Below, piece after piece: positions 1 to 34,019 of a stretch of DNA of 34,019 nucleotides. Position 1 is the stretch's first letter. Every line of letters starts with the position of its first letter. This DNA is from Nitrospirota bacterium (GTDB lineage Bacteria > Nitrospirota > Leptospirillia > Leptospirillales > Leptospirillaceae): positions 1-34,019 of the forward strand of contig JAJZCZ010000013.1 of the NCBI GenBank assembly GCA_021828805.1, in the 5' to 3' direction. The position numbers and the translations under genes were made by a program. The notes below the pieces were generated by a model. It was not told the origin of the DNA. It searched no databases and saw nothing but the letters and a program-made list of their open reading frames with translations.

Positions 1-3000
1 GGAAGATTTTCGACAGTCCCGGCGCTCCTGCCTTTTCTCAGGAACACTGGACCCATGTGCGGCTGAACCCGGAAGTTCCGCTCCAGGTCGACGCTCTCCG
101 GATCCTTCGTCCGCCTTCCTCCTGCACGCTCCTCCACGATCCGGAGGACTGCCCCTCCTGCGAGATGCGTCTGACCCGGGGACTGCGGGAGATCCGCGGC
201 CCCTTCATGGAGGGGTTTTCCCTTCCGGACTGCGAGGAGTTCGAACACTGGATGACAGGAGTGCGGGAGGAAATTCAGGTTCGCGTCCGCTGGAGCACGG
301 ACCGGCTCATCCGCCTCTACGAAAAGCGCGGCACACCCTTCGAGGCCCTCGCCGTCCTCGAAGGGGTTCTCCGGATGGATCCGCTCGACGAGGGCTGCCA
401 CGGACGGATGATGCTCCTTCTGGCCGAGACCGGGAATACGATAGCGGCCCTGGCCCAGTACGAGATCCTCCGCAAGGAGCTCCGGGATCAGCTGGGACTT
501 GAGCCCTCCTCCGAGATCCGCGCTATTTACGACAAGATCCGCTTGCGTTCACCGGAACGCGAGCTTCCTCGTCTCAGCGAACGGGGAGCGCTCTTTCCGG
601 AGAATTTCTTTTCCCCCGAATGGCGACCGGCAACAGCTCTGTCTGTTGAGTTTTCGGAGGAGGGGGGGGATGAGGCCGGGGCGCCCTCCCCGGAGATCCG
701 GGAGGCGCTCGCCCGGGCCGCCCGGATGGCGGAGGATCTCGGAGGCGTCCCCGGACGGCGGGAGGCCCACTCTTTCCTTACCTGGTTTGGGATCTCCGGA
801 CAGGCCGAAGGGGCGGCGCGACGGGCCGCCCGGACGGCGCTCGCTCTCCGGAAGATTGTGGAGGAGATGCAGGACAAAGCCCGACAAAGGATCTCGATTG
901 CCGTGGGGATCCATGCGGGAAGAATCCTCCGGAGTGCCCCCGACACCCCTCCGGACCCCACCGGAACGGTTTCGAGAACAGCCCTGGCGCTTTCGATGCA
1001 GGCCGGGAGCGGTGAGATTCTGGTGTCGGCAGAAGCGGCCCGGCTCCTCAGGGGGCAGTTTCGTCTCGGGGAGGCGGGCGAGTTCCGGATCCTGGGTCGG
1101 AGGACGAAGGGCTACACGCTCCGGGGTGAGGCCGAAGCGGGAAATGAGCCCAGAGCCGGACATCTTTTCGGCCGGGACTCGGAACTCGGAACTCTCGAAG
1201 AACTCTGGAGACAAAACAACGGGGCGGTGGTCGTGGTGGAAGGCGATGCGGGCATCGGCAAGAGCGCCCTGGTCCGCTCCTTCGTCGCCTCTCCCGTCGT
1301 CCGGGAGGGTCTTCTTCTCACGATCGAATGTTTCCCCCAGTTCGTGGACAGCCCGCTTTACCCCGTCGTCCGTTCCCTCCGGGGATCCGCGGAGATCCCG
1401 GAGGAGATGGATGCCGGAGAGGCCTATCCTCGCCTTCTCCTCTACGTCCGCTCCCTCAGCCTTCCGGAGGAGCGCACCGCCGTCGCCCTTCTGGGAAAAC
1501 TCTTCTCTCTTCCTCCCCTTCCGGAGTTCCCTCTTCCGGCGATCTCCTCTGCGGAGATCCGGGAGGAGACCATGAAGCTCCTCCTCTCCCTCCTCTTAGC
1601 CCGATCCCGGAAGAGGCGCGTTCTTTTTCTCGTCGAGGATATCCACTGGACCGATGCCGCCACGGGGGACCTTCTCCGTCGCCTCCTCTCCGACCCCCTC
1701 TTCACGAGACGGATCTTCTTCCTGGTTACGACCCGTCCCGGAGAGGACCCGCCCTGGCTCGGCACCCTGCCGGATCGCACGGCGATCTGCCTTCCCCCTC
1801 TCGCCGCATTGGACAGCCGGGCCATGATCCAGTCGCTCAACGCCACCGGTTCTCTCCCCGACGCCGAGATCTCCCGGATCCTCGCCGCGGCCGACGGCGT
1901 CCCTCTCTTCCTCGAGGAGTTGACCCGCGAGAGGCTCGAGGCGGCCGGAGGGAGCGGATCCCTCCTTCTTCCCGGGACCTTGTCGGAGGTTCTCGCCTCC
2001 CGCCTCGACCGCCTCGAAGAGTCCCGGGTCCTTCTCCAGCGGGCCGCGGTCTACGGGCGGAGCGTTCCCATGGACCTTCTTCGCGCCCTCTCCCCCGAAC
2101 CTCCCGAGAGGTTCGACGCCCTTCTTGCCCGGGCTGTCCTGTCGGGCCTCGTCTCCCTCGACCCCGCGCCCGCCGGAGAACTCTTCTGTTTCCACCACGC
2201 CCTGATCGCCGAGGCTGCCCTCCAGACGCTCCCTCTGTCCCAACGAAAGCGTCTTTACCGGCAGATCGCGGAGACCCTCCGGGACCGCTTCCCCGAACGC
2301 GCCGCGGCGACCCCGGAGCACGTGGCCCTTTCCTTCGAGGCGGCCGGCGAGTTCCCTCTGGCCCTCCCGTGGTTCGAGAAGGCGGTCGCAATGGCCCTTG
2401 CGCACGGATTTCTTTCCGAGGCCGCCCGCTTCTCCCGGAAGGCGCTGGAGACGCTCTCTCTCTGCCCTCCCTCTCCGGAGCTCAAGGTGCAGGAGATCCG
2501 ACTCCTGATCGGACTGGGAACCCTTCTGTTCGACCTGGAGGGCAATGGAAGCCCCGAAGGGGAGGCGGCGATCCAAAAGGCCTGCTCCCTGATCGATTCC
2601 AAAACGGAGTTGACGGAGGAGACCTTCTACGCCTTTTACAACCTCTGGGCCTTCCAGTACGAGAAAGTCGATCTCCGCTCCTTCCGCGACCAGGCCGACT
2701 TCCTTCTCGGGCTGGCCGACCGTAGCGACCGCCGCGACTTCCGCATCGCCGCCCGCTATGCCGACGGCAGCACCGCCTGCTGGGAAGGCCGGTTTCCCCA
2801 CGCCATCGCCGCCCTCGACCGGGTCCTCGCGATTCCGGAAGAGACCGACGTCGGCCCGGAGGCGCAATCGATCGTCCGGGAGGCTCTGGACTACAAGCTC
2901 TGGACCCTCTGGTTTTTGGGCCGCTACCGGTCGGCGGGGCTTCTGGCCGACACACTTCTTGCGCGACTACGCTCCTCCGATGCCAACAGAAAGAAAGGCC

Positions 3001-3632
3001 ACCTCCTGACCTTTGCCATGGTCCTGTACCGCTACCTGAGGTTGTCCGACCGGGTCCTCGAGATCGCCGGCGACCTCGAGCAGGCGATTCATGCCATGAA
3101 GGTCCAGGTGTGGTCCGCCGCGGAGCGGGCGTTCCGGGGCTGGGCGATGGTTGAAAACGGCGATCCCGGCGGACTTCCCCACGTCCTTCAGGGGCTGGCT
3201 CTGGCCCGGAGGTACCACCCGATCGCCGAGAACAAGTACCTCTCCCTGCTCTCCGAGTGCTGGCTTCGCCTGGGGGAGCCCGGGAAGGCCTGTGAGGTGG
3301 CCCTGTCGGGGCTCCAGTTCTCGGAAAAGTCCGGGGCCCTCTTCTACGACGCGGAACTCTGGCGCCTGAGGGGAGAGGCGCTCCTCATGGAAGGCTCGCG
3401 CGAGGAGGCCCGAAGAAGCTTCGAAACCGCGATCGGCATCAGCCGGAGGCAGGGGGGGAAGGCCCTCGAGCTACGGGCCCTCTCAAGCCTTCTGCGGCTC
3501 TTTCTCTCCGGGAAAGAAAAAAGCCGGGCCCGGGAGCTCCTGCCCGACCTTTCCGGGATCCTCGACGACCCCGAGTCCGATCCCTCCCTCCCCGATATCC
3601 GGGAGGCCCTCGATCTTCGGAGCGCGATTTGA
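1..3632 (+). CDS. BTAD-domain transcriptional regulator with degenerate class III cyclase-like domain, AAA/NACHT-like ATPase and TPR-like C-terminus; 5' partial at the window edge
   Basis: The frame is open upstream of the listed GTG at 57 to base 3 (KIFDSPGAPAFSQEHWTHVRLNPEV...), so the start lies outside the window. BTAD-like segment ALAVLEGVLRMDPLDEGCHGRMMLLLAETGNTIAALAQYEILRKELRDQLGLEPSSEI; Walker A GDAGIGKS; Walker B-like RRVLFLVEDIHW; helical repeat C-terminus. Confidence 0.8.
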   Translation, partial: KIFDSPGAPAFSQEHWTHVRLNPEVPLQVDALRILRPPSSCTLLHDPEDCPSCEMRLTRGLREIRGPFMEGFSLPDCEEFEHWMTGVREEIQVRVRWSTDRLIRLYEKRGTPFEALAVLEGVLRMDPLDEGCHGRMMLLLAETGNTIAALAQYEILRKELRDQLGLEPSSEIRAIYDKIRLRSPERELPRLSERGALFPENFFSPEWRPATALSVEFSEEGGDEAGAPSPEIREALARAARMAEDLGGVPGRREAHSFLTWFGISGQAEGAARRAARTALALRKIVEEMQDKARQRISIAVGIHAGRILRSAPDTPPDPTGTVSRTALALSMQAGSGEILVSAEAARLLRGQFRLGEAGEFRILGRRTKGYTLRGEAEAGNEPRAGHLFGRDSELGTLEELWRQNNGAVVVVEGDAGIGKSALVRSFVASPVVREGLLLTIECFPQFVDSPLYPVVRSLRGSAEIPEEMDAGEAYPRLLLYVRSLSLPEERTAVALLGKLFSLPPLPEFPLPAISSAEIREETMKLLLSLLLARSRKRRVLFLVEDIHWTDAATGDLLRRLLSDPLFTRRIFFLVTTRPGEDPPWLGTLPDRTAICLPPLAALDSRAMIQSLNATGSLPDAEISRILAAADGVPLFLEELTRERLEAAGGSGSLLLPGTLSEVLASRLDRLEESRVLLQRAAVYGRSVPMDLLRALSPEPPERFDALLARAVLSGLVSLDPAPAGELFCFHHALIAEAALQTLPLSQRKRLYRQIAETLRDRFPERAAATPEHVALSFEAAGEFPLALPWFEKAVAMALAHGFLSEAARFSRKALETLSLCPPSPELKVQEIRLLIGLGTLLFDLEGNGSPEGEAAIQKACSLIDSKTELTEETFYAFYNLWAFQYEKVDLRSFRDQADFLLGLADRSDRRDFRIAARYADGSTACWEGRFPHAIAALDRVLAIPEETDVGPEAQSIVREALDYKLWTLWFLGRYRSAGLLADTLLARLRSSDANRKKGHLLTFAMVLYRYLRLSDRVLEIAGDLEQAIHAMKVQVWSAAERAFRGWAMVENGDPGGLPHVLQGLALARRYHPIAENKYLSLLSECWLRLGEPGKACEVALSGLQFSEKSGALFYDAELWRLRGEALLMEGSREEARRSFETAIGISRRQGGKALELRALSSLLRLFLSGKEKSRARELLPDLSGILDDPESDPSLPDIREALDLRSAI

Positions 3633-3662
3633 TGAAAACCATGAAAGACTTCCGCTTTCTGG

Positions 3663-3676
3663 AGACTGCGCAGTCT
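3663..3676. repeat. Perfect 14-bp palindrome AGACTGCGCAGTCT downstream of the BTAD regulator stop
   Basis: Read directly: AGACTGC/GCAGTCT are exact reverse complements. Confidence 0.75.
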
Positions 3677-3737
3677 GTTCTGGTGTCCGTTCGGGGTCAA
3701 AAATGATCACAATCCTTGCAATGTGGCCCCCTGTCGA

Positions 3738-3767
3738 TTGACACAGGGCGTTGGTATTGGCTAAAAT
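3738..3767 (+). promoter_or_regulatory. Putative sigma70 promoter TTGACA-18 bp-TAAAAT
   Basis: TTGACA at 3738-3743 and TAAAAT at 3762-3767. A 6-bp inverted repeat (CCCTGT/ACAGGG, 3729-3748) overlaps the -35. Confidence 0.55.
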
Positions 3768-3796
3768 CGAACACTGTTAAAGCGTCGTTGCGGGGC

Positions 3797-3818
3797 TCAA
3801 GTCCTGCCTTCGGCACCA
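3797..3818 (+). other. tRNA-Leu-like 3'-end fragment (T-loop, T-stem 3' strand, acceptor 3' strand, CCA); candidate attachment-site scar
   Basis: TCAAGTCCTGCCTTCGGCACCA resembles bacterial tRNA-Leu 3' ends (e.g. ...TTCAAGTCC...CTTCGGCACCA). No 5' acceptor GCCGAAG upstream, and the 5' T-stem strand (CGGGG) does not pair properly with CCTGC. Confidence 0.55.
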
Positions 3819-3829
3819 TTTTTCCTCCA

Positions 3830-3845
3830 CGCCGGAATTCCGGCG
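3830..3845. repeat. Perfect 16-bp palindrome CGCCGGAATTCCGGCG in the pyrE leader
   Basis: Read directly; followed by CCTCTTTGCG. Confidence 0.7.
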
Positions 3846-3937
3846 CCTCTTTGCGAAAAGACCCCGCAAATGACCCGTGTGATCCAAGAGATTCGGCCCT
3901 TTATACCTTCTCCCCCACCCCTTTCAGGATTTCGTCC

Positions 3938-4573
3938 TTGATCGAACTTGTGACCTCTGTACACCCCGTTCTTCCCGACCGCTGGGAATCTCTCCTGGCC
4001 GCCGACCGTGAGGAGCTCTTCCGGATTCTCTACGAACGCTCCTTCATCCACCGGCCCGACCGGCCCTTCACCCTCTCCTCGGGAAAGACCAGCCCGGTCT
4101 ATGTCGATTGCAAGAAGACGACCCTGGGACATTCCCGGGCCCAGTTTCTGATCGGTGACCTCCTTTACCACCGGATTTCCCGTCTGGATCCCGATGGAAT
4201 CGGCGGACTCACTCTGGGAGCCGACCCGATCGCGGTGGCGACCTCCCTGGTGAGCGGTCTTTACCGTCGCTCCATTCCATCCTTTGTCGTCCGCAAGGAG
4301 ACCAAGGGCCACGGGACAAAAAATCCCGTCGAGGGGGATCTGATCGAGAGGGCCCGGGTGGTGGTGGTCGAGGATGTGGTCACCACGGGAGCGTCCGGAA
4401 TGCGGGCGGTCGATGTGTGCCGGGAGTGCGGGTACGAGGTTCTCGAGGTGGTGGCTCTCGTGGACCGGGAGGAAGGGGGACGGGATCGCTTCACGCAGGC
4501 GGGAGTTCCGTTCTTCTCCTTTTTCACCCTGTCGGATTTTCTGGCCCACGACCGGGAGATCCGGTCGGTCTGA
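3938..4573 (+). CDS. pyrE: Orotate phosphoribosyltransferase
   Basis: PRPP-binding motif VVVVEDVVTTGASGMRAVDVCRE, FTLSSGKTSPVYVDCKK, GLTLGADPIAVA. The ORF opens at 3716, but homology-like sequence begins near TTG 3938 or GTG 3950. Confidence 0.9.
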   Translation: MIELVTSVHPVLPDRWESLLAADREELFRILYERSFIHRPDRPFTLSSGKTSPVYVDCKKTTLGHSRAQFLIGDLLYHRISRLDPDGIGGLTLGADPIAVATSLVSGLYRRSIPSFVVRKETKGHGTKNPVEGDLIERARVVVVEDVVTTGASGMRAVDVCRECGYEVLEVVALVDREEGGRDRFTQAGVPFFSFFTLSDFLAHDREIRSV

Positions 4574-4714
4574 CCCGGGAACTCCCGTCAGGATCTCTTT
4601 TCCGCCGTCCCATATTTCACCTCCAGAATTCTTTTAAATGTCTCGCGCCCGGAGAGTGTGGACGGCGACTTTCATGAGACGCCGCTGATTTTTTTTTGGC
4701 GACTTCCGGAGGTG

Positions 4715-4743
4715 TTGACCTCTGATTTCTCCTGGGGTATAGT
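4715..4743 (+). promoter_or_regulatory. Near-consensus sigma70 promoter TTGACC-17 bp-TATAGT
   Basis: TTGACC 4715-4720, TATAGT 4738-4743, 17-bp spacer, about 75 bp upstream of the small ORF at 4819. Confidence 0.65.
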
Positions 4744-4818
4744 GTTCTTTGCCAATAAGTCCAATTTTTGGACCACAAGAATCCGGAATCATCGGAAACC
4801 TACGACGCGGGGGTTGCT

Positions 4819-4953
4819 ATGCCTTACAAGATGGGTTCCTTCAATCCGACCGATGCAAACTATGCCAACATGACCCTGACGGTTGTCTTCGTCATCCTGG
4901 CGGGAACGGCTCTTCTGACGGCCTTCACCATCATGAAGACCTTCGAAAAGTAA
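4819..4953 (+). CDS. Small (44 aa) single-TM membrane protein, function unknown
   Basis: MPYKMGSFNPTDANYANMTLTVVFVILAGTALLTAFTIMKTFEK: polar N-terminus, about 20-residue hydrophobic helix and short charged tail, behind a strong promoter-like sequence. Confidence 0.55.
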   Translation: MPYKMGSFNPTDANYANMTLTVVFVILAGTALLTAFTIMKTFEK

Positions 4954-5158
4954 AAAAAGCGTCACCCCTTTTGGCCTCCGTACCCCGGAGACTGAAGGGA
5001 TGAGTGTTCCGGGGTCTCCCCCGGTTGCGACACCATTTGGCATTATTCTGATACATACATTCCTGAGGGCGGGGTTCTCCCTGATCCGGGCCGGAGTCGG
5101 TCGGGGTCAGGGCCTCCCGCCTTTTTTTTCCCTGCACTCCTGAACCGTTCGGGAAGCC

Positions 5159-7519
5159 TTGAAAAAATTCCTGCTGTTCTCTCTTCTCATCCTTCTTATC
5201 CTTGGAGCCGCCTCCGGGGTGGTTGGATATTTCGCCTACCAGAAAATCGTGGCGGGGATTCCCTCCGTCGACTTTCTTCGCCATTACGTCCCCTTTACGA
5301 CCTCCCACATCTATGACAGAAATGGCCAGAAGATCGGCTCCTTTTACAAGGAGCGGCGTGAATATCTTCCTCTGGGGCGTATTCCGCCGCTGATGGTGCA
5401 CAGCATCCTGGCGGTGGAGGATGAGCATTTCTATGAGCACGGGGCGCTGGCCTATGGCTCGATTATCCGGGCGGCTCTCTCCGATGCCCTGGCGGGCTAT
5501 CTGCGGGAGGGGGCCAGCACTATCACCCAGCAGCTGGCCCGGAACATCTTCCTCACCCACAGGAAGACCTTTATCCGGAAGATCCGGGAGGCTCTTCTCT
5601 CCTACCGGATTGAAAAGGTTCTCACCAAGGATGAAATCCTCGAGCTTTATTTAAACCAGATCTATCTCGGGGAAGGGGCCTATGGCGTCTCCGCCGCGGC
5701 CCATACCTACTTCGGCAAGGACCTCTCCGACCTGACCCTTCAGGAGACGGCGATGATTGCCGGGATGATCCGCTCCCCCATCGAGTTTTCTCCGCTGCTT
5801 CATCCCGAGGCGGCCAAACGGCGGCAACTGGTGGTTCTCCAGCGCATGGTCCGCGTCCATTTCATTACGGAGGCCGAGAAGGTAAAAGCTTACGCGGCTC
5901 CCCTTGAAATCGTCCCCCCCTCTCACTCCGCAAGTCCCAGCGCCTATTTTCTGGAGTTTGTCCGCCAGAAGCTCGAGCGGGAGATGCCGGCGAAAAAACT
6001 CTTTGGAGGAGGGCTCCGGATTTTCACGACCCTCGACCTCCGGATCCAGATGGCCGCCAATCAGGCTCTTCGCAAGGGACTCCGGGCGATCGACCGGCGC
6101 CAGGGTTTCCGCGGGGCGATCCGGGTCTTAAAGCCGCGGGACCTCGTGGCCCTTAAAAACAAGACGGTCGTTGGCGCCACCGCCCATGATCTTGAGGATC
6201 TTGTGGGGAAACGGGCCGATGCCACGGTTCTTTCCGTTTCTTCCAAAGAAGCCTGGGTCTCCGTGGACAAACGCTTTGGCCGGATTACCCTCGATCATGC
6301 CCAGTGGGCCCGGACCATTCTTACACGGCCTGAAATCAACCGGGGACGCAAGGTTTTAAACCCCTTTTCGCTTGAAAGGATCCTGAGGCCGGGATATGTC
6401 GTCCGGGTCCATGTTCTTTCCTCCGTTCACGAGAAAAAAGGATGGATCTTCGAGGGCTCCCTCGATCAGGTGCCTCTTGTCCAGGGCGCTGTGGTGGCGC
6501 TCGATCCCAAGACGGGGGGGATCCTGGCGATGGCGGGGGGATACAGCTTCGCCCGGAGCAAGTTCAACCGGGCCGTTCAGGCTCTGAGACAGCCGGGGTC
6601 GGCCTTCAAGGTGATCGACTACGGGGCGGCCCTTGAGAAGGGCTATGCGCCGGGCTCCATCTTAAATGACTCTCCCCTGGTCTTTTTTGATCGCATTCAC
6701 CATCGTGTCTGGCGTCCCAAAGACTTTGAGGCCGGCTTTCTGGGACCGGTTCCCATGAGAAAGGCGCTGGCCGAATCGATCAACCTCGCCACTATCCGCC
6801 TTGTTCGCCGGGAGGGGGTGGGGTCGGTGATCGGATTTGCCCGGCGGCTTGGGATAACCACCCCGCTTCCGCATGATCTGACCCTGGCGCTGGGCTCGGC
6901 AACCGTCAAGCCGATCGAGATTACCGGGGCCTATTCTGTGATTGCCAACGGAGGGGTACGAGAGACGGTGCACTCGATCGACCGTGTCTTTGACAACCGG
7001 AAGACCACCATTTACCGCTTTGTTCCCGAGGCCCGCCCCGTCTACGATCCCGCCTACAGCTATCTGATGATCTCGATGATGGAAAGCGTCATCAAGGAGG
7101 GGACGGGCCGGGATGCGCTCTCGCTGGGGGTCCTTCTCGCGGGAAAGACGGGGACGACGAACAGCTTCAAGGATGCCTGGTTCATCGGCTTCTCTCCTGA
7201 CATTGTCGTGGGGGTCTATACCGGCATGGACGACCATCGTTCCATGGGGAGAGGGGAGTATGGGGCCAAGGCGGCTCTTCCAATCTGGATGGATGTGATG
7301 CGGACCTCCCTTCCCTTCTTCCCCGGCAACCATGTCTTCAAGATTCCGGATGACATCGTCGATGTCCGGATCGATCCGGAGACAGGGCTGAAGGTTCCTC
7401 TTACCGCCCAGAAATTCGTCGTCGAGGAGTACAAGAAGGGGGAGGAGCCTCCCGCCGAGTCCACGACGGGCGCGCCCCCCCCGGATGCCGGCCTGTACAA
7501 TCTCGACGGGGCCCCCTGA
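5159..7519 (+). CDS. Penicillin-binding protein 1A-type bifunctional glycosyltransferase/transpeptidase
   Basis: GT51 motifs AVEDEHFYEHGALAYGSIIRA and EGASTITQQLARN; transpeptidase motif GKTGTTNSFKDAWFIGFSP; N-terminal TM; TTG start. Confidence 0.93.
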   Translation: MKKFLLFSLLILLILGAASGVVGYFAYQKIVAGIPSVDFLRHYVPFTTSHIYDRNGQKIGSFYKERREYLPLGRIPPLMVHSILAVEDEHFYEHGALAYGSIIRAALSDALAGYLREGASTITQQLARNIFLTHRKTFIRKIREALLSYRIEKVLTKDEILELYLNQIYLGEGAYGVSAAAHTYFGKDLSDLTLQETAMIAGMIRSPIEFSPLLHPEAAKRRQLVVLQRMVRVHFITEAEKVKAYAAPLEIVPPSHSASPSAYFLEFVRQKLEREMPAKKLFGGGLRIFTTLDLRIQMAANQALRKGLRAIDRRQGFRGAIRVLKPRDLVALKNKTVVGATAHDLEDLVGKRADATVLSVSSKEAWVSVDKRFGRITLDHAQWARTILTRPEINRGRKVLNPFSLERILRPGYVVRVHVLSSVHEKKGWIFEGSLDQVPLVQGAVVALDPKTGGILAMAGGYSFARSKFNRAVQALRQPGSAFKVIDYGAALEKGYAPGSILNDSPLVFFDRIHHRVWRPKDFEAGFLGPVPMRKALAESINLATIRLVRREGVGSVIGFARRLGITTPLPHDLTLALGSATVKPIEITGAYSVIANGGVRETVHSIDRVFDNRKTTIYRFVPEARPVYDPAYSYLMISMMESVIKEGTGRDALSLGVLLAGKTGTTNSFKDAWFIGFSPDIVVGVYTGMDDHRSMGRGEYGAKAALPIWMDVMRTSLPFFPGNHVFKIPDDIVDVRIDPETGLKVPLTAQKFVVEEYKKGEEPPAESTTGAPPPDAGLYNLDGAP

Positions 7520-7712
7520 CCCTCCCTTTCCTCCCTCTCCTGAGATTTCTGAGCTCCCTTTGGCGCCTTTTCCTGACTCCTGTTTCCGCCTCGCCTTTTC
7601 GAGGGAGAGGCGGTATCATTTTTGGAGGGGAGGCGCCGGAGCTGTGAGCTTCTCCAGCCTTTTATGATCTGAAACCCGACCGGGAACTGCAAAGAGGGAG
7701 GGAGGAACAAAG

Positions 7713-8204
7713 ATGAAGGAAGACGGGAAGACATCGGACAGGGGAGAGCGTTCCCCGGAGGGAGGCGATTCCGGGGATCTGGCCCGGGAGATCCGCCGGC
7801 TTCTCGAGGTCAGCGATCAGCGGCTCGAGCGGATCGAGGCCGAAGTGCGCGAGATGGACGAGCGCAATCGCCGGGCCTACGAACGTCTTGCGGGGACGCT
7901 CTCGCCCAGCCGGAGGGAGTGGAGCTTCATGGCGGGAGGGGCCGTTGTGGTGGTGATTCTCCTGACACTCCTTTTCTTCACCCTCCCCCGGTCCGGACAG
8001 CGGCCGGCGGCGCCGGTCTCCTCCGGGCTCGCCCGTCCCGACCAGATGGGAGAGAAGGAGCGGTATGTCTATTTCGTGGGCCGCTGGTACCTGGGTGTCC
8101 GCGACCGCATGTCCACCTCGGAGAGAAAGTTCCTCGAAAATTACTTAAAGCCCTTCGACAACATCGATGCCGATCTGAAGGCGCGCAAGGAAGCGGGGCT
8201 CTAG
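7713..8204 (+). CDS. Hypothetical protein with predicted coiled N-terminus and one TM helix
   Basis: RBS-like GGGAGGGAGG upstream of ATG; EIRRLLEVSDQRLERIEAEVREMDERN... then WSFMAGGAVVVVILLTLLFFTLP. Confidence 0.7.
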   Translation: MKEDGKTSDRGERSPEGGDSGDLAREIRRLLEVSDQRLERIEAEVREMDERNRRAYERLAGTLSPSRREWSFMAGGAVVVVILLTLLFFTLPRSGQRPAAPVSSGLARPDQMGEKERYVYFVGRWYLGVRDRMSTSERKFLENYLKPFDNIDADLKARKEAGL

Positions 8205-8303
8205 CCGGCCACGTAACGCCCTGGCGGTACCCTCATCTGGTGTCACCTCTTGCCTTTTCCCTTTCTGTAAACTCCCGTCCCCCCTGCCTCCAGAGAGTCG
8301 CAA

Positions 8304-9137
8304 CTAGCGCGATGCCGACGACGTTCGGGGATCGGCGGGGCGCGAATGGCTGTTGACGTAGGCGGCCACATCCCACGCCTGCTGGTCTGAAAGGCTCTTC
8401 CCCTTGGAGAGCGGCATGTTCATCCGGAGAAAGCCGGCCAGTTCCCGGACGTTCGAGAAGCCGGCGCCCCGATTGTAGGAGTGGGGGCCCCAGACCGGAG
8501 GAAAGGCGACCTGACCGAGGTCTGCCTTGGTGCCCTGGCCGTCGAGACCATGGCAAAGGGCGCAACGGGCTTCGAAGAGGACCTTGCCCCGGTGGAGGCT
8601 GGGGGTCCTGTCGGGCTTGGGAAGACGGACGATCCCCTGTCCCTTGAGGTAGAGGCCGATGGGGGCTCCCCGGGAGACCCAGTAGGCGTAGGCGACGATG
8701 GCCTTCATGGTGTCGCTGTTCGCGGGCGGCGGTGTGCCGTTGAGGGAGAAGCGGAAGCATCCCTGGATCCTCTCCTCGAGGGTGTTGACCTTGTGGTTCT
8801 TGGACCGATAGCGGGGATAGGTCCCGACGGCTCCCCAGAGGGGAGCGCTGTAGGGTTTGATCCCCCGGTCGAGATGGCAGGATTCGCAGGTCAGGTCGTT
8901 TCCGACATATTTTTTGGCGTACAGGTTCGTGTGGATGAAAATGAGCTCTCCCTTGCGGATCAGACGGCCCATCGGCCCGTCGGGAAGGGATCCTTCGGCC
9001 GGGGGAGCAAAGAACTGGAAGTTCTGGTTTCCGGAGGCCAGGGCCTCAGAGGGCCCCAGGGCAACCGGAAGCGCGAGGGAGAAGAGGAAGACGAGGACGG
9101 ACCGGAGCCTCCCCGGGGGTGTCGAACCGATAGTCAT
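8304..9137 (-). CDS. tsdA: Diheme c-type cytochrome, TsdA-like thiosulfate dehydrogenase / tetrathionate reductase candidate
   Basis: Signal peptide; CESCH (8874-8888) and CALCH (8550-8564); RGIKPYSAPLWGAVGTYPRYRSKNHKVNTLEERIQGCFRFSLNG and MNMPLSKGKSLSDQQAWDVAAYVN resemble TsdA signature regions. Confidence 0.72.
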   Translation of the reverse strand: MTIGSTPPGRLRSVLVFLFSLALPVALGPSEALASGNQNFQFFAPPAEGSLPDGPMGRLIRKGELIFIHTNLYAKKYVGNDLTCESCHLDRGIKPYSAPLWGAVGTYPRYRSKNHKVNTLEERIQGCFRFSLNGTPPPANSDTMKAIVAYAYWVSRGAPIGLYLKGQGIVRLPKPDRTPSLHRGKVLFEARCALCHGLDGQGTKADLGQVAFPPVWGPHSYNRGAGFSNVRELAGFLRMNMPLSKGKSLSDQQAWDVAAYVNSHSRPADPRTSSASR

Positions 9138-9943
9138 GGACTGTTGGCCTCCTTCTTTTCCGGGATGAGCCGGAGCCTGTCGGGCGAGTTTTTAGGGGAG
9201 ATCGTTCCGTAATCCGGAGGGGTGAGGCTTGCGAAGTACTGCGCCACCGCCTTGATCTCCCTGTTTTTGAGCTTCGAGGCGATGCCCCGCATGAGACCTT
9301 CCGGATCGTCTTTTCTGTCGACGACGGCGAAGCTCTTGATCTGCTGCATCAAATAGGTCTTGCTCTGCCCGGCGATGTAGGGAAAGTTGGGGGGAATGCC
9401 GCGCCCGTCTTCGCCGTGGCAGAGAATGCAGGCCGGAATGTTTCTGTCCCACAGGCCCCGTCGGGCGATGCGCCGGCCGAGGGAGCGCAGGGAGGGGTCG
9501 AACTCCGAGGGGTCGTGGAGCTTGGGTGTGCGGACAGTCGAATAATAGAGCGCGACCGCACGGATGTCGCTTTTTGAAAAGTTTCTCACGACCCGGGCCA
9601 TGAAGGGGGAAAAACGGGTTCCCTTCTGGACGCCTCGGATTTCCCGGTAGATATAGGTCGCGGTTTGCCCGGCGATCCGGGGGATCCCCACCGAGGGCAT
9701 GCCTCCGCCGTTGATCCGGTGGCATTCGGCGCAGGCGGTCGACCCGGAAAACCCGTTTCCCTTCATCGCGATGAGATGGCCCAGGGAGATCTCCGCCGCC
9801 TGGCCCCCTTCCGCCATCGCCCGGGGAGTCCCGCCGGGACAAAGAGTCAGCACGGCAAGGGCGAAGAGGGCCGGAAGAAGAAGCGGTCGCCTCCGGGCGG
9901 GCGAGAGCATGTTCCGGAAAGAGCGGGGGGAAGAGGGGTCCAT
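9134..9943 (-). CDS. tsdB: Diheme cytochrome c4-like protein, TsdB-like electron partner candidate
   Basis: Signal peptide; CAECH and CILCH motifs; GIPRIAGQ...YIYREIRGVQKGTR / FPYIAGQSKTYLMQQIKSF c4-like duplicated halves. Stop overlaps the start of the next gene (ATGA on minus strand, 9134-9137). The ORF extends to 10039, but an RBS-like AGGA precedes the ATG at 9943. Confidence 0.7.
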   Translation of the reverse strand: MDPSSPRSFRNMLSPARRRPLLLPALFALAVLTLCPGGTPRAMAEGGQAAEISLGHLIAMKGNGFSGSTACAECHRINGGGMPSVGIPRIAGQTATYIYREIRGVQKGTRFSPFMARVVRNFSKSDIRAVALYYSTVRTPKLHDPSEFDPSLRSLGRRIARRGLWDRNIPACILCHGEDGRGIPPNFPYIAGQSKTYLMQQIKSFAVVDRKDDPEGLMRGIASKLKNREIKAVAQYFASLTPPDYGTISPKNSPDRLRLIPEKKEANSP

Positions 9944-10087
9944 CGAGATTTTTCCTGACCACAGATCATGGCGTCCTATTCCGGTTAAGTACCGGACCAT
10001 CGTGCCTCTCATTATCGAATCTCCCGGACAACTCTGCAAGACGGGGGAGACTGCCTCTCCCTCCGGCGGCGATCCGGTGGCGAACTA

Positions 10088-10116
10088 AAGACGCCTTCCG
10101 GAAGGCGGGGCGTCTT
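10088..10116. repeat. Nested inverted repeat AAGACGCCTTCCGGAAGGCGGGGCGTCTT in the divergent tsdB-gap intergenic region
   Basis: Inner perfect 16-bp palindrome CGCCTTCCGGAAGGCG (10092-10107); outer arms AAGACGCC (10088-10095) and GGCGTCTT (10109-10116). Confidence 0.7.
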
Positions 10117-10332
10117 GAACGTCCTGAAAAAAATCCGCATAATCTGAACGTGGTTCCCCATCTTCCCTTCCTTAGTGTCCGGACGATTCCTGACGCGCCT
10201 CTGTTCGCTCAAGTCGGTGGCATTTCAGGATATTTTTATGACAAGATTCCTTTTTGGTTCGGGAGGAGACGACGATGGGAAAGGCCATATTGACCCTGAA
10301 TGGCGACAACAATTTTTGTGGAAAATAGGTGA

Positions 10333-11360
<1,028 letters not shown>

Positions 11361-11361
<1 letters not shown>

Positions 11362-11392
11362 CCCCGGAACGGGGTGCGGAATCGCTCCCCGT
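11361..11392 (+). promoter_or_regulatory. Two overlapping, mutually exclusive hairpins in the gap-pgk intergenic region
   Basis: Hairpin A ACCCCG-GAA-CGGGGT (11361-11375); hairpin B ACGGGG-T-GCG-GAAT-CGC-T-CCCCGT (11369-11392). They share ACGGGG/CGGGGT. Confidence 0.5.
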
Positions 11393-11442
11393 GACACAAG
11401 ATCGATCCTCTCCCAGGGTTTTCCGGGAATAACGGAGGTGTA

Positions 11443-12639
11443 ATGGAGCGTTCCAAACGGTGCGTTGACCAGATCAATGTGAAGAACAAGCGTGTCTTTC
11501 TCCGGGCGGACTTCAATGTTCCCCTTGACGGAGACATGCACATTACCGACGACCGCCGGATCCGCTCCTCTCTCCCGACCATCAACTACCTGATCGACGA
11601 AGGCGCCCGGGTTGTTCTGGCCTCCCATCTCGGCCGGCCCAAGGGGGCTCCCGACGCGCGTTATTCCATGGCTCCGGTGGCGAAGAGGCTCTCCCGCCTT
11701 CTGTCCAAGGATGTGCGCTACACCGGAGAGCTTGTCGGTCCCTCGGTGGAGCGGGAGATTGAACGCCTCAAGCCCGGAGAGGTTTTTCTTCTTGAAAATC
11801 TCCGTTTCGACAAGGGTGAGGAGGCCAACGACCTCGAGCTGTCGAAGAAGCTGGCGAACCTGGCCGACGTCTATGTCAACGACGCTTTTGGCGCCGCCCA
11901 TCGAAGCCATGCCTCGGTCGTGGGCATCACCACCTTCATCAAGGAGCTCTCCATCGGCTTTTTGATGAAAAAGGAGGTCTCCTACCTCAAAGGGGCGATC
12001 ACCAACCCCACGCGGCCGCTGGTGGCGATCCTGGGCGGCGGAAAGGTCTCGAGCAAGCTGGGTGTCATCTCGAATCTCCACGAGAAGGTGGACAAGATGA
12101 TCATCGGCGGCGGGATGGCCTTCACCTTCTATCGGGCGATGGGGCTCGAGACCGGGCGCTCCCTGGTCGAGGAGAACCTCGTGGAGATGGCCCGGGAGAT
12201 GCTGACCCGCTCGCGCGAGAGAAACGTCAAGTTTTATCTTCCGATGGACTGCGTCGTCGCGGAGAGCCGGGAGCCCAACGCCCCGACAAAGATCGTCCCC
12301 TACCAGGAGATTCCTCCGGGGTGGATCGCCCTGGACATCGGACCTGCGTCCGTGAAGCTTTTCTCGGAGGTTCTGGAGAACGCCAAGACGATCCTCTGGA
12401 ACGGACCGATGGGGGTTTTCGAGGAGGATGCCTTCTCCCGGGGGACCTTTGCCATGGCCCATTCGGTGGGAAACTGCTACGCCCTGACCATCGTGGGGGG
12501 AGGCGACACCGCCCTGGCCGTGCACCGGGCCGGAGAATCGGACAACATGACCTTCATCTCCACCGGTGGTGGCGCTGCTCTTGAGCTTCTCGAAGGCAAG
12601 GAGCTTCCCGGCCTCTCCGTGATCCCTGATGGCGACTGA
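11443..12639 (+). CDS. pgk: Phosphoglycerate kinase
   Basis: KRVFLRADFNVPLD; ASHLGRPKG; GGGKVSSKLGVI; WNGPMGVFE; GGGDTALAV. Confidence 0.97.
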   Translation: MERSKRCVDQINVKNKRVFLRADFNVPLDGDMHITDDRRIRSSLPTINYLIDEGARVVLASHLGRPKGAPDARYSMAPVAKRLSRLLSKDVRYTGELVGPSVEREIERLKPGEVFLLENLRFDKGEEANDLELSKKLANLADVYVNDAFGAAHRSHASVVGITTFIKELSIGFLMKKEVSYLKGAITNPTRPLVAILGGGKVSSKLGVISNLHEKVDKMIIGGGMAFTFYRAMGLETGRSLVEENLVEMAREMLTRSRERNVKFYLPMDCVVAESREPNAPTKIVPYQEIPPGWIALDIGPASVKLFSEVLENAKTILWNGPMGVFEEDAFSRGTFAMAHSVGNCYALTIVGGGDTALAVHRAGESDNMTFISTGGGAALELLEGKELPGLSVIPDGD

Positions 12640-12717
12640 CCGGGAGTCAGTGGCCGTTAAAAACAGAAGCAAGCTGGCAGGGCAGGGCTCCCGTTTGTTC
12701 TTCGCGAAGGATCTTCC

Positions 12718-13485
12718 ATGCTGATGGTGGCCAACTGGAAGATGAACATGTCCCGGGAGACCATCGTCAGCTATCTCGATGCTCTCTCCCGGGAAGGACG
12801 CTGGGCACGGTGGTGCGCCCATGGCTATCGCCTCGTGCTGTCTCCTCCGCTCGTCTATCTCGATTTTCTCATGCACGAGCTCCAGGCGAGAGAGCTTCCC
12901 TTCTGGGTCGTGGCCCAGAACATGTGCGCCCACGAGAAGGGAGCCTATACCGGAGAGGTGAGCGCCGACATGCTCCGGGATCTGGGGTTGAGTGGAGTGA
13001 TCCTGGGCCACTCCGAGCGTCGCCGTCTCTTCGGGGAGACCGATGCCCATGTCGCGGCCAAGACGGCGCTGGCCCTGACGCGGGATCTCGTTCCCATCGT
13101 CTGCTTCGGAGAGACGGAAGAGGATCGGTCCGCGAAGAACCACGCAAAGGTCTGGGAGCGTCAGATCGCCCCTGTCTGGAAAGAGGTTCAGAAGGCCCGG
13201 GCATCCGGTTCGGAGACCCCGGTGTATTTTGCTTACGAGCCGGTCTGGGCCATCGGCACCGGACGGACGGCCGCCCTAGACGACATCCGGGAGGTCGCCT
13301 GGACCCTGCGGGAGTCCTTTGGGCATGACTGTGCCTCGGGGCTTCTCTATGGAGGGTCGGTGAACGACGAGAGTCTCTCCATGCTCGTGGAGAAGGGGAC
13401 TGTTTACGGGTTTCTCGTGGGAGGGGCCTTCCTCGACCCGGAGGTCGTTCTTCGCTCCTTCGACCGTCTCTTGCTCCATCCCTGA
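12718..13485 (+). CDS. tpiA: Triosephosphate isomerase
   Basis: MVANWKMNMS; GVILGHSERRRLFGE; YEPVWAIGTGRTA; LLYGGSVND; GFLVGGAFLDP. Confidence 0.96.
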   Translation: MLMVANWKMNMSRETIVSYLDALSREGRWARWCAHGYRLVLSPPLVYLDFLMHELQARELPFWVVAQNMCAHEKGAYTGEVSADMLRDLGLSGVILGHSERRRLFGETDAHVAAKTALALTRDLVPIVCFGETEEDRSAKNHAKVWERQIAPVWKEVQKARASGSETPVYFAYEPVWAIGTGRTAALDDIREVAWTLRESFGHDCASGLLYGGSVNDESLSMLVEKGTVYGFLVGGAFLDPEVVLRSFDRLLLHP

Positions 13486-13612
13486 AGGAAGATCAGGCAA
13501 CAGGACTTCTCCGAAGCCCTGGCCGATATCGATTGAGGGTTTTGTAACCGTGTTCCGGTCAATGTCGTAACGTTAAAGTTCAGAGTATCCAAACGGAAAG
13601 GAAAGTATTTTC

Positions 13613-13942
13613 ATGACCATTCTCATTACCACCATTCATGTGCTGACATGCCTTTTCATCATCGCCGCGGTGCTTCTCCAGTCCGGCAAGGGGGCGGAGA
13701 CCGGTGTGATGATCGGGGGCTCTTCCCAGTCGATGTTCGGTGCCCAGGGCGCCACGCCCTTTCTGGGCAAGCTCACCGTGGTTCTGGCGACCGTCTTCAT
13801 GGTGACCTCCCTGTCCCTGGCTCTTATCAAGCAGAACGCCGTCGGACCCTCCCTCCTTCTCAACGCTCCGGTCAAGGCCCTTCCGACCCCCGCGGCACAG
13901 GCTCCGTCCGCCGCTCCGGCGTCTCCGGTCAAAAAGCCCTAA
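13613..13942 (+). CDS. secG: Preprotein translocase subunit SecG
   Basis: Two TM helices; LLQSGKGAETGVMIGGSSQSMFGAQGATPFLGKLT is the characteristic SecG region; downstream of tpiA as is common. Confidence 0.93.
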   Translation: MTILITTIHVLTCLFIIAAVLLQSGKGAETGVMIGGSSQSMFGAQGATPFLGKLTVVLATVFMVTSLSLALIKQNAVGPSLLLNAPVKALPTPAAQAPSAAPASPVKKP

Positions 13943-14012
13943 GGGCCGGGCCCGCCATGAGGTCCGAGAGCCCGTCGACCCCTCTCCGAGAGGACCGCTC
14001 TCGAGGACGCAG

Positions 14013-15791
14013 GTGAGCGGGGCCCTCCCGGGGGGACCCGCCCGGGAGAGGATCCCTGCCTTCCGGATCGGGCAGGCCCTCCTTGTGGGGGTCCTTGTTC
14101 TGGCGGCGTCAGGATGTGCGCGAAAGCCCTCCGAGACCGTTTTCCGCGTTGTTCCCCGCCCGTCTCCCGTGGGGGGGCAGATGGTTCTCGACCTTGTGTC
14201 CGACCCCAAGACCTTCAATCCCGCTGTCGCCTCCGAGACAACCAGCACCCAAATCCTGGGTTATCTCTTTCGTGGACTGACCCGGGTCTCTCCCTACGAC
14301 GGACGTGTCAAACCCGACCTGGCCTCCCGCTGGACCATCGACAAAACGGGACGGAGGGTTGTCTTTACCCTTCGCCGCCATCTCCGCTGGTCGGACGGTG
14401 CCCCCCTGACCTCGGAGGACGTGGTCTTCACCTTTAACCGGGTCTACTACAACCCTGCGGTGGCCTCTCCGGTGAGGGATGTCCTGACTGTGGGAGGAAA
14501 GCCCTTCCGGGTGACCGCCCCCGATGCCCGAACGGTCGTCTTTGAGACGGCGCGTCCCTTTGCCCCTCTTCTCGAAGAGCTCGGCGTCGAGATCCTTCCT
14601 GAACATCTCCTGGCTCCGGCGGTCGCGGCGGGGCGCTTCAACACCGCCTGGTCGGTGCGGACGCCTCCGGAGCAGATTGTGGGAGATGGTCCGTTTCTTC
14701 TCAAACGCTACCATCCCGGCCAGGAGGTCATCCTCGGGAAAAACCCCCTCTACACCCCTCCCCGGGGTCTTTCCGGACCCTATCCCGGGGCGCTGCCCTA
14801 TCTCGACACCATCCGCCTCCGGATCGTTCCCAACCAGAACAGCACCCTTCTCCGATTTCTGGGGGGCCGTTCCGACCTTGTGGGCGTGAGTCCGGCGCAG
14901 GTCCCGGTCCTGTCGGGAAAGACCCGGGAAAAGGCCTTCCGTCTTCTCGTCAGGGGTCCCTCCCAGGCCGAGACCTTCCTGACCTTCAACGAGAACGTGC
15001 GGGCCCCGATTCCAGCCTATAAGGTGGCGTGGTTCAGAAACCGCAACTTCCGTCAGGCAGTGGCCTGGGCCCTGGACCGCAAGGCCATGGTCAACGTGGT
15101 GTACAACGGGCTGGGAGCGCCCATTCCCGGGCCGGTCAGTCCGGCCAACAAGGCCTTTTTTAACCCCGGGGTCTTCCGCTATCACCACGATCTTGCCAAA
15201 GCCCGGGACCTGCTGCGTTCGGGAGGGTTCCGGCTGGAAGGCTCCCGGCTCTATGACGGCGCGGGCCACCGGGTGGCGGTGGTGCTCATGACCAACACCG
15301 AAAGCCCCGAACGGCTCTCGCTGGCCCAGATGGTCCGGGCCATGCTGTCTCCGCTGGGGATCCGGGTCCGGGTGGTCCCCCTCCAGTTCAACATGCTGTC
15401 GACTATGGTTCTCTCCTCCCATCAGTGGGAGATGCTGCTCTTCGGCCTTACCGGGACGCTCGACCCGCACGGCAACGCCACCGTCTGGAGGTCGACGGGA
15501 TTTCTCCATCTCTGGGATCCCGGGGAGAAGAGCCCGTCGACCCCGTGGCAGGCCGAGGTCGACCACCTCTTCGATCAGGGGGAGACGGAGATGGATCCGG
15601 TGCGCCGGAAGGCGATCTATGACCGGTGGCAGGAGATCGCAACCCGGGAGGTTCCTATGGTGGATCTCGTAAGCCCCGATGCGATCACGGCAGTCCGGAA
15701 GACGCTCGCCGGCATCACCCCCACTCCGCTGGGGGGCGTTGTCCCTCACGTCTCCCTGGTGGCCCAGACGGGAAGGATCCTCCGGCCATGA
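14013..15791 (+). CDS. Peptide/nickel-type ABC transporter solute-binding protein (SBP_bac_5 family), lipoprotein-like signal
   Basis: Signal LLVGVLVLAASGC; LDLVSDPKTFNPAVASETTSTQILGYLFRGLTRVSPYDGRVKPDLASRWTID...VVFTLRRHLRWSDGAPLTSEDVVFTFNRV. Confidence 0.93.
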   Translation: MSGALPGGPARERIPAFRIGQALLVGVLVLAASGCARKPSETVFRVVPRPSPVGGQMVLDLVSDPKTFNPAVASETTSTQILGYLFRGLTRVSPYDGRVKPDLASRWTIDKTGRRVVFTLRRHLRWSDGAPLTSEDVVFTFNRVYYNPAVASPVRDVLTVGGKPFRVTAPDARTVVFETARPFAPLLEELGVEILPEHLLAPAVAAGRFNTAWSVRTPPEQIVGDGPFLLKRYHPGQEVILGKNPLYTPPRGLSGPYPGALPYLDTIRLRIVPNQNSTLLRFLGGRSDLVGVSPAQVPVLSGKTREKAFRLLVRGPSQAETFLTFNENVRAPIPAYKVAWFRNRNFRQAVAWALDRKAMVNVVYNGLGAPIPGPVSPANKAFFNPGVFRYHHDLAKARDLLRSGGFRLEGSRLYDGAGHRVAVVLMTNTESPERLSLAQMVRAMLSPLGIRVRVVPLQFNMLSTMVLSSHQWEMLLFGLTGTLDPHGNATVWRSTGFLHLWDPGEKSPSTPWQAEVDHLFDQGETEMDPVRRKAIYDRWQEIATREVPMVDLVSPDAITAVRKTLAGITPTPLGGVVPHVSLVAQTGRILRP

Positions 15792-16756
15792 CACGGGCCC
15801 TTCTCCTTCGCCTCTCCCACATGGTGGTGGTCCTCTTTGGAATTGTCCTTCTCTCCTTCGTGATGATGGACTTCGCTCCGGGAGACTTTCTCACCCAGAT
15901 GGCCTTGAACCCCCAGATCTCGCCCCGGACCATCGCCGCCCTGCGGGAGCAGTACGGTCTGGGTCTCCCCTTCCCGGAGCAGTTCGGGCGCTGGCTCGCC
16001 GCTCTTCTCCGCGGCAATCTGGGTTACTCCTTCTCCTATCACCTCCCCGTCTCAACCCTCATCGCCCAGCGTATCCCGATGACCCTTCTCCTGACGGGGA
16101 CGGCCGTTCTCCTGGCGTGGGGAGCGGCCCTTCCCCTGGCGGTTTACGGGGCCCGGCGGGCGGGGGGAACGCTGGACCGGTCCCTGCTTTCTTTTTCCTA
16201 CCTCTCCATCTCCTTCCCGTCGTTTTTTCTGGCGGTCTTAGGTCTTCTCCTGGCCGAGAAGACAGGTCTTTTCCCCATCGGGGGGGCCCGCTCCTCCCTG
16301 CCGGCAGGGGCAGGGGAGGGCGCCCGGCTCCTTGATCTCCTTCACCACCTGATCCTTCCCGCCATGACGCTGGCCCTGGGAAGCTTCGGCGTGCTCTATC
16401 GCCTCATGCGCTCCTCCGTCCTCGAGGTCCTCGGCCAGCCCTACATGAATGCGGCCCGGAGCCGGGGCCTTGCCGAGCGGATCCTTTTCTGGCGCTACCT
16501 CTTTCGAAACGCCATCAACCCCCTGGTGACCCTTTTCGGTATGGAGCTGGGAGGGCTTCTTTCCGGGGCGGCCTTCACCGAGATGGTCTTCGGCTGGCCG
16601 GGGATGGGTCGCCTCATGCTCCACGCCGTCATGACCCGCGACCTCTATCTCGTGATGGGCGGTCTTCTGATGGGGGCGGTTCTCCTGCTCCTGGGGAACC
16701 TGCTGGCCGACGGCCTTCTCTATCTTCTCGACCCGCGCACCCGGGAGAGCTCATGA
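15788..16756 (+). CDS. ABC transporter permease (OppB/DppB type)
   Basis: MTRALLLRLSHMVVVLFGIVLLSFVMMDFAPGD; LREQYGLGLPFPEQFGRWL; ARSRGLAERILFWRYLFRNAINPLVT. ATGA overlap with the preceding stop. Confidence 0.92.
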   Translation: MTRALLLRLSHMVVVLFGIVLLSFVMMDFAPGDFLTQMALNPQISPRTIAALREQYGLGLPFPEQFGRWLAALLRGNLGYSFSYHLPVSTLIAQRIPMTLLLTGTAVLLAWGAALPLAVYGARRAGGTLDRSLLSFSYLSISFPSFFLAVLGLLLAEKTGLFPIGGARSSLPAGAGEGARLLDLLHHLILPAMTLALGSFGVLYRLMRSSVLEVLGQPYMNAARSRGLAERILFWRYLFRNAINPLVTLFGMELGGLLSGAAFTEMVFGWPGMGRLMLHAVMTRDLYLVMGGLLMGAVLLLLGNLLADGLLYLLDPRTRESS

Positions 16757-17787
16757 AAGGGCTCCGGGACCTTCTCCGCCGGGTGGGGACGGCGGGCACC
16801 CTGCTCCTTCTTCTGGGGCTCATGAGCCTCTTCGCGGAGTTCCTGGCGCCTTACCGGTACGACTCCGTCCGCTTCGACCTGCCCTATGCTCCGGCCGTCT
16901 GGCCCCATCTGGCCGGCGGCCGGCTCGTCGTCCCCGTTCTCCGGCTTGCCGATCCGGTGGCCCGCCGCTACGAGCCGACAGGAGAGGGGGTTCCCCTCCG
17001 GTTCTTCTGCCGGGGAGAAAAAGTTCGGATGTGGGGATTCCTGCCCCTGTCCCGCCATCTGTTTTGTGCGGCGGCTCCCGGCCGGGTTCTTCTTCTGGGG
17101 GCCGACCTCTTTGGCCGGGATCTCTTCTCGCGCCTCCTCTACGGGATGAGGATCTCCTTTCTCCTGTCGCTGCTTGGTGTCAGCCTTTCGTTCGGCATCG
17201 GGATTCTCGTGGGGCTTGTGGCGGGGTATGCAGGAGGATGGACCGACCGGATCCTGATGAGAGGCTCCGAAATTGTCATGGCGGTCCCCTCCCTCTATCT
17301 CCTGATGGGGCTCCGTTCGATGGTTCCCTACGGGGTGTCAGGGCTTTCGGTGGCCTTCGTCATCACCGGATCCCTTGCCCTGGTGGGCTGGGCCTCCCTC
17401 GCCCGCGTGGTGCGCGGTCTCGTCCGCTCGCTTGTCTCCCGGGACTTTGTCCTGTCGGCGGTCGCCACCGGCGCCTCTCCCGTCCGGATCATCTTCCGAC
17501 ACCTCCTGCCCAACATGCGCTACTACCTTCTGGTGGCGGTCACCCTGTCGATCCCGGCCTTCATCGTCGGCGAGGCGGGGCTTTCCTTCCTGGGGCTGGG
17601 TCTTTCGGAGCCCCGGCCGAGTCTTGGAAATATCCTCGCAGAAGGACAGTCGCTTGAGACGATGGAGAGTGCGCCCTGGCTCCTGGCCGCCGGCGGGATG
17701 ATCGTCCTTCTGGTGGTGCTCTTCAACCGCCTGGGAGACACCCTCCGGGAGGCGCAGGAGGAGGCCGGCTCCGGAAAGGCCCCCTGA
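16753..17787 (+). CDS. ABC transporter permease (OppC/DppC type)
   Basis: LGADLFGRDLFSRLLYGMRISFLLSLLGVSLS; AVATGASPVRIIFRHLLPNMRYYLLV; EAGLSFLGLGLSEPRPSLGNIL. ATGA overlap with the preceding stop. Confidence 0.92.
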   Translation: MKGLRDLLRRVGTAGTLLLLLGLMSLFAEFLAPYRYDSVRFDLPYAPAVWPHLAGGRLVVPVLRLADPVARRYEPTGEGVPLRFFCRGEKVRMWGFLPLSRHLFCAAAPGRVLLLGADLFGRDLFSRLLYGMRISFLLSLLGVSLSFGIGILVGLVAGYAGGWTDRILMRGSEIVMAVPSLYLLMGLRSMVPYGVSGLSVAFVITGSLALVGWASLARVVRGLVRSLVSRDFVLSAVATGASPVRIIFRHLLPNMRYYLLVAVTLSIPAFIVGEAGLSFLGLGLSEPRPSLGNILAEGQSLETMESAPWLLAAGGMIVLLVVLFNRLGDTLREAQEEAGSGKAP

Positions 17788-17837
17788 GCGGGAGAGAAGG
17801 AGCGCCTTGTCACAAGAAAGAACAAGAGAGAGGGAAG

Positions 17838-18491
17838 ATGGAAAAGAAGCGAAAGAGGATTGAAGAGTTCGACCTCGTTCTGTGGGATCTCGACGGGACT
17901 CTGGTGGACTCCCGGACCGACCTGGTGGAGGCGACCAATGTGGCGATGCGGGCGTTGGGGTATCCCCCGGTGCCGTTTGACCGCTTCTCGCAGATGGTGG
18001 GGCAGGGGGTGCGTCACCTGGTGACTACGGCCCTGCCTGCCGGCAGCGATCCGGAGACGGTGGAGGAGGCGATCGAGATCTTTCTTGTCTGGTACCGGAG
18101 GCACCTGGCCGATACCACCCGCTTCTATCCGGGTCTCCGGGAGGGGATCGCCCGCTCGAAGGCCCTTCACGCCGTGGTTTCGAACAAGCGGGAGGATCTC
18201 TGCCGCTCCCTTCTCGCCCGGCTTGGCACGACGGAGCTCTTTGTCAGGATTGTGGGGGGCGATACCTGTCCCGAACAAAAGCCCCATCCGGCCCCCCTTC
18301 TTGCGGCGATGGCGGGTCTCGGGATCCCTCCGGAGCGGGTGCTCATGGTGGGGGACAGCACCGTCGACATCGAGGCGGGCAAGCTTGCGGGGGTGACGAC
18401 CTGGGGGGTGCGCTGGGGATTTGGGGATCCGGCCTCTAGTCGGCCGGATGCCCTTCTGTCCGACCCGTCGGAGGTTTTTTCTCCGGCGTGA
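17838..18491 (+). CDS. gph: HAD-family hydrolase, phosphoglycolate phosphatase-like
   Basis: LVLWDLDGTLVDSRTDL motif I; VVSNKREDL motif II; CPEQKPHPAPLL / VLMVGDSTVDIEAG motifs III/IV. Confidence 0.85.
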   Translation: MEKKRKRIEEFDLVLWDLDGTLVDSRTDLVEATNVAMRALGYPPVPFDRFSQMVGQGVRHLVTTALPAGSDPETVEEAIEIFLVWYRRHLADTTRFYPGLREGIARSKALHAVVSNKREDLCRSLLARLGTTELFVRIVGGDTCPEQKPHPAPLLAAMAGLGIPPERVLMVGDSTVDIEAGKLAGVTTWGVRWGFGDPASSRPDALLSDPSEVFSPA

Positions 18492-18975
18492 GCACTCTGT
18501 CCGGCGCCGGGTACTCAACGGTGCGGGAGAGGAGAGAGAGCGTCGCGCCCAGCAGACCGATCAGAATCACGAGGTTCGCCATGAAGCTCTCGCGATGCGC
18601 CGCGGCGAAGGCGGATATCAGCGCGGCATCGGCCGGAAGGGCGTCGTGGAGGGCCTTGAGGGTGGCGGCCCGGGGGCCCAGATAGAAGGCCAGAAGGCCA
18701 GAAATCGCAAGACCTGTCGAGAAGGTGATGAGGAGGCCCTTCGTGGGTCTCCGGGAGAGCTTCGAAAGCAGGAAAAGAAGGAGAACCTCCACCAGAAGGC
18801 CGGTGAAGAGGAGGTGGAAGTAGCCCGGAAAGAGGGCGCCCACCGCCTCCCCGGCCTTTACTGTTCCCAGGTGAAGGAAGAGCGCCGGGGCCACGAAGAG
18901 GGTCATGAGGATCGTGCCTCCCGTGAGGAAGACCAGAATGTATCCGTAGACGAGCCAGAGAATGCGGGGTATCAC
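18436..18975 (-). CDS. Four-TM membrane protein, DUF4149-like
   Basis: VIPRILWLVYGYILVFLTGGTILMTLFVAPALFLHLG...AGEAVGALFPGYFHLL with four hydrophobic segments. Proposed GTG start at 18975 with AAAGGA upstream (the ORF itself extends to 19062). Confidence 0.65.
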   Translation of the reverse strand: MIPRILWLVYGYILVFLTGGTILMTLFVAPALFLHLGTVKAGEAVGALFPGYFHLLFTGLLVEVLLLFLLSKLSRRPTKGLLITFSTGLAISGLLAFYLGPRAATLKALHDALPADAALISAFAAAHRESFMANLVILIGLLGATLSLLSRTVEYPAPDRVLTPEKKPPTGRTEGHPAD

Positions 18976-19232
18976 GGGCGATCCTTTCAGAGTGGGAGGT
19001 CCCGTCCGGAAGGCAACGGACCCGGAGATATACGGCCAGAATATACGGGAGGCTCCCGACACAGCGAGTCCGGTCCGGGTGACGTCAGGGGCTGGTCCTG
19101 AGCGACTATGGACTTGATTTTACTGCACAGGGAGGCGTGCGGCAAGGAGATGTTGATTCCGGAGCCGGGGGGAAGGGAAAAAAGCCTGCAGCCCTCCTTC
19201 TTCGTGGCGAAAGAGGGGGGACCGCCGGAGGG

Positions 19233-20846
19233 CTAAGAGCTCTTCTCGTTGGTCCGGAAGGAGGAGGTCAGGGCAGAGAGCTTTTCCACGATGCCCCGGA
19301 GGCGTTCCACCGCGGGGATTGCGGAGGCCACATCCTGTGCCCGGGCCTCCATGATTTTTGACAGTGAGATCACCGACTCGAGGATGCGGTCGGAGCCCTG
19401 CTTCTGGACCTCGGTCTCCTTCACGATCTTTTCGACATCGTCTCCGGTGGTGCGGACGAGGGAGGCGAGCGCCTCGATGGCGTGTTCGGCGCTGACGGCC
19501 TGAACGCCGCAGGAGGCCAGTGCCGACGCTTCCTTGCGGATGTCGGTCACGGTTTCAGAGATGGATCTCTGGATGGTGGAGATGGCGGCACTGATCTCCT
19601 CGGTGGCATTGGTCGTGGTCTGGGCAAGTTTACGGACTTCGTCGGCGACTACCGCAAATCCCCGGCCCTGTTCTCCGGCCCGGGCGGCCTCGATGGCGGC
19701 ATTCAAGGCCAGGAGGTTGGTCTGGGAGGCGATGGCGGTGATGGAGCCCGCGATGGTCCCGATCTTCTGGCTTGCCTCTTCAAGCTCCGCGATGCGGTTG
19801 GCGAGGCTTGTGATCTCGTTGGAGGAGGAGCGGACCGACTCAAGGACGTTCTGAACCGTTTGGGATCCGGCATTTGCCTCTGCGACCGCCTTTTTTGAGG
19901 CCTGTCCCATTGCAAAGGCCAGAGAACTCTCCTGGCTTGCCTCTTCGGCAAGTCCCCGGGTTTTTTCCCGGACGGCGCCCAGGGTATCGACCGCCTCCAC
20001 AAAGCCCTTCGAGACCGCCTCGAGGACAGAGGAGAGATGGTCTGTCTCATGGGCGATGGACTGGGCATTGGCGTTGAGATCGTGGGTCACCCCCGAAAGC
20101 TCCCCGATCATGCGGTCGATGCTGCGGCCAACCTCTCCCGCTTCGTCCTCTCCGTCAACTCCCGACAGGCTGGTCAGGTCGCGTTTCGAGGCCTGTCGAA
20201 CCGAGGCGGCGGCCTTTTCCAGACGGGTGGCCATGGCCGAGAGCATCCGGAAGTCCCAGAAAAGGGCGACGGCCCAGGCGATAAGGGTCAGAATCTGCAC
20301 CCAGGTCTGTGTCATGCGCCGATGGGAAACGCTCTTGTTGAGTTTGTTGACCTGCCGGGAGATGCCCGCGAAGAGAATACGGGTCTCGGCGACATAGTGG
20401 GAAAAGGCCGGATGGGCGATTTTCCCCCAGAGAATCGGCGCCATGGCTTCGTGATGGTTCTTGATAAGATTAACGATCTGGAGGGAGGTCGAGTGGGCCT
20501 CGTTTCTGTCCCGGATCAGGTTCTTAAGCGGGGTAATCCCTCCCCAGGCCTTCGAGGCATCGATCTTGAGGCGGACCATCTGGACGTGGGAGAGGGCCTT
20601 CATCTGGACGATCTGGGCGGCGGCTTTCTGGAAGTTGTGCTTCGGATCCTCTCCGAGAGCGGTCATGGAACGCTCCATCCGGCCCTCGGAGGACATCATG
20701 AGGGCCAGATCCACAGCCACGTGCTGGAGAGCGGCTTCGGACTCGAGGGATTCCGTGACCTGATGCTGGAGCCAGAGGCCAATCCCGATGTTAATGGAAA
20801 GCATCAGTACCACGATGATGATCGTTTTCTTGATCAGCTTCCTCAT
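19233..20846 (-). CDS. Methyl-accepting chemotaxis protein
   Basis: Signalling hairpin [34 protein letters not shown]; two TM segments bracketing a short periplasmic domain. Confidence 0.95.
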
Positions 20847-21192
20847 GTCGATCCTCCCCAGACAGTGTCCATTCGGAAGCGTGGGACGACGTCAGACCTT
20901 TCCTGATTTATGCGAGGGAATCGCGGGAGGCTTCCCGTTTCTTCCCCGGCATAATTCTTGAATCGTGAACGTCTTCCGGGATTTCGGTTGAGTGATGATA
21001 AATCATAATTCTTTTAATTTTCAATACATTTTATAAGAAATTTAAATATACGCTCAGTAACTCTATCGGAGGAGTTCCTGATTTCCATAAGGGGCAAGGG
21101 GAAGGAGAGAGCTAAAAAAAGGTCTTATTTACGGCAATACGGTATCGGAAAGAGGCAATCCCTTCCTTCTTCCAAAATTTCCCCGGTCAGTC

Positions 21193-21221
21193 TTGAACAA
21201 ATTCGTAAAAAACGTTAAGAT
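21193..21221 (+). promoter_or_regulatory. Putative promoter of the ATP synthase operon, TTGAAC-17 bp-TAAGAT
   Basis: TTGAAC 21193-21198, TAAGAT 21216-21221, about 105 bp upstream of the first gene, at the right side of an AT-rich intergenic region. Confidence 0.45.
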
Positions 21222-21327
21222 TAAAAAGATATGCATTTGACGGCAGAACCATGCCATTTTCAGAAGCCGTTGTCGCCCTTTCGGGGCTCCGGCCATCCCA
21301 TCGCGCCACACCCCTGAAGGCTCTCCC

Positions 21328-21555
21328 ATGGACCAGAAGGATAAAGGGGGCTGGTTCATCGCCCGGATCGGTTTTGAACTCGTGGCCGTGACCTTCGTGT
21401 GTGCCGCGGCAGGGTATTTTTTTGACTCCCAGCTGAAGATGAGGTTCTTTCCCGCCCTGTCGCTGACAGGTCTTGTGGCCGGGGGGGCGAGCGGGTTCTG
21501 GCTCGTCTATCAGGAAATGAGCCGCCTCACCGGCGGGGATTCCAAAAAGAAATAG
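21328..21555 (+). CDS. atpI: AtpI/AtpZ-like ATP synthase assembly protein
   Basis: MDQKDKGGWFIARIGFELVAVTFVCAAAGYFFDSQL...ALSLTGLVAGGASGFWLVYQEM, immediately upstream of atpB. Confidence 0.75.
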   Translation: MDQKDKGGWFIARIGFELVAVTFVCAAAGYFFDSQLKMRFFPALSLTGLVAGGASGFWLVYQEMSRLTGGDSKKK

Positions 21556-21606
21556 CTCGGACGACAACTCCGGAACAGGGAATTGTGTCGGCCGGCTTGT
21601 CCGCAA

Positions 21607-22353
21607 ATGGAGGAAATGTTGCAAGGCAATCCGCTTGAAGAGTTCTTTCTCCATCCCATCATCAGACTGCATCTCCTGGGATTCGACATCTCGATTACCC
21701 AGGCGGTGGTCTCCATGTGGCTCTGCGTCGGCATTGCCGCCGTCGTCTCCCTTTACTTCGCCCGGGGAGCGGCTCTCGTTCCCGGACGTCTCCAGGCAGG
21801 CGTGGAGATGCTCTTTGAGACGATGACGGCGATCGTTGACGAAAACGTGGGAGAGGAAAACAGGAAGAAGTTTCTCCTTCCTATTTTCACCCTCTTTCTC
21901 TTCGTCTTCCTCGGGAACTTCCTGGGGCTGATCCCCGGGGTCTACACGGTGACCTCCCAGATCATCCTCACAGGTGTGATGGCCGTGACGGTCTATCTTC
22001 TGAGCCTTCTCATCGGGTTCGGTCGCCACGGGATCAAGTTCCTTTCCATTCTTGTCCCCGAGGGTGTGCCCGGCTGGATGATGCCCCTGGTCATTCCCAT
22101 CGAGATCATTTCCCAGCTCGCCCGTCCCCTTTCCCTGGCGGTTCGTCTCTTCGCCAACATGACGGCGGGACATACCATTCTCTTTGTCCTTTTCACCCTG
22201 ACGACCTCTCTGGCGATCTATCTCAAGTGGTTGCCATTTTCCATCTCGGTTGTCCTGTATCTTTTGGAAGTCCTGGTCGCTTTCATCCAGGCTTATATCT
22301 TCGCCGTGCTCTCGGCTGTATACCTCGGCCAGGCGATGAAATTGAACCACTAA
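21607..22353 (+). CDS. atpB: F0F1 ATP synthase subunit a
   Basis: ISQLARPLSLAVRLFANMTAGHTI essential-arginine helix; LEVLVAFIQAYIFAVLSAVYLGQA. The ORF opens at 21583; an internal ATG at 21607 is the likely start. Confidence 0.95.
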   Translation: MEEMLQGNPLEEFFLHPIIRLHLLGFDISITQAVVSMWLCVGIAAVVSLYFARGAALVPGRLQAGVEMLFETMTAIVDENVGEENRKKFLLPIFTLFLFVFLGNFLGLIPGVYTVTSQIILTGVMAVTVYLLSLLIGFGRHGIKFLSILVPEGVPGWMMPLVIPIEIISQLARPLSLAVRLFANMTAGHTILFVLFTLTTSLAIYLKWLPFSISVVLYLLEVLVAFIQAYIFAVLSAVYLGQAMKLNH

Positions 22354-22377
22354 CGATCCTTCAGGAGGAAATTTTTC

Positions 22378-22608
22378 ATGGATGTGCATGCAGCAGCGTT
22401 GATCGGTATGGGTGCGGCCGCTATCGGTGTCGCCGGGTCGGGAGCCGGAATCGGTTACATCTTCGGTAAGATGATCGAAGCCGTGGCGAGACAGCCCGAG
22501 ATCGAGGGCCGGGTATCGAAGTACATGTGGCTCGGATTTGCCCTTTCCGAAGCCGTGGCTCTCTACGCGCTCGTGATCGCCTTCATCATCATGGGTCTCA
22601 GAAAGTAG
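22378..22608 (+). CDS. atpE: F0F1 ATP synthase subunit c
   Basis: Two-helix hairpin; ARQPEIEG loop; FALSEAVALYALVIAFIIM with essential Glu. Confidence 0.96.
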   Translation: MDVHAAALIGMGAAAIGVAGSGAGIGYIFGKMIEAVARQPEIEGRVSKYMWLGFALSEAVALYALVIAFIIMGLRK

Positions 22609-22690
22609 TCAACGTTCGGGTCCGGTCTTTTTCGTTGAGACCATCATGTTCACCGCCGAACGGAGGGATTGATCTCCGTCGGCCGGACCC
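22594..22690 (+). promoter_or_regulatory. Inverted-repeat-rich atpE-atpF junction (several nested/competing stems)
   Basis: Stem 1 GGTCTC...AACG (22594-22614) vs CGTTGAGACC (22633-22642); stem 2 GCCG-A-ACGGAG-GGATTGAT-CTCCGT-CGGC (22655-22683); long-range GGGTCCGG (22618-22625) / CCGGACCC (22683-22690). Confidence 0.5.
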
Positions 22691-22717
22691 CCATCGCGGA
22701 AGATAAAGGAACGGGCC

Positions 22718-23224
22718 ATGCCTCAGTTTGATTCTCAGTTTTTTCCGTCGACCGTCTTCTGGTCGCTGGTCTCCTTTGCCCTGATGCTCTTTATTGTAGG
22801 GAAGTATCTTTATCCCTCCCTCTTGCGCATTCTCGACGAGCGCCGGACCAAGGTGACATCCGACATGGATGCCGCCAGAAAGAGCCGGGAAGAGGCGGAA
22901 AAGCTTCTGGCCGAACAGCGCGATCTTCTTGAAAAAGCGCGCGCCCAGGCCGAGAACATGATTCGCCAGGCGGAAGAGATGGCGCGGACGCTCCGGGAGG
23001 AGCGGGAGAAGGAAGTCGCCCAGTCGGTGAAAGCCGAGCTTGACAAGGCGACGGCCCAGATCGCCGCCGACCGGGAGAAGATGAAGGCGGAGCTTCGGAC
23101 CGAGACGGTGACCCTCGTGGTGAGAAGCCTCGAGACGATCCTCGAGGAAACCCTCTCCGACACCCAGAAAGTCGTTTACATCAACAAGGCCATGAAGGCC
23201 ATCGACGAACGGAAGGCCGGCTGA
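22718..23224 (+). CDS. atpF: F0F1 ATP synthase subunit b
   Basis: N-terminal TM then long charged coiled coil (ILDERRTKVTSDMDAARKSREEAEKLLAEQRDLLEKARAQAENMI). Confidence 0.94.
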   Translation: MPQFDSQFFPSTVFWSLVSFALMLFIVGKYLYPSLLRILDERRTKVTSDMDAARKSREEAEKLLAEQRDLLEKARAQAENMIRQAEEMARTLREEREKEVAQSVKAELDKATAQIAADREKMKAELRTETVTLVVRSLETILEETLSDTQKVVYINKAMKAIDERKAG

Positions 23225-23829
23225 TGTCTGCCGCTGTCAATCCGCGTTTTCTGGACCGATGGGTTCAGACTCTCTCCGAGGCGATCGGAACCGATGAGGG
23301 GCGGCTCGGCCGATGGATCGATTTCATCGCCCTGGCGGAGTCCCTCAGGCATTTTCGGCCGCTCAGAAGCTTTGCCCTTGACGGGCGGGTTTCTCTGGCC
23401 GAGAAGGTCACTTTTTTCCGGGATTTCTGTGCCCAGAGACTGGGTGATCGCCTTCCCGAAAAGCCGGAATCCCTGATCGTCCCCCTCATGGAAGGGAACC
23501 TTTGGGAGGCCCTTTCAACGCTGAGAGACCGGATCGAGAAATCGTTCGATCTCCGGACCGGTCAGGTAAGGGTCGACATTCTCTCTGCTGCCGATCTGTC
23601 GGGCGAGGACAAGAAGCGGGTTCTTGATACCGTTTCCCGTTTTGTCAACGGACCGGAGTTTCGGAAGGATTCGCAGGGGGCTGCAGGATCATTGACGGTG
23701 CGACCCACCTTTTTGGTCCGGCCAGAACTTCTTGCGGGACTTGAGATCAGAATCGGATCGCGGGTGTGGGATGCCAGTCTTTCCTCCCGTCTTCGCGAAC
23801 TCGAAAGACAGCTGCTCAAATCGGCCTGA
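23224..23829 (+). CDS. atpH: F0F1 ATP synthase subunit delta
   Basis: Position between atpF and atpA; C-terminal RPTFLVRPELLAGLEIRIGSRVWDASLSSRLRELERQL. Confidence 0.92.
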   Translation: MSAAVNPRFLDRWVQTLSEAIGTDEGRLGRWIDFIALAESLRHFRPLRSFALDGRVSLAEKVTFFRDFCAQRLGDRLPEKPESLIVPLMEGNLWEALSTLRDRIEKSFDLRTGQVRVDILSAADLSGEDKKRVLDTVSRFVNGPEFRKDSQGAAGSLTVRPTFLVRPELLAGLEIRIGSRVWDASLSSRLRELERQLLKSA

Positions 23830-23913
23830 CGAGCCGGAAGGCTTCTGTCGGCTGGACGTTATTCGGAAGATAGCCCGCCGGGGCGGGTGTCATTAAACTC
23901 ATACGAGGGTGCC

Positions 23914-25416
23914 TTGAAAAGTTCAGAGATCACTGAAAGCTTGATGAAAAACCTGGGAAGCTTCAAGGGAGGAGTTGAAACCTCGAACCGGGGAACGATC
24001 CTCTCCTCGGGAGACGGGATCCTCCGCATTTCGGGTCTGGAAAAGGCGATGTCGGGCGAGATGCTCGAGCTCATCAAGGGAGGGACCGCCCTGGTTCTCA
24101 ACCTTGAAGAGAACGAAATCGGCGCCGTGATCCTTGAAGGCGGAGAGAACGCCGTCGTCGGTGACGAGGTCCGGACCACCGGAAAAATCATGGAAGTTCC
24201 TGTGGGTCCTGGTCTTGTTGGCCGCGTGGTGAACCCCATGGGCGAGCCCCTCGACGGAAAAGGCCCGGTCAAGGCCGAGATGCAGTCCCCCATCGAGAAG
24301 ATCGCCCCCGGCGTGTCCACCCGTAAATCTGTGTCGGTCCCTCTCCAGACCGGTGTCAAGGCAATCGATGCCATGATTCCCGTGGGTCGCGGACAGCGCG
24401 AGCTCATCATCGGAGACCGTCAGACCGGAAAGACCACCATCGCCCTCGACACCATCATCAACCAGAAGGGCAACAACGTCATCTGCATCTATGTGGCGAT
24501 CGGCCAGAAGGCCTCGAGCGTCGTCAACGTCATCCGGACCCTCGAAAAGCACGGCGCGATGGAGTACACGATCGTCGTCTCCGCCTCTGCGGCTGAGTCG
24601 GCGGCCCTCCAGTACATCGCCCCCTACGCGGGATGCGCGATGGGCGAATACTTCCGTGATCGTGGCATGGATGCCCTCATCGTCTATGATGATCTGACCA
24701 AGCATGCCTGGGCCTACCGCCAGATGTCCCTTCTTCTCCGGCGTCCTCCAGGCCGCGAAGCCTATCCTGGAGACGTCTTCTATCTCCATTCCCGACTTCT
24801 GGAGCGTGCCGCCCGTCTCAATGAAAAGAGTGGAGGAGGATCCCTCACCGCCCTCCCCATCATTGAAACCCAGGCGGGAGACGTTTCGGCCTTCGTTCCG
24901 ACGAATGTCATCTCCATCACCGACGGGCAGATCTATCTCGAAACCGACCTGTTCTATTCGGGTATCCGTCCCGCCATCAACCCGGGAATCTCCGTCTCCC
25001 GCGTCGGCGGTGCCGCCCAGATCAAAGCCATGAAGCAGGTGGCCGGGAAGATGCGTCTTGAGATGGCCCAGTTCAGAGAGCTGGCCGCCTTCGCCCAGTT
25101 CGCCTCCGATCTCGACAAGACCACGCGGGATCAGATCGAGCGCGGTCTCAGACTCACCGAGATTCTGAAGCAGTCTCACTATTCGCCTCTTCCGGTGGAG
25201 AAGCAGGTTGCCATCATCTTTGCCGTGACCAACGGCTTCCTCGACAAGGTGGCTCCCGCCCGGGTTGGCGCCTTCGAGAAGGAGTTCCATCTCTTCCTCG
25301 ATAGCCGTCACGCGGCCATTCTTCAGGCAATCCGGGAAGAAAAGACACTCTCCGACGCCACGGTGGCGAACCTTAAGGCGGCTCTTACCGAGTTCTCCGC
25401 CGCATTCAACGGATAG
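23914..25416 (+). CDS. atpA: F0F1 ATP synthase subunit alpha
   Basis: [69 protein letters not shown] 23914 follows GAGGGTG; the ORF opens at 23887. Confidence 0.97.
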
Positions 25417-25420
25417 GACC

Positions 25421-26299
25421 ATGCCCTCACTTCGATCGATCCGAGGCCGAATCAAGTCGGTCAAGAATACGCGCCAGATTACCAAGGCCATGGAGATGGT
25501 GGCTTCGGCCAAGATGCGCAAGGCCCAGGCCCGGGTTCGGGATACCCGTCCCTACGCCGAGAAGATCCGGGAGCTCATGAACCGGCTCTCCGCCATCGAA
25601 AGCCATCGCCCCAATCCGTTTTTTCAGGTTCGTCCCGCGGCGACCGTCGGCATTATTCTCGTCTCGACCGACCGGGGCCTTTGCGGTCCGATCAACGCCA
25701 ATGTTTTCAAGATGGTGACCCGGTTCATGGCCGAGCGGCCCAATGTGAAATTCGAATTCGTGGTCGTCGGAAAGAAGGGACAGGACTTCATCCGCCGGGG
25801 CGGATACAAGGCGGTCGGGTCGGTCACCGGCATCAAGGATCGGGGACAGATCGAAGAGATTCTTCCGGCCACCCAGGTGGCGATCGAGGAATTCACCAAT
25901 GGGCGCTGGGATGAGGCCTGGGTCTTCTATACGGAATTTGTCTCCACCCTGTCCCAGAAGGCCCGCTCGGAGCAGCTGCTTCCCATCGTGCCGGAGAAGG
26001 GGGCCGACGGCTTGAAGAAGCCCTCCCCCTTCCTTGGAGAATACCTCTACGAGCCCGATACGGCGGAGATTCTCGATGTGCTGATCCCCCGCTACTTCGA
26101 GACGCTTGTCTTCCAGCGGGTCATGGAGAATTTCGCCAGCGAATACAGTGCCCGGATGATGGCGATGAGAAACGCCACCTCCAACGCCAAGGAAGTGATC
26201 TACGAGATGACGCTGATCTACAACAAGCTCCGCCAGGCGGCGATTACCCGGGAAATTTCCGAGATCGCCTCGGGAGCCGATGCGGTCCAGCAGGGATAG
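25421..26299 (+). CDS. atpG: F0F1 ATP synthase subunit gamma
   Basis: MPSLRSIRGRIKSVKNTRQITKAMEMVASAKMRKAQ; C-terminal ARMMAMRNATSNAKEVIYEMTLIYNKLRQAAITREISEIASGADA. Confidence 0.96.
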   Translation: MPSLRSIRGRIKSVKNTRQITKAMEMVASAKMRKAQARVRDTRPYAEKIRELMNRLSAIESHRPNPFFQVRPAATVGIILVSTDRGLCGPINANVFKMVTRFMAERPNVKFEFVVVGKKGQDFIRRGGYKAVGSVTGIKDRGQIEEILPATQVAIEEFTNGRWDEAWVFYTEFVSTLSQKARSEQLLPIVPEKGADGLKKPSPFLGEYLYEPDTAEILDVLIPRYFETLVFQRVMENFASEYSARMMAMRNATSNAKEVIYEMTLIYNKLRQAAITREISEIASGADAVQQG

Positions 26300-26341
26300 T
26301 CCCACGCAAAATCACGGCCTGATCCCAGAGGGACAGGTTAG

Positions 26342-27760
<1,419 letters not shown>

Positions 27761-27763
27761 ACG

Positions 27764-28198
27764 ATGGCGTTTATGCTTTCGCTCCTTACCCAGGAGCGGG
27801 TCCTTGTGACCGAGGAAGTCGACTTCGTGAAGGCGAAGGGGGTGGACGGCGAGTTCGGGGTTCTGACCGGACATACCCCGTTCATCAGTCTGCTCGATCC
27901 CGGGGAGCTCGTTGTCCGCAAGGGGGAGACCCTTTACTCCTATTATGTCAGCGGGGGTGTGGCCGAGGTTCTTCCCAAGTCCATGATTGTCCTGGCCAAT
28001 ACCGTTGAGCGGGCCGACGAAATCGACACGCAACTGGCTCAGACCGCACGAAAGAACGCGGAAGAGGCTTTGTCGAAGCCGATCTCGGAGGCGGAGCGCC
28101 GTACCTATCTTCTCGAAATCAAGCGGGAAAACGTCCGCCTTTCCATTGCGAACCGGAGACACTCCTCCCGTCATCCCGGACAGATTTCCGAAGAATAG
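27764..28198 (+). CDS. atpC: F0F1 ATP synthase subunit epsilon
   Basis: FVKAKGVDGEFGVLTGHTPFISLLDPGELVVRKGE; follows atpD. Confidence 0.94.
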   Translation: MAFMLSLLTQERVLVTEEVDFVKAKGVDGEFGVLTGHTPFISLLDPGELVVRKGETLYSYYVSGGVAEVLPKSMIVLANTVERADEIDTQLAQTARKNAEEALSKPISEAERRTYLLEIKRENVRLSIANRRHSSRHPGQISEE

Positions 28199-28262
28199 CC
28201 TCAGAACTCCCTCTTCTGTTCTTTATCAAACCCATGCTCAGAGCCTTATTTTTGAGGAAGTC

Positions 28263-28294
28263 CGGGGGCGTTTCCAGACGCCCCCGCGTCTTTT
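28263..28294 (+). terminator. Candidate intrinsic terminator of the atp operon
   Basis: CGGGGGCGT-TTCCAG-ACGCCCCCG (perfect 9-bp stem, 6-nt loop) followed by CGTCTTTT. Confidence 0.65.
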
Positions 28295-28461
28295 CCCCTC
28301 ATCTTCCATCAAAAGACCGTCGAGATATCTTCCTTGGCCAGACTCCTTACTCCAAGAATGTAGAGAGTTCACTTTGGGGGTCAAGACACTCTTTCTAAGA
28401 CAATTTTCTGAAATTTTTTAACTTTTCCAGTTCTTAAAACCTCCTGGCAATAAGGAATTGT

Positions 28462-29481
28462 GTGGAAAAAAGAAGAAAAGCGTCCATGGCGTCACATCCT
28501 CATGACAGGATGTTCAAAAAATCTCTTCAGAATCCCGCTGTTCTGGAGGGCATCCTGAAGCAGTTTGTTCCGGTTGAGATCCTGCCCTACCTCGACAATG
28601 CCACGCTCCGCTTCTGCGACAGGGAGTCGGAAGGAATCAGGGGAGGCCGGAAGAACTTCGATCTGGTGGTGGAGGCGGCCCGGGAAGAAAGTACCTTCCG
28701 GATCCAGATTGTCGTTGAACACAAGTCCTGGAAGGATCCGGGGAGCCTTTTCCAGATTCTGGAGTACAAAACGGCTCTCTGGGCGAGACAGCGGCGGGAC
28801 AAGAAGGATCTCACGCCGATCCTTCCGATCCTCTTCTACCACGGAACGAATCCCTGGAAAGGAGAGAGAAGCTTTCAGGGGGTGTTCCAGTTTCCTGCAG
28901 AGTTTCGGAGTGTGTGTGCCGATTTCTCTCCGGTTTTTGTCGATCTTGCCCTGGAAGAAGAGAAGGCTCTTCTTGACCGTGCTCCAAACCTTGAGACGGC
29001 CCTCGTCTTGGCTGCGCTCAAATATTCGCGACATAGAAAAAAGATGGAGGAGGCGATCCGGACCCTCTTCGAAGACCGGACGCCGGGGAAGACAATTCTG
29101 ATCGATCCGGTTCTTTTGGGTGATGTGATAGAATATTACGCAAGTGTGTTTGGATTTAACGATCCTGACGAACTTGAAGGAGCCATTGAATCAATATTCG
29201 GGAGGGAGGCCGTGATGACAGCCGTGGACAAAATTCGCCGGGAGGAACGTGAGAAGGGGGTTATCCAAGGGATCGAGAAAGGGATTGAGAAAGGGATTGA
29301 GCAAGGGATTGAGAGGGGGATCGCGAAGGGGAGGGTTGAGCGGGATATCGCATTGGCCACCAAGCTTCTCTCCCGTGGACAGTCCCCTGAAGAGGTTGCC
29401 GCCCTTCTCGACCGGGATTCCGACTGGGTGAGAAAGGTCGTCCAGACTTCGCAGGGGATTTCCCCCGCTTCGTCCCCCTGA
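28462..29481 (+). CDS. Rpn family recombination-promoting nuclease / PD-(D/E)XK transposase-31-like protein
   Basis: HDRMFKKSLQNPAVLEGILKQFVP; NFDLVVEAAREESTFRIQIVVEHKSWKDPGSLFQILEYKTALW; PILPILFYHG; C-terminal GI(E/A)(K/Q/R)G repeats. Confidence 0.82.
   Translation: MEKRRKASMASHPHDRMFKKSLQNPAVLEGILKQFVPVEILPYLDNATLRFCDRESEGIRGGRKNFDLVVEAAREESTFRIQIVVEHKSWKDPGSLFQILEYKTALWARQRRDKKDLTPILPILFYHGTNPWKGERSFQGVFQFPAEFRSVCADFSPVFVDLALEEEKALLDRAPNLETALVLAALKYSRHRKKMEEAIRTLFEDRTPGKTILIDPVLLGDVIEYYASVFGFNDPDELEGAIESIFGREAVMTAVDKIRREEREKGVIQGIEKGIEKGIEQGIERGIAKGRVERDIALATKLLSRGQSPEEVAALLDRDSDWVRKVVQTSQGISPASSP
29269..29328 (+). repeat. In-frame tandem repeat, five 12-nt units of consensus GGGATTGAGAAA
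   Basis: GGGATCGAGAAA GGGATTGAGAAA GGGATTGAGCAA GGGATTGAGAGG GGGATCGCGAAG, encoding GIEK GIEK GIEQ GIER GIAK. Confidence 0.9.
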
Positions 29482-29679
29482 TCTCCAGATATTAGAGGGA
29501 GATTCTGGCGAGCGCTCTCGCATCCCTCCCTGAACTCTTCCCCTCCTTGAAATCCTCTCTCCAGGACAAAATTCTGTGCTGTTTTGACAGAAACCTTCAC
29601 TTTATCGCCACTTTCTCCGGACATCCGGATGTCCTTGTAGTTTTTCTGTTTTTTAAAAGCCTTGTGCCATCTTGCTGTT

Positions 29680-29707
29680 TTGCCTTTCACTCCCGTTCTG
29701 CTAAGAT
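29680..29707 (+). promoter_or_regulatory. Putative promoter TTGCCT-16 bp-TAAGAT
   Basis: TTGCCT 29680-29685; TAAGAT 29702-29707; upstream of the ATG at 29733. Confidence 0.35.
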
Positions 29708-29732
29708 GGGAGGTATCAGAAGGGGTGACAGT

Positions 29733-29939
29733 ATGGTCTATGACTGGGTTTTTCTCATTGTTGGTGGATTCGGAGCTCTTTATTCCATTCGCCTGCTTCT
29801 TCGCCACGAACGGCGAGAAAAATGGGCGGCCTATCTTTTTTCCTCCCTGCTTCTTTTCCTTTGGGGACTTTTTTCTCTGTCTCCCGCGCGAACCGGGATC
29901 TTGAAGGCCTTGAACAGGACCTTCCTCGGAAACTCCTGA
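29733..29939 (+). CDS. Small (68 aa) membrane protein, function unknown
   Basis: MVYDWVFLIVGGFGALYSIRLLLRHERREKWAAYLFSSLLLFLWGLFSLSPARTGILKALNRTFLGNS: two hydrophobic segments; AGAAGGGG RBS upstream; immediately before glgC. Confidence 0.6.
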   Translation: MVYDWVFLIVGGFGALYSIRLLLRHERREKWAAYLFSSLLLFLWGLFSLSPARTGILKALNRTFLGNS

Positions 29940-29960
29940 CATAACCTCCTGGAGGTGACC

Positions 29961-31217
29961 ATGATGACCCGGGACAGAGATAATATTCTGACGATCATTC
30001 TGGCAGGAGGAGAAGGGAAACGTCTTTTTCCTCTGACGGCAGACCGGGTGAAGTCGGCCGTTCCCTTCGGGGGCGCCTACCGGATCATCGACTTTGTCTT
30101 GAGCAATGTCGTGAATTCAGGCTATAGCAAAATCAAAGTCCTGACCCAGTACAAGTCCCACTCTCTCAATACCCATCTCTCCCGGGGATGGCGGCTCTCT
30201 CCCCTTCTCGACCAGTACGTCGATCCGGTTCCGGCTCAAATGAGAACAGGTCCCCACTGGTTCCAGGGAACGGCCGATGCCGTTTTCCAGAACCTGAATC
30301 TGATTCTGGATGAAAAACCTGACCATGTGTGTATTTTTGGCGGGGATCATATCTTCAAGATGAACATCCGGCAGATGATGGAGGAGCACCAGGAGAGCGG
30401 CATGGCCGTCACGGTGGCCGCCATTCCCGTTCCCCTGGTCGAGGCGCAGGAGTTCGGGGTGATCCGGGTCGAAGGGGGACGGATCCGGGACTTCGTGGAG
30501 AAGCCTCCCCAGCCGGAGCCAACGGTTCCGGGCGGGAGCACGGCGCTGGCCTCCATGGGCAACTACATCTTCCGGACGGAGGATCTGGTGGAGGTCCTCC
30601 GTCAGGATGCGGAAGTGGCCTCCTCGAAACACGACTTTGGACACAATATCCTCCCGCGGCTGGCCGCCGAGGGACGGGCGGGGGTCTACGATTTCAGCCG
30701 GAACACGATTCCGGGAATGACCGAGATGGAGACAGGCTACTGGCGGGATATCGGAAACATCGATGCCTACTGGAAGTCCCACATGGATCTTGTGGCCGTG
30801 ACCCCGTCCTTCAACCTCTACAATCCGTACTGGGTAATCCGGACCTACCGTCCCCAGGCTCCCCCGGCCAAATTCGTCTTTGCCGACGAGAAAAACAAAC
30901 GGGTGGGGGTGGCCACGGATTCGATTGTCTGCGGGGGATCCATTATCTCCGGAGGTCAGATCGACCGCTCGATTCTTGGCCACGGGGTGAGAGTCAACAG
31001 CTACTCCCGTGTCGAGGAGTCGATCCTCTTTAACGGGGCGGATATCGGCCGTTATTCCCACTTGCGCCGGTGTATCGTGGAAAAGGATGTGAGGATTCCC
31101 CAGGAGATCCGGATCGGCTTTGATTCCACGGAGGACAGGAAGTCCTTTTTTGTCTCTCCGGGGGGGGTTGTTGTTGTGACCCAGGATGGCATTGACCGCT
31201 GGCAGGCGACGCGATAA
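29961..31217 (+). CDS. glgC: Glucose-1-phosphate adenylyltransferase
   Basis: TIILAGGEGKRLFPLTADRVKSAVPFGGAYRIIDFVLSNVVNSGYSKIKVLTQYKSHSL; FGGDHIFKMN; RDIGNIDAYWKSHMDL; RBS GGAGGTG. Confidence 0.96.
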   Translation: MMTRDRDNILTIILAGGEGKRLFPLTADRVKSAVPFGGAYRIIDFVLSNVVNSGYSKIKVLTQYKSHSLNTHLSRGWRLSPLLDQYVDPVPAQMRTGPHWFQGTADAVFQNLNLILDEKPDHVCIFGGDHIFKMNIRQMMEEHQESGMAVTVAAIPVPLVEAQEFGVIRVEGGRIRDFVEKPPQPEPTVPGGSTALASMGNYIFRTEDLVEVLRQDAEVASSKHDFGHNILPRLAAEGRAGVYDFSRNTIPGMTEMETGYWRDIGNIDAYWKSHMDLVAVTPSFNLYNPYWVIRTYRPQAPPAKFVFADEKNKRVGVATDSIVCGGSIISGGQIDRSILGHGVRVNSYSRVEESILFNGADIGRYSHLRRCIVEKDVRIPQEIRIGFDSTEDRKSFFVSPGGVVVVTQDGIDRWQATR

Positions 31218-31245
31218 CAGGCAACAATATTCTGGAGAAATCCGT

Positions 31246-33408
31246 TTGAGTTCTCATATTCTGTTTCTATGGCACATGCACCAGCCATCCTATCTTGACC
31301 CCCTGACCAATGAAATGGTTCTTCCGTGGGTGAGGCTTCACGGGGTGAGGGGATACTACGACATTCCCTTCATGGCGCGGAAGTTTCCGGAGATTCGTCA
31401 GACGGTCAACCTTGTTCCGGTTCTCCTCGACCAGATTGTCGCGTTAGCCGAGGGGACCGTTGTCGATTCCTACCAGGGGCTCTCGCTCAAGCCAGCGGCG
31501 GATCTGGATCTGGCTGACCGGATTTTCATGGCGCGCAACTTCTTCTCGTGCGCCTTCGAGACCATGATCAAGCCCTATCCCCGCTATCTCTTTCTCTGGC
31601 AGAAGATTCAGTCCCGGCAGCCTGTCTCGGATGACGACTACCAGAGAGTCGTTTCCGACATGAATGTCCAGGATTTTCTGGATCTTCAGATGTGGTTCAA
31701 CCTCACCTGGTTCGGGTATGGGGCCCGGAGCCGTTACCCGGAAATCGAAGGCTGGGTGGCCCAGGGGGCCAACTATTCCGAGAGTGAGAAGACGGCGCTC
31801 TTTTCGCTCCAGAACAGGATCCTGAAGGAGCTCCTTCCACTCTACAGGAAGCTTGCCGAAGACGGGCTGGTCGAGATTTCGACCTCCCCCTACTATCACC
31901 CCATCCTTCCGCTTCTCGTCTCTTCCAAGAGCGCGCGCCGGGCCCACCCCAATCTTCCCCTTCCCGACGAATTCTCCTACCCGGAAGACGCGGAGGGGCA
32001 GATTTCCCGGGCCCTGGCCCGCCACGAGGAAATCTTCGGGATTCGCCCCAAAGGGATGTGGCCCTCCGAAGGCTCGGTCTCTCCCGAGGTTGCCGCCATT
32101 GCTGCCCGTCAGGGTCTTTCCTGGATGGCCTCCGACGAGGATATCCTGTACCTTTCCCGGGATATGGCGGGAAAGGGGGGGGAGGGGACCCTGTACGAAC
32201 CCTGGGAGATCTCTGCCGGCAATGAGAAAATCCGGATGGTCTTCCGGGATCGCAATCTCTCGGACCGGATCGGATTTTCTTATGCCCGCTTTAACGGTAC
32301 CGAGGCGGCCCAGGACCTGATCGGTCAGATGGAGCAAATTTCCCGCCGGGAAGAAGGGGGGGGGCGGGAGGCGGTCATCCCGATCATCCTCGATGGAGAA
32401 AATCCCTGGGAAGCGTATTCCGATGGCGGCTACCACTTCCTGAAAATCTTGTACGAACGCCTTTCTGCCCATCCTGTTCTCCGGACCCGGACGGTCTCCC
32501 AGGCCTTGGAAAGTGTGCCGGCCCGTCCTCTCGACCGTCTGGCCACCGGCTCCTGGATCAACCACGACTTCCGGATCTGGATCGGCCATCCCGAGGACAA
32601 CAAGGGATGGAACTTCCTCCGGTCGACCCGGGAGGCCTTCGGAGAGATCCTGGCCAGGGGGTCATCCACTCCGGAGCAGATCGAAAAGGCGCGCCAGGAG
32701 CTTTACGCTGCGGAGGGATCCGACTGGTTCTGGTGGTACGGCGATGATTTCAAGAGCCTCCAGTCCGGAGAATTCGACCGGCTCTTCCGGATTCACCAGC
32801 AGAATGTCTACCGGATCCTGGGCCAGGTTCCTCCGGCTATTTTAAACGAGCCGGTCCGACAGGCCGACCAGCCGGCGGGACTCTCCCTTCCGGTCGACTT
32901 CATCCGTCCGGTGATCGACGGTGAGGTCAGCCACTATTTTGAGTGGACCGGGGCCGGCCTCTACGACAACCACAAGCTCCAGGGGTCGATGTATCTTCGG
33001 GACTCCCCCATCGCCTCTGTCTACTTTGGTTTTGACGAGGTGAACCTCTATCTGCGCGTCGACTTTGACTCCCACTACCGTCCGGAAGACCATCCGTCCC
33101 CGCGACTCGACATCCGCTTCCTTGACCGGAAGGAGACGCGCTTCTGCCTTCCTCTTGTTCCCGGGGTCCGGGACGTCCCTCTTTCCTGTGAAGGAGACGG
33201 CTCGGAAGGAACCGCCCGGGTCGCCTACCAGAAGATTGTCGAGATTGCCGTTCCCTACGTCCTTCTCTCCCTTGAGGCCGGGGAATGGATCGGGGCAATC
33301 CTCGAGCTCTACGATGAGAAGAAGATGATCGACCAGTGCCCTCGGGGCCATACGTTGTCGATCCAGATTCCCGATGACCAGTTTGTCAAATCAATCTGGA
33401 GGGTCTGA
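31246..33408 (+). CDS. Glycoside hydrolase family 57 protein with C-terminal beta-rich domain
   Basis: ILFLWHMHQPSYLDP N-terminus; GMWPSEGSVSPEVAAIAARQGLSWMASDEDIL. TTG start at 31246 after TCTGGAGAAA; the ORF opens upstream at 31186 and overlaps glgC. Confidence 0.85.
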   Translation: MSSHILFLWHMHQPSYLDPLTNEMVLPWVRLHGVRGYYDIPFMARKFPEIRQTVNLVPVLLDQIVALAEGTVVDSYQGLSLKPAADLDLADRIFMARNFFSCAFETMIKPYPRYLFLWQKIQSRQPVSDDDYQRVVSDMNVQDFLDLQMWFNLTWFGYGARSRYPEIEGWVAQGANYSESEKTALFSLQNRILKELLPLYRKLAEDGLVEISTSPYYHPILPLLVSSKSARRAHPNLPLPDEFSYPEDAEGQISRALARHEEIFGIRPKGMWPSEGSVSPEVAAIAARQGLSWMASDEDILYLSRDMAGKGGEGTLYEPWEISAGNEKIRMVFRDRNLSDRIGFSYARFNGTEAAQDLIGQMEQISRREEGGGREAVIPIILDGENPWEAYSDGGYHFLKILYERLSAHPVLRTRTVSQALESVPARPLDRLATGSWINHDFRIWIGHPEDNKGWNFLRSTREAFGEILARGSSTPEQIEKARQELYAAEGSDWFWWYGDDFKSLQSGEFDRLFRIHQQNVYRILGQVPPAILNEPVRQADQPAGLSLPVDFIRPVIDGEVSHYFEWTGAGLYDNHKLQGSMYLRDSPIASVYFGFDEVNLYLRVDFDSHYRPEDHPSPRLDIRFLDRKETRFCLPLVPGVRDVPLSCEGDGSEGTARVAYQKIVEIAVPYVLLSLEAGEWIGAILELYDEKKMIDQCPRGHTLSIQIPDDQFVKSIWRV

Positions 33409-34019
33409 TGAACCAGGAAAGAACCGATACCCGGGCCACGATGGTCTTTGTCATGCACAACCATCAGCCCGCTGGCAATTTTGACCATGTTTTTCGAGAA
33501 TCTTTCGACCGGGCCTACCGGCCGACCGTCGAACTTCTGTGGCAGTATGAGGCGATCCATGCCTCTCTTCACTATACCGGCCCTCTTCTTGAGTGGATCG
33601 AGGCTCACGAGCCATCCTTTCTCGATCTTCTGAAGAAGATGGTGGACCGGGGTCAGATTGAAATCCTCGGCGGGGGATTCTTCGAGCCGATTTTCTGCTG
33701 GCTCCGCCCGGAAGACCAGCGCCACCAGATCGACCTCATGCGTCGCCACATTCGGGAACGCTTCGGACAGGGAGAGAGGGAGGGATTCTGGCTGGCAGAG
33801 CGGGTCTGGGAGACCGATCTTCCAGCCAGAATAGCCCCCCTGGGCCTGACATACGCGCCTCTCGACGACCATCACTTCCATCTGTCGGGAATCGCCGATG
33901 ATCGGCTCCACGGATACTACACCGTCAGCTGGGAAGGGCATCCCCTCAAGATCTTCCCTATTTCCAAGGATCTTCGCTACCTCATCCCCTTCCGTCCTCC
34001 GGAGGTGCTGCTCGCGTTT
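33408..34019 (+). CDS. Second GH57 glycoside hydrolase (alpha-amylase / 4-alpha-glucanotransferase type), 3' partial
   Basis: MNQERTDTRATMVFVMHNHQPAGNFDHVFRESFDRAYRPTVELL...ILGGGFFEPIFCWLRPEDQ...GFWLAERVWETDLPARIAPLGLTYAPLDDHHF. TGATG overlap with the preceding stop; no stop before the window end. Confidence 0.85.
   Translation, partial: MNQERTDTRATMVFVMHNHQPAGNFDHVFRESFDRAYRPTVELLWQYEAIHASLHYTGPLLEWIEAHEPSFLDLLKKMVDRGQIEILGGGFFEPIFCWLRPEDQRHQIDLMRRHIRERFGQGEREGFWLAERVWETDLPARIAPLGLTYAPLDDHHFHLSGIADDRLHGYYTVSWEGHPLKIFPISKDLRYLIPFRPPEVLLAF

What the first reader, a model, noticed from the sequence alone, without database searches (positions are those of the whole stretch)
8304..9943. TsdB-TsdA-like thiosulfate dehydrogenase pair with the diagnostic Cys haem ligand motif
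Both minus-strand genes encode secreted diheme cytochromes, translationally coupled by ATGA in the order c4-like then TsdA-like, which is the known tsdB-tsdA order. The distal gene carries ERIQGCFRFSLNG; the Cys (codon 8757-8759) aligns by motif with the unusual axial Cys ligand of TsdA haem 1. It also has an AYWVSRGAPIG segment and MNMP near the second haem region, where the second-haem Met ligand is expected. If the host is an iron-oxidising Leptospirillum-type organism, a periplasmic tetrathionate/thiosulfate enzyme would be an unexpected sulfur-redox capability. The organism assignment is inference.
Basis: partly seen in the sequence, partly recalled or inferred. Interest (0 to 1): 0.68.

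Follow-up and report, generated by a model that had tools for sequence, protein, structure and literature searches.

The report
Thiosulfate dehydrogenase pair in Leptospirillum-type acidophile
The two genes make a genuine TsdB-TsdA enzyme pair that joins two thiosulfate molecules into tetrathionate; such pairs are common in other bacteria, but here they recur through a family whose named members are textbook iron-only oxidisers, which suggests that these microbes may also use sulfur compounds.

Summary
The published TsdA active-site residues that I could test are present, and the predicted fold matches solved TsdA at 1.8-2.1 A and SoxA poorly. The partner matches the TsdB half of the M. purpuratum TsdBA fusion. 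This is a tsdBA pair: a new member of a known enzyme class.

It is not an oddity of one assembly. The locus (pyrE-PBP1A-tsdA/tsdB-gap-pgk-tpi-secG-opp) is kept across the genus, the same genome holds a second tsdBA pair, and 18 of 21 family genomes encode TsdA homologues. The host is very likely a Leptospirillaceae acidophile. No SoxZ or DoxD was found in its genome, which is only 78% complete.

More unusual, outside the window: relatives carry tetrahaem TsdBA fusions and a five-haem fusion of a triheme dehydrogenase cytochrome subunit with TsdA, beside a Tat-signal protein and a solute-binding protein that mirror the tsd-sbp-doxDA cluster of Acidithiobacillus ferrooxidans. Thiosulfate oxidation is the likelier direction; activity and physiology are untested.

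The parts
8304..9137 (-). tsdA: secreted dihaem thiosulfate dehydrogenase/tetrathionate reductase, 277 aa
   Evidence: phmmer E=1.6e-67 to 5lo9, 4e-54 to AvTsdA; Pfam PF21342 above cut-off; fold match to all solved TsdA
9134..9943 (-). tsdB: secreted dihaem c4-type electron acceptor, 269 aa
   Evidence: phmmer E=2.9e-30 to the TsdB half of 5lo9 and 9e-25 to cytochrome c4
9134..9137 (-). ATGA overlap: tsdB stop and tsdA start, translational coupling
   Evidence: conserved in 8 relatives
8757..8759 (-). codon of Cys127, predicted distal ligand of haem 1 and catalytic nucleophile
   Evidence: aligns with AvTsdA Cys123; invariant in 114 aligned rows
8874..8888 (-). haem 1 motif CESCH (residues 84-88)
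   Evidence: invariant
8550..8564 (-). haem 2 motif CALCH (residues 192-196)
   Evidence: invariant
8415..8420 (-). Asn240-Met241: Met241 is the predicted distal ligand of haem 2; Asn replaces Av Lys208 as in C. jejuni and M. purpuratum
8769..8771 (-). Arg123, equivalent of the substrate-binding AvTsdA Arg119
8745..8747 (-). Ser131, equivalent of AvTsdA Ser127 (invariant in TsdA, absent in SoxA)
   Evidence: kept in 111 of 114 rows
9416..9430 (-). TsdB second haem motif CILCH
9719..9733 (-). TsdB first haem motif CAECH
9944..10335 (.). intergenic region between the divergent tsdB and gap genes, where the tsdBA promoter is expected
   Evidence: gene layout; no sigma-70 consensus facing tsdB was found

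Best explanation
A tsdBA operon. TsdA is a periplasmic dihaem thiosulfate dehydrogenase with His/Cys-ligated haem 1 and His/Met-ligated haem 2. Two thiosulfates are joined at Cys127 through an S-thiosulfonate intermediate to give tetrathionate (mechanism inferred from A. vinosum TsdA). Electrons pass to haem 2, then to the dihaem c4-type partner TsdB, and probably on to a cbb3-type oxidase and O2. The host is very likely a Leptospirillaceae acidophile, for which thiosulfate released by metal-sulfide dissolution would be a side electron donor far more reducing than Fe(II). Shown here: gene structure, homology, catalytic residues, fold, conserved locus, second copy, an oxidase gene in the host genome. 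Inferred: activity, direction, electron route, physiological role.
For: Sequence match to both characterised TsdA structures and to TsdB; all testable active-site residues present; predicted model (pLDDT 80.6) superposes on TsdA at 1.8-2.1 A with SoxA at TM about 0.3; clade with proteobacterial TsdA including MpTsdBA; tsdB beside tsdA with conserved ATGA; conserved locus; second pair in the same genome; cbb3-like oxidase subunit in the host and all family genomes; an Acetobacter plasmid has tsdB-tsdA directly before a cbb3-type oxidase. Direction: MpTsdBA, the closest solved enzyme, is biased to oxidation, and the reductive C. jejuni TsdA does not reduce TsdB.
Against: No activity data. TsdA enzymes work in both directions, and Asn240 is shared with the reductive C. 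jejuni enzyme. No downstream sulfur pathway was found: SoxZ and DoxD are absent from the 78%-complete host genome; tetrathionate hydrolase and other sulfur genes were not searched. The oxidase match is below the strict CcoN cut-off. Leptospirilli are described as iron-only oxidisers (PMC1142338).
Confidence: 0.72

Rival explanations
1. Same enzyme, opposite physiological direction: a tetrathionate reductase that disposes of electrons on tetrathionate when O2 is short.
For: TsdA is bidirectional; Asn240 in place of Lys is also found in the reductive C. jejuni TsdA.
Against: A TsdB partner is present, and C. jejuni TsdA does not reduce TsdB; MpTsdBA also has Asn at this position and is biased to oxidation; leptospirilli are probably obligate aerobes (PMC1142338).
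Confidence: 0.14
2. Same reaction, but as protection: thiosulfate, unstable at low pH, is cleared from the periplasm and little or no energy is gained.
For: No Sox or DoxD for further oxidation was found in the host, and known members of the family do not grow on sulfur compounds (PMC1142338).
Against: A dedicated dihaem acceptor TsdB and two gene pairs point to electron use.
Confidence: 0.09
3. A non-enzymatic TsdA-like electron carrier to a terminal oxidase, like C. jejuni CccC.
For: Same overall family; a cbb3-like oxidase is present in the genome.
Against: CccC has Met instead of the Cys ligand and Ala instead of Asn; the window protein has Cys127 and Asn240 and the substrate-binding Arg and Ser.
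Confidence: 0.03
4. A SoxA-type subunit of a Sox thiosulfate-oxidising complex.
For: Shared SoxA/TsdA Pfam domain and weak SoxA hits.
Against: SoxA model TIGR04484 scores 53.8 against a cut-off of 110; no SoxZ in the 13 genus genomes searched; TM about 0.3 to SoxA against about 0.75 to TsdA; Ser131 is a TsdA-only residue.
Confidence: 0.01

Closest known systems
Marichromatium purpuratum TsdBA (PDB 5lo9)
   Same: Best sequence and structure match for both proteins; same Cys haem ligand, Arg, Ser, and Asn-Met at haem 2
   Different: There TsdB and TsdA are one fused chain; here they are two genes joined by ATGA. Identity 45% in the structural alignment
Allochromatium vinosum TsdA (PDB 4v2k, 4wq7)
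   Same: Same fold (2.0 A), Cys123, Arg119 and Ser127 equivalents
   Different: Av has Lys208 before the haem-2 Met (Asn240 here) and Arg109 where the window has Lys113
Campylobacter jejuni TsdA (tetrathionate reductase)
   Same: Cys ligand and Asn-Met at haem 2
   Different: C. jejuni TsdA does not reduce TsdB and works as a tetrathionate reductase
Acidithiobacillus ferrooxidans TSD (AFE_0042) with SBP and DoxDA
   Same: Forms tetrathionate from thiosulfate in another iron/sulfur acidophile; its Tat-SBP neighbourhood is mirrored beside TsdA fusions in relatives of the host
   Different: TSD is described as a kind of enzyme different from TsdA (PMC6335251); the Tat protein was not found in the host genome

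Membership tests
TsdA thiosulfate dehydrogenase | Two c-type haem motifs in a secreted protein of about 25-30 kDa | tested here: met
   CESCH and CALCH; predicted mature mass 26.6 kDa; signal peptide judged by eye
TsdA thiosulfate dehydrogenase | Cys distal ligand of haem 1 (AvTsdA Cys123) | tested here: met
   Cys127 aligns with it; the only non-haem-motif cysteine. Ligation itself not observed
TsdA thiosulfate dehydrogenase | Arg119 (invariant) and Ser127 (invariant in TsdA only); Arg109 or Lys | tested here: met
   Arg123, Ser131, Lys113
TsdA thiosulfate dehydrogenase | Met distal ligand of haem 2 | tested here: met
   Met241 in NMPL, invariant in 114 rows
TsdA thiosulfate dehydrogenase | TsdA fold | tested here: met
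   1.8-2.1 A to 5lo9, 4v2k, 4wq7 from a model of pLDDT 80.6
TsdA thiosulfate dehydrogenase | Groups with characterised TsdA in phylogeny | tested here: met
   long-branch AvTsdA is poorly placed, MpTsdBA groups well
TsdA thiosulfate dehydrogenase | Thiosulfate dehydrogenase or tetrathionate reductase activity | not testable with these tools
   needs purified protein
TsdB | Dihaem c4-type cytochrome encoded beside or fused to tsdA | tested here: met
   E=2.9e-30 to the TsdB half of 5lo9, ATGA overlap with tsdA
TsdB | Accepts electrons from TsdA | not testable with these tools
   needs assay
SoxA (SoxAX) | Passes the SoxA equivalog model and occurs with SoxXYZ | tested here: not met
   53.8 of 110 bits; no SoxZ in the genus genomes searched
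CccC-type TsdA relative | Met in place of the haem-1 Cys, Ala before the haem-2 Met | tested here: not met
   Cys127 and Asn240
Leptospirillaceae (host) | Genome kinship to Leptospirillum | tested here: inconclusive
   Nearest titled records are 'Nitrospirae bacterium' MAGs; kinship goes from family straight to phylum, as expected for the single-family class Leptospirillia; G015 is one contig of 2,559,538 bp, fitting complete L. ferrooxidans C2-3 at 2.5 Mb; no 16S found in G000

The most novel reading that the evidence does not exclude
Leptospirillaceae, regarded as iron-only, carry a modular TsdA-based thiosulfate system: two tsdBA pairs in the host, and in relatives a tetrahaem TsdBA or a five-haem fusion (triheme alcohol/glucose-dehydrogenase cytochrome subunit joined to TsdA) placed beside a Tat-signal TSD-like protein and a solute-binding protein, in the position that DoxDA holds in A. 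ferrooxidans. In this reading TsdA-type cytochromes replace DoxDA as the electron outlet of the acidophilic TSD enzyme, whose acceptor is unknown, and thiosulfate is a real second electron donor of these iron oxidisers.
Probability: 0.35. Interest if true: 0.68.

Novelty: new member of a known kind. Interest (0 to 1): 0.45.

Why it matters
Leptospirilli are described as using, as far as is known, only iron as electron donor (PMC1142338). A family-wide, duplicated tsdBA means that they could draw electrons from thiosulfate, an intermediate of pyrite dissolution, at about +0.2 V (Em +198 mV, PMC9562282 abstract) instead of about +0.77 V for Fe(II), which would ease CO2 fixation and change electron and sulfur budgets in mine drainage and bioleaching. 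Of the five open-access papers that hold both 'Leptospirillum' and 'TsdA' I opened three, and none assigns TsdA to Leptospirillum. The fused relatives also make a gap testable: the electron acceptor of the acidophilic TSD enzyme, which reduces neither ubiquinone nor horse cytochrome c (PMC6335251).

Tried and rejected
SoxA membership: tested and rejected. TGA codons reported 'inside' several relatives' TsdA copies, which might have meant a recoded codon: in the case shown through its stop (L107) the stop lies at the natural C-terminus, so I took this as an alignment artefact. Structure prediction from the single sequence was useless (pLDDT 39.8); repeated with an alignment. 16S search in the host and its same-genus genomes found nothing. 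No RNA family or tRNA in the window. The promoter scan gave no sigma-70 consensus facing tsdB. The 92-row tree has long branches (AvTsdA, pentahaem, tetrahaem) whose mutual placement I do not trust, and its support for the order of the family copies A1-A3 was not reproduced in the trimmed tree. Literature searches on Leptospirillum plus TsdA or thiosulfate dehydrogenase gave nothing direct; the Leptospirillum group II/III and IV genome papers and the C2-3 genome paper are not held.

Full report
OBSERVATION. Both genes are present exactly as described: tsdA at 9137-8304 and tsdB at 9943-9134 on the minus strand, overlapping by ATGA. TsdA has exactly five cysteines, four in CESCH (84-88) and CALCH (192-196) plus Cys127, codon 8757-8759. 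An ATGA lies at the tsdA start in all eight related loci checked.

IDENTITY. By sequence TsdA matches Marichromatium purpuratum TsdBA (E=1.6e-67, residues 233-482) and Allochromatium vinosum TsdA (E=4e-54), with SoxA far behind (7.7e-12). TsdB matches the TsdB half of the same M. purpuratum fusion (E=2.9e-30) and cytochrome c4 (9e-25). The Pfam SoxA/TsdA domain PF21342 is above its cut-off; the SoxA equivalog is far below its cut-off, 53.8 against 110 bits.

RESIDUES. Published work on AvTsdA names Cys123 (haem ligand that carries the S-thiosulfonate intermediate), Arg119, Ser127 (invariant in TsdA, not present in SoxA) and Arg109 (Lys in some TsdA) (PMC4423706). The window protein has Cys127, Arg123, Ser131 and Lys113 at these places. 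Cys127, Arg123 and Met241 are invariant in 114 aligned rows, and Ser131 is kept in 111. Asn240 replaces Av Lys208, as in M. purpuratum and C. jejuni. A CccC-type carrier, with Met for Cys and Ala for Asn, is excluded. An AlphaFold2 model built on 38 relatives (pLDDT 80.6) matches the solved TsdA structures at 1.8-2.1 A and SoxA only at TM about 0.3.

PHYLOGENY. In the large tree the window protein sits in a 28-row clade of its own family (100*), beside proteobacterial TsdA that include MpTsdBA. In a trimmed tree without the long branches, the 19 family rows and the 19 proteobacterial rows are two sides of one branch (100/100), and the window's group A1 (the copy at the gap locus) is supported at 98/99; the order among the family copies A1, A2 and A3 is weak.

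HOST AND LOCUS. The genome (1.88 Mb, 150 contigs, 78% complete) belongs to a genus with 13 other genomes held; the best titled matches are 'Nitrospirae bacterium' MAGs. The tool's kinship jumps from family to phylum, as expected for Leptospirillia, a class of one order and one family. Family member G015 is a single contig of 2,559,538 bp; complete L. ferrooxidans C2-3 is 2.5 Mb with 50% GC (PMC7231039), and three G015 loci have 51-53% GC. I recall 2,559,538 bp as the published C2-3 size but could not check it. The order pyrE-PBP1A-hypothetical-tsdA/tsdB-gap-pgk-tpi-secG-opp is conserved throughout the genus, which argues strongly against contamination. A second tsdBA pair (59% and 58% identical) lies on contig C146. 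TsdA homologues occur in 18 of 21 family genomes.

OTHER SULFUR AND ELECTRON GENES. No SoxZ was found in the host or its 12 searched congeners, and no DoxD in the host, while a 390-aa DoxD protein occurs in G001. A cbb3-like oxidase subunit occurs in all 21 family genomes, below the strict TIGR00780 cut-off.

MECHANISM. Best reading: thiosulfate to tetrathionate at haem 1, electrons to haem 2, TsdB, then probably a cbb3-type oxidase. Oxidation is favoured because MpTsdBA, the closest solved enzyme, is biased to oxidation, while the reductive C. jejuni enzyme does not reduce TsdB; an Acetobacter plasmid puts tsdB-tsdA directly before a cbb3-type oxidase. Reduction and simple scavenging are not excluded.

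BEYOND THE WINDOW. Relatives encode (i) a tetrahaem TsdBA fusion (487 aa, L115 and L143), (ii) a diverged tandem TsdA (L114, L116), and (iii) a five-haem protein of about 700 aa in which a triheme alcohol/glucose-dehydrogenase cytochrome subunit (E=6e-97) is joined to TsdA (E=9e-51). The five-haem fusion was found in 5 of 198 genomes sampled from the phylum, all in this family. In G018 the unfused order is tsdB-tsdA-triheme. Types (i) and (iii), and DoxD in G001, each sit beside a Tat-signal protein and an SBP_bac_11 protein. In A. ferrooxidans the corresponding neighbours are AFE_0042 (Tat), AFE_0043 (SBP) and AFE_0044 (DoxDA) (PMC2754497), and AFE_0042 is the thiosulfate dehydrogenase TSD of about 25 kDa (PMC6335251). 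The Tat protein here has a mature mass of about 25.5 kDa with the cleavage site guessed. I had no AFE_0042 sequence, so this link rests on context and size. A Tat-SBP-TsdB/TsdA association also occurs on Bosea and Paraburkholderia plasmids.

NOVELTY. The window feature itself is a new member of a known kind. The five-haem fusion and its cassette are the more novel lead; they lie outside the window and were not found in the incomplete host genome.

Noticed in passing
L118 1815-3334 (G000:C146): Second tsdB-tsdA pair in the host genome, 58-59% identical to the window pair, also with an ATGA overlap; downstream are squalene/phytoene synthase-like genes in related loci.
   Followed up: partly
L113 4047-6134, L112 8998-11130, L119 3655-5796, L141 4905-6992, L144 674-2797: Five-haem fusion of a triheme alcohol/glucose-dehydrogenase-type cytochrome subunit with TsdA, about 700 aa, in five family genomes (80-90% identical across genera); not seen elsewhere in 198 phylum genomes sampled.
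   Followed up: partly
L112 6854-8726, L115 2235-4118, L139 6512-9815: Conserved Tat-signal protein plus SBP_bac_11 pair beside three alternative candidate thiosulfate enzymes (five-haem TsdA, tetrahaem TsdBA, DoxD), mirroring the tsd-sbp-doxDA cluster of A. ferrooxidans.
   Followed up: partly
L140 5904-9323 (G018): Unfused tsdB, tsdA and a triheme dehydrogenase-type cytochrome in a row on one strand, a possible precursor arrangement of the five-haem fusion.
   Followed up: no
L114 5048-5872 (G015): Tandem diverged TsdA paralogue next to tsdBA that keeps the Cys ligand but has Ala at the Ser127 position.
   Followed up: no
window 7713-8204: Small hypothetical protein with a predicted membrane segment and no Pfam match, conserved beside tsdA throughout the genus (54-77% identity).
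   Followed up: no
window 57-3632: Large protein with BTAD, adenylate/guanylate cyclase, AAA and TPR domains, similar to TOMM kinase/cyclase fusion proteins but below that model's cut-off.
   Followed up: no
L147 3131-6618 (Bosea plasmid), L148 4911-8478 (Paraburkholderia plasmid): TsdB/TsdA (fused in Bosea) next to the same Tat-signal and solute-binding proteins, so the association crosses phyla.
   Followed up: partly
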